Source: Pectobacterium brasiliense | Lineage (GTDB): Bacteria > Pseudomonadota > Gammaproteobacteria > Enterobacterales > Enterobacteriaceae | Assembly (NCBI RefSeq): GCF_013449685.1 | Contig: NZ_JACDSF010000050.1 | Location: 1-64,000 of the forward strand | Direction of reading: 5' to 3' | Length of the DNA stretch: 64,000 nucleotides | Shown: positions 1 through 64,000 of the stretch, piece after piece | Numbering within the stretch: the stretch's first letter is position 1 | Layout: each line of letters begins with the position of its first letter | Translations under genes and position numbers: made by a program | Notes under the pieces: generated by a model | The model's database searches: none | The model's input: the letters and a program-made list of their open reading frames with translations, nothing else | What the model was told of the DNA's origin: nothing

Positions 1-46
1 TCATGTTCCTGATTGTACAAAAAATAGTTACGGGACACAGCCTAGA
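1..46. repeat. End of a MITE-like repeat, cut by the window edge
   Basis: Read on the minus strand, this stretch begins CTGTGTCCCGTAACTATTT and continues into a TTGTACAA-like segment. The left end of the repeat at 48489-48657 has CTGTGTCCCTTAACTATTT followed by TTGTTCAA. The near identity over about 30 bases suggests that a second copy of the same small mobile repeat ends here. Its other end lies outside the window, so length and target site cannot be judged. Confidence 0.5.
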
Positions 47-74
47 CCCAGAACGAGGCCTGCACCACGTCATG

Positions 75-740
75 CTATTGATCGATGGCAATAAAGGCCA
101 GCATCGTTTCGCTGCCGTCCAGAATATCGGATTGGATGGCCTGTCGAGCGGCGCTGACATCGCGCTGCTGTAGCGCCGCGAAGACCTCTTCGTGATGTTC
201 GATCGCCATTTGCACAGAAAAATGCGCATAGGCCTGCGCAATCAGCGGGCCGGTGCGCATCCACAGGCTACCGATAAACTGCGTCAGCAGCGGCATACGC
301 GCCGCCTGCGCCAGAAACAGGTGAAATTCGCTATTTAACCGCAGCGCTTCGCGTAGATTTTTCTCGTCAATCGCCAGACGATTCTGGCGAATATTCTCTT
401 CGATCTGCTCCAGCATCTTCGGCGTAATGTGCGCAGCAGCCTGCTCGGCTCCCGTACCTTCCAGCGCCAGCCGCAATGTGCGGATCTCGATAAACTGGGC
501 TTCGGTCAATTGAGGGACGCGGATATCGCGCGGCGTCTTGAGCACCAGCGCCTGTTCTTTAGCCAGTTGCAGGATCGCATCTCGCACCGGCGTGACGCTG
601 GTGCCCACCTGTGCGGCGAGTTCCCGTATTCTCAGGCGATCGTCCGGTTTGAGTTGGCCGGTAATTAATGCCTCACGCAGCATGGTATAAACGCTGGAAC
701 CCAGATAGCTGTGATTAATCTGCCCAATTGGATAATTCAC
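75..740 (-). CDS. GntR/FadR-family (FCD domain) transcriptional regulator
   Basis: This is a DNA-binding regulator of about 221 residues. The N-terminal winged helix-turn-helix is typical of GntR proteins (LREALITGQLKPDDRLRIRELA, then GTSVTPVRDAI). An all-helical FCD ligand domain follows from about residue 75, with histidines in the NSEFHLFLAQAA and EHHEEVFAALQQRD positions that usually hold a metal or acid ligand. The start is placed at a GTG (740) because a GGGGGAA ribosome site lies just upstream. A longer reading to 887 has no better site and adds sequence unlike the family. FCD regulators usually answer to small carboxylates and control neighbouring catabolic genes. Its target is not known; the solute-binding protein at 1725 and the decayed hydrolase at 916 are the nearest candidates. 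Confidence 0.88.
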   Translation of the reverse strand: MNYPIGQINHSYLGSSVYTMLREALITGQLKPDDRLRIRELAAQVGTSVTPVRDAILQLAKEQALVLKTPRDIRVPQLTEAQFIEIRTLRLALEGTGAEQAAAHITPKMLEQIEENIRQNRLAIDEKNLREALRLNSEFHLFLAQAARMPLLTQFIGSLWMRTGPLIAQAYAHFSVQMAIEHHEEVFAALQQRDVSAARQAIQSDILDGSETMLAFIAIDQ

Positions 741-915
741 TGTTCCCCCAGAGAGAAGCGCCACGCAACGTGATGAGATAAACATGAGTTCGCACCGCAA
801 CGACCCGCGGTGATGAGGCGTTAATATACAATATGATGCATCAACGAGGCTATGGGGTGAGATCTCGCATGGGTGAAGAATCGACAAGAAAAGGTCATGA
901 AATACGCAGTAGGGT

Positions 916-1338
916 ATGATAAGGCGTAAATTAAGCGGGTATGAACCTTCATTAGCTGAAAAGTTAGCTTTGTCACCTCAAGACATTAAATCTGATGTCT
1001 TTCAGTCAATGAGTGATAAATATAGTATTTCTATTGCGGTAGGTTATCCTGTCAAATTCAGCGATGGGATAAGAATAACCATGATTATCTTTCAGCCTGA
1101 AAAAGAGACGTTATTTTATTCAAAGCAGTTCTTCATCCTGATGAAATACCTTTTCCTGATGGCAAACGCGGTTGGTAAAGCCGATAATTTTATCTGTGCA
1201 GGACAATCGGCGATTTGGGATCGTGAGGGGAAACTTCTCATACAGGTTAATGCGACACAAGAAGCCTTGCTTGTTCTGGATACCGAGACCGGTAAGGTAA
1301 TGATGATTGAAAAGGATCATTGTTCCCGATCTGAATAG
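916..1338 (+). pseudogene. Relic of a carbon-nitrogen hydrolase (nitrilase superfamily)
   Basis: The 140-codon frame looks like two ends of one enzyme. The first part (LSGYEPSLAEKLAL, then ISIAVGYPVKFSDG and LFYSKQ) matches the region after the catalytic Glu in nitrilase-like amidases. The last part (FICAGQSAIWDREGKLL, then EALLVLDTETG) matches their C-terminal beta strands. Between them a neighbouring frame reads VLHPDEIPFPDGK, the usual continuation after the YxKQ motif, so at least one frameshift is present. About 100 codons that should carry the catalytic Cys are missing. The catalytic Glu at the front is also lost. This is therefore a frameshifted, internally deleted remnant and not a working enzyme. 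The family assignment is by motif memory only. Confidence 0.6.
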
Positions 1339-1724
1339 TCACCATATGAATATTAACACTTATGTATTATTGCATTCGGTGGTTATTATGATTATTGATG
1401 ATATTATTAAAATTCGAATGATTGCGATAAATAATCCAATCCTATATTTTTATATTGCATTTGTCCCCACATGAAAGCGTAATTTCATTTTAGCTATTCA
1501 ATATTTTTAACTATATCGTTCACTTTTTCTTCCTATGTGTTTTTATTTAATTCTGTAAACTCGATGCGAATTATCCCAATGGAAACGGGGAGACGATCCT
1601 CTAACGTCGATCCAATCCTGCGCGTCGCTGACTTGCGATTCGCTGGCTACACCGTTGCCGTTTTAACGGCTGCTATCTGTCGTTTGTCGGTACGGGTTTT
1701 ATTCATTAAGTGAAGGAAATCACA
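1339..1724. other. AT-rich intergenic region before the solute-binding protein
   Basis: No convincing gene was seen. The first 220 bases are very AT-rich and probably hold the promoter. The rest, from about 1560, becomes GC-richer and contains short self-complementary patches (for example GCCGTTTTAACGGC at 1657-1670), but no riboswitch class could be recognised. A leader RNA is possible but unsupported. Confidence 0.4.
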
Positions 1725-2846
1725 ATGCAATACACTGGGAAGTACCTGAAGAAAACAGTGCTGATGCTAGCCATGATGGCCGGTCTCAGCGTCGGACAAA
1801 GTCAGGCGGGCGTCGAAATTGAGACGCGTTCGCTGGATCAAATCTATCAGAGTGCGTTGAGAGAAGGCGGTACGGTCACCGTGTATGCCGGTGGCGATGT
1901 GCAGTCACAGCAGGCTGGCTTCAAGCGGGCATTTGAGACGCGTTTTCCTGGCATGAAACTGAATGTGATTGTCGATTACAGCAAATACCATGATGCCCGT
2001 ATCGATAACCAACTGGCGACCGGCACACTGATTCCTGATGTGGTGCAACTGCAAACGGTGCAGAACTTCCCGCGCTGGAAAAAAGAAGGCGTGTTGCTGA
2101 ACTACAAAGCGCGTGGCTGGGACAAAATCTACCCGGAATTTCGTGATGCAGATGGTGCCTGGACTGGCGCCTATGTCATCGCATTCAGTAATTTGGTCAA
2201 CACCCAGCTTCTCGATGAAAAATCTTGGCCGCGTGAGGTTAATGATTACCTTCGTCCCAATCTGAGAGGCAATTTGATTCTGGCTTATCCGAACGACGAC
2301 GATGCGGTGCTGTTCTGGTACAAGCTGGCCGTGGATAAATACGGCTGGGATTTTGTTAAAAAATTGCAGGAGCAGGATCCCGTCTACGTGCGCGGCACCA
2401 ACGTACCCGGTGCTGAGATCGCGACAGGAAAATATAGCGCGACGTTTACCAGTTCCGGTGCGCTCGTTCCAGCAGTTGATGCTGTGACCCGCTTTGTCCT
2501 GCCGAAGTCCGATCCTTTTGTTTCCTGGGCGCAACGTGCTGCTATCTTCAAACAGGCTAAACACCCGGAAAGCGCCAAGCTGTACCTAAGCTGGGTGCTG
2601 GATCCGCAAACGCAAACTCAGGTCTCACGTATGTGGTCGGTGCGTACCGATGTTGAGCCGCCAGTGGGCTACAAACATATCTGGGAATACCGTAACACGC
2701 GTCCTCAGGCTTTCGCTGATTTCATGTACGATCGCGGTACGGTCGAACGTTTTCGCGCACAGCTGAGTTTGTATGTAGGGGAAGCGAAAGGAGAACCAAC
2801 GCCGGGCTGGCTCGGCGTGCACCCAGAGGTGCCTCTGGTTAACTAA
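1725..2846 (+). CDS. Periplasmic iron-type ABC solute-binding protein
   Basis: This is a secreted binding protein of 373 residues. The N-terminus is a classical signal peptide (KKTVLMLAMMAGLSVG, cleavage near SQAG). The mature part begins with the family pattern ALREGGTVTVYAGG and continues with FKRAFETRFPGMKLNVIVDYS and a later GALVPAVDAV segment. This is the fold of Fe3+/2-aminoethylphosphonate-type substrate-binding proteins (SBP_bac_6/AfuA-like). The start at 1725 follows AAGGAAATCACA; an in-frame GTG at 1710 has no ribosome site. No permease or ATPase gene adjoins it, so it either works with a transporter encoded elsewhere or is an orphan. The ligand cannot be told from sequence; iron is the commonest in the family, but sugars and organophosphonates also occur. 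Confidence 0.8.
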   Translation: MQYTGKYLKKTVLMLAMMAGLSVGQSQAGVEIETRSLDQIYQSALREGGTVTVYAGGDVQSQQAGFKRAFETRFPGMKLNVIVDYSKYHDARIDNQLATGTLIPDVVQLQTVQNFPRWKKEGVLLNYKARGWDKIYPEFRDADGAWTGAYVIAFSNLVNTQLLDEKSWPREVNDYLRPNLRGNLILAYPNDDDAVLFWYKLAVDKYGWDFVKKLQEQDPVYVRGTNVPGAEIATGKYSATFTSSGALVPAVDAVTRFVLPKSDPFVSWAQRAAIFKQAKHPESAKLYLSWVLDPQTQTQVSRMWSVRTDVEPPVGYKHIWEYRNTRPQAFADFMYDRGTVERFRAQLSLYVGEAKGEPTPGWLGVHPEVPLVN

Positions 2847-3047
2847 CGCTTGAAATTATTGCGTTACTCCATGCTGGTCACGTTCATCGTGGCCGGCATT
2901 ACGTTCTGTAAGTTCCACATGTTAAGCACCATACGATTAAGAATCACGCCCGATAATGGCGGTCTTGTTCGGTGAATGGTTGAGCAGGATCACAAGAGGG
3001 GATTGCCAATGGCAGCGAACCACCATTGGCGTGTTGAGGAGTAATGC

Positions 3048-4754
3048 TTACTTCTTATTGTTGGGTTTCAAGGTTTCGCCAACGTTCAACAGGAAGATCT
3101 CGTTATCGCGAGTGGACACGCGGGTTGAGCCATCTTCCATGCGGTAGCCGCCTTCGGTGAAGCCCGCACCATTCAGGAACGGTGCAACGGATTGTGGTTT
3201 ATTGCGTACCGCCGCTTCCAGCGCTAACAAAGCGTAAGGCTCGATGGTATCGACATCGGCATATTGTCGGTTGGGATCGGCCATGAAGAAACCGTTTTGA
3301 TAACGCGTGCTGATAATGTTATCGCCCACTTTTTCCGCCAGCGACAAATAGTCTTTCACTTTACTCGCCTGATACAGATCCAGCAGCGCGAACAGGGCGT
3401 AAGGATCGTTGTTCTTGGTGGCGAGATCGACTTTGACATCTTTACCCGGTGCTGAACCTAACTCACCCAGCCCCTGTGCGCGAGCGATGCCGCGTGCGAC
3501 ACGCCACAGCTCGGCGTCCGGTAAAACGGTATAGGCACGAGAATACGAAAGCAGGAATGAATTATCCGCAGGATAAGGCTTGATCACGGTGCCTTTTTTG
3601 CCGTAGTAGCCATCACGCGGCAGCACATAATTGGAGAGATCTTTGCCGTTAGCGAGCATCGGGCGGAACGTGTTATCGGACTCGTTGTAGGCATATTTGG
3701 CAAAGGCTTTCAGGCCATCGGTTGTCCACGTCAGAAGTTCCTTGCCTTCCGCACCTAAATCTTTACCCAACTGGAGCTGCATGAGCGCATTTTCGGAATA
3801 GATCGTACTGGTGCGTCCTTTCAGCATCATATTGCCTTCCAGCGCGCTTGGACCAAACTCTGGGCCGAACTGACGCTGGGCGCGATCGCCGTATTTGGAA
3901 TGCGTATCGGCATCGTCGGTGGTTTCATCGCGCTTCAGCGCCTGCGTAAACTGATACACGCCGAGTCCAGTCGCTTTATCCCGCGGCAGCACATACTGCT
4001 GTGCCAGACGTTTTGCCCAGACCAGCGCGCCGTCTTCTTTATTGTATTTGTACAGCAGCGAGGCGGAATAGATCAGATCGTTACCCGCATTCAGGAAGCT
4101 GAGGCCTTTGGTGGCGAAGAAGGGCGGCTGTTGCTCAAACGGGCTTTGCCAGAGCGCACCCATTTTTTGTCCGTATTTACCGTGGCGACTGGTTTCCATA
4201 ATCTTCCAGTCATAAACGTGCGCATTCCAGAAACCGCGAATAAAGCGTGCGGTTGCATCTTTATCGACGCTGAACATCAAATCGTAGTAGGGATAGGCAT
4301 TTTTCAGCTCATGCACCATCTCTTTTTCGCTCGGGCCTTCCGGCTGTAGCGTTTTTAGATCCACAAAACGGTGACCGCCCCAAATCAGCAGGCCGCTCTC
4401 ATCCTGATAATGTTGAAAGTGATACTTCACTATCGCTTCGGCACGCTGCTTATAGCTAGGGTTGCCGCTCAGGTTGCTAAGCCCGACCAGTACGCGCATC
4501 AGGTTCTGTTGTGCGGAGAAGTTGGAGAGCACGGCCTGACGACCATCAGGGAAAATCCACTCCATCTGTTTGCCCGTACGCGGATCGACACCATCCGCAA
4601 GTAATGGCGTAGGCGACTGACCGTGATAGTGGTCGCCAGCTTTGGTCAGCACGTTATCAACATACTGATTGACGATGGTGAGACGGTCAGGCGTAGCGGC
4701 GCTGGCCTGTAAAGCAACCAGACCCGCAAGGAGCGATAGCGCAAATCTTTTCAT
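3048..4754 (-). CDS. Periplasmic pectate lyase, polysaccharide lyase family 2
   Basis: A 568-residue enzyme that beta-eliminates polygalacturonate or oligogalacturonides, probably releasing unsaturated digalacturonate in the periplasm. The start at 4754 opens a signal peptide (MKRFALSLLAGLVALQASAA) after AGGTAGATAAC; the upstream in-frame extension lacks one. The mature chain has the family 2 (alpha/alpha)7-barrel pattern, with WGGHRFVDLKTL, AYPYYDLMF and ENALMQLQLG segments. It resembles the periplasmic Pel of Pectobacterium and PelY of Yersinia; cytoplasmic PelW is the paralogue, but it lacks a signal peptide. The gene lies downstream of two KdgM-type porins on the same strand: the porins would admit oligomers and this enzyme would cut them before inner-membrane uptake. 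A KdgR box at 6914 probably controls the group. Confidence 0.88.
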   Translation of the reverse strand: MKRFALSLLAGLVALQASAATPDRLTIVNQYVDNVLTKAGDHYHGQSPTPLLADGVDPRTGKQMEWIFPDGRQAVLSNFSAQQNLMRVLVGLSNLSGNPSYKQRAEAIVKYHFQHYQDESGLLIWGGHRFVDLKTLQPEGPSEKEMVHELKNAYPYYDLMFSVDKDATARFIRGFWNAHVYDWKIMETSRHGKYGQKMGALWQSPFEQQPPFFATKGLSFLNAGNDLIYSASLLYKYNKEDGALVWAKRLAQQYVLPRDKATGLGVYQFTQALKRDETTDDADTHSKYGDRAQRQFGPEFGPSALEGNMMLKGRTSTIYSENALMQLQLGKDLGAEGKELLTWTTDGLKAFAKYAYNESDNTFRPMLANGKDLSNYVLPRDGYYGKKGTVIKPYPADNSFLLSYSRAYTVLPDAELWRVARGIARAQGLGELGSAPGKDVKVDLATKNNDPYALFALLDLYQASKVKDYLSLAEKVGDNIISTRYQNGFFMADPNRQYADVDTIEPYALLALEAAVRNKPQSVAPFLNGAGFTEGGYRMEDGSTRVSTRDNEIFLLNVGETLKPNNKK

Positions 4755-4878
4755 GTTATCTACCTGTAACTGTAACGATGATTCATCCAGAGCTGTAATA
4801 AAGGGATCCCGCTTGATGAACAGGAGCCCCGAGAAAGATGGCATAACAGTAAGCTGTTGTTAGAAAGGTAAGCCGTGG

Positions 4879-5631
4879 TTAGAACGTATAGGTGAAGCCG
4901 ACTTTTCCTTTCCCTTCACGCGATTTCACATCGCGTCCGCTGGCGACATCTTCAACGCCAACGTGTGCGGTCCAGTTGTCGTTGATGGTGTAAGACACGT
5001 CGAAATCCTGTTGGTAGTCATGCTTTTTGTTGTTTTGCAGCACGTAATCCGCGTGATAGTAATAAGCGGTGTACGCCAGCGTGAAATTGTCGAAACCTTT
5101 GTAGGCCACGCCCGCTTCATAGCGGTGACGGTGAGTGTCGTCATCCGTACTGGTACGTTTGCTGCGGGTAATTTTTCTGAGGTCATAGCGATATTGCGCA
5201 TGAAGATCCGTCTTGTCAGTCACCGACCAGGTCAGTTTCAAACCTGGCGTATAGCGTGCACCGGAACTCTGGCTAGCGCCGATATCACCCACGGTACCTT
5301 CGCCGCTGGTGCCGCCAGAATAGAAGCGCGCTTCCAGATTCGGCGTCAGGGTTAACTCAGGCGTTAAGTTGTAAGCATAGCCGGTATAAAAAGCATAAGA
5401 ATTCGAGACGACATCATCGATGGTCAGATCTTTATTCTTATTATAAAAATTCAGCTCAACGCCAACGTACAGGCCATTATCCATAAAATGCCGCATACCA
5501 ATTTCATCACCGTGATAGCGATTCATTGTTCCCCAGCTATGTTCATAGCTGAGTTTGGTATCAGAGGCAGATGCGGAAATAGCATAAATTTGGGCAAAGA
5601 GAATACCGGCCACAAGGTAGCGTTTTTTCAT
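4879..5631 (-). CDS. KdgM-family oligogalacturonate porin (first of two)
   Basis: An outer-membrane protein of 250 residues with signal peptide (MKKRYLVAGILFAQIYAISASA) and alternating-residue beta strands throughout. It ends in a strand with terminal Phe (GKGKVGFTYTF), the usual BAM-recognised C-terminus. The opening KLSYEHSWGTMNRYHGDEI and the YRYDLRK strand fit the KdgM family of small monomeric 12-stranded porins specific for acidic oligosaccharides. Start 5631 is chosen because it begins the signal peptide; the longer reading adds only four residues. It lies 124 bases upstream of the pectate lyase and about 130 bases downstream of a second KdgM-like gene. Whether it favours oligogalacturonates or other acidic oligomers is not visible from sequence. 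Confidence 0.85.
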   Translation of the reverse strand: MKKRYLVAGILFAQIYAISASASDTKLSYEHSWGTMNRYHGDEIGMRHFMDNGLYVGVELNFYNKNKDLTIDDVVSNSYAFYTGYAYNLTPELTLTPNLEARFYSGGTSGEGTVGDIGASQSSGARYTPGLKLTWSVTDKTDLHAQYRYDLRKITRSKRTSTDDDTHRHRYEAGVAYKGFDNFTLAYTAYYYHADYVLQNNKKHDYQQDFDVSYTINDNWTAHVGVEDVASGRDVKSREGKGKVGFTYTF

Positions 5632-5725
5632 TATGGGCACCATTAATATTGTTCGTTAATTATGAAAATTGTGCGCTGATAGACAAAATTCATTCATGAA
5701 TTCATTTTTTTCATCAACACGGCAC

Positions 5726-5742
5726 GAAATACGGTGTATTTC
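5726..5742. promoter_or_regulatory. Inverted repeat between the two porin genes
   Basis: GAAATAC and GTATTTC flank a GGT spacer, giving a perfect 7-base dyad about 95 bases before the first porin (start 5631). It is not a standard KdgR box, whose half site is TGAAACA. It could be an operator for another hexuronate regulator or a hairpin in the transcript. Function is inferred from position only. Confidence 0.3.
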
Positions 5743-5763
5743 CTTTATAAAATTCTGTGTTTG

Positions 5764-6582
5764 TTAGAAAACGTAGTTAAAACCAACTTTGATTTTCCCC
5801 TGACGGCTTGATGATGTGCTGGATTGGCTAATATCATCATATTCAATGTAGGGAGTTAGCTTTTTGTTTAACTTATATTGAACTTTGAACTGATGTTCAT
5901 AATCTGTTTTCCCATTATCGTAAACCGCGTATTCTCTTTCCGTGAATTCACCTTTGCTGTATTTGTACGATTTGGTGGTATTATCCCCAATATAGTAGTT
6001 GAACACGTAAGTCAGATTAATATTATCCAAGCCAGAATAGGTTACCCCTGCATCCAAGCGGTGGCGTCCAGTGTCCGATTTTGACAAATAAGATTCCCCT
6101 GCGTAACCATATTTGTCAGATGCGGAAATGGTCGAATAACGCGAACTGCGAGAGGGCTTTTTATATTCATAGCGGTAGCGGCCATAAGTGGACCAGTCGC
6201 TGTTAATTCGGTAGTTATATTTCAGCCCCGGCTGGTACATCATGGTTGAATTGCCGATGGAGAATTCGAAGCTCGGCGTTAAGGTGGCGGCTTTGCTTAA
6301 CTTGAAGTCTTTACCGATCACCATGCCGCCAGAGCCGCCCTGCATATCGTCATAGGCAACGTCGTAGTTGCTGTTCCCGCCCGCTGACGTACTGAATTTG
6401 ACTTCGTACGACCAGCCGTTAGTTTTCTTATGAATCAGCTTGATAGAGTCTGAGTGGCGGCGGTCTTCTGTCTTCCAGTTGTGTTCATATTGGAAGGTGG
6501 TTTTGCCGTCGGTTTGGGCCTGGACGAGGAACGGCGTGAATCCGGCACAAACGAGGAGTAGGTTACGTGTATCTATTTTCAT
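5764..6582 (-). CDS. KdgM-family oligogalacturonate porin (second of two)
   Basis: An outer-membrane porin of 272 residues with signal peptide (LLLVCAGFTPFLVQAQ) and a terminal aromatic strand (GKIKVGFNYVF). The strands TTFQYEHNWKTEDRRHSDSI, YRINSDWSTYGRYRYEYKK and TGRHRLDAGVTYSGL align by eye with the neighbouring KdgM-like porin, but the proteins are clearly diverged. This copy is longer, with Ser/Tyr-rich loops near 145-170 and 205-225. Two different porins side by side suggest different size or modification preferences for oligomers rather than a recent duplication. This gene is first in the minus-strand series and lies closest to the KdgR box about 330 bases upstream. Confidence 0.85.
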   Translation of the reverse strand: MKIDTRNLLLVCAGFTPFLVQAQTDGKTTFQYEHNWKTEDRRHSDSIKLIHKKTNGWSYEVKFSTSAGGNSNYDVAYDDMQGGSGGMVIGKDFKLSKAATLTPSFEFSIGNSTMMYQPGLKYNYRINSDWSTYGRYRYEYKKPSRSSRYSTISASDKYGYAGESYLSKSDTGRHRLDAGVTYSGLDNINLTYVFNYYIGDNTTKSYKYSKGEFTEREYAVYDNGKTDYEHQFKVQYKLNKKLTPYIEYDDISQSSTSSSRQGKIKVGFNYVF

Positions 6583-6913
6583 TCTGTCTTTCTCTTTTTT
6601 GATGAATAAATAATATTATTGGCGAGCGCAGTCTCTATCTTTAAAACCAGACAGTTGATGTCATTTTTTGGGCGTAAAAATAGAATCACCAGAAATGATG
6701 ATGACGCCATTTATAATGTCAGACAGGGCTTTCTCCCTGGTAAATCAGGTTGCTATCAATGCATTGATGACTCCTTATATACGACGTAGCTTATACGTAT
6801 TTCAATCAGCGAAATGGATTATGCTGATGAGTAAATGTTGATAATTCACACCGCTTACTGGTTAATCTAATTATCAGTAGACTTGATAATTAGGATGAGT
6901 GGCATTATGGTGA

Positions 6914-6934
6914 AAAGGAAACATTGTTTCATTT
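6914..6934. promoter_or_regulatory. KdgR operator
   Basis: The 21-base site has left half AAAGGAAACA, then T, then right half TTGTTTCATTT minus the shared centre. Against the published KdgR consensus (AAATGAAACA-N-TGTTTCATTT) it differs at only one defined position, the fourth. KdgR represses pectin-catabolism genes and is released by 2-keto-3-deoxygluconate. Its place upstream of the two porins and the pectate lyase makes it the likely main control of that group. Confidence 0.82.
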
Positions 6935-7144
6935 ATGCAGATCACACATTTGGTTACTTTTTGAAATTTTTTGTAATCATTTGATCTGATTATTGTAAGC
7001 GTCAGGAATAGACGTAACGGAGAAAGTAGCTGTCAGAAAAGGGGAGGTATCTCTTGAATGTTAATGATGATAGTGATATGTAATTTAGCAGCGATTAACC
7101 TGCGATCTGCCTTATTTCCCCACTATCATTCTGAGAATATTTTG

Positions 7145-7160
7145 TGGAAAGCGATTTCCA
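7145..7160. promoter_or_regulatory. LacI/GalR-type palindrome
   Basis: TGGAAAGCGATTTCCA is a 16-base near-perfect dyad with a central CG, the usual shape of operators bound by LacI-family repressors. It lies about 560 bases upstream of the second porin and 135 bases beyond the stop of the small gene at 7294. No LacI-family gene is adjacent, so its owner is unknown. Confidence 0.35.
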
Positions 7161-7293
7161 TAAAAAATGAAGAGGTCGCTATAAATAGCTAATGGTCGTC
7201 AAACATCCCTGAGAATATTCAGGGAACGTCCGGTATCGTTATCCCCAAACGCTGATATGTCGGCATCAATTTCAACGCTTAAATCTCGAAGGC

Positions 7294-7470
7294 TTAAATT
7301 TCGAAGCCTGGGGCGACTTCTTTTACTGGTTTTTTACACGCTTCTGGCTTGGGTTGATTCGCCGAGAGGTTTTTACAGTCAGGCGCAAAAGGATTCAGCG
7401 CATCGCGATTCAGATAGAGTACAAACAGGATCAGAATGATAAGGGGGATCAGAATGCGTTTTCTTTTCAT
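7294..7470 (-). CDS. Small membrane-anchored protein, 58 residues, function unknown
   Basis: The reading frame encodes 58 residues: a basic start (MKRKR), a single hydrophobic segment (ILIPLIILILFVLYL) and a short hydrophilic tail with two cysteines (PDCKNLSANQPKPEACKK) followed by a Pro-rich end. The predicted topology is N-in with the cysteines in the periplasm, where they could form a disulfide. Start 7470 is an ATG with a weak AAAGATAACC upstream. The positive-inside start, clean transmembrane segment and absence of frame breaks argue for a real gene, although it is too short for length-based calling. No family was recognised. A plus-strand frame over the same bases has no such features. 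Confidence 0.55.
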   Translation of the reverse strand: MKRKRILIPLIILILFVLYLNRDALNPFAPDCKNLSANQPKPEACKKPVKEVAPGFEI

Positions 7471-7615
7471 GGTTATCTTTAGTTGCGTTGCGGAACATGT
7501 GGATATGTTAAAAAAACAGGAAAAATTCTAACGCGTTGCGCGGCTTTTGTCTTTAGCCCGCTCGGTTTCCGCCTTATTGTAGTGGCTCGGCATGATGATA
7601 TCGGCAGAGGTGAAG

Positions 7616-8623
7616 GTGAAAAAGATTCGATTTGCAGCGATTGGGTTAGCGCACAATCACATTTATGACATGTGTCGGCAACTGGTTGATGCGGGCGCGG
7701 AACTGGTCGGCGTGTTCGAGTCCGATCCCAATAATCGGGAAAAATTCATCTCACTGTTCCCCGCCGTTCCTTTTGCCGATTCTGCGGAACAGCTGATTGC
7801 TGACGCGTCTATCGATCTTATTGCCTGTGCGGTGGTTCCCTGTGACCGAGCCGAACTGGCGCTGCGCACGCTGGATGCGGGTAAAGACTTCTTCACCGCG
7901 AAACCGCCGCTGACCACGCTGGAGCAGTTGGATGCCGTCCAGCGTCGGGTTGCCGAAACCGGCCGCAAGTTTGCCGTGTACTTTAATGAGCGAATCAATG
8001 TGGATAGCGCGCTGTTTGCCGGTGAACGGGTGCAACGGGGCGAGATCGGGCGAGTGATTCAGACGATCGGCGTGGGTCCCCATCGTGAACGCGGCGCGCG
8101 ACCCGACTGGTTTTATCAAAAGCGGCAGTACGGCGGGATCCTCTGCGATATCGGCATCCACCAGATCGAACAGTTTCTTTATTTTACCGGCAATACCAAC
8201 GCGCGAGTGGTGGCCAGCCAGACGGCGAACTATCACCACCCGCACCAGCCAGAGTTTGAGGATTTTGGCGATGCCATGCTGCTGGGCGACAATGGGGCAA
8301 CCGGCTATTTCCGCTGTGACTGGTTTACGCCGGATGGGCTGAGCGTTTGGGGCGATGGTCGCCTGACGATACTGGGGACGGAAGGCTATATCGAAATCAG
8401 GAAATATGTCGATCTGACGCGCGACGAAAGCAACGTTGTTTATCTGGTGAATGGCGAGGGCGAACAGCGCTTTACTCCCGCAGGCAGCGTCGAACGCACC
8501 TTTTTCTCGGATTTCCTTCGTGACTGTCGTGAACGTACCGAAAGCGCGATGTCGCAAGCGCATATCTTCAAAGCGACGGAACTGTCGATTCTGGCGCAGC
8601 AGGCCGCGAAGAAGATCGTTTAA
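7616..8623 (+). CDS. Gfo/Idh/MocA-family NAD(P)-dependent dehydrogenase
   Basis: A 335-residue oxidoreductase. The N-terminal Rossmann fold reads IRFAAIGLAHNHIYDM, with the dinucleotide loop altered from the usual GxGxxG to GLAHNH as in one sugar-dehydrogenase branch. It is followed by the family EKP-like loop (here TAKPPLTTLEQL, with conserved Lys-Pro). The C-terminal alpha/beta domain contains GGILCDIGIHQIEQFLYF, the usual Gxx-D-xG-xH active-site segment. A GTG at 7616 preceded by GAGG is the best start; ATG at 7592 is an alternative. The substrate is probably a sugar or inositol-like compound. It stands alone and a strong hairpin terminator follows. Proximity to the pectin genes hints at carbohydrate catabolism, but this is not proof. 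Confidence 0.82.
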   Translation: MKKIRFAAIGLAHNHIYDMCRQLVDAGAELVGVFESDPNNREKFISLFPAVPFADSAEQLIADASIDLIACAVVPCDRAELALRTLDAGKDFFTAKPPLTTLEQLDAVQRRVAETGRKFAVYFNERINVDSALFAGERVQRGEIGRVIQTIGVGPHRERGARPDWFYQKRQYGGILCDIGIHQIEQFLYFTGNTNARVVASQTANYHHPHQPEFEDFGDAMLLGDNGATGYFRCDWFTPDGLSVWGDGRLTILGTEGYIEIRKYVDLTRDESNVVYLVNGEGEQRFTPAGSVERTFFSDFLRDCRERTESAMSQAHIFKATELSILAQQAAKKIV

Positions 8624-8653
8624 ACGAACGCTGCCCCTGCGCATTAACCACAG

Positions 8654-8692
8654 CAACCGTGCTCCGCGATGGCGCACGGTTGTTCCTTTTTT
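8654..8692 (+). terminator. Rho-independent terminator after the dehydrogenase
   Basis: CAACCGTGC pairs perfectly with GCACGGTTG around an 11-base loop, and the run TTCCTTTTTT follows. It separates the dehydrogenase from the urea operon. Confidence 0.85.
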
Positions 8693-8748
8693 GTGCATGG
8701 AAATTGAGCGTCTCAGCCTAATTTCATAAAAATCAACAGGGTAAAAGC

Positions 8749-8764
8749 TGGCATGGTTTTCGCT
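8749..8764 (+). promoter_or_regulatory. Sigma54-type promoter of the urea operon
   Basis: TGGCATGGTTTTCGCT matches the sigma54 consensus (TGGCACG-N4-TTGCW) at 10 of 12 defined positions, with the GG and GC dinucleotides at the required spacing. It lies about 40 bases before the allophanate hydrolase start. Sigma54 with NtrC is the usual control for urea and other secondary nitrogen sources in enterobacteria. No clear paired NtrC sites were found upstream, so the activator is inferred. Confidence 0.6.
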
Positions 8765-8804
8765 TTAGTGAATTCAATCTTGTATACCAGATGGGATTCA
8801 CATC

Positions 8805-10607
8805 ATGCCAAGAATGACAGGACTCACGCTTCAGGAATGGAAACAGCATTATCAACAGCAGGCCGATCGCGTTGGTGAAACACTAGGCGCGTTGCTCGCC
8901 AGCTTGTCGCCGGACGATCCCGCATGGATCGCACTAGCGACACCTGAACTGCTTCAGGCTCAGATTGCGGCGCTATTGCCTCGGTATCGTGACAATCCAG
9001 ACGCACTGCCGCTGTTCGGCATTCCTTTTGCCGTCAAAGACAATATTGATGTCGCGGGCTTTCCAACAAGTGCGGCGTGTCCGGCATTTACCTATCTGGC
9101 TGATAAGGACGCGACTGCCGTTGCCAAACTGAAAGCGGCGGGGGCGATTGTCATTGGTAAAACCAACCTCGACCAGTTTGCGACCGGTCTGGTCGGCACG
9201 CGCTCACCGTTCGGTGCGGTGCCAAACACCTTTAATGCGGAATACATCAGCGGCGGTTCCAGTTCAGGTTCGGCTTCGGTACTGGCGCGTGGGCTGGTTG
9301 CTTTCGCGCTGGGAACCGATACCGCCGGATCGGGGCGCGTTCCTGCTGGGTTTAACAATATTGTCGGCCTGAAGCCGACGAAAGGGTGGCTATCGGCAAG
9401 CGGTGTCGTACCGGCCTGTCGCCTGAATGATACGATTTCCGTGTTTGCGCTGGCCGTCGACGATGCATTTACCGTCGCTGAACTGGCTGGCGGGTACGAT
9501 GCAACGGATGCCTACTCGCGCAGCCATCCTGCCAGTACGCCTGCGGCGCTGCCAGCGAATCCGCGTTTTGCTATTCCCAGCGATCCCACTTTCTTTTCTG
9601 ATGCTGTCGCGCAGGTGGCATGGCAGCACGCGCTGGTTGAATTGGAAGCAGCGGGCGCGACGCTGCACCCGATCGATTTCAGTATCTTCACGCAGCTAGC
9701 CGATCAACTTTATCAAGGCCCTTGGGTAGCGGAACGTACCGTTGCGGTGGGCGACATGCTGCGGCAACCCGAAAACATGGATCCTGTGGTGCACGGTATT
9801 GTGGCGAGCGGCGAACGCTTCAGTGCGGTAGAGGCGTTTAAAGCCGAGTACCTGCGTGCTGAACTGGCGCGTCAGATTCAGCAGACGCTGGCGTCGTTTG
9901 ATGCGTTAGTCGTGCCGACGTCGCCGACCATCCACACGCGTGAAGCGATGAAACAGGAACCGGTGCGCTACAACTCCCAGTTGGGAGCCTACACCAACTT
10001 TACCAATCTGGCCGATCTCTCGGCACTGGCGCTGCCAGCCCCTTTCCGCACGGATGGTCTGCCTGCGGGAATCACACTGATTGCACCCGCCTGGCACGAC
10101 CGTGCATTAGCGAGCTTCGGCTTGCGCTGGCAGGCACAGCTGGCGCTCACGCTGGGAGCAACAGGAAAAACGCTGCCTGCGGGACCGGCCACCTTACCGC
10201 CTTCCGCATTACACGTTCGTCTTGCCGTCGTCGGTGCGCACCTGACGGGCATGCCGTTGAACTATCAGCTGACCCACCGTGATGCCGTACGGGTGGAAGA
10301 GACGCGCACGGCGGAAAACTATCGTCTTTATGCGCTGGCGAATACGCAACCGGCGAAACCCAGTTTAGCGAAAAGCACCGATGGCGCGGCGATTATCGTC
10401 GAGCTGTGGGACATCCCGCTGGCGCGTTTTGGTGAGTTTGTCGCAGAGATTCCGGCGCCGCTGGGTATTGGCACGCTGACGTTAGCCGACGGACGGCAGG
10501 TTAAAGGCTTTATCTGCGAACCGGCTGCGCTGAGCGACGCCGTGGATATCACGGAATTCGGCGGCTGGCGCAACTGGCTTGCCCGTCAGGAGGCGTCTCA
10601 TGTTTAA
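8805..10607 (+). CDS. atzF: Allophanate hydrolase
   Basis: A 600-residue enzyme that hydrolyses allophanate, the product of urea carboxylase, to ammonia and carbon dioxide. The first 440 residues are an amidase-signature domain: Lys near residue 78 (FAVKDN), the glycine/serine loop GGSSSGS at about 150-156, and DTAGSGR with Ser176 as probable nucleophile, which together give the Ser-cisSer-Lys triad. A second domain from about 465 (LAVVGAHLTGMPLNYQLTHR) is the C-terminal domain typical of AtzF-type allophanate hydrolases. The start ATG 8805 lies about 40 bases behind the sigma54-like promoter. The stop overlaps the urea carboxylase start by eight bases, which points to translational coupling. 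Together they form a split urea amidolyase; fungi carry the same two activities on one chain. Confidence 0.93.
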   Translation: MPRMTGLTLQEWKQHYQQQADRVGETLGALLASLSPDDPAWIALATPELLQAQIAALLPRYRDNPDALPLFGIPFAVKDNIDVAGFPTSAACPAFTYLADKDATAVAKLKAAGAIVIGKTNLDQFATGLVGTRSPFGAVPNTFNAEYISGGSSSGSASVLARGLVAFALGTDTAGSGRVPAGFNNIVGLKPTKGWLSASGVVPACRLNDTISVFALAVDDAFTVAELAGGYDATDAYSRSHPASTPAALPANPRFAIPSDPTFFSDAVAQVAWQHALVELEAAGATLHPIDFSIFTQLADQLYQGPWVAERTVAVGDMLRQPENMDPVVHGIVASGERFSAVEAFKAEYLRAELARQIQQTLASFDALVVPTSPTIHTREAMKQEPVRYNSQLGAYTNFTNLADLSALALPAPFRTDGLPAGITLIAPAWHDRALASFGLRWQAQLALTLGATGKTLPAGPATLPPSALHVRLAVVGAHLTGMPLNYQLTHRDAVRVEETRTAENYRLYALANTQPAKPSLAKSTDGAAIIVELWDIPLARFGEFVAEIPAPLGIGTLTLADGRQVKGFICEPAALSDAVDITEFGGWRNWLARQEASHV

Positions 10608-13600
10608 GACCGTACTGATCGCTAACCGCGGTGAAATTGCCTGCCGCGCCATACGCACGCTGAAGCGTTTGGGGATAACCAGCGTAGCGATTTATTCCGA
10701 TGCGGATAAAAACGCACAGCATGTGAAAGAGGCAGACATTGCCGTATCCATTGGCGGCGAGAAAGCCAGCGACAGCTATCTGTGTATCGATAAGGTACTG
10801 GCCGCCGCACAGCAGACAGGGGCCGAGGCTATCTGGCCGGGCTACGGTTTTCTGTCAGAAAGCCTGCCGTTTGCCGCCGCGTGTGAAAAGGCTGGCATCG
10901 CGTTTGTCGGGCCAACCGCGCAGCAAATTGGCGAGTTTGGCCTGAAACACCGCGCCCGTGAATTGGCCGCTGCGGCTGGTGTGCCGATGACGCCAGGAAC
11001 GCCGCTGCTGGCCTCACTGGAGGACGCGCTGGTCGCCGCCGAAGACATCGGCTATCCGGTCATGCTGAAAAGTACCGCGGGGGGCGGCGGCATTGGCCTG
11101 ACGCGCTGCGCGGATGCAGAAGCACTACAGGCTGCCTGGGAAAGCGTGCGCCGATTGGGCGAACAATTCTTTAGCGATGCAGGCGTTTTTCTTGAACGCT
11201 GCATCGATCGGGCGCGTCACGTCGAAGTACAAATTTTTGGCGATGGTAAAGGCCGCGTGGTCGCGCTGGGCGAACGCGATTGTTCACTGCAACGCCGTAA
11301 CCAGAAAGTCGTGGAAGAAACCCCCGCACCGCATTTGCCGGACGCTACGCGAGCAGCGCTGCTGGACTCGGCGGTGAAACTGGGCGAACTGGTTAATTAC
11401 CGCAGTGCGGGAACGGTGGAGTTTATCTACGACGCCGAGCGCGATGCGTTCTTTTTCCTGGAAGTGAATACCCGTTTGCAGGTTGAACATCCGGTGACGG
11501 AGTGCGTCACCGGGCTGGATTTGGTCGAATGCATGCTGCGTGTCGCGGCGGATGAACCCTTAGACTGGGCGCAACTGATGCAGGCTCCGCGTGGCGCCGC
11601 GATTGAGGTGCGTATTTACGCGGAAGATCCGCTGAAAAATTTCCAGCCTAGCCCCGGCGTGCTGACCGAAGTAGCGTTTCCCGATGGCGTGCGGGTTGAC
11701 GGCTGGGTGAGCACCGGCACCGAAGTATCGGCGTATTACGATCCGATGATCGCCAAACTGATCGTTCACGCGGAAACCCGTGAACTGGCGCTGGAGAAGA
11801 TGCAGCAGGCGCTGAGTGCCACGCGTTTGCACGGTATTGCCACCAATCTGGATTATCTGCGTCAAATTATCGCTACCGATGCGTTCCGCAGCGGAACGGT
11901 GTGGACGCGGATGCTCGACAGCTTTACGCCGTCTGCGTCAGTGGTTGAAGTCATCCAACCCGGCACCTGGAGCAGCGTGCAGGACTATCCCGGACGCCTT
12001 GGCTATTGGGATATCGGCGTGCCGCCGTCTGGCCCGATGGACGACTTCGCGTTTCGGCTGGCGAACCGTATTGTCGGTAACGATGAAGCCGCGGCAGGGC
12101 TGGAGTTTACGCTGCAAGGCCCGACGCTGCGTTTTCACCGCGAGGCGGTGATTGCACTGACGGGCGCTGACTGTCCGGCGACGCTGGATGGCGAAACGGT
12201 GCCATATTGGCAGCCCGTGACGGTAACCGCGGGACAAACGCTGACGCTGGGGCGCGCGCAGTCCGGCTGTCGTACCTATCTGGCGGTGCGTAACGGTATC
12301 GATGTACCGCAATATCTCGGCAGCCGCTCGACGTTCGCGCTGGGGGAGTTTGGCGGTCACGCCGGACGAACGCTGCGCGTGGCGGATATGCTGGCGATTT
12401 CTCAACCCGACTTGCCCGCCTGCACCACGCCTGCGCCGGTGAGCGCCCCGCAGGCCGTGGACGCCGCACTGATTCCGCAGTACGGCGATGAGTGGCGGAT
12501 TGGCGTGCTCTATGGCCCGCACGGTGCACCGGATTTCTTTACCCATGCGGCAATTGATGAATTCTTCGCAGCGGAATGGCAGGTGCACTACAACTCTAAC
12601 CGGCTGGGCGTGCGTCTGGTCGGGCCGAAACCCACCTGGACGCGGGCTAACGGTGGCGAGGCGGGTCTGCATCCTTCCAACGTTCACGACTGTGAATACG
12701 CCATTGGCGCCGTGAATTTTACTGGCGATTTCCCGGTGATCCTCACGCGGGATGGGCCGAGTCTGGGCGGGTTTGTTTGTCCGGTCACCATCGCCAAAGC
12801 GGAACTGTGGAAAGTCGGTCAGGTTAAGCCGGGCGACCGTATCCGTTTCCATCCCATTAGCGCGGACGAAGCGCTGGCGCTGGAACAGGCGCAGTCTGCC
12901 TGCGTGTCCACGCTGGGTACGGCGCATTCGCCCACGTTTGATGTGCCTTCGTTGGCGACAACGGAGTACGGCTCTGCCACGGTGCTGGCTGCGGTACCCG
13001 CTATGGCGACGATACCCGCTGCCGTGTATCGTCAGGCGGGGGATAACTACGTTCTGATCGAATACGGCGAGAATGTGCTGGATCTGGCACTGCGACTGCG
13101 CGTTCACCTGCTAATGGCGGCGATCCGCGCTTCAGAGACTGCGGGGATCGAAGAACTGTCGCCCGGCGTACGTTCGCTACAGGTGCGCTATGACAGTCGG
13201 GTTCTCCGTCAACGTGCGCTGCTGGACGTATTGCTGCATCTGGAAAGCCAACTGGGTGACGTCAGCCAGATGACAGTGCCGTCGCGTATCGTCCATTTAC
13301 CGATGGCGTTTGAAGATAGCGCCACGCTCGGCGCGGTGGAACGTTACTGTGAAACCGTACGCGCCAGCGCGCCCTGGCTGCCGAATAATGTCGATTTTAT
13401 TCAACGCATTAATGGCTTGGCGAGCCGTGACGAGGTGCGCGACATCATTTTTGATGCCAGCTACCTGATTCTGGGGCTGGGTGACGTTTATCTCGGCGCG
13501 CCCTGTGCGGTGCCAGTCGATCCGCGTCACCGCTTATTGAGTTCCAAATACAATCCGGCACGCACCTTCACTGCCGAAGGCACGGTCGGCATCGGCGGCA

Positions 13601-14214
13601 TGTACATGTGCATCTATGGCATGGATTCGCCGGGCGGCTATCAACTGGTGGGGCGCACGCTGCCGATCTGGAACAAATTCCTCAAAAACGATCAGTTCAT
13701 TACGGGTGAACCCTGGCTGCTGCGTTTCTTCGATCAGGTGCGGTTTTATCCAGTCAGCGAAGCCGAGCTGACGGCGCTGCGTGATGACTTCCGTGAAGGA
13801 CGCGCCGCGATCCGCATCGAAGAAACCGAGTTTGATTTTGCTGAACACACCCGTTTTCTGGCGGAGCAGGCCGATGATATTACCGCTTTCCGTCAGCGTC
13901 AGGCCACGGCGTTTGAAACAGAAGTCGCGCTGTGGCAGCAGGAGGATGAGAGTACACCGCAGGAAATCGTTTCGGCCGCGCCTGTGGAGAACGACGAGAG
14001 CGCGTTTCAGGTGAGTGCGGATATGAACGGCAACATCTGGAAAGTGCTGGTGAACGAGGGAGATGCCATCGAAGCCGGACAGCCACTGATTATCGTCGAA
14101 GCCATGAAGATGGAACTGACGATTAGCGCGCCGCAGTCTGGCCGGGTGAAACGCATCGGCTGCCAGCCGGGTCGACCGGTCAGCCCTGGCGATGCCTTGC
14201 TATGGCTGGAGTAA
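10600..14214 (+). CDS. Urea carboxylase (biotin-dependent)
   Basis: A 1204-residue enzyme that carboxylates urea to allophanate using ATP, bicarbonate and biotin. Order of domains: biotin carboxylase 1-450 (LIANRGEIACRAIRTLKR, ATP-grasp loop KSTAGGGGIGL, then FLEVNTRLQVEHPVTE); carboxyltransferase-type halves related to KipA/AHS2 (about 450-770, SVQDYPGRLGYWDIGVPPSG) and KipI/AHS1 (about 800-1030, GIEELSPGVRSLQVRYD); biotinyl domain at the end with EAMKMEL, biotin on Lys1170. Start ATG 10600 follows GGAGGCGTCTC and overlaps the allophanate hydrolase stop; an ATG 21 bases earlier has no ribosome site. The order and length are full for the family. With AtzF it lets the cell take nitrogen from urea without a nickel urease. 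Confidence 0.95.
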   Translation: MFKTVLIANRGEIACRAIRTLKRLGITSVAIYSDADKNAQHVKEADIAVSIGGEKASDSYLCIDKVLAAAQQTGAEAIWPGYGFLSESLPFAAACEKAGIAFVGPTAQQIGEFGLKHRARELAAAAGVPMTPGTPLLASLEDALVAAEDIGYPVMLKSTAGGGGIGLTRCADAEALQAAWESVRRLGEQFFSDAGVFLERCIDRARHVEVQIFGDGKGRVVALGERDCSLQRRNQKVVEETPAPHLPDATRAALLDSAVKLGELVNYRSAGTVEFIYDAERDAFFFLEVNTRLQVEHPVTECVTGLDLVECMLRVAADEPLDWAQLMQAPRGAAIEVRIYAEDPLKNFQPSPGVLTEVAFPDGVRVDGWVSTGTEVSAYYDPMIAKLIVHAETRELALEKMQQALSATRLHGIATNLDYLRQIIATDAFRSGTVWTRMLDSFTPSASVVEVIQPGTWSSVQDYPGRLGYWDIGVPPSGPMDDFAFRLANRIVGNDEAAAGLEFTLQGPTLRFHREAVIALTGADCPATLDGETVPYWQPVTVTAGQTLTLGRAQSGCRTYLAVRNGIDVPQYLGSRSTFALGEFGGHAGRTLRVADMLAISQPDLPACTTPAPVSAPQAVDAALIPQYGDEWRIGVLYGPHGAPDFFTHAAIDEFFAAEWQVHYNSNRLGVRLVGPKPTWTRANGGEAGLHPSNVHDCEYAIGAVNFTGDFPVILTRDGPSLGGFVCPVTIAKAELWKVGQVKPGDRIRFHPISADEALALEQAQSACVSTLGTAHSPTFDVPSLATTEYGSATVLAAVPAMATIPAAVYRQAGDNYVLIEYGENVLDLALRLRVHLLMAAIRASETAGIEELSPGVRSLQVRYDSRVLRQRALLDVLLHLESQLGDVSQMTVPSRIVHLPMAFEDSATLGAVERYCETVRASAPWLPNNVDFIQRINGLASRDEVRDIIFDASYLILGLGDVYLGAPCAVPVDPRHRLLSSKYNPARTFTAEGTVGIGGMYMCIYGMDSPGGYQLVGRTLPIWNKFLKNDQFITGEPWLLRFFDQVRFYPVSEAELTALRDDFREGRAAIRIEETEFDFAEHTRFLAEQADDITAFRQRQATAFETEVALWQQEDESTPQEIVSAAPVENDESAFQVSADMNGNIWKVLVNEGDAIEAGQPLIIVEAMKMELTISAPQSGRVKRIGCQPGRPVSPGDALLWLE

Positions 14215-14286
14215 AAGACAGGCAGCAATAAAGGGACGCGCCTGAACCAACGGACGAACGGGAATAACGACGAGGCAGAGAAAACG

Positions 14287-15075
14287 ATGCGAGCAGGCAC
14301 ACAAAAGAGCAGCAAAGATCGCCCGGAAGCGCTAGCGGAGCGGGTCTATCAAACGCTGAAAAACGACATTTTCGACTTTCACCTGATGCCGGGCGATCGC
14401 TTTAGTGAAAATGAAATTGCCGAGCGGATGTCGGTCAGTCGCACGCCGGTGCGTCAGGCGCTGTTCTGGCTGGAGCGGGAAGGCTATGTCGAAGTCTATT
14501 TCCGCAGCGGCTGGCAGGTTCGTCCGTTTGATTTCGCCTATTTCGAGGAACTGTATGACTTCCGCATCGTACTGGAGCGGGAAGCCATTCGGCGACTGTG
14601 CGGGATGCCGCCGGGGCGCTGCGCCGAGCTATTGGCTGACCTGAAACGCTTCTGGATTGAGGAACCGCGTCTGGATGACGGCAAGACCGTTTCCCGCTAC
14701 GACGAAGGGTTCCATCGGGGGCTGGTGACAGCGGCGGGCAACAGCGAAATGGCGCGAGTTCACGGTGAGCTGACGGAGAAAATCCGCATTATTCGTCGTC
14801 TTGATTTCACCCGTGAGGATCGTATCGACGCGACCTATAAAGAACACGCCCGCATCCTGCTGGCGATATTGCAACAGCACACGGAGGAGGCGCAGCGCAT
14901 TCTGACCGACCACATTGCCGTCAGTAAGGCCGAGGTCAGGAAAATTACCTTACACATGTTACAGCAGGCGCGGCCTCAATCGGTTTCAACGCAACCTGTT
15001 TCAACGGAAGTGGTTCCACCTGACGCATCACACGATTCCATTCTCACTCAACACGACTTAAGGGCTAATAAATGA
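14287..15075 (+). CDS. GntR-family (FCD) regulator inside the urea operon
   Basis: A 262-residue regulator: winged helix-turn-helix at about 15-80 (VYQTLKNDIFDFHLMPGDRF, then MSVSRTPVRQALFWLEREG) and an FCD domain to about 220 (YDEGFHRGLVTAAGNSEMARVHGEL). The last 40 residues are a Gln/Ser/Thr-rich tail with no clear fold. It is cotranscribed with the urea genes: 72 bases after urea carboxylase, and its stop overlaps the urtA start by four bases (ATGA). Such a place suggests that it senses urea, allophanate or a related metabolite and tunes the transport part of the operon. This is inference; it could also act on distant genes. Confidence 0.85.
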   Translation: MRAGTQKSSKDRPEALAERVYQTLKNDIFDFHLMPGDRFSENEIAERMSVSRTPVRQALFWLEREGYVEVYFRSGWQVRPFDFAYFEELYDFRIVLEREAIRRLCGMPPGRCAELLADLKRFWIEEPRLDDGKTVSRYDEGFHRGLVTAAGNSEMARVHGELTEKIRIIRRLDFTREDRIDATYKEHARILLAILQQHTEEAQRILTDHIAVSKAEVRKITLHMLQQARPQSVSTQPVSTEVVPPDASHDSILTQHDLRANK

Positions 15076-16340
15076 AAAGACGTTCATTGCTAAAAGTTTT
15101 TGCGCTTTCTGCGACGGTGGTTGGCATGGGGTTGACCTGGAGCGTGCAGGCGGCAGACACCATCAAAGTCGGCATTATGCATTCGCTGTCCGGCACGATG
15201 GCGATTTCAGAAACGCCGCTGAAGGATGTGGCGCTGATGACCATTGATGAAATCAATGCCAAAGGCGGCGTGTTGGGTAAAAAACTGGAACCGGTGGTGG
15301 TCGACCCCGCCTCGAACTGGCCGCTGTTTGCCGAGAAAGCACGCCAACTGCTGACGCAGGATAAAGCAGCGGTGGTGTTCGGCTGCTGGACATCGGTGTC
15401 GCGTAAATCGGTTCTGCCAGTATTTGAGGAACTGAACGGGTTGCTGTTCTACCCGGTGCAGTATGAAGGCGAAGAAATGTCACCAAATGTGTTCTACACC
15501 GGTGCGGCACCGAATCAGCAGGCGATCCCAGCGGTGGAATACCTGATGAGTGAAGACGGCGGGGCGGCGAAGCGTTTCTTCCTGCTCGGAACGGACTATG
15601 TGTATCCGCGTACCACCAACAAGATCCTGCGCGCGTTCCTGCATTCCAAAGGCGTTCAGGACAAAGATATCGAGGAAGTGTATACGCCGTTTGGCCACAG
15701 CGATTATCAGACCATCGTTTCCAATATCAAGAAATTCTCGACGGGAGGAAAGACCGCCGTCGTATCCACCATCAACGGTGATTCCAACGTGCCGTTCTAT
15801 AAAGAGCTTGCGAATCAAGGCATCAAAGCCACCGATGTGCCGGTTGTCGCGTTTTCTGTCGGTGAAGAAGAGCTGCGCGGGATCGATACCAAACCGCTGG
15901 TCGGTCATTTAGCGGCATGGAACTACTTTGAATCGGTCGATAACCCAACCAATGCCGACTTCGTGGAAGCCTATAAAGCCTATGCCAAAGCGAAAAACCT
16001 GCCGAACGCGGGCACGGTGGTGACTAACGATCCGATGGAAGCCACGTATGTCGGCATTCATATGTGGGCGCAGGCGGTAGAGAAAGCGGGCACCACGGAC
16101 GTAGATAAAGTCCGCGCCGCGATGGCCGGACAGACCTTTGCCGCACCGGATGGCTTTACGCTGACGATGGACAAGACCAACCACCACCTGCACAAGCCGG
16201 TGATGATTGGTGAGATTGAGGAAAACGGTCAGTTCAACGTGGTTTGGCAAACCGATCAGCCGGTTCGCGCCCAGCCGTGGAGCCCGTACATCGCCGGCAA
16301 TGATAAGAAACCCGATCATCCAATCAAAGCTGCGCAGTAA
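15072..16340 (+). CDS. urtA: Urea ABC transporter, periplasmic binding protein
   Basis: A 422-residue periplasmic binding protein of the branched-chain amino acid/urea/short-chain amide class. The signal peptide begins MKRRSLLKVFALSATVVGMG, with an RRxLLK pattern compatible with Tat export. The mature chain starts DTIKVGIMHSLSGTMAISETPLKD, a string characteristic of UrtA. VVFGCWTSVSRKSVLPVFEE and LLFYPVQYEGEE are also typical of it. The start overlaps the regulator stop. Together with urtBCDE it imports urea at low concentrations, and the imported urea feeds urea carboxylase and allophanate hydrolase encoded upstream. A stable hairpin lies just behind the stop and may raise its mRNA level over the permeases. 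Confidence 0.94.
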   Translation: MKRRSLLKVFALSATVVGMGLTWSVQAADTIKVGIMHSLSGTMAISETPLKDVALMTIDEINAKGGVLGKKLEPVVVDPASNWPLFAEKARQLLTQDKAAVVFGCWTSVSRKSVLPVFEELNGLLFYPVQYEGEEMSPNVFYTGAAPNQQAIPAVEYLMSEDGGAAKRFFLLGTDYVYPRTTNKILRAFLHSKGVQDKDIEEVYTPFGHSDYQTIVSNIKKFSTGGKTAVVSTINGDSNVPFYKELANQGIKATDVPVVAFSVGEEELRGIDTKPLVGHLAAWNYFESVDNPTNADFVEAYKAYAKAKNLPNAGTVVTNDPMEATYVGIHMWAQAVEKAGTTDVDKVRAAMAGQTFAAPDGFTLTMDKTNHHLHKPVMIGEIEENGQFNVVWQTDQPVRAQPWSPYIAGNDKKPDHPIKAAQ

Positions 16341-16356
16341 GCATCGGTCCTATACG

Positions 16357-16380
16357 CCCCGTCCAGTATGTCGGACGGGG
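16357..16380 (+). other. Hairpin between urtA and urtB
   Basis: CCCCGTCC and GGACGGGG form a perfect 8-base stem around AGTATGTC. No T run follows, so it is probably not a full terminator. Such hairpins behind binding-protein genes commonly protect the upstream mRNA and let the binding protein be made in excess over the membrane parts. Confidence 0.6.
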
Positions 16381-16414
16381 ATATTCCCTCTCTTATATGG
16401 CGGACATTGCGATG

Positions 16415-33920: not shown

Positions 33921-34949
33921 TTAATCGCGTATTTTTAGCGTGTACGGCCCGTTCTGAATGGAATCTCTGACCTGCAACTCCGACAAGAATAGATTGTCTT
34001 TTGATAAATAGCCGCCGTCCAGCATCGCGATCAGGCGGTTAATCACTTCGTTGATCATATCGCTCACCGGATCTTTGACGCTGGAGAGTGACGGTTTCAA
34101 AAACGGGGCGGTGGGAATATCGTCGAACCCGACGACAGAAACGTCGTGCGGTACGGCAACACCAGCGTCATCCAACGCTTTTATCGCGCCAATTGCCATA
34201 TCGTCATTGCTGGCGAGAACGGCGCTGAACGATACCCGGTTATCGCGCAGGGCGTTAATGGCGAGCGAACCACTGCGCGGCGTCCATTTTCCTTTCACAA
34301 TCAATTCATCCCGTACCGCGATATTGGCCGCCGTCAGGGCATCTTTATAGCCGGAAAGACGTTCGATAGCGGTCGGCGAATCCAGCGAACCGGTGATAAA
34401 CGCGATATCTCTGTGGCCGCGCGCAATCAGATGTTGCGTGGCGTTATAGCTGGAACCTTTGTGATCGCAACAGATACAGTGGCTCTGGTGTTTCCGCAGT
34501 TTACGGTTAACCACCATGATCGGCTGTTTGTGCTTCTCGATGATGTCGTCCATTTCATCCACGGTGAGAAAACGGGGATAGATGATGATCGCATCACAGC
34601 GTAACCCCAACAGGAATTGAATCGCGGCGCGCTCTTCATCGGCGCTGTGTTTGCCATCGACCAGAATTAGCTGGCGCCCGTTGTCTTCCAATTTCTTGGC
34701 GGCCTGTGACAGCAGCTCGTTAAAATAGCTGCCGTTATAGAGCGTGTTGGTTACCACCAAACCAATACAGGCGGATTTGCTGGTCGCCAGATTCCGCGCC
34801 AGTAAATTTGGCCGATATCCCGTCTCCTCAATGGCCTGATAGACCAGCGTTTTGGTTTCTTCACTGGTATAGCCTTTGCCCGATAGCACGCGCGACACCG
34901 TCGCTTTCGATACGCCTGCTTTCTTCGCCACTTCCTGCATTGTCGACAT
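33921..34949 (-). CDS. ascG: LacI-family repressor of the asc operon
   Basis: A 342-residue LacI/GalR regulator. The helix-turn-helix is STMQEVAKKAGVSKATVSRVLSGKGY, followed by the hinge YRPNLLARNLATSKSACIGLVVTNTLYNGSYFNELL. The sugar domain contains CDAIIIYPRFLTVDEMDDII and VVGFDDIPTAPFLKPSLSSV. These strings align closely with E. coli AscG. Start 34949 follows AGGATGTCCC; the upstream extension runs through a palindromic repeat and is not coding. It lies divergent to ascF, with a candidate operator near 35257. It represses uptake and cleavage of aryl-beta-glucosides. Confidence 0.92.
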   Translation of the reverse strand: MSTMQEVAKKAGVSKATVSRVLSGKGYTSEETKTLVYQAIEETGYRPNLLARNLATSKSACIGLVVTNTLYNGSYFNELLSQAAKKLEDNGRQLILVDGKHSADEERAAIQFLLGLRCDAIIIYPRFLTVDEMDDIIEKHKQPIMVVNRKLRKHQSHCICCDHKGSSYNATQHLIARGHRDIAFITGSLDSPTAIERLSGYKDALTAANIAVRDELIVKGKWTPRSGSLAINALRDNRVSFSAVLASNDDMAIGAIKALDDAGVAVPHDVSVVGFDDIPTAPFLKPSLSSVKDPVSDMINEVINRLIAMLDGGYLSKDNLFLSELQVRDSIQNGPYTLKIRD

Positions 34950-34994
34950 GGGACATCCTGAGACGTTGAGTACTCCCATCATTTTACACACTTT

Positions 34995-35119
<125 letters not shown>

Positions 35120-35256
35120 GGACCAGTAGCAGGGTGATGAGTGCAGAACCGAAGCGATCGAGGGGAGTAACACGCTATTCATGACGATCGCGATCACATA
35201 AGAAAAATATTCATAACAAAATTATTGAAATTACATTCATATATAAACACTATCAT

Positions 35257-35272
35257 GTGGAACCGGTTACCC
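35257..35272. promoter_or_regulatory. Candidate AscG operator
   Basis: The palindromic core AACCGGTT (35261-35268) lies in TGTGGAACCGGTTACC. AscG of E. coli binds TGAAACCGGTTTCA-like sites, which share this core. It lies between the divergent ascG and ascF starts, 176 bases before ascF. Confidence 0.65.
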
Positions 35273-35443
35273 ATCGGCGTTTCATCACGTTGCATGGAGC
35301 AGGGATACCGGCATGAATACTTTCATAACTGTATGAAATTGAATAATAAATATGCGCACATCAAGTGATATTCCCGTTTGGGACGTGTTGAACGGTGTGT
35401 TGAATTGGGTGTAGCGCGCGCGATTACGAGAGATTGTCTATCC

Positions 35444-36904
35444 ATGTCAAAGAATTATGCGGCTGTATCCCGTTCTATCGTCGATGCCATCGGTGGTGCT
35501 GATAACATCGCTGCCGTGACACACTGTATGACTCGTCTGCGCTTTGTGCTGAAAGATAATGATGCGGCGAATGTGGCCGAATTGAAGGCGATAAGCGGCG
35601 TGTTGGGCGTCGTGAAAAATGATAACCAGTGTCAGGTCATCATCGGCAACACCGTTTCTCAGGCCTACACCGAAGTGGTGAAACTGCTGCCAGAAAGCGC
35701 GGGAGCTGAAAAAGCCGTACCGGTGAACAATAAAATTACGCTGAGACGCATCGGCGCGGGGATTCTGGATGCGCTGATTGGCACGATGTCTCCGCTCATT
35801 CCAGCGATTATCGGCGGCTCGATGGTGAAACTGCTCGCCATGATCCTCGACATGACCGGGGTGTTTGAGAAGGGTGCATCGACGATAACGATTCTGAACG
35901 TGATTGGTGATGGCGCGTTCTTCTTCCTGCCGATCATGGTGGCGGCCTCTGCAGCGGTAAAATTCAAAACCAATATGTCGCTGGCGATTGCTATCGCCGG
36001 GGTGCTGGTCCATCCGACGTTTATCGATCTGATGGCAAAAGCAGCGCAGGGTCAGCAGGTGGTGTTTATGGGGCTGACCGTCACGGCGGTGAAGTATACC
36101 TACACCGTGATTCCGGCGCTGTGTATGACCTGGATTCTGTCTTACATTGAAAAATGGGTAGACCGCATTACGCCAGCGGTGACCAAAAACTTCCTGAAAC
36201 CGATGTTAATCGTGCTGATTGCCTCCCCGATTGCCATTATGCTGATCGGCCCGATTGGGATCTGGATCGGTAGCGGTATTTCTGCGGTGGTGTACACGGT
36301 GCATGACTATCTGGGCTGGCTGTCCGTTGCGATCATGGGCGCTATTTGGCCGCTGCTGGTAATGACCGGTATGCACCGCGTGTTTACCCCGACTATCATT
36401 CAAACCATCGCTGAAACGGGTAAAGAAGGCATGGTAATGCCGTCTGAAATCGGCGCAAACCTGTCGCTGGGTGGTTCTTCACTGGCGGTTGCCTGGCGCA
36501 CCAAAAACCCGGAACTGCGCCAGACGGCACTGGCGGCGGCGGCTTCGGCCATTATTGCCGGGATCTCTGAACCGGCGCTGTACGGTGTGGCTTTGCGTCT
36601 GAAGCGTCCGCTGATCGCCTGTTTAATTACTGGTTTTATCTGTGGTGCCGTTGCGGGTATCGGTGGGCTGGCAAGCCATTCAATGGCCTCGCCGGGGCTG
36701 TTTACCAGCGTGCAGTTCTTTGACCCGACCAACCCGATGAGCATTGCCTGGGTATTCGGTGTCATGCTTCTGTCCGTCGTGATTTCCTTCTTTGTCACCT
36801 TGCTGTTGGGCTTTGAAGACATCCCAGTCGAAGAAAAACCGGAAGAGAAACGCGTACAGGGCGATGAGGTTTCCGCGCCGCAGCACGCAGTGAACACGAA
36901 TTAA
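35444..36904 (+). CDS. ascF: PTS beta-glucoside transporter, EIIBC
   Basis: A 486-residue phosphotransferase permease for cellobiose/arbutin/salicin-type beta-glucosides. The IIB domain (1-90) has phosphorylated Cys28 in AAVTHCMTRLRFVL. The IIC domain follows from about 105 with GTMSPLIPAIIGGSMVKLLAMI, the MTGMHRVFTPTI loop and GISEPALYGVALRLKRP. No IIA domain is present, as in AscF, so a IIA from another system is needed. Start 35444 is chosen because it gives the family N-terminus (MSKNYAAVSRSIVDAIGG); the upstream reading is untypical. The ascB gene follows after 40 bases. Confidence 0.93.
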   Translation: MSKNYAAVSRSIVDAIGGADNIAAVTHCMTRLRFVLKDNDAANVAELKAISGVLGVVKNDNQCQVIIGNTVSQAYTEVVKLLPESAGAEKAVPVNNKITLRRIGAGILDALIGTMSPLIPAIIGGSMVKLLAMILDMTGVFEKGASTITILNVIGDGAFFFLPIMVAASAAVKFKTNMSLAIAIAGVLVHPTFIDLMAKAAQGQQVVFMGLTVTAVKYTYTVIPALCMTWILSYIEKWVDRITPAVTKNFLKPMLIVLIASPIAIMLIGPIGIWIGSGISAVVYTVHDYLGWLSVAIMGAIWPLLVMTGMHRVFTPTIIQTIAETGKEGMVMPSEIGANLSLGGSSLAVAWRTKNPELRQTALAAAASAIIAGISEPALYGVALRLKRPLIACLITGFICGAVAGIGGLASHSMASPGLFTSVQFFDPTNPMSIAWVFGVMLLSVVISFFVTLLLGFEDIPVEEKPEEKRVQGDEVSAPQHAVNTN

Positions 36905-36920
36905 ATTAAGCACTAATTAG

Positions 36921-38375
<1,455 letters not shown>

Positions 38376-38394
38376 AGCCAATAAGGTTACTGCT

Positions 38395-38431
38395 ATAGCC
38401 CTCTGACGGAGACGTCTGGGGGCTATTTTTT
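38395..38431 (+). terminator. Terminator of ascFB
   Basis: ATAGCCC and GGGCTAT pair around CTCTGACGGAGACGTCTGG and are followed by TTTTTTTGG. The loop can pair further within itself. Confidence 0.8.
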
Positions 38432-38433
38432 GG

Positions 38434-38600
38434 TTCACGCTAATCCGCGATGAACCTTATTTTTCGCTCTCCATCGACGGGAAAGCACTGGACGATCGTG
38501 TTTTCGGCAAGGACATGCTGTGGTCGCCGGATTCGCGTTATCTGGCAGTGCAAGAGTGGCTCTCCACGTCGGAGCGCGACGGCCCACAAACGGCTTCATC
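38434..38600 (+). pseudogene. Internal fragment of a conserved enterobacterial protein
   Basis: One frame reads FTLIRDEPYFSLSIDG, then FGKDMLWSPDSRYLAVQEW and SERDGPQTA. The W-S-x-DSRYLAVQEW block recalls hypothetical proteins with a beta-propeller-like repeat that continue with a LLLIDL strand. Here the match stops at about 38600, where the frame runs into unrelated sequence. There is no start codon or N-terminal part. It is a gene remnant left beside the ascB terminator. The family memory is approximate. Confidence 0.5.
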
Positions 38601-38726
38601 ATTGCTTACCCAAGGATATTCATCCGAAATACACTGCGCCACGGGCTGTAAAAGACACGTGATATCGTGTGATGAAAGCAATGGTGAGACGACTTGATAA
38701 TTTTTACTTACTGAACCACGTGCCAT
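38538..38726 (-). CDS. Unrecognised frame at a genome break, possibly a truncated gene start
   Basis: An ATG at 38726 follows a perfect AAGGAGCGAAAA and opens MARGSVSKNYQVVSPLLSSHD. The frame continues to 38538, but the last third is antisense to the fragment at 38434-38600, so the original gene was probably cut off near 38600. The frame is also open upstream to 38945 (another 73 codons, with VRTLSNWAIELLG). No family could be named. It may be the head of a regulatory or mobile-element gene brought in by the event that broke the neighbour. Confidence 0.3.
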   Translation of the reverse strand: MARGSVSKNYQVVSPLLSSHDITCLLQPVAQCISDEYPWVSNDEAVCGPSRSDVESHSCTAR

Positions 38727-39037
38727 TTTTCGCTCCTTAAGTAATGGCTTAGCTTTCACAATAAACCGCATTAATCTCTGTCTACGGCAAACGCTAGTTG
38801 CGCCTATCTTAACATTCTCACCAAGTAGCTCGATTGCCCAGTTAGATAAAGTTCGAACAGTTAGAGAAAGAAACGCAGGTGCGATGGGGGTTGTGTTTCT
38901 GTCAATTGATGGCATATCAGCGAAAAGGGTACTGCAATTAGACATGAATCACTGAACGTGATGTCACATTCTGGCGTCGGGTCAGAAGGCATAGCCTGAA
39001 AACGGACCATGCCTTCTGATAAGGGATTCAACGTCTG
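38727..39037. other. Low-GC stretch behind the gene break
   Basis: No gene could be supported beyond the open frame on the minus strand noted at 38538-38945. A possible hairpin in CGGGTCAGAAGGCATAGCC / GACCATGCCTTCTGATAAGG (about 38979-39022) may terminate zinT, because AGAAGGCAT and ATGCCTTCT are complementary. Confidence 0.4.
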
Positions 39038-39724
39038 TTAATGATGCAGCAGCTCATCAACAACCTGATCGCTGGTGAGCTGATAGGGGTAATACGTTGG
39101 CCAGTTGTCCATTTCTTTGAGAATCTCTTCTTGCGACGTATTTCCCATAAAAATATGGAAATGAGCGGATTTACGCGGCGCAATGGTGTGATCGCTGAAC
39201 TGAACGTATTTCGGTGCTTTTGACTGGGCATCTTTACATTCAAACAGATAACGAACGCCTTTTTTACCCGATACATAGGTCAGGATCTTATGCCCAGAAT
39301 AGTCGTAATGGCATGAGGTCACTTCGCCATCTTTGTAGAACGTCATTACGCCATTGTCGATTTTTATTTCTGAAACATTGGTGGCGTAACCTTTGCGGTA
39401 ATAATCTTTAACCTGTTCAAATGTTTTACTTTTATCGCTTTCAGCTTTCTTTTTGAACACGGGATCCATCTCACCCGATAGCATAATCGGGTAGACCGAT
39501 TGCCACATTCCTTCCCAGTCGGTAAGCGCTCTGTCTTTTACATCGCTGTCGTTGAAAACGCCATTGGATGCTTTCTTTTCAATGTCGCTCATGGGCGCAC
39601 CATGTGAATGAGCGTGAGTATGGCCATGAGAATGGTTATGCGAATGATCGCCATGCGCGGCGACCTGACCGGTTACGAAGAGTGCCCCCAAGGCGAGTAC
39701 AAGTTTCTTAATATTATTAGACAA
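39038..39724 (-). CDS. zinT: Periplasmic zinc/cadmium-binding protein ZinT
   Basis: A 228-residue secreted metal chaperone (formerly YodA). Signal peptide [18 protein letters not shown] is followed by a His-rich linker ([19 protein letters not shown]) and the lipocalin-like ZinT domain: [48 protein letters not shown], and the metal-site HFHIFMG. The start is probably TTG at 39724, because GAGGGTTTGATT lies at the right distance and the upstream reading has no site. ZinT passes zinc to the ZnuA binding protein during starvation. A perfect palindrome (39757-39778) just upstream is a probable Zur operator shared with the divergent zinc GTPase gene. Confidence 0.93.
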
Positions 39725-39756
39725 AATCAAACCCTCAATGATTTTCCATGATTGAA

Positions 39757-39778
39757 TTGTTATGTTATAACATAACAA
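39757..39778. promoter_or_regulatory. Zur box shared by zinT and the zinc GTPase gene
   Basis: A 22-base perfect palindrome: TTGTTATGTTA followed by its exact inverse TAACATAACAA. Enterobacterial Zur sites have the core GTTATANTATAAC with flanking A/T, so this fits well. It lies 33 bases before zinT and 111 bases before the divergent GTPase gene. Under zinc starvation both would be derepressed. Confidence 0.8.
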
Positions 39779-39888
39779 ATAACGCATAAAAAGATTATCG
39801 CAATGCGTGTTTAAAAGCGAAACATTCGTGGTGATGAATCATTCCGAAGCAGAAAAGTAACAATGCAAATCATTAGAGAGTGTGAAAT

Positions 39889-41112
39889 ATGGCTGACGTT
39901 GTAGCTCGACAGAAAGCAGATGCAAGACTACCTGTGACCGTACTATCCGGCTTTCTCGGCGCGGGAAAGACCACGTTACTTAACCATATTCTGAATAATC
40001 GTGCTGGCCGCCGCGTCGCGGTGATCGTTAACGATATGTCAGAAGTGAATATTGATGCTGCGCTGGTGAGGGCGGGCGGCGCTGAGCTTTCACGGACGGA
40101 CGAAAAGCTGGTTGAAATGAGTAACGGCTGTATCTGTTGCACGCTGCGTGAAGATCTCCTGATCGAGGTTAATCGGCTGGCGAAAGAAGGGCGTTTTGAT
40201 CAGTTGGTCATTGAATCAACCGGTATTGCGGAACCGCTTCCGGTCGCGGAGACATTCACGTTTGCGGGTGACGATGGGGAAAGCCTCTCTGAAGTGGCTC
40301 GGCTGGATACGATGGTGACCGTTGTCGACGGATATAACTTCTTAAAAGATTACACGTCGGTGGACAGCATCCATTCACGCGGAGAATCGTTAGGAGAGGG
40401 TGACGAGCGCAGCGTTGTGGATTTGCTGATCGACCAGATCGAGTTCTGCAATGTCATTATCCTCAACAAAACCGACCTGATTGATACGGCGCAACAGCAG
40501 AAGCTGGTCGCGATTATTCGTTCACTGAATCCGGGAGCAAAAATACTTCATGCACAATTTGGCGCTGTGCCGCTGAACGAGGTGCTCGACACGGGACTGT
40601 TTGATTTCGACAAAGCGGCGCAGGCTCCCGGATGGTTGAAAGAGCTACGCGGCGAGCATACGCCTGAAACTGAGGAATATGGCATCACCAGTTTTGTTTT
40701 CCGCGCGCGTCGGCCGTTTCATCCTGCCCGTTTCGCGCAGGTCATGGAAAATTCGCTCACCGGGGTTGTCAGATCTAAAGGCTATTTTTGGTTAGCAAGT
40801 CGCCCGGAATATGCCGGATCGTGGTCTCAGGCAGGTGGCGTAGCGCGTCAAGGACTGGCTGGTTCATGGTGGGTCAGTGCGCCGAAAGAAAGATGGCCAA
40901 CAGATAACGAATCGCTGGATTACATTCGTTCCATTTGGGTGGATGGCGTGGGCGATGCGCGGCAGGAACTGGTGTTTATCGGTATCGATATGGATGAACA
41001 GGCGCTGCGAGCCCGCCTGGATGCTGCACTGCTGACGGACAAAGAAATGACCGAAGGTCTGGCGATGTGGGTATCTTATCCTGATCCAATAGATCCCTGG
41101 TTTGCGTCATAA
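39889..41112 (+). CDS. COG0523-family GTPase, putative zinc metallochaperone
   Basis: A 407-residue G3E GTPase. GTP motifs: [20 protein letters not shown] (Walker A), the CxCC metal motif in [28 protein letters not shown] (switch) and NKTDLID (base recognition). The C-terminal CobW domain begins near [20 protein letters not shown]. Zur-controlled members of this family (ZigA, YciC/ZagA, ZNG1) deliver zinc to client enzymes when the metal is scarce. The position opposite zinT with a shared Zur-like palindrome supports zinc and argues against cobalt or nitrile hydratase roles. No His-rich loop is present. Confidence 0.92.
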
Positions 41113-41145
41113 ACGTATGGGGAATTTGGAAAAGGCCTGATTTTT

Positions 41146-41215
41146 CAGGTGGTGGAAAGATTTAAAATCCCTCGGCGTTCGTGCTGTGTGAATTCAAATC
41201 TCACTCCGGCTATCA
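41146..41215 (+). pseudogene. Decayed tRNA-Leu(UAA)
   Basis: The stretch reads GGTGGTGGAAA, then GATTTAAAATCCCTCGGCG, TTCGTGCTGTG, TGAATTCAAATCTCACTC and CGGCTATCA. Enterobacterial tRNA-Leu(UAA) has the same anticodon arm (GGGATTTAAAATCCC with TAA), long variable arm (TCGGCGTTCGCGCTGTG), T arm (GGGTTCAAGTCCCGC) and end (TCCGGGTACCA). The D arm of about 15 bases is deleted and the acceptor and T stems carry mismatches, so no functional tRNA can form. A terminator of the tRNA type follows. tRNA-Leu genes are frequent integration sites, so this may be an attachment-site scar. Confidence 0.8.
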
Positions 41216-41256
41216 TGGGAAAGACAAGAATAATTAAAGTAATAAGCAGTATCGTG

Positions 41257-41280
41257 AAACCACCTCCGGGTGGTTTTTTT
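41257..41280 (+). terminator. Terminator behind the tRNA-Leu relic
   Basis: AAACCACC and GGGTGGTTTTTTT surround TCC, the compact hairpin common behind tRNA and ribosomal operons. Its intactness, while the tRNA is broken, suggests that the tRNA decay is fairly recent or that the hairpin also ends the GTPase transcript. Confidence 0.8.
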
Positions 41281-41465
41281 GTGCCTGTAATTCACGCCCT
41301 GTGCATATCCTGTGATCACGGGGCGCAATGAAGTGCAATCTCCAGCCTGGCAATGTCGAATCGAACGTGTCACCTCTAACATAGAGAACTTGGCCGTTTC
41401 GCCCGATTTCCGGTACTTCTCCGGGAAGGCAAGTTCAGAATGCCTACTGAGTAATCTGTAATACA

Positions 41466-42206
41466 CTAGTCGCCATCAGTGCAAAGTTGCTTAATTCGTG
41501 CAATCACCTCATATCTGTACTTCTGGTGTCCACGCATAGCCCTTGGATGGGCTATTCTGAAACAGATTGCATTACCTACTTTAAACTCCCATAGCTTCCC
41601 CGGAATGACGGAAGAAGTCTCATAGCCGCCTAGCTCAGTAAGCACCTGCTTGATGATGTAGTCTGTTCTCCGGGCTCCGGATGCAAAGATAATGAAATCG
41701 GGCTCAAGGTGTTTAATTTGTGCATCCAACAATTTCACTGAGGCAGATATCACTTCCTGAACTTCACTTTCAGGGCGAATGAGTGGTGTCAGGCGATCAT
41801 AATCCCACGCCAGTAGATTGGCATATACGATAGCCTGAGGAGGGATATTCAACTCATGAGCCAACCGGAAATAATATTGTGTGAATCGGCTACGTGATTT
41901 GAGGTTTAGTGTTCCATCTTTTTTAGTTGGTAGATGCTGCTTGTAACGTTCGAAAGCCTCTTCAACCACCTGCTCTATGCTGATATCAGGTATAAGGCCC
42001 AGCACCCGAGACATCCTATTCTTCCCATTCAGCGTATTCCAGCCAGATGTTTCACGGCCAACCAGCATGATTTTTACCGGGGAATGCCAGTATTCATCAA
42101 ACGGGACAGGTAAGAAGACACCTGAGTATTTATCCTCTTCTAGGTTAAATGACTGGGCGTTAAGTCCCTGTAGTATTTGCTTATACGCGTTTATTAGTGC
42201 TTCCAT
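41466..42206 (-). CDS. Uracil-DNA-glycosylase-superfamily-like protein
   Basis: A protein of about 246 residues. The pattern VKIMLVGRETSGWN near the start, YANLLAWDYD in the middle, and DFIIFASGARRTDYIIK and FRIAHPRAMRGHQKYR near the end follow the order of motifs in the uracil-DNA glycosylase fold (substrate pocket, Asn strand, late His-Pro loop). The catalytic residues are not those of UDG families 1-5, so activity on uracil is doubtful. ATG 42206 has GGAGTGG upstream; a GTG at 42218 is possible. The gene is lower in GC than its neighbours and lies beside a tRNA-Leu relic, which suggests an island or phage origin. Proteins of this type turn up in defence and mobile contexts, but no partner gene is visible here. 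Confidence 0.5.
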   Translation of the reverse strand: MEALINAYKQILQGLNAQSFNLEEDKYSGVFLPVPFDEYWHSPVKIMLVGRETSGWNTLNGKNRMSRVLGLIPDISIEQVVEEAFERYKQHLPTKKDGTLNLKSRSRFTQYYFRLAHELNIPPQAIVYANLLAWDYDRLTPLIRPESEVQEVISASVKLLDAQIKHLEPDFIIFASGARRTDYIIKQVLTELGGYETSSVIPGKLWEFKVGNAICFRIAHPRAMRGHQKYRYEVIARIKQLCTDGD

Positions 42207-42330
42207 GCTTTGTTCCACTCCGAAATGAAAAATACTTCAAATATATATTATTCACATGAGATCAGTCGGGTATATGAAGATAACTATGCAGAAAATACTT
42301 CCGGTTTACCAACGCCACTGTCCCTACGTA

Positions 42331-42369
42331 CAATTTATCGTCCCCGTGCGTTTCGAGGACGATAAATTG
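42331..42369. repeat. 13-base inverted repeat
   Basis: CAATTTATCGTCC and GGACGATAAATTG pair perfectly around a 13-base loop. No T run follows on either side, so it does not look like a terminator. It lies between the UDG-like gene and the RNA-repair operon, inside an open frame (42256-42453) that lacks coding features. It may be the fold-back end of a small mobile element or a regulatory hairpin. Confidence 0.55.
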
Positions 42370-42449
42370 ATCTATGAAAAACAGTATCTTAGTGCAGAAA
42401 GACGCGGTGTTACCGCATACGATGCTTCGTTTACCGCGCTGTGGCTGCA

Positions 42450-43586
42450 TTAAGGTTCATAGCGAACAACATGTGCTTCCGTCGGTGCGGGAAGCTCCCA
42501 TTTTGTCAGCATACCTTGCAGCGTTTTATTGCTCAGTGTGGTGTCCCGTTTCCCGTTGCGGCGCAGTAATTCCTGACGCGGGCGCTCCAGATAGACAATC
42601 TCCACTTCTGCGCCGTAGGCGTAGCACAGATCCAACGTGCGGGTGCGCATTTGCTGGCTCAGGTGTGTGGCGTTCCACACGAACGGTTCATGCGTTCGCA
42701 GCAGTGAACGCGCTTTGTCGGTCGCCCAATGCACCGCTTTCCCTTCATTTTCGCCATGTTTCAGTCCCAGCTCTGTTCGCGCATCGTCGAAAGAAACTGC
42801 GGGTAAATCGTGCCGATGCGTCCGCACCCAGGTGTCTTTTCCCGATGCGGGCAAACCGCACATCACGGTGACTTTCGAACCCGGCTCCTGAAACAGTGGA
42901 TAATCTGGATGCACATCGGCTCCGCGAAAATAGCTCAAGCGCGTGTGAGCATCGACAAACGATCTCGGTTGGCCGTAACAGCCTTCTTCCCGCGCCAGCT
43001 CGCGGAACAGCTCAATACTGTCGAGCACGCGCGCTTGATCCTGACAGATGCGCCCGCGCATATCGGCTTCCGCCAGCGTTGCCAGCAGCGGAATACTCAA
43101 TTGCCAAGAGAGTTCGCGAATCGTAAAGATCGGCGACATCCGACGGCGTTCATCCTCAAGGCAGTAAAATGGCACCTGATGCACCGAAATTAAGCGACAA
43201 ATCGCTTCCCGAATCGCAAACGGAACGCCTGCATCCCACAGCAGCACCCGGGCGTCGATAGCACCTTTGCGCGAGTGTCCCGGCTGACCAATCTGACCCG
43301 TTACTGGGTCAATCACTGTCGTGCGATATTTTGCAACGTCATGCAGCAACGCGGCAAAAAACAAAATTTCCTGCTGCTCGCGCGTGGCTGTCTGGTAATC
43401 GTGAAGCTGCAAGAGCGACTCGACCACCATGATGGTGTGTGTCCAGACATCACCTTCACCGTGATAGCGCGGTTCCTGCGGCGTCTCTTTAGCGCGTTGA
43501 AGTACTGGAAACGCGTCCAGACAATCAGCAAAATCTGGCTGTGCGCCAGAGGTGGGGACCAATCCCCTGATGATATTCCAATCCAT
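42450..43586 (-). CDS. HD-Pnk: HD phosphoesterase fused to polynucleotide kinase, RNA end-healing
   Basis: A 378-residue two-domain protein. The HD domain (about 20-210) has HGEGDVWTHTIMVVESLL, the HD pair at about 82-83 in FFAALLHDVAKYRT, and PGHSRKGA. The kinase domain (from about 238) has Walker A VMCGLPASGKDTW at about 241-253, then SFDDARTEL, FVWNATHLSQQMRTRTLDLC and IVYLERPRQELLRRN with the lid arginines. The same architecture, HD then Pnk, was described for Runella HD-Pnk: the HD part removes 2',3'-cyclic phosphate and the kinase adds a 5'-phosphate. Start 43586 is preferred since AAGGAG lies nine bases before it. It is 15 bases behind an RNA ligase gene on the same strand, so healing and sealing steps are encoded together. 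Confidence 0.85.
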   Translation of the reverse strand: MDWNIIRGLVPTSGAQPDFADCLDAFPVLQRAKETPQEPRYHGEGDVWTHTIMVVESLLQLHDYQTATREQQEILFFAALLHDVAKYRTTVIDPVTGQIGQPGHSRKGAIDARVLLWDAGVPFAIREAICRLISVHQVPFYCLEDERRRMSPIFTIRELSWQLSIPLLATLAEADMRGRICQDQARVLDSIELFRELAREEGCYGQPRSFVDAHTRLSYFRGADVHPDYPLFQEPGSKVTVMCGLPASGKDTWVRTHRHDLPAVSFDDARTELGLKHGENEGKAVHWATDKARSLLRTHEPFVWNATHLSQQMRTRTLDLCYAYGAEVEIVYLERPRQELLRRNGKRDTTLSNKTLQGMLTKWELPAPTEAHVVRYEP

Positions 43587-43600
43587 GATAATCATACTCC

Positions 43601-44485
43601 TTACTTATCGGGCATCGCGGCGACGAGCGCGTCTAAAGAACGCAGCGTATTCAGCCCCAGCATTTCCCAAGATACGGTTGGACAGGGCGCGTACAGATCA
43701 ACGCCGTCAGCCAGTTGGTTCGGCAAAATCGGGCGCCGGGAATGATGCGAGCCGCTGTCCAAAATGGTCTGGATGAAGTCATGGCGTACCAGCTTGTAAC
43801 GTGCCAGTACCTGTTCATCATCTTCAACTTTTAAATAAAGGCCTTCCGAACGGTCCGATTTATCGGTTTGCTGCCAGCACAGCGCGAGCGGCAAACCTTC
43901 ACGCTGCACGGTGGATTCAAACGCGGTCTTCCAGTTCTGGCTTTTCGCCAGCGAACGGAACACCAGCTTCCACAGCAATGCCGGATTTGTTGGCATCTCC
44001 CCGGCGTAAAGCACCGGAACGGACAACACGGGCGAACCGGCCAGCATCGCGTGCCGGCGCGCTGTCGATAAAAAAATGCCCTCACGACGATCGTAAATAT
44101 CAAATTCGTGAAAGTAGTGCGGCAACCGGTCGTAAAACACGGAATGCTTGCTGTACGCCCATTCGCCGTACATCACGAAACGGTCTTCCAGCAGCTCAAG
44201 AAAACGCATTTCGTGCGCAGTAGCCCAGAACTTGAACGAGTTGAACTGCCGTTCCCGTGAGCCACCAGCCAGATAGTGGCCGCGCGACTGGAGCAGGAGT
44301 TCCGCCGTTTCATTGAAAGACACGCCGCTGTTCGCGCCGTCGATCTTTTCTTCGATCACGACGTAACGGCCTGCCAGCGCTTTCAGTGCAATTTGGTCCG
44401 ACGCATCATCGCCAGACTGTAAACGCGAACCTTCCAGATGCGGGGTACGTGGATACTTTAATAATGGTATTGAATGTAAATACAT
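43601..44485 (-). CDS. ATP-dependent RNA ligase
   Basis: A 294-residue nucleotidyltransferase. Motif I is VVIEEKIDGANSGVSF with Lys47 as the probable AMP acceptor. Motif III-like MYGEWAYSKHSVFY, motif IV SEGLYLKVEDD and motif V ARYKLVRHDF follow in correct order and spacing. The start at 44485 (MYLHSIPLLKYPRTPHLEGS) has GCAGGCGAAAAAC upstream; the longer reading adds 13 residues without a site. With the downstream HD-Pnk it forms a complete RNA repair set: the ligase seals 3'-OH to 5'-phosphate ends made by the partner. Natural substrates could be tRNAs cut by anticodon nucleases. A long leader without a gene lies upstream. Confidence 0.87.
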   Translation of the reverse strand: MYLHSIPLLKYPRTPHLEGSRLQSGDDASDQIALKALAGRYVVIEEKIDGANSGVSFNETAELLLQSRGHYLAGGSRERQFNSFKFWATAHEMRFLELLEDRFVMYGEWAYSKHSVFYDRLPHYFHEFDIYDRREGIFLSTARRHAMLAGSPVLSVPVLYAGEMPTNPALLWKLVFRSLAKSQNWKTAFESTVQREGLPLALCWQQTDKSDRSEGLYLKVEDDEQVLARYKLVRHDFIQTILDSGSHHSRRPILPNQLADGVDLYAPCPTVSWEMLGLNTLRSLDALVAAMPDK

Positions 44486-44981
44486 GTTTTTCGCCTGCTG
44501 CGTTATTGGCACAGCCAGGCCCATCTACGGTAAAAAAGAGGGCCGACGAACGTGTTCTGGCGCGAGTCAATAGCTGGCCGCTGGCATTCCAGAGGTCAGA
44601 GTCGCGGGGGAGGAAGCGGGAGGTTCATTTTCTGCTCCGCACAATAGCGGGGAAAACAGGAAACTCGTACCGCAGCCAACGCTGGCGCAGACTGCGCCGA
44701 ATCGAGGCTGCTTAATGCAGTCGTCGGCGGTTAGTGGGGGGCTGACGTACAGGGCACTTTAGGGCTCCAAATGACACATTGGGGGTGAGTAAACGGCGCG
44801 ATTCTAGCGAAGGAATTCTCCGACAACAAGTTTTTGTATAAAAAATGCTATTCTTTCCTGTAGTTGTAGAATGCGCTGTCACGTGTAAACGTGGTAAAAA
44901 GGCCAGAGGTTATCGACGTTAGCGTGATAAGAATGGCGCGTGGTGGGATAGGGGAGTGCATACAATGAATAGCAGGGGAAT
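44486..44981. other. Leader region of the RNA-repair operon and promoter of the next gene
   Basis: About 495 bases have no convincing gene. On the minus strand the 300 bases before the ligase are GC-rich and full of short complementary segments, for example GCGGAGCAG against CCTCCCGC at 44612-44636 and TGGCTG against CAGCC. This would fit a structured 5' leader or a small RNA. No sigma54 element, RtcR gene or tRNA-like module could be shown. The plus-strand side (44820-44980) is AT-richer and likely holds the promoter for the gene at 44985. Confidence 0.45.
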
Positions 44982-44984
44982 ATG

Positions 44985-45578
44985 ATGAAAATCAGTGTGA
45001 TAAAGAAAGGGATTGCGGTTCTGTTACTGGTGCTGCCGCTGTACGGTGTCGCAGAGACAAAGGATCCAGATTTGTTCGCTGGCTATACCACGCAGGATCT
45101 CACCGCGGCATTACCTGCGCGACTGTTGAACATGGTTCAGCGAGAGAAAGTGGTCGATGCGGCAAACCACATGGTGCAGACCGAGTATGTTGACCCTACG
45201 ACAGGCAATAAGGCGCTGGTTTCATTGTTTATGCTGCCGCCTGATAAAGATGGCAATGTTCCGATTGCCTCCAAGCCCAGCGATCTGGATGCAGTGATTG
45301 CGAGTACCGAAAAAGAGATGCTGCGCCAGCGTATTAAGCCCGACCAGCGTGCGGGAAACATTGACGGTGCGACGCCTTTTCGCTGCTTACAAACGATTCT
45401 GAATAACAAGGTTCTGCATTCGCTGTGTTCGACGCTGGTTAAAGGGCGCGTGCTGGAAGTACAGGCGATCAACACGGTCGATAATATTCAGGATGAAGTC
45501 GGGCTGAATAAGGTCATCGGGCAACAAAATGAATTTGTTATCGGGATGGGAAAAACGCTGCTGGCGCTTAAAAAGTAA
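44985..45578 (+). CDS. Periplasmic protein of about 197 residues, function unknown
   Basis: A signal peptide (VIKKGIAVLLLVLPLYGVAE) is followed by about 170 residues with two cysteines (TPFRCLQTIL and LHSLCSTLVKG) that may form a disulfide. The chain is mixed alpha/beta, with KALVSLFMLPPDKDG and a late ALLALKK end. ATG 44985 lies five bases behind AGGGGA and is preferred over 44982. The gene stands alone and a clear terminator follows. No family was recognised. Confidence 0.7.
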   Translation: MKISVIKKGIAVLLLVLPLYGVAETKDPDLFAGYTTQDLTAALPARLLNMVQREKVVDAANHMVQTEYVDPTTGNKALVSLFMLPPDKDGNVPIASKPSDLDAVIASTEKEMLRQRIKPDQRAGNIDGATPFRCLQTILNNKVLHSLCSTLVKGRVLEVQAINTVDNIQDEVGLNKVIGQQNEFVIGMGKTLLALKK

Positions 45579-45645
45579 TCAGCACTGACGTAGCAGGCAA
45601 ACGTCAGCGGTGACAGACCGCCACGGTTTCTCATCAACATTCCTG

Positions 45646-45673
45646 AGCGAAGGCGAGCACCTTCGCTTTTTTT
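45646..45673 (+). terminator. Rho-independent terminator
   Basis: GCGAAGG and CCTTCGC pair around CGAGCA and are followed by seven T. It closes the gene at 44985. Confidence 0.85.
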
Positions 45674-45721
45674 GCACCAAAACGCCCCTAGTTCTCCCTT
45701 GCTTCAGCACTGGAACACACT

Positions 45722-46126
45722 CTATGAACTTATCTTGGTAGTGCAGTAGCGCGCAATCTTCCATGATTCAGCTGCGTGCTTATGTAGCAGAAACAACTCC
45801 TGATAAGCCGCTGGAGTGACGATGCCCGTCGCTTTGTCTGTTTCTGTTCCCTCGGTAGCACTTCGAACGAATGCCCAGTCTGGGCTGATTTGCTCCACTT
45901 CCTTTATTTCATATTTCATACTGAAGCCGATTGTTTCAAATACGCTATTATAGGCAAGCTCAAGCTCATCCTTGCCTATTGATGCTGGTCTGCCCGGTCC
46001 CATAAGCACGCCATCATTAGTATATGTTTCGATTACAGCAGGGATGTCGGCACGATTGAAAGCTGTCAGATAAGCGACGGCTACTGCTTCAATTTTCACC
46101 AGTTCTTCATTCAATGTCTTACTCAT
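45722..46126 (-). CDS. NTF2-like protein (SnoaL/DUF4440 type)
   Basis: A 134-residue cone-shaped NTF2-fold protein. The pattern VAVAYLTAFNRADIPAVIETYTNDGVLMGPG, then GKDELELAYNSVF and WAFVRSATEGTE, is typical of SgcJ/SnoaL/DUF4440 proteins, in which a pocket binds a small hydrophobic ligand. Function varies widely in this group (isomerase, hydrolase, stress protein). It is divergent to a LysR regulator 264 bases away, which probably controls it. Confidence 0.78.
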   Translation of the reverse strand: MSKTLNEELVKIEAVAVAYLTAFNRADIPAVIETYTNDGVLMGPGRPASIGKDELELAYNSVFETIGFSMKYEIKEVEQISPDWAFVRSATEGTETDKATGIVTPAAYQELFLLHKHAAESWKIARYCTTKISS

Positions 46127-46389
46127 TATTATTCCTCACTAAGCGTGTTGCGTGGTTTCGGTATCCAGATAAGACAGACCGGGCAACCATATTCCCGGAA
46201 TCCTGATTCTGGCAGCCATTAGTGTTGGCGACCTAAAACTTGCTGGACACGATACTTGATAAGTTTTTGACCCGGCAGGGCCAGAAAACAATGCATTTGC
46301 TTAACATAATGCGTATTGATTAAGTAGACTAGATGTATAAAAATAATTAGCCTTATCATTTAAATGATAAATGGTGTAAGGAGAAAGCT

Positions 46390-47283
46390 TTGCGTCGCGA
46401 CGAAATTGCAGATCTGACAGCGTTCGTAGTTGTTGCTGAAGAACGCAGTTTTACCAAAGCTGCTCTCCGCCTGGGAATGGCGCAATCAGCCCTGAGCCAG
46501 ATAATTCGCCGTGTTGAGGAACGCCTGGGTTTACGATTACTCGCGCGCACGACACGGAGTGTCTCGCCAACAGAGGCTGGGAAACGCCTGCTTGAGAAGC
46601 TAGGTCCGATGTTTCATGAGCTTGACCTTGTGATTAGCTCTCTCGATGAGCTGCGCGACCGGCCTTCTGGAACTATTCGGCTCACGACGGTGGAACATGC
46701 GGCAAAGACCATACTCATGCCCGCCATTGAGAGATTACTACCAGAAAACCCCGATATTCATATTGAAATCAACGTTGATCATGCGCTGGTAGACGTTGTA
46801 GCCAATCAGTTTGATGCTGGCATTCGCCTTGGGGGAGAGATCGACAGGGACATGATTGCTATGCGAATTGGTCCAGATATCCCGATGGCAATCGTTGCCA
46901 GTCCGGCCTATCTGACAAGATTTCCGGCACCCAAAGTACCCACTGAGCTAATCGATCATAACGTCGTCAACTTCCGGCTGCCAACATCTGGCACAGTAAT
47001 AGGATGGCGCCTTATGAGTGACGGACGTGAAATAGAAGTTAGAGGTAAAGGACAACTGGTCGTGAATACTATTGAGCTACTGGTCAATGCAGTACTTGAT
47101 GGTCATGGTCTGGGATATATCCATCTTGATCAGGTGCAGGGATTTATTGACAACGGAGAACTTATCCAGGTACTCGATGAATTCACACCGGACATACCGG
47201 GTTATCATCTTTACTATCCTAACCGCAGGCACCACTCTTCTGCGTTCTCTTTACTCGTAGAAACCCTCCGATATTGCCACTAA
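46390..47283 (+). CDS. LysR-family transcriptional regulator
   Basis: A 297-residue LysR regulator. The N-terminal helix-turn-helix reads AFVVVAEERSFTKAALRLGMAQSALSQIIRRVEERLGLRLLARTTRSVSPTEAG; the effector domain starts with PSGTIRLTTVEHAAKTILMP. The first codon is TTG with GGAGAAAGC just upstream; no ATG in the frame fits. The sequence is close to the AaeR/YafC-like group that often pairs with NTF2-like proteins, oxidoreductases and similar detoxification genes. Its divergent neighbour at 45722 is the likely target. Confidence 0.88.
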   Translation: MRRDEIADLTAFVVVAEERSFTKAALRLGMAQSALSQIIRRVEERLGLRLLARTTRSVSPTEAGKRLLEKLGPMFHELDLVISSLDELRDRPSGTIRLTTVEHAAKTILMPAIERLLPENPDIHIEINVDHALVDVVANQFDAGIRLGGEIDRDMIAMRIGPDIPMAIVASPAYLTRFPAPKVPTELIDHNVVNFRLPTSGTVIGWRLMSDGREIEVRGKGQLVVNTIELLVNAVLDGHGLGYIHLDQVQGFIDNGELIQVLDEFTPDIPGYHLYYPNRRHHSSAFSLLVETLRYCH

Positions 47284-47380
47284 TCTGTTATATATTCTGC
47301 GATGGAAAATAATTTCCGAATTCCAAGCGGCCCCTTCATTACGAAATATATTCATTACGAAACGACACTGGATAAACGCT

Positions 47381-48463
47381 ATGCTTTTGTTACTCGTTTT
47401 GGCTGTGATAGCAGTCGCCGTTTACGGCTGGTTAAAACAGCCGCAGTATGTATCACCAGAGGTCAAGCCCCAGCCGGAAAACCCACTCTTTCTCGATGGC
47501 GCATTTCATAACCCAGTGGCTCGACCGACGGTCGATAGCCAGAACCGATTCACGCTGCTGTATCGCTTTCTTTTTGAGAAAGACGCTGGCGCGTTACCAG
47601 ATACCCTATTGCCGACGGAAAAAACCGATCTGCACCAGTTGAGTAAAACGGATAACGTCATCATCTGGATGGGCCATTCCAGCTATTTCATTCAACTGGA
47701 AGGGAAAACGTTCCTTCTGGATCCGGTATTTAGCGACAACGCTTCGCCGGTGCCACGCACCAACGTCGCCTTCAAGGGCAGCAATGTGTATGCACCGGAT
47801 GATGTTCCCACCATCGACTATCTGCTGATCACCCACGATCACTGGGATCATCTGGATTATCCTACGCTGAATGCGTTACGCGGGAAAATCCGCCGCATCG
47901 TCACGCCAACGGGCGTGGGTTCCTATTTTGTAAAATGGGGTTTCCCGCAGAAAGACATTACGGAAGGCGGCTGGTTCAGTTGTCTGAAAGAGAATGGTAT
48001 CGACATCCATGTGCTTCCGACACAGCATTTTTCTGGCCGGCTCCTTAAGCATAATCAAACGCTGTGGGGTTCATTTGCGCTGATCACGGAACAACATCGT
48101 CTGTATCTCGGCGGGGACAGCGGCTATGGTGCGCATTACAAAGCGATCGCTGAGCGTCTAGGCGGATTCGATATCGCGATACTGGAATGCGGGCAATACG
48201 ATCGGGACTGGCCCCACGTTCACATGACGCCGGAAGAAAGTGCGCAGGCGGCCAGTGATTTGCAGGCAAAAGCGGTACTACCGAGCCATAACAGCAAATT
48301 TAAGCTGGCGCACCACCGCTGGAACGATCCGCTGGAACGCATTTCGCAGGCTAGCCAAGATCAGGCCTGGCGGCTGATGACGCCCCGTATTGGTGAACGC
48401 GTTCAGGTCGATAACCCGCAGCAGACGTTTAGTCAGTGGTGGAATTTCAGTTCTATGAAGTGA
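47381..48463 (+). CDS. Metallo-beta-lactamase-fold hydrolase (NAPE-PLD/RomA-like)
   Basis: A 360-residue membrane-anchored hydrolase. One N-terminal membrane segment (LLLVLAVIAVAVYGWL) is followed by a metallo-beta-lactamase domain from about 95: VIIWMGHSSYFIQLEGKTFLLDPVF, the zinc motif LLITHDHWDHLD, PTQHFSGR, GGDSGYGAHY and HVHMTPEESAQ. The order matches N-acyl-phosphatidylethanolamine phospholipase D-like proteins. The active site probably faces the periplasm or outer leaflet of the membrane. A role in phospholipid or N-acyl lipid turnover is inferred from the family. The ribosome site before 47381 is weak. Confidence 0.85.
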   Translation: MLLLLVLAVIAVAVYGWLKQPQYVSPEVKPQPENPLFLDGAFHNPVARPTVDSQNRFTLLYRFLFEKDAGALPDTLLPTEKTDLHQLSKTDNVIIWMGHSSYFIQLEGKTFLLDPVFSDNASPVPRTNVAFKGSNVYAPDDVPTIDYLLITHDHWDHLDYPTLNALRGKIRRIVTPTGVGSYFVKWGFPQKDITEGGWFSCLKENGIDIHVLPTQHFSGRLLKHNQTLWGSFALITEQHRLYLGGDSGYGAHYKAIAERLGGFDIAILECGQYDRDWPHVHMTPEESAQAASDLQAKAVLPSHNSKFKLAHHRWNDPLERISQASQDQAWRLMTPRIGERVQVDNPQQTFSQWWNFSSMK

Positions 48464-48488
48464 TGCTGCATATCTCAACGAATCTATG

Positions 48489-48657
48489 CTGTGTCCCTTA
48501 ACTATTTATTGTTCAACTCAGCATGGGTAATAACTGTGCAAAAAAGCTTTTAAACGATAAAAATCGCTCCAGAAACGCTTAATATTCAACCAAAAATCAC
48601 ATTTCGGAAAGGGCACCTACAGTACTTTTTGGTATGTGAGGAGGTTAAGGGACACAC
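48489..48657. repeat. MITE-like repeat, about 170 bases
   Basis: The ends are inverted copies: CTGTGTCCCTTAAC at the left and GTTAAGGGACACA at the right. The interior (about 140 AT-rich bases) has no gene. A related left end lies at 1-46 of the window (on the opposite strand). Such short elements with conserved ends and no transposase are moved in trans by an insertion sequence with the same ends. The parent element is not in this window. Confidence 0.7.
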
Positions 48658-48682
48658 TCTAGCTAACGATCCTCTGAATCAA

Positions 48683-48711
48683 TAAAAGCCTGCCCGATGT
48701 GATCAGGCAGG
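48683..48711 (-). terminator. Terminator of the potassium transporter gene
   Basis: On the minus strand GCCTGCC and GGCAGGC pair around TGATCACATCG and are followed by TTTTATT. It lies eight bases behind the stop. Confidence 0.8.
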
Positions 48712-48718
48712 CATAATG

Positions 48719-50194
48719 CTATGCGCGCCAGAAGAAACGTGAAAAAAGCATCAAAATAGGGTAAATCTCCAAGCGTCCCATTATCATCGCTGCACACATT
48801 AAATATTTAGCCTCATCTTTGAGAGTACCAAACGTTGAGGCTGTTTCACCAAACCCTAATCCCATATTGTTAATGCATGCCGCGACGGTAGCAAACGAGG
48901 TGAGTAAATCATATCCCATCATATTCAGTACCCAGATGAAAAAGATTGTGAAAAGCATATAAAGGAAGAAGAAACTCCATACAGAATGCATGACACGATC
49001 ATTCACCGTACTGCCACCTACTTTTATATTCATTAATGCACGTGGATGAGCCAGTTGATGTAATTCATGCCGACTTTGCTTCAGCAAAATCAAAAAACGT
49101 AATGTTTTAATGCCACCACATGTTGAACCAACACACCCCCCAAAAAAACTCATAAATAACAAAAACACAATAGTGTGAGTTGGCCAGTTCGCATAATCAG
49201 CGGTTGCCAGACCGTTATCAGTCATCATGGAACTTGCAAGGAAAAAGGCATGGATGAAACTATCAAACATGTTATACATCCCCGCGTGCCATACTTGCCA
49301 GGTAGTGAGGAGAACAACAATACATGTCACCAGCAGAAAGAAACGAAGTTCGGCATTACGCTGAAAAGGTTTCAGGGTACGTTTAGTGATAGCGATATAC
49401 CATAAGGTAAAATTAAATGCGGAAAGCAGCGAAAATAAACCCGCAACGAATTCAATAGCATGGTTGTTGTAAAAACCGATACTTTCCGTTTGGGTCGAGA
49501 AACCGCCTAGTGATACAGTTGATAAACCATGACACAGTGCGTCAAAAGCAGGCATCCCCGCAAGCATGTAAGAAAAAGTACAGGCTAATCCGAGCAGTGA
49601 ATATGTTAACCAGAGACTGCGTGATGTATCTGCCAGTCGAGGCGTCAGTTTTTCTTCTTTAAAAGGACCTGGCATTTCCGACTGATAAAGTTTTGCTCCA
49701 CCAATACCTAATAAAGGGAGTACTGCAACGGCAAGGACAATAACCCCCAAACCGCCAATAAAATTCAGTTGAGCTCGATAATAAAGATAGGCATGTGGCA
49801 GTGAACTAACATCAGCTACAACGGTAGCGCCAGTTGTGGTTATACCGGAAACGCCTTCAAATAATGCATCGGCAAAGCTTAAGTTCAGTGCGTCATCCTG
49901 CCATATCGGAATGGCGCTAATAAGAGAAAATAATATCCAAAACAGGACGATAATGATAAATCCATCTCGGGTTCGTAGTTGTATTCCTGCTCGCCGGGTC
50001 AGAACCCAGGCGATGCCTCCGAGAGAAAAAAAAGTAATGAACGTACTGAGAAAAACAAAAAAACTCTTCTCTTTGTTCAGCAATGCAATAACCATCGGTG
50101 GCAGCATGGAAAAACTGTATAAAAAAACTAAAAAACCACAGATATGTGTTACTACACGAATTTGGGATGAATTAATAGAATAATAGTTTTTCAA
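48719..50194 (-). CDS. TrkH/TrkG-family potassium transporter
   Basis: A 491-residue membrane protein with four M1-P-M2 repeats. The selectivity-filter regions are visible: LFEGVSGITTTGATVV, CHGLSTVSLGGFST, LASSMMTDNGLATADY and CINNMGLGFGETAS. It opens MKNYYSINSSQIRVVTHICGF and lies alone, not beside fadBA as the core trkH does. GC content is clearly lower than the surrounding genes, as with TrkG genes carried on prophages, so transfer is likely. It needs TrkA and possibly TrkE (SapD) from elsewhere for activity. The MITE-like repeat sits 60 bases behind its stop. Confidence 0.9.
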   Translation of the reverse strand: MKNYYSINSSQIRVVTHICGFLVFLYSFSMLPPMVIALLNKEKSFFVFLSTFITFFSLGGIAWVLTRRAGIQLRTRDGFIIIVLFWILFSLISAIPIWQDDALNLSFADALFEGVSGITTTGATVVADVSSLPHAYLYYRAQLNFIGGLGVIVLAVAVLPLLGIGGAKLYQSEMPGPFKEEKLTPRLADTSRSLWLTYSLLGLACTFSYMLAGMPAFDALCHGLSTVSLGGFSTQTESIGFYNNHAIEFVAGLFSLLSAFNFTLWYIAITKRTLKPFQRNAELRFFLLVTCIVVLLTTWQVWHAGMYNMFDSFIHAFFLASSMMTDNGLATADYANWPTHTIVFLLFMSFFGGCVGSTCGGIKTLRFLILLKQSRHELHQLAHPRALMNIKVGGSTVNDRVMHSVWSFFFLYMLFTIFFIWVLNMMGYDLLTSFATVAACINNMGLGFGETASTFGTLKDEAKYLMCAAMIMGRLEIYPILMLFSRFFWRA

Positions 50195-50218
50195 ACGAAA
50201 GCTCCCAAATTAAAAATG

Positions 50219-50244
50219 AAAATCCACGCAACTGCGTGGATTTT
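50219..50244 (-). terminator. Terminator of ychF
   Basis: AAAATCCACGC and GCGTGGATTTT pair around AACT and work in both directions. It separates ychF from the potassium transporter promoter. Confidence 0.8.
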
Positions 50245-50302
50245 ATGAGGTTTGTTAGTCTGCATACAATGCTGTGATATCGCATGAGACAACAGAAGTA
50301 AT

Positions 50303-51394
50303 TTAGACGTTGAACAGGAAGTTCATCACATCGCCATCTTTAACGATGTATTCCTTGCCTTCTGAACGCATTTTTCCGGCTTCTTTTGCGCCTTGTTCAC
50401 CCTTGTAGGTGATGAAGTCTTCATAGGCGATAGTCTGGGCGCGGATGAAGCCTTTTTCGAAGTCGGTGTGAATCTTACCGGCGGCCTGCGGGGCGGTAGC
50501 GCCGACAGGGATGGTCCAGGCACGAACTTCTTTCACGCCAGCGGTGAAGTAAGTTTGCAGGTTCAGCAGCTCATAGCCCGCACGGATTACGCGGTTCAGA
50601 CCCGGCTCTTCTAACCCTAATTCAGCCATGAACTCTTCACGGTCAGCATCGTCCAGCTCGGCAATATCCGATTCAACGGCGGCGCAGACGGCCACAACGA
50701 CAGAGCCTTCAGCGGCTGCGATTTCACGCACTTTATCGAGGTATGGATTGTTTTCGAAACCGTCTTCGTTAACGTTAGCGATGTACATCGTTGGTTTCAG
50801 CGTCAGGAAACTCAGGTAGCGGATGGCCGCTTTATCTTCATCGCTTAAATCCAGCGAACGCAGCATGCCAGCGTTTTCCAATTGTGGTAAACACTTCTCC
50901 AGCGCGGCCAGCTCAGCTTTAGCATCTTTATCGCCGCCTTTGGCTCTCTTCTGCACGCGATGAATCGCGCGTTCACAGGTGTCGAGGTCAGACAGTGCTA
51001 ATTCAGTGTTGATGACTTCGATATCATCAGCCGGATCAACTTTGTTGTTTACGTGGATAATGTTGTCGTTTTCGAAGCAGCGTACAACGTGGCCGATGGC
51101 TTCCGTTTCACGAATGTTGGTCAGGAACTGGTTACCCAAACCTTCACCTTTGGACGCGCCTTTTACCAGACCAGCGATATCAACAAATTCCATGGTGGTA
51201 GGGAGGATACGCTGTGGCTTAACGATTTCAGCCAGCTTGTCCAGACGTGGATCGGGCATTGGCACTACGCCAGTGTTCGGCTCGATGGTACAAAACGGGA
51301 AGTTGGCCGCTTCGATGCCGGCTTTGGTCAACGCATTGAACAGAGTGGATTTACCGACGTTAGGCAGCCCAACGATACCGCATTTGAATCCCAT
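50303..51394 (-). CDS. ychF: Obg-family ATPase YchF
   Basis: A 363-residue translation-associated P-loop ATPase (OLA1 homologue). G1 is [18 protein letters not shown]3 [15 protein letters not shown]4 region NVNED in place of NKxD, consistent with ATP preference. The TGS domain closes the protein ([15 protein letters not shown] and ending NFLFNV). Full length. It lies behind pth on the same strand, as in other enterobacteria, and both concern ribosome and peptidyl-tRNA quality. Confidence 0.97.
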
Positions 51395-51523
51395 GTTTAT
51401 ATCACCTTAAATAACTTATTAATCAGGCAATTACTATCTATTGCCTGTCAGAATGGAAATATTTCGGCAGATTATACACGGAATGGCGATTTATCTCGAT
51501 CTGCCATCCGCATTCTGACTAGA

Positions 51524-52111
51524 TTATGCCGCTTTGAAGGCATGCAAGCGGTTCATCGCTTTGATCATGTCTTCTTTCATCAGGATTTCTGTGCAGCGTA
51601 CGGCTTCGTCAATGGCATCGTCGATCAGCGTCTGTTCGCTCGTCGGCGGTTTGCCCAGCACAAAGCCAGTCACTTTGCTTTTATCACCCGGATGGCCGAT
51701 ACCGATGCGTAAACGATGGAAATTCGGGTTGTTACCCAATTTACTGATGATGTCTTTCAGACCGTTATGGCCGCCGTGTCCGCCGCCTAGCTTAAGTTTG
51801 GCAATTCCCGGTAATAAATCCAGTTCATCGTGTGCAACCAGAATTTCATCAGGCTGGATACGGTAGAAGGTGGCCATTGCCGCGACGGCTTTGCCGCTCA
51901 GGTTCATGAACGTGGTGGGAACCAGCAGACGGACATCTTGCCCAGCCAGATTAAGGCGGGAGGTGTAACCAAAAAATTTGCTTTCTTCTTTCAGCGGCTG
52001 ACGGTAAGCGTCCGCCAGACGATCGACAAACCAGGCTCCCGCATTATGGCGGGTGGCGGCGTATTCAGCGCCGGGATTCGCTAGGCCGACAATTAATTTA
52101 ATGCTGCTCAC
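51524..52111 (-). CDS. pth: Peptidyl-tRNA hydrolase
   Basis: A 195-residue enzyme that releases peptides from peptidyl-tRNAs dropped by the ribosome. The N-terminus [26 protein letters not shown] carries the catalytic His22, and [19 protein letters not shown] and [13 protein letters not shown] follow with the Asn, Asp and His-binding loops. Full length, next to ychF and divergent to ychH in the conserved order. Confidence 0.97.
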
Positions 52112-52425
52112 GGTATATTCCAGATTACGTGCTTAAACTGACGCAGGGTAGCGTGATAAACGAAAGCGCTAGTTTACACACCGCATGAGGTATAGCCAAA
52201 TATCGGTGTTGGAATGTAAAAATAATGTTATTTGTTTAGTGATGTGATTATTCGGATTTTTGTCTATTTGTTTGTTTAAACGTAAAAAAATATTAATCAT
52301 CCCCCTTATCTGTGATCCCTCCCGCAATCATCTAAGTACATTATTGCCTATAATTACATCAATAATAAGAGAGTAAACAGTAATGGCACTCCGATTCATC
52401 CACAGAATTAATCTGGAGGTGGCAG
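52112..52425. promoter_or_regulatory. Divergent promoter region of pth and ychH
   Basis: A 314-base AT-rich gap without a gene. The segment TTGCCTATAATTACATC near 52343 could hold a -10 element for ychH (TATAAT at 52348-52353). Nothing else distinctive was seen. Confidence 0.4.
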
Positions 52426-52695
52426 ATGAAACGCAAGAACGTGACAGTACTAGGTAATGTATTGATGGGTATCGGGATGATCATGATGATTGGCGGCATC
52501 GGTTTTTCTATCGCCAGCCAGTTCCCGAAACTGAATGTTCCTGAATATATGACTTACATTGATCTGGTCAGTATTTTTTCTGGCGCAATATTTTGGTTGG
52601 CGGGGGCGCGTATTAGCGGGCGTGAAGAAGTCGCGGATCGTTACTGGTGGGTTAAGCACTTTGATAAGCGTTGTCGCCGCCAACGTCACCCATAA
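52426..52695 (+). CDS. ychH: Stress-related inner-membrane protein YchH
   Basis: An 89-residue protein with two membrane segments (LMGIGMIMMIGGIGFSIAS and LVSIFSGAIFWLAG) and a basic C-terminus (ISGREEVADRYWWVKHFDKRCRR). The start follows GGAGGTGGCAG. The location between pth and prs, in the same orientation as in E. coli, supports the name. It is a small membrane protein tied to stress and biofilm responses in E. coli; its molecular role is unknown. Confidence 0.88.
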   Translation: MKRKNVTVLGNVLMGIGMIMMIGGIGFSIASQFPKLNVPEYMTYIDLVSIFSGAIFWLAGARISGREEVADRYWWVKHFDKRCRRQRHP

Positions 52696-52738
52696 CCGTT
52701 AAGGCGCCATAGGCGTGAATGAAAATTGAACATGAGAG

Positions 52739-52771
52739 CCGCTGTAGCTTTGCTATGGCGGTTTTTTGTTT
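52739..52771 (+). terminator. Terminator of ychH
   Basis: CCGCTGTAGC pairs with GCTATGGCGG around TTT and TTTTTTGTTTTT follows. Confidence 0.8.
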
Positions 52772-52809
52772 TTATAGCGATAGCGTTTTTACAGTGATGA
52801 AAATAAGAA

Positions 52810-52831
52810 AGCCACCTTGTTACAGGTGGCT
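52810..52831 (-). terminator. Terminator of prs
   Basis: AGCCACCT and AGGTGGCT pair around TGTTAC; on the minus strand CTTTCTTATTTTC follows. Confidence 0.7.
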
Positions 52832-52874
52832 CCCTCATTATCGTTTTTGAACGGGGTTACCCGATCAGCAGCGA

Positions 52875-54832
<1,958 letters not shown>

Positions 54833-54835
54833 CGC

Positions 54836-55459
54836 TTATTTAACCATCCAGTTATTCATCTTCAGCTTAATACGCTGTTCACCCTGAACCAGCTCCAGAC
54901 TGGTTGGCAGCGGAGGCGTTAACTCGGTGTTGTAGCTCTGATAGCTGACATTCCAGTTTTGGTTGCCCTGACGATAGGTGATGGTTTTCAGCAGATAGCG
55001 TTCATCCAGCGTGAATTCGGTGGCGTCACCTGGGATGCCGAGGATCCACTGGCGCAAATTATTTAGCGGGATCGCCATACCGGTCAGTTGCTGAATCATG
55101 TATTCGGCATCTTTACCCACGTAACGCTTACCCTGATTGTCGGTGATTTGCACGCCGTCAGGCTGGGCACGCAGTTCTAATTCGGTGCTGCCGAGCGGGT
55201 TGGTCAGCAGCAGTCGATAACGTTGCGGCGGTGTGTCCTGCCAGAAGAAATTGGCTGATACTCTTTTACTATCGGAGATATAGGCAAAAGCGCCGCGTAT
55301 CTGATATTGGCTGAGCTGCTGGACCTTTTGCTGATGCTGTTGCCACTCTGGCGAGGTAGGGCTTTTACCCGTTTGGGTCGGTTGATTAATGCTACAGGCG
55401 GCAAGCAATACGCTGGCTAAAGGCAGTAAACGCAGGCATCGGACGGTTTTGGTTGGCAT
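54836..55459 (-). CDS. lolB: Outer-membrane lipoprotein receptor LolB
   Basis: A 207-residue lipoprotein that accepts lipoproteins from LolA and inserts them into the outer membrane. The lipobox is [12 protein letters not shown] with Cys22 as the lipidated residue. The mature part is an open beta-barrel ([39 protein letters not shown]). Start 55459 gives the family N-terminus; the upstream extension does not. It is divergent to hemA, as in other enterobacteria. Confidence 0.96.
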
Positions 55460-55691
55460 GTCGGTCGTATCCTGTAAATGAACGAAGTCCGTGAAATACG
55501 TCACGCTAACGGGCTTACCGCTCAGCGTCAATGATTGTTATTCGTTAATGGCGTTTATTGTTTTTTGTCAAAAAGTGACTACCTCAGACGAGGTGTATCG
55601 CGTGCTGTCGCTTTTCTTGCACTCCTGCATCAAGTAGAATGCGGTTCAAACGAAATCCATACTAAGACCGGTATTACTCAGAAACAGCCTA

Positions 55692-56948
55692 ATGACCCTG
55701 CTTGCGCTTGGTATTAATCACAAAACCGCACCGGTTTCTCTGCGTGAACGTGTTGTGTTCTCACCAGATAAACTCGGGGTGGCCCTCGACAGTCTGCTAC
55801 AGCAACCGCTGGTGCAGGGCGGCGTTGTGCTGTCTACGTGCAATCGCACGGAACTCTATCTTAGCGTTGACGAACAGGAAAACCAGCGGGAGCAGCTGAT
55901 TCGCTGGCTGTGTGAATATCATCAACTGCGCCCGGAAGACGTCAACGGCAGCCTGTACTGGCATCAGGATAATGCTGCCGTTAGCCATTTGATGCGTGTT
56001 GCCAGCGGTCTGGATTCTCTGGTGTTAGGCGAACCGCAGATTTTGGGGCAGGTGAAGAAGGCGTTTGCCGAATCACAGCGTGGTCATTCCTTGTCCAGCG
56101 AACTGGAGCGGCTATTCCAGAAATCTTTTACTGTGGCCAAGCGTGTTCGTACGGAAACGGATATCGGTGCCAGCGCGGTGTCGGTGGCATTTGCTGCCTG
56201 TACGCTGGCGCGGCAGATTTTTGAATCACTGGCGGATGTCACGGTGCTGCTGGTCGGTGCCGGAGAAACTATTGACCTGGTCGCTCGTTATCTTCGCGAG
56301 CACAAAGTGCAGAAAATGGTGATCGCGAACCGCACCCGTGAACGTGCGCAGGCGCTGGCAGCAGAAGTGGGCGCAGACGTCATCACGCTGGCAGAGCTGG
56401 ACGAACAGCTCGTTCAGGCCGATATCGTGATCAGTTCAACGGCAAGTACGTTGCCGATTATCGGAAAAGGGATGATGGAACGGACGCTGAAGGCGAGACG
56501 GAATCAGCCAATGCTGATGGTGGATATTGCGGTTCCGCGTGATATTGAGCCGGAAGTCGGCAAATTACCGAACGTTTATCTCTACAGCGTGGACGATCTG
56601 CACGCGATTATTCAGCATAACCTTGCGCAGCGCAAAGCGGCGGCGGTGCAGGCTGAATCTATCGTGCAGCAGGAAAGCTCTGACTTCATGGCGTGGCTGC
56701 GTGCGCAGTCCGCGGTGGAGACCATTCGTGATTATCGTGCTCAGGCCGATGAATTGCGTGCGGAAATGACGGCCAAGGCGCTGGCTGCCATCCAACAAGG
56801 CAATGATGTTGAAGCGGTGATTCAGGAACTGACCCACCGTTTGACCAACCGTCTGATTCACGCGCCGACCAAGTCCCTTCAGCAAGCCGCTCGTGACGGC
56901 GACCAACACCGGTTACAAATTTTACGTGACAGCCTTGGGCTGGACTAG
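55692..56948 (+). CDS. hemA: Glutamyl-tRNA reductase
   Basis: A 418-residue enzyme, first committed step of tetrapyrrole synthesis through the C5 pathway: glutamyl-tRNA to glutamate-1-semialdehyde with NADPH. Catalytic Cys50 is in [12 protein letters not shown]. The NADPH domain has [17 protein letters not shown] and the dimerisation tail ends LRDSLGLD. The N-terminus [20 protein letters not shown] is typical. It is followed by prfA after 46 bases, the usual hemA-prfA-prmC order. Confidence 0.97.
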
Positions 56949-56994
56949 CATTCATCTCTACTATTTATTTCTACTACAGGATTTAACCGCCCGC

Positions 56995-58077
56995 ATGAAG
57001 CCTTCTATTGTTGCTAAACTGGAAGCGTTACAAGAACGCCATGAAGAAGTCCAGGCGTTACTCGGTGAGCCCAGCGTCATCGCTGATATGGATCGCTTTC
57101 GCGCGTTGTCGCGAGAATATGCGCAGCTCACTGATATTACCCGCTGTTTCCAGCAATGGCAGCAGGCGCAAGAGGATCAGCAAACCGCAGAAATGATGCT
57201 GGACGATCCTGAAATGCGCGATATGGCGCAGGAAGAGTTGAAAGAAAGCAAAGCGACTATTGAAGCACTGGAGCAGCAGCTTCAGGTGCTGTTGTTGCCG
57301 AAAGATCCCGACGATGAGCGCGGCTGTTTTCTGGAAGTGCGCGCCGGAACGGGCGGCGACGAAGCGGCGATCTTTGCCGGCGATCTGTTCCGCATGTATA
57401 GCCGTTATGCTGAATCACGCCGCTGGCGCGTTGAGGTGGTGAGCGCCAGCGATGGTGAACATGGCGGCTATAAAGAAGTTATCGCCAAAATCTCTGGTGA
57501 TGGTGTGTACGGTCAGCTCAAGTTTGAATCCGGCGGTCATCGCGTTCAGCGCGTTCCCGCGACGGAATCTCAAGGGCGCATTCACACCTCGGCCTGTACG
57601 GTCGCCGTGATGGCGGAAGTGCCAGAAGCGGAGATGCCGGACATCAACCCAGCGGATTTACGCATCGATACCTTCCGCTCTTCTGGCGCGGGCGGTCAGC
57701 ACGTTAACACCACCGATTCCGCTATCCGTATTACCCACTTGCCAACCGGTATTGTCGTGGAGTGCCAGGACGAGCGTTCACAGCACAAAAACAAAGCCAA
57801 AGCGTTGTCGGTGTTGGGCGCGCGTATTCGTGCCGCAGAAGTGCAGAAACGTCAGTTGGAAGAAGCGTCAACCCGCCGTAACCTGCTCGGCAGCGGCGAT
57901 CGCTCTGACCGTATTCGTACTTACAATTTCCCGCAGGGAAGGGTGACCGATCACCGCATTAACCTGACGCTTTACCGGCTGGATGAAGTCATGGAAGGGA
58001 AACTGGACACGCTGATTCAGCCGGTCGTGCAGGAATACCAGGCCGATCAGCTTGCTGCGTTGTCCGAGCAGGAATAA
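56995..58077 (+). CDS. prfA: Peptide chain release factor 1
   Basis: A 360-residue class I release factor for UAG and UAA. The GGQ motif is in [17 protein letters not shown]; the codon-recognition PxT element is close to [15 protein letters not shown]. Start 56995 gives the family N-terminus ([23 protein letters not shown]); the in-frame upstream reading lies inside hemA. The stop overlaps the prmC start (TAATGA), so release factor and its methylase are translated together. Confidence 0.97.
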
Positions 58078-58922
58078 TGACGTATCAGGATTGGTTAATC
58101 TCGGCCACGGCGCAGCTCGCGGCGGGAGAAAGTCCGAAGCGAGATGCGGAAGTTTTGCTGGGGTTTGTGACTGGCAAGTCCCGTACGTTCTTGCTGGCGT
58201 TTGGTGAAACTGAGCTGAACGTGGCTGAGCAGCAGCAGTTAACTGAACTGCTGGCGCGTCGTGAACAGGGCGAACCCATCGCTTATTTAATCGGCGTGCG
58301 CGAGTTCTGGTCACTGTCGCTGGCTGTTTCGCCCGCCACGCTGATTCCTCGTCCCGATACCGAATGTCTGGTCGAACAAGCCTTGCTACGCCTGCCTCAA
58401 ACGCCGTGTGCTGTGCTGGATTTGGGCACGGGAACCGGTGCGATTGCGCTGGCGCTGGCGAGTGAACGGCGTGATTGCCGGGTGACTGGCGTTGATGTTC
58501 ACCCCGATGCCGTTGCGTTAGCGACAAAAAACGCCCAGCAATTGGGGCTCGACAACGCCCATTTCTTATCCGGAAGCTGGTATTCACCGCTTGATCACAC
58601 CCGCTTTGCGCTTATCGCCAGTAACCCCCCGTATATTGATGCCGATGATGTGCATCTGTCGCAGGGCGATGTCCGTTTTGAACCTGCCAGCGCGCTGATT
58701 GCCGCCGACAACGGACTGGCGGATTTACGCACGATTATTGAATCTGCGCCGCATTATTTGGACGACGGTGGCTGGCTGCTGCTGGAACATGGCTGGCAGC
58801 AGGCTGATGCGGTGCGTCAGCTATTGCAGGCCCGAGGATTTACACAAATAGAAACCTGTCAAGACTATGGTGGCAATGACCGCGTGTCGTTAGGACGCTG
58901 GTCGGATGCCCCAATTTATTAG
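58077..58922 (+). CDS. prmC: Release factor glutamine methyltransferase
   Basis: A 281-residue SAM-dependent enzyme that methylates the Gln of the GGQ motif in release factors 1 and 2. The SAM loop is VLDLGTGTGAIALALASE and the catalytic NPPY is in LIASNPPYIDADD. The N-terminal helical domain (about 1-80) is present. Directly coupled to prfA, its substrate. Confidence 0.96.
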   Translation: MTYQDWLISATAQLAAGESPKRDAEVLLGFVTGKSRTFLLAFGETELNVAEQQQLTELLARREQGEPIAYLIGVREFWSLSLAVSPATLIPRPDTECLVEQALLRLPQTPCAVLDLGTGTGAIALALASERRDCRVTGVDVHPDAVALATKNAQQLGLDNAHFLSGSWYSPLDHTRFALIASNPPYIDADDVHLSQGDVRFEPASALIAADNGLADLRTIIESAPHYLDDGGWLLLEHGWQQADAVRQLLQARGFTQIETCQDYGGNDRVSLGRWSDAPIY

Positions 58923-58927
58923 GAGCA

Positions 58928-59329
58928 ATGGACGTGATAACTCTTTACCCAGCCACGATATATCTGCATCTGGCAACGGTTGGTATCAGTATTTCCCTGT
59001 TTGTGATTCGTTTTTTTTGGCTGTGCCGGCAATCCGCTATGCTGCAACAGCGCTGGGTGAAAATCCTGCCGCATATTAACGACACCTTGTTATTAATCAG
59101 CGGTATTGGTTTAATCGTTCTCAGCCATACGTATCCGTTTACTCCCGAGCAAAGCTGGCTGACGGAAAAACTGTTTGGCGTTATCATTTATATCCTTCTT
59201 GGCGCTATCGCCTTGGGGAAACGCCCCCGTAGTCAGAACGTTCGCTGGCTGGCGTTTGTATCTGCTTTACTATGCTTTGGTGCGGTCGTGCTGTTGGCAC
59301 TGACGCAGTCACCGTTGCTGATGGAATAA
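58928..59329 (+). CDS. sirB2: SirB2-family inner-membrane protein
   Basis: A 133-residue protein with four predicted membrane segments (HLATVGISISLFVIRFFWL, DTLLLISGIGLIVLS, KLFGVIIYILLGAIALG and LAFVSALLCFGAVVLLAL). It matches the invasion gene expression up-regulator SirB2 (YchQ) of enterobacteria in length and place between prmC and sirB1. The start follows AGGAGCA. The molecular function is unknown. Confidence 0.9.
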   Translation: MDVITLYPATIYLHLATVGISISLFVIRFFWLCRQSAMLQQRWVKILPHINDTLLLISGIGLIVLSHTYPFTPEQSWLTEKLFGVIIYILLGAIALGKRPRSQNVRWLAFVSALLCFGAVVLLALTQSPLLME

Positions 59330-59331
59330 TT

Positions 59332-60141
59332 ATGAGTGCTATTGCTGATTTTGAATTCAACCAGTCACTGCTAAGTGATGGTGTCGTGTTGGTTTCACAG
59401 GCGATTCGCCGCGACTTTCCCGCTCAGGATGTGCGGCAAAATCTGCAACAGTTGGTTGAGAGCGCCCGAGCCGCTATTCCTGACGGTCTTGAGCAAGATC
59501 TTCAGCTTGAAAAACTGATTGAGCTGTTTTATCACACTTGGGGATTCGGTGGTGCGGGCGGCGTTTATCGCCTGTCTGATGCGCTGTGGCTGGATCAGGT
59601 GCTTGAATCTCGTCAGGGCCTGCCTGTGTCGCTGGGTATCATCTTTCTGCATATCGCCAATGAACTCGGTCTGCCGCTGATGCCAGTGATTTTCCCGACG
59701 CAGCTGATTCTGCGCGCCGACTGGCTCGACGAAGAAATGTGGCTGATCAATCCGTTAAATGGCGATACGCTGAGCGAGCATGTGCTGGAAGTGTGGCTGA
59801 AAGGGAATATTGGCCCGTCAACCCGCCTGCTCGATGAAGATCTGGATGAAGCGGAGAACGTCATGATCGTGCGTAAAATGCTCGACACGCTGAAAGTCGC
59901 CCTGATGGAAGAAAAACAGATGGAGCTGGCGCTGAGAGCCAGCGAAGCGGTGCTGCAGTTTGACCCGGACGACCCTTACGAAATCCGCGATCGCGGCCTG
60001 ATTTATGCTCAACTGGATTGCGACCATATTGCGCTGTCCGATCTCAACTATTTCGTCGAACAGTGCCCAGAAGATCCGGTGAGTGAAATGATAAAAGTAC
60101 AGATTCACTCGATAGAGCAAAAACAGATTGTCTTGCATTAA
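59332..60141 (+). CDS. sirB1: SirB1-family protein with transglutaminase-like and TPR parts
   Basis: A 269-residue protein (YchA). The N-terminal two-thirds is a transglutaminase-like fold (LPVSLGIIFLHIANELGLPLMPVIFPTQLILR) without a full catalytic triad visible. The last third has a tetratricopeptide-type helical pair (ALRASEAVLQFDPDDPYEIRDRGLIYAQLDC). Start 59332 comes two bases behind the sirB2 stop, so the two are coupled. The neighbour kdsA follows after 75 bases. Its biochemical role has not been settled in the family. Confidence 0.92.
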   Translation: MSAIADFEFNQSLLSDGVVLVSQAIRRDFPAQDVRQNLQQLVESARAAIPDGLEQDLQLEKLIELFYHTWGFGGAGGVYRLSDALWLDQVLESRQGLPVSLGIIFLHIANELGLPLMPVIFPTQLILRADWLDEEMWLINPLNGDTLSEHVLEVWLKGNIGPSTRLLDEDLDEAENVMIVRKMLDTLKVALMEEKQMELALRASEAVLQFDPDDPYEIRDRGLIYAQLDCDHIALSDLNYFVEQCPEDPVSEMIKVQIHSIEQKQIVLH

Positions 60142-60189
60142 AAAAACAGTCTTACATTAAGAAACCGTTTTGCAGTAATGCTACGTTAA

Positions 60190-61071
<882 letters not shown>

Positions 61072-61083
61072 TTTTACTCAAAC

Positions 61084-61109
61084 AAAAACCCGCGATATCG
61101 CGGGTTTTT
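61084..61109. terminator. Terminator between kdsA and ydgH
   Basis: AAAAACCCGCGA and TCGCGGGTTTTT form a perfect palindrome that can serve both convergent genes. Confidence 0.9.
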
Positions 61110-61154
61110 ATGTTTATAACGTTCGCCGTTTTCTACGACACAGCGCGATGTCTG

Positions 61155-62108
61155 TTATTTATAGAGATCGGCACTGATGGTCATGTTGTTGCCTTTGCCT
61201 TCCCACTGTCTGGTGATGTGGTAGTACTTGGCACCTTTCTCGCCCGCGCGTTTAGCAACGGCCTCAGACACCTGCGTCATATTGGTGTAGTTGCCACGGA
61301 ACTGAATAGAGTTGAAAGGCACCATCTGCGCTGCCGTAGCATTGTTCAGTTCCTGAATTTTGGAACCATCCATTAACGTTACCGTGTAACGTCCACCTTT
61401 TGATGATTGCGTTTCAAAGAAGTTACCTACGTTACGGCTTGGGCTACCTGAGTTAGCGACACCAGGAATTTCTACCTTAGCGGCTTCTGTACCACCCGCA
61501 GCCAGCGCAGCACGGCCTGCATCAGAATCCGCAGGGATGACGTCGGTGCTCTGGGTCTGGCGCTTCGGTGCGTCGGCTTTATAAATGTAGGCAGTAATTT
61601 TTTGGTTGCCGCTATTCGAGTTCACATCAACCTGACGAACGATGTAGAACGAATCGGCATTTTTCTCTTTTGCTGCTTTCGCAATGGCGTCGTTTACGTC
61701 AGGTTGGCTGCGGAAGAACCCGCCAACGGTGACGGTGTCATAGGGTTCCAACCCGTACGCCACATCTTTCGGCAGCTCTTTCACGCCGTAGAAGGTGCGG
61801 AATTGGATATCCTGATTCGCCTTTGGCGCATCTTTGCGATACAGATCGACCGTGACATTCCAGTGCCCACTCGAATTAGCGTCATCCATCGCTTGTACAT
61901 AAAACGACTCTGCACCCAGCTTATCGGCGCGTTTTGAGGCTGCGGCTACTGCTTCATTGATCGCGTTAAAACGTCCTTTAAACGTAATTCGTTCAAAGGG
62001 TTGCAGGGATTCTGCCTGTTCAGGCGTCAGTTCCTGTGCAGCCTGCGCTGAAAATGCCGAGAGTGATAACAACAATGTAGATGCAATAACAGTAGTCTTC
62101 AGCTTCAT
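61155..62108 (-). CDS. ydgH: YdgH-type periplasmic protein with three YdgH/BhsA/McbA repeats
   Basis: A 317-residue secreted protein. The signal peptide is [20 protein letters not shown]. Three copies of the DUF1471 domain follow: ESLQPFERITFKGRFNAINEAVAAASKRADKLGAESFYV, then LEPYDTVTVGGFFRSQPDVNDAIAKAAKEKNADSFYIVRQ, and last MVPFNSIQFRGNYTNMTQVSEAVAKRAGEKGAKYYHITRQ. Each ends in a strand such as WNVTVDLYRK or MTISADLYK. Start 62108 follows AAAGGATTTTTT; the reading to 62258 is too long. Related small proteins (BhsA, McbA) affect stress resistance and biofilm; in YdgH itself a cell-envelope role is inferred. Confidence 0.93.
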   Translation of the reverse strand: MKLKTTVIASTLLLSLSAFSAQAAQELTPEQAESLQPFERITFKGRFNAINEAVAAASKRADKLGAESFYVQAMDDANSSGHWNVTVDLYRKDAPKANQDIQFRTFYGVKELPKDVAYGLEPYDTVTVGGFFRSQPDVNDAIAKAAKEKNADSFYIVRQVDVNSNSGNQKITAYIYKADAPKRQTQSTDVIPADSDAGRAALAAGGTEAAKVEIPGVANSGSPSRNVGNFFETQSSKGGRYTVTLMDGSKIQELNNATAAQMVPFNSIQFRGNYTNMTQVSEAVAKRAGEKGAKYYHITRQWEGKGNNMTISADLYK

Positions 62109-62128
62109 AAAAAATCCTTTCGCCTTCC

Positions 62129-62150
62129 TGCCACTCGAATTATTTAAGGT
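62129..62150. repeat. Solo end of the palindromic repeat
   Basis: CTGCCACTCGAATTATTTAAGG matches the right end of the 125-base repeat at 34995-35119 (CTGAAACTCGAATTATTTAGG). The rest of the repeat is absent, so this is a remnant in the ydgH promoter region. Confidence 0.55.
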
Positions 62151-62687
62151 ATAGCAATCAACCTGTAACGGAATAGGGCTGATTATCGCACGGAATAAAT
62201 TCTTGTGCTTTAGCATTTTCAGCGGGCTGAAAAGCCATGATACTTCGGCTCGCAACAAGAAAAGTGCTAATAATAACGGTTAATGATTGTTTTAACATCA
62301 TAAGGGATATTTATACAATTTATCGCATTAACAACCTTGTAACACATCGTTTTTGTGAAACAGCCCAGAAAAATACTTCTGTAATAATGCTACAAAAGGC
62401 AGAGAAGAGCATGATTTTCGACCAAGAAAGGCTGACAGAACCTGTGATAACTCGGCTTTTCTGTGAAATTCATTTTATTTATGGATCATCGATCACATTT
62501 TCAGTACGTTATAAATGAGTTCGCCTACCGTGAGACGCCTCAAAAAACGTGTGGTAAGAAGATGATAAGACCCTCTTCCTACCGCGTGAATGCGGGGATA
62601 CAGGGTGCAGTAGGTCTCGGCGAATTCGTATAACAGAATAGGGTGAGAATAATAACCTTCGTTAAAATAAGCGAAAAGGGTATCAGC
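62151..62687. other. Intergenic region between ydgH and pntA
   Basis: About 540 bases contain promoters for both divergent genes. A 93-codon frame at 62237-62518 lacks coding character (no ribosome site, no recognisable protein). The second half (62520-62640) is GC-richer and might be a leader of pntAB, but no known motif was recognised. Confidence 0.4.
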
Positions 62688-64000
62688 ATGCGTATTGGTG
62701 TACCAAGAGAGCGGTTGGCCAATGAAGCCCGTGTAGCAGCGACGCCGAAAACGGTTGAACAGCTACTGAAACTGGGCTTTACGGTCTCGATAGAACGTGA
62801 AGCGGGAAAACTGGCAAGTTTTGATGATGCGGCATACGAAGAAGTCGGTGCGTCGATTGTTGACAGTTCGGAAGTCTGGCAAGCCGATATCGTCCTGAAG
62901 GTGAATGCACCGCAGGATGATGAAATCGAACTGACCCGCGCGGGCAGTACGGTTGTCAGCTTTATCTGGCCAGCGCAGAACCCAGAACTGCTGGCGAAGC
63001 TGGCTGCCCGTCAGGTGACGGTGATGGCGATGGATTCCGTGCCGCGTATTTCGCGCGCGCAGTCACTGGATGCGCTCAGCTCGATGGCTAACATCGCGGG
63101 CTATCGTGCCATCGTTGAAGCTGCTCACGAGTTTGGCCGCTTCTTTACTGGGCAGATTACCGCCGCAGGTAAAGTTCCGCCTGCTAAGGTTATGATTATC
63201 GGGGCTGGCGTGGCTGGTTTGGCTGCGATCGGTGCCGCAGGTAGCTTAGGTGCTATCGTTCGTGCTTTTGATACCCGCCCTGAAGTAAAAGAGCAGGTTA
63301 AGAGCATGGGGGCTGAATTCCTCGAACTCGACTTTGAAGAAGAAGCAGGCAGCGGTGACGGCTATGCCAAAGTCATGTCTGAAGCCTTTATCAAAGCCGA
63401 AATGGAACTGTTTGCCGCTCAGGCAAAAGAAGTCGACATTATCGTCACTACCGCACTGATCCCTGGAAAACCGGCACCGCGCCTGATCACCAAAGAAATG
63501 GTGCTGAGCATGAAGCCCGGCAGCGTGATTGTCGATTTAGCGGCGCAAACGGGCGGGAACTGTGAATTGACCGTAGCCGATCGCGTCACCGTGACGGAAA
63601 ACGGCGTCAAAATTATCGGCTACACCGATTTACCTAGCCGTCTGCCGACGCAATCCTCACAGCTTTACGGTACGAACCTGGTTAACCTGCTGAAATTACT
63701 CTGCAAAGAGAAAGACGGCGAGATCGACGTCGATTTTGACGATACCGTGATTCGTGGCGTGACCGTCATTAAAGAAGGTGAGATCACCTGGCCGGCACCT
63801 CCTATTCAGGTTTCCGCACAGCCACAGCAGGCAAAACCTGCCGCTGCAATGGTGAAGGAAGAAGCCAAACCGACGTCGCCGTGGAAGAAATATGCGTTCC
63901 TCGTGATCGCCATCCTGCTGTTTGGCTGGCTGGCCGATGTTGCGCCTAAAGAGTTCTTGTCTCACTTTACCGTTTTTGCGCTGTCCTGCGTGGTGGGTTA
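62688..64000 (+). CDS. pntA: NAD(P) transhydrogenase subunit alpha, 5' part
   Basis: The proton-pumping transhydrogenase alpha subunit, which moves hydride from NADH to NADP+. The frame is open to the window end, so the C-terminus is missing; about 437 residues are visible of a usual 510. Domain I starts [31 protein letters not shown] and holds the NAD loop [35 protein letters not shown]-like segment ([17 protein letters not shown]) and a first membrane part ([16 protein letters not shown]) follow. ATG 62688 is preceded by AAAAGGGTATCAGC. pntB is expected directly downstream. Confidence 0.96.

Follow-up and report, generated by a model that had tools for sequence, protein, structure and literature searches.

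A predicted RNA end-healing and sealing operon of Pectobacterium brasiliense preceded by a candidate ribosome-sensing leader

In the 64,000-nucleotide stretch of Pectobacterium brasiliense DNA analysed here (the window), a gene for an RNA ligase is followed on the minus strand by one for HD-Pnk, a fusion of an HD phosphoesterase with a P-loop polynucleotide kinase. We favour, with somewhat better than even confidence, the reading that these genes heal and seal RNA ends as an operon of the HD-Pnk/RNA-ligase kind, with a translated leader that acts in cis to control it. The pair is of a kind already known; what is new is the leader. Judged from the sequence, the operon unit reaches upstream to about 44829 and takes in this leader and its promoter. 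The best reading of the leader is an attenuator that would sense stalled ribosomes, kin in principle to PA5471.1 of armZ/prfH and to toiL. The case is built on the leader's parts and their conservation, on the covariation of a long-range pairing, P1, and on leader damage in two congeners that lack the operon.

The ligase (294 aa, 43601..44485, minus strand) was assigned by profile, residues and model to the ATP-dependent RNA ligase family PF09414 (E 3e-36, 125.6 bits, cut-off 27). Residues E46-K47-x-D49-G50 (which we take to be motif I), E108, E214-G215, K231, V233 and R234 are unchanged across 14 sequences including that of the window. The motifs I, IV and V proposed in a sequence-only reading of this DNA were therefore recovered (K47, E214-G215, K231, R234), with the ligase Lys kept throughout. 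The median dN/dS of 0.049 (18 congeners) indicates strong purifying selection. The predicted structure was weaker than that of HD-Pnk (pLDDT 72.9), and its TM-scores against the PDB were modest, near 0.4. At E ≤ 0.001 it gave 38 matches, 36 of them to entries whose titles name an RNA or tRNA ligase (Naegleria, archaeal, T4 Rnl2, trypanosome, fungal Trl1, T4 Rnl1); the other two were chains of 3qwu, a putative DNA ligase. These fold matches favour RNA rather than DNA sealing by the PF09414 enzyme, although they are no proof of it.

HD-Pnk is encoded by a minus-strand ORF of 381 aa (43595..42450), which scored above the cut-offs of both the HD profile PF01966 (E 4.9e-6, 27.3 bits, cut-off 22) and AAA_33 (E 3.6e-18, 66.7 bits, cut-off 27). 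Across the same number of sequences (14, including the window's), H45, H53, H85-D86, H107 and D178 of the HD part are unchanged, as are G252-K253 (presumably the Walker A motif), D270, R273, R317 and R350. The HD pair and the Walker A are thus retained, and the order of an HD domain followed by a P-loop kinase, as first read from the letters, holds. Selection is again strongly purifying (median dN/dS 0.053, 17 congeners). The AlphaFold2 model is confident (pLDDT 92.8) and resembles mammalian, Clostridium and T4 polynucleotide kinases in the PDB. Further matches, presumably due to the HD half, are entries with the title 'tRNA processing enzyme'; the HD domain resembles that of CCA-adding enzymes weakly, with a score below the cut-off.

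The gap between the two genes is 5 nt to the ATG at 43595 and 14 nt to the ATG at 43586. An AAGGAG at 43602-43597, noted by eye, overlaps the ligase stop codon and lies 10 nt before ATG 43586. Since it is well spaced for that ATG alone, 43586 is the likelier start of HD-Pnk (42450..43586), and the two genes are probably translationally coupled. The shared strand claimed for them earlier stands, and the claimed spacing of 15 bases is off by no more than one. With all three profiles above cut-off, catalytic residues intact and dN/dS near 0.05, the two-gene RNA repair cassette proposed in the sequence-only reading is confirmed; families, residues, predicted folds and linkage in an operon all speak for the enzyme identities and for the heal-and-seal logic. 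As inferred from the families, HD-Pnk would strip a 2',3'-cyclic or 3' phosphate and phosphorylate the 5'-OH, after which the ligase would seal the healed ends.

A survey of 98 relatives including the window genome gave an HD-Pnk match in 34 and a ligase match in 27; some of the weak HD matches are probably other proteins. Within the window's genus, a cooccurrence survey found both genes at full length in 18 of 25 genomes, its own included. One of the 18 (G009) has an in-frame TAG within HD-Pnk, and another genome (G011) carries a broken extra copy besides the intact one. Both genes are split in G021, remnants were seen in G004, G016 and G019, and neither gene was matched in G007, G012 and G013. 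The neighbour gene at 44982 is present in all 25 genomes. Of the 18 intact ones, 17 have it next to the ligase, and G006 has it on another contig. This adjacency, together with the losses in congeners, indicates that the pair is old here and is being lost. HD-Pnk was found in 28/394 genomes of the order, 30/295 of the family, 4/369 of the class sample and 7/398 of the phylum sample; the window genome is counted in these samples, which overlap. The earlier remark that the pair is less usual for a plant pathogen among the enterobacteria was therefore too strong.

Among the matches listed in named records, HD-Pnk was full length at 14 of 46 loci (Bacteroidota, cyanobacteria, a Lachnospiraceae bin and proteobacteria), with the ligase directly upstream in all 14. 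The other 32 listed loci, which are HD-only or like other HD proteins and in many cases of CCA-enzyme length, were left out. Exceptions to this order occur on plasmids and in viral contigs. Six plasmid loci (L024, L214, L215, L218, L221, L222) carry HD-Pnk with no ligase match within 3-4 kb on each side, though two of these plasmids (Rhizobium, Miltoncostaea) have one elsewhere; on a further plasmid (L213) the ligase comes after HD-Pnk. These seven loci were excluded from the leader survey described below. In one genome (G083), a second HD-Pnk copy (L032) has neither a Walker A nor a ligase.

The window leader (44829-44486, minus strand throughout) was compared with the corresponding DNA of 18 congeners. 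By eye, its promoter is of the sigma70 type and stable-RNA-like, with a -35 element TTGTTG (44824..44829), a 17-nt spacer and a -10 element TAGAAT (44801..44806) followed by the GC-rich discriminator CGCGCCG; similar promoters (GATAAT-GGCGCCG, TTGAAT-GCGCGCC) were seen, likewise by eye, in other lineages. A Shine-Dalgarno (SD) sequence GGAG (44765..44768) precedes a mini-ORF of eight codons, GTG CCC TGT ACG TCA GCC CCC CAC TAA (44731..44757), which begins with Met-Pro. Two nucleotides past its stop begins the 5' half of P1, GCCGACGA (44721..44728); the 3' half, TCGTCGGC (44542..44549), is followed by CCTC and a T-run at 44537-44532. The halves form 8 bp with 171 nt between them, and they lie within the invariant runs 44730-44717 and 44553-44539 (CCGCCGACGACTGC and ACGTTCGTCGGCCCT). 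Between them, a 46-nt invariant run (44712-44667) contains the hairpin P2/P3 (44672..44711; GCAGCC..GGCTGC enclosing GGCGCA-GTC-TGCGCC). P2/P3 appears in the MFE folds, and its invariance makes covariation impossible. A candidate hairpin with the ligase SD (GCCTGGCTGTG / CGCAGCAGGC, 44493..44520) was obtained when the window leader was folded with P1 forced and is, by eye, poorly kept in some congeners. The overall folding of the leader is ordinary (z -1.57 and -0.94).

The DNA 5' of the ligase is conserved above the synonymous sites of the ligase itself. Among the 18 congeners, invariant columns amount to 23/27 in the mini-ORF, 62/66 in the 66 nt past its stop, 72/90 in a second conserved block, 24/55 in the stretch between the blocks and 19/30 in the promoter stretch (44830-44801), as against 24/108 of the four-fold sites in the ligase. 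The start, Pro codon and stop of the mini-ORF are unchanged in 20 congener leaders, G007 and G013 being the exceptions. These two genomes lack the enzymes: the leader of G013 has lost 15 nt from the invariant block, and that of G007 has lost 1 nt inside the mini-ORF and bears several point changes in the invariant block. No leader match was found in G012, G016 and G019, which have no intact genes; in G004 and G021, whose genes are broken, the leader is still present at 95%. The damage where the enzymes are absent suggests, in a small sample, that the leader serves the operon.

The same damage bears on the view that the leader acts not as an attenuator but in trans, as a small RNA or as an RNA substrate or decoy of the Y-RNA kind. 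The invariant 46-nt hairpin and the stable-RNA-like promoter would suit such an RNA. At the gathering score Rfam gave no match in the window, and below threshold the leader region gave a single chance-like one on the opposite strand (10 bits vs 55). No tRNA gene was found in the window and no similarity of the leader to E. coli genomes, so the leader was rejected as a known RNA. P1, however, spans the leader, and it covaries even where relatives lack the 46-nt hairpin, and the leader decays in the two congeners without downstream genes. An independent ncRNA gene was for this reason not our first choice, and we consider a role in trans quite improbable.

Leaders were surveyed at 121 loci, of which nine without a ligase match were dropped and one (L147) had no leader; the remaining 111 leaders gave 70 non-redundant ones. 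A candidate mini-ORF, either a Met-Pro ORF of 8-9 codons or a bare ATG-stop, was present in 32 of the 70. The patterns used detected neither class in the other 38, which include Deinococcus, a Vibrio locus (L059), most of the alphaproteobacterial and phage-type loci, and a number of enterobacterial groups. In the Met-Pro class, with GTG or ATG as start codon, a length of 27 nt and Pro at codon 2 recur in 3/3 Pseudomonas leaders and in 11/11 leaders of a family (f207) with genomes of 2.5-3.1 Mb. The mini-peptide is not conserved beyond Met-Pro: it reads MPCTSQLA* and MPYASQHA* in Pseudomonas plasmids and P. chlororaphis, MPVVNTLS* and variants in f207, MPRFFAITC* in Janthinobacterium and MPRRTVLC* in Acidovorax. 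The bare class (ATG-TAA or ATG-TAG) occurs in Bacteroidota (L049, L051, L053-L055), cyanobacteria (L026, L048, L050, L052), a Lachnospiraceae locus (L056), Motilimonas types, Proteus types and a further family (f8).

The motif ATGTA[AG]T was found in 21 of the 70 leaders, compared with 3.6±1.8 in 300 shuffles (maximum 9), and ATGTAAT ranked first of its 140 permutations over all 70. The motif drew attention in an initial set of 26 non-redundant leaders (14 vs 1.6 expected). It recurred in 7 of the 44 later ones (2.2 expected; reached by 2/500 shuffles), some of which are kin of the initial set, so that the test is not fully independent. Looser patterns gave any ATG-stop in 28/70 leaders (13.9 expected) and a Met-Pro ORF in 16/70 (7.2 expected; reached by 1/300 shuffles). 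Were the ATGTAAT and Met-Pro ORFs incidental, the leaders would instead hold protein-binding sites; a mini-peptide that is not conserved, and the 38 leaders with neither class, are what one would expect then. Against this, an SD-like sequence, a start, a stop and a P1-type pairing recur jointly in several lineages, and we regard coincidence as improbable. An upstream ORF with SD and stop is present ahead of the ligase at 44757-44731 and in the relatives, as read from the DNA alone.

P1-type pairing of the mini-ORF stop region with the 70 nt directly preceding the ligase was tested against shuffles. It was significant in the window leader (p 0.03) and, at p < 0.05, in 18 of 32 leaders (7/11 Met-Pro, 11/21 start-stop); in Janthinobacterium, Acidovorax and L251 the pairing was insignificant. 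When partners were swapped within a class, the true partner was best in 6/32 leaders (4/21 start-stop, 2/11 Met-Pro). A weak outcome of this control is expected in the Met-Pro class, because its segments resemble each other.

Covariation was examined in 14 leaders (11 of f207 and 3 of Pseudomonas) aligned without structure. Pectobacterium-type and Janthinobacterium leaders were left out because a joint alignment failed to align the 3' half of the Pectobacterium type. RNAalifold recovered P1 and, in a slightly shifted register, the ligase-SD hairpin. Changes on both sides were found at four pairs, three of them among the 11 pairs of P1, a count reached by 3/500 shuffles; those in P1 separate f207 from Pseudomonas and therefore represent few independent events. 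The covariation score of P1 and the SD hairpin (0.238) was reached in 0/500 shuffles and fell at every slide. The count of pair types showed no excess (287/500 shuffles), and two P1 pairs are not kept throughout, one being open in 11 and the other in 3 of the 14 sequences.

From these features we infer a switch in which the mini-ORF is translated; its direction and inducer, and an rRNA or tRNA target, are inferred likewise. The transcript would start at the leader's own promoter, and a ribosome would load on the mini-ORF, in which codon 2 encodes proline or, in the lineages of the bare class, is a stop. Either of these in the A site makes the step after the start codon slow, and a damaged decoding site or damaged substrates would slow it further. 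That both classes share this slow step suggests the sensing of ribosomes stuck there. A ribosome held at the start codon would leave the 5' half of P1 free, P1 would form, and the downstream RNA would then be arranged for ligase expression; a ribosome reaching the mini-ORF stop would cover that half. For the start-stop class, a stalled ribosome would instead cover a segment that otherwise pairs with the ligase ribosome-binding region.

Simulated ribosomes were consistent with parts of this scheme. With the mask on the start-stop, the gain in access to the ligase SD lay in the top tenth of mask positions (90th percentile or higher) in 12/21 start-stop leaders, and no or a negative effect was seen in 5/21. 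Among Met-Pro leaders, SD access was higher with the ribosome at the start than at the stop in 12/14; the start-codon mask reached the 90th percentile in 3/14 and favoured P1 in most. For this class, no support was obtained for an ON state with the ribosome on the mini-ORF stop: 0/15 reached the 90th percentile, effects were near 0, and the stop-codon mask was clearly negative in 3/7 f207 leaders. The start-codon position therefore fits the ON state better, if weakly, in these simulations. In the window leader, P1 was formed at 0.08 when free, 0.86 with the ribosome at the start and 0 at the stop (the last by construction), and ligase SD access was unchanged (0.43/0.41/0.43). Since P1 responds and SD access does not, transcription attenuation at the T-run 44537-44532 is as likely here as control at the SD. 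A simple terminator reading was rejected, as T-runs follow P1 in some leaders (the window, L054) and not in all.

The leader also bears on what is mended. The proposal that the enzymes specifically repair tRNAs cut by the anticodon nucleases of rivals or phages, as analogues of T4 Pnkp/Rnl1, fits the enzyme set, the 'tRNA processing enzyme' matches of the HD-Pnk model and the faint resemblance to CCA-adding enzymes. The operon is chromosomal and present in 18/25 genomes of the genus, however, and PADLOC gave no match for the three proteins tested; a defence-system label was dropped on this ground. Start-stop leaders, moreover, need no elongator tRNA and would therefore not sense cut elongator tRNAs directly. 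We thus hold this narrower role to be unlikely; the leader points more generally to trouble of the translation machinery than to tRNA cutting.

Another possibility is that HD-Pnk and the ligase mend broken DNA ends, as proposed for DRB0098-DRB0100 of Deinococcus radiodurans. HD-Pnk of Runella slithyformis is said to act on DNA ends as well, and one plasmid copy (L213) has umuD and recX in its vicinity. The D. radiodurans operon DRB0100-DRB0099-DRB0098 (L219) has the gene set of the window plus one gene in the middle, TIGR02452/macro-like; by the patterns used, it has no mini-ORF. One report describes DRB0098 as phosphorylating a DNA oligonucleotide at its 5'-OH and the operon as induced by radiation (PMC1997131). 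A further finding of that report tells against our preferred reading: the 3'-phosphatase seen with DRB0098 was not lowered in HD-motif mutants, contamination not being excluded there (PMC1997131). DRB0100 is described as adenylylating but, alone, not a DNA ligase (PMC1997131). Against DNA as the substrate stand also the PF09414 assignment of the window ligase, whose model prefers RNA over DNA ligases, and a leader that reads as a translation sensor. In Motilimonas (L057), moreover, rtcB and a prfH-like gene neighbour the pair (order rtcB, prfH-like, LMWPc-like, ligase, HD-Pnk). All in all, DNA break repair appears a distinctly improbable role. The window genome has one rtcB match, away from the operon.

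RNA end healing and sealing under the control of a translated leader thus remains our preferred reading. The leader may help to tell what bacterial end-healing and sealing operons repair, and when: if it senses stuck ribosomes, the inducer, and hence the substrate, becomes directly testable by reporter. A bare start-stop ORF would also be a very economical regulatory sensor among bacterial attenuators. No such leader for HD-Pnk/ligase operons was found in the titles and abstracts of a literature set that omits most subscription papers, which is weak evidence of absence. Three rtcB-prfH loci (Klebsiella, Motilimonas and E. coli records) carry mini-ORFs of 13-15 codons with strong SDs and, by eye, complementary segments. 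We tentatively suggest, as a possibility short of an even chance, that the unrelated ligase-HD-Pnk and rtcB-prfH operons are both switched by minimal upstream ORFs, even AUG-stop, which directly sense ribosomes stuck while their A site is unserved. Damage to ribosomes or tRNAs would in that case be linked to its own repair by a general riboregulator.

Among known systems, the Runella HD-Pnk reportedly has the same plan of an N-terminal HD phosphoesterase and a C-terminal P-loop kinase, and it is said to stand often in an operon with a putative ATP-dependent ligase; the window adds a candidate leader control, with its enzyme activity predicted. T4 Pnkp/Rnl1 reportedly also heals and then seals with a separate ligase. 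The Pnkp1-Rnl-Hen1 system is described as doing so too, although Pnkp1 is a T4 Pnkp homologue and not, like the window enzyme, an HD protein (PMC4411300). In a paper on rtcB2-prfH and colicin E3, the words 'leader' and 'upstream' are absent from the main text (PMC9223846). On the uORF toiL of E. coli, which unlike the window leader governs a toxin-antitoxin pair (topAI-yjhQ), stalled ribosomes remodel the RNA around the ribosome-binding site, and tetracycline stalls them at its start codon (PMC12121999). With toiL, the nearest parallel in principle is P. aeruginosa PA5471.1, through which armZ/prfH is reportedly induced and which is linked to ribosome-targeting drugs (PMC12057347). It is said to be a small translated leader that controls an RNA-ligase-like gene on ribosome stalling, as we propose here; unlike the window leader it heads an rtcB-type operon (ArmZ being RtcB-like), and the two are likened by description rather than by alignment.

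In the window, the gene between HD-Pnk and the CobW gene (41466-42218, minus strand) encodes a protein of unknown function that matches phrog_29550 (E = 1.3e-152); its match to uracil-DNA-glycosylase was solely sub-threshold. In a congener (G005), this position is occupied by a gap of some 190 bp. A ZinT gene and the adjoining, divergent CobW-type GTPase gene (39038-41112) are a likely zinc-homeostasis pair.

Second HD-Pnk copies were seen in two of the compared genomes. In the congener G011, a broken second HD-Pnk and a ligase remnant adjoin the intact pair (locus L038, about 7400-8700). G083 carries a second HD-Pnk paralogue lacking the Walker A motif and an adjoining ligase (L032, 4512-5675), besides an intact ligase/HD-Pnk pair at another site. 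The pair also occurs in a record of an uncultured phage (462 kb; contig L029, 2868-3962), in a tight gene run that follows an AAA ATPase; by eye, this ligase has an additional HNH-like N-terminal part.

Ligase relatives without HD-Pnk were found in two three-gene clusters (L042, 3911-6545; L043, 4108-6657), whose other two genes encode an AAA_15/DUF3696 ATPase and a protein of 180 aa. The latter had no Pfam match and appeared PIN-like by eye. These clusters are possibly nuclease-plus-ligase defence units.

In the rtcB-prfH operons of L276, L277, and L057 (Motilimonas), mini-ORFs of 13-15 codons, preceded by strong Shine-Dalgarno sequences, lie upstream of rtcB. Their respective products are MQNTSTSFAGLVR, MTNPLSMTLCRPFQD, and MTLTLASFAGLSR, each ending at a stop codon. 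Complementary segments were discerned by eye close to the rtcB start in all three loci.
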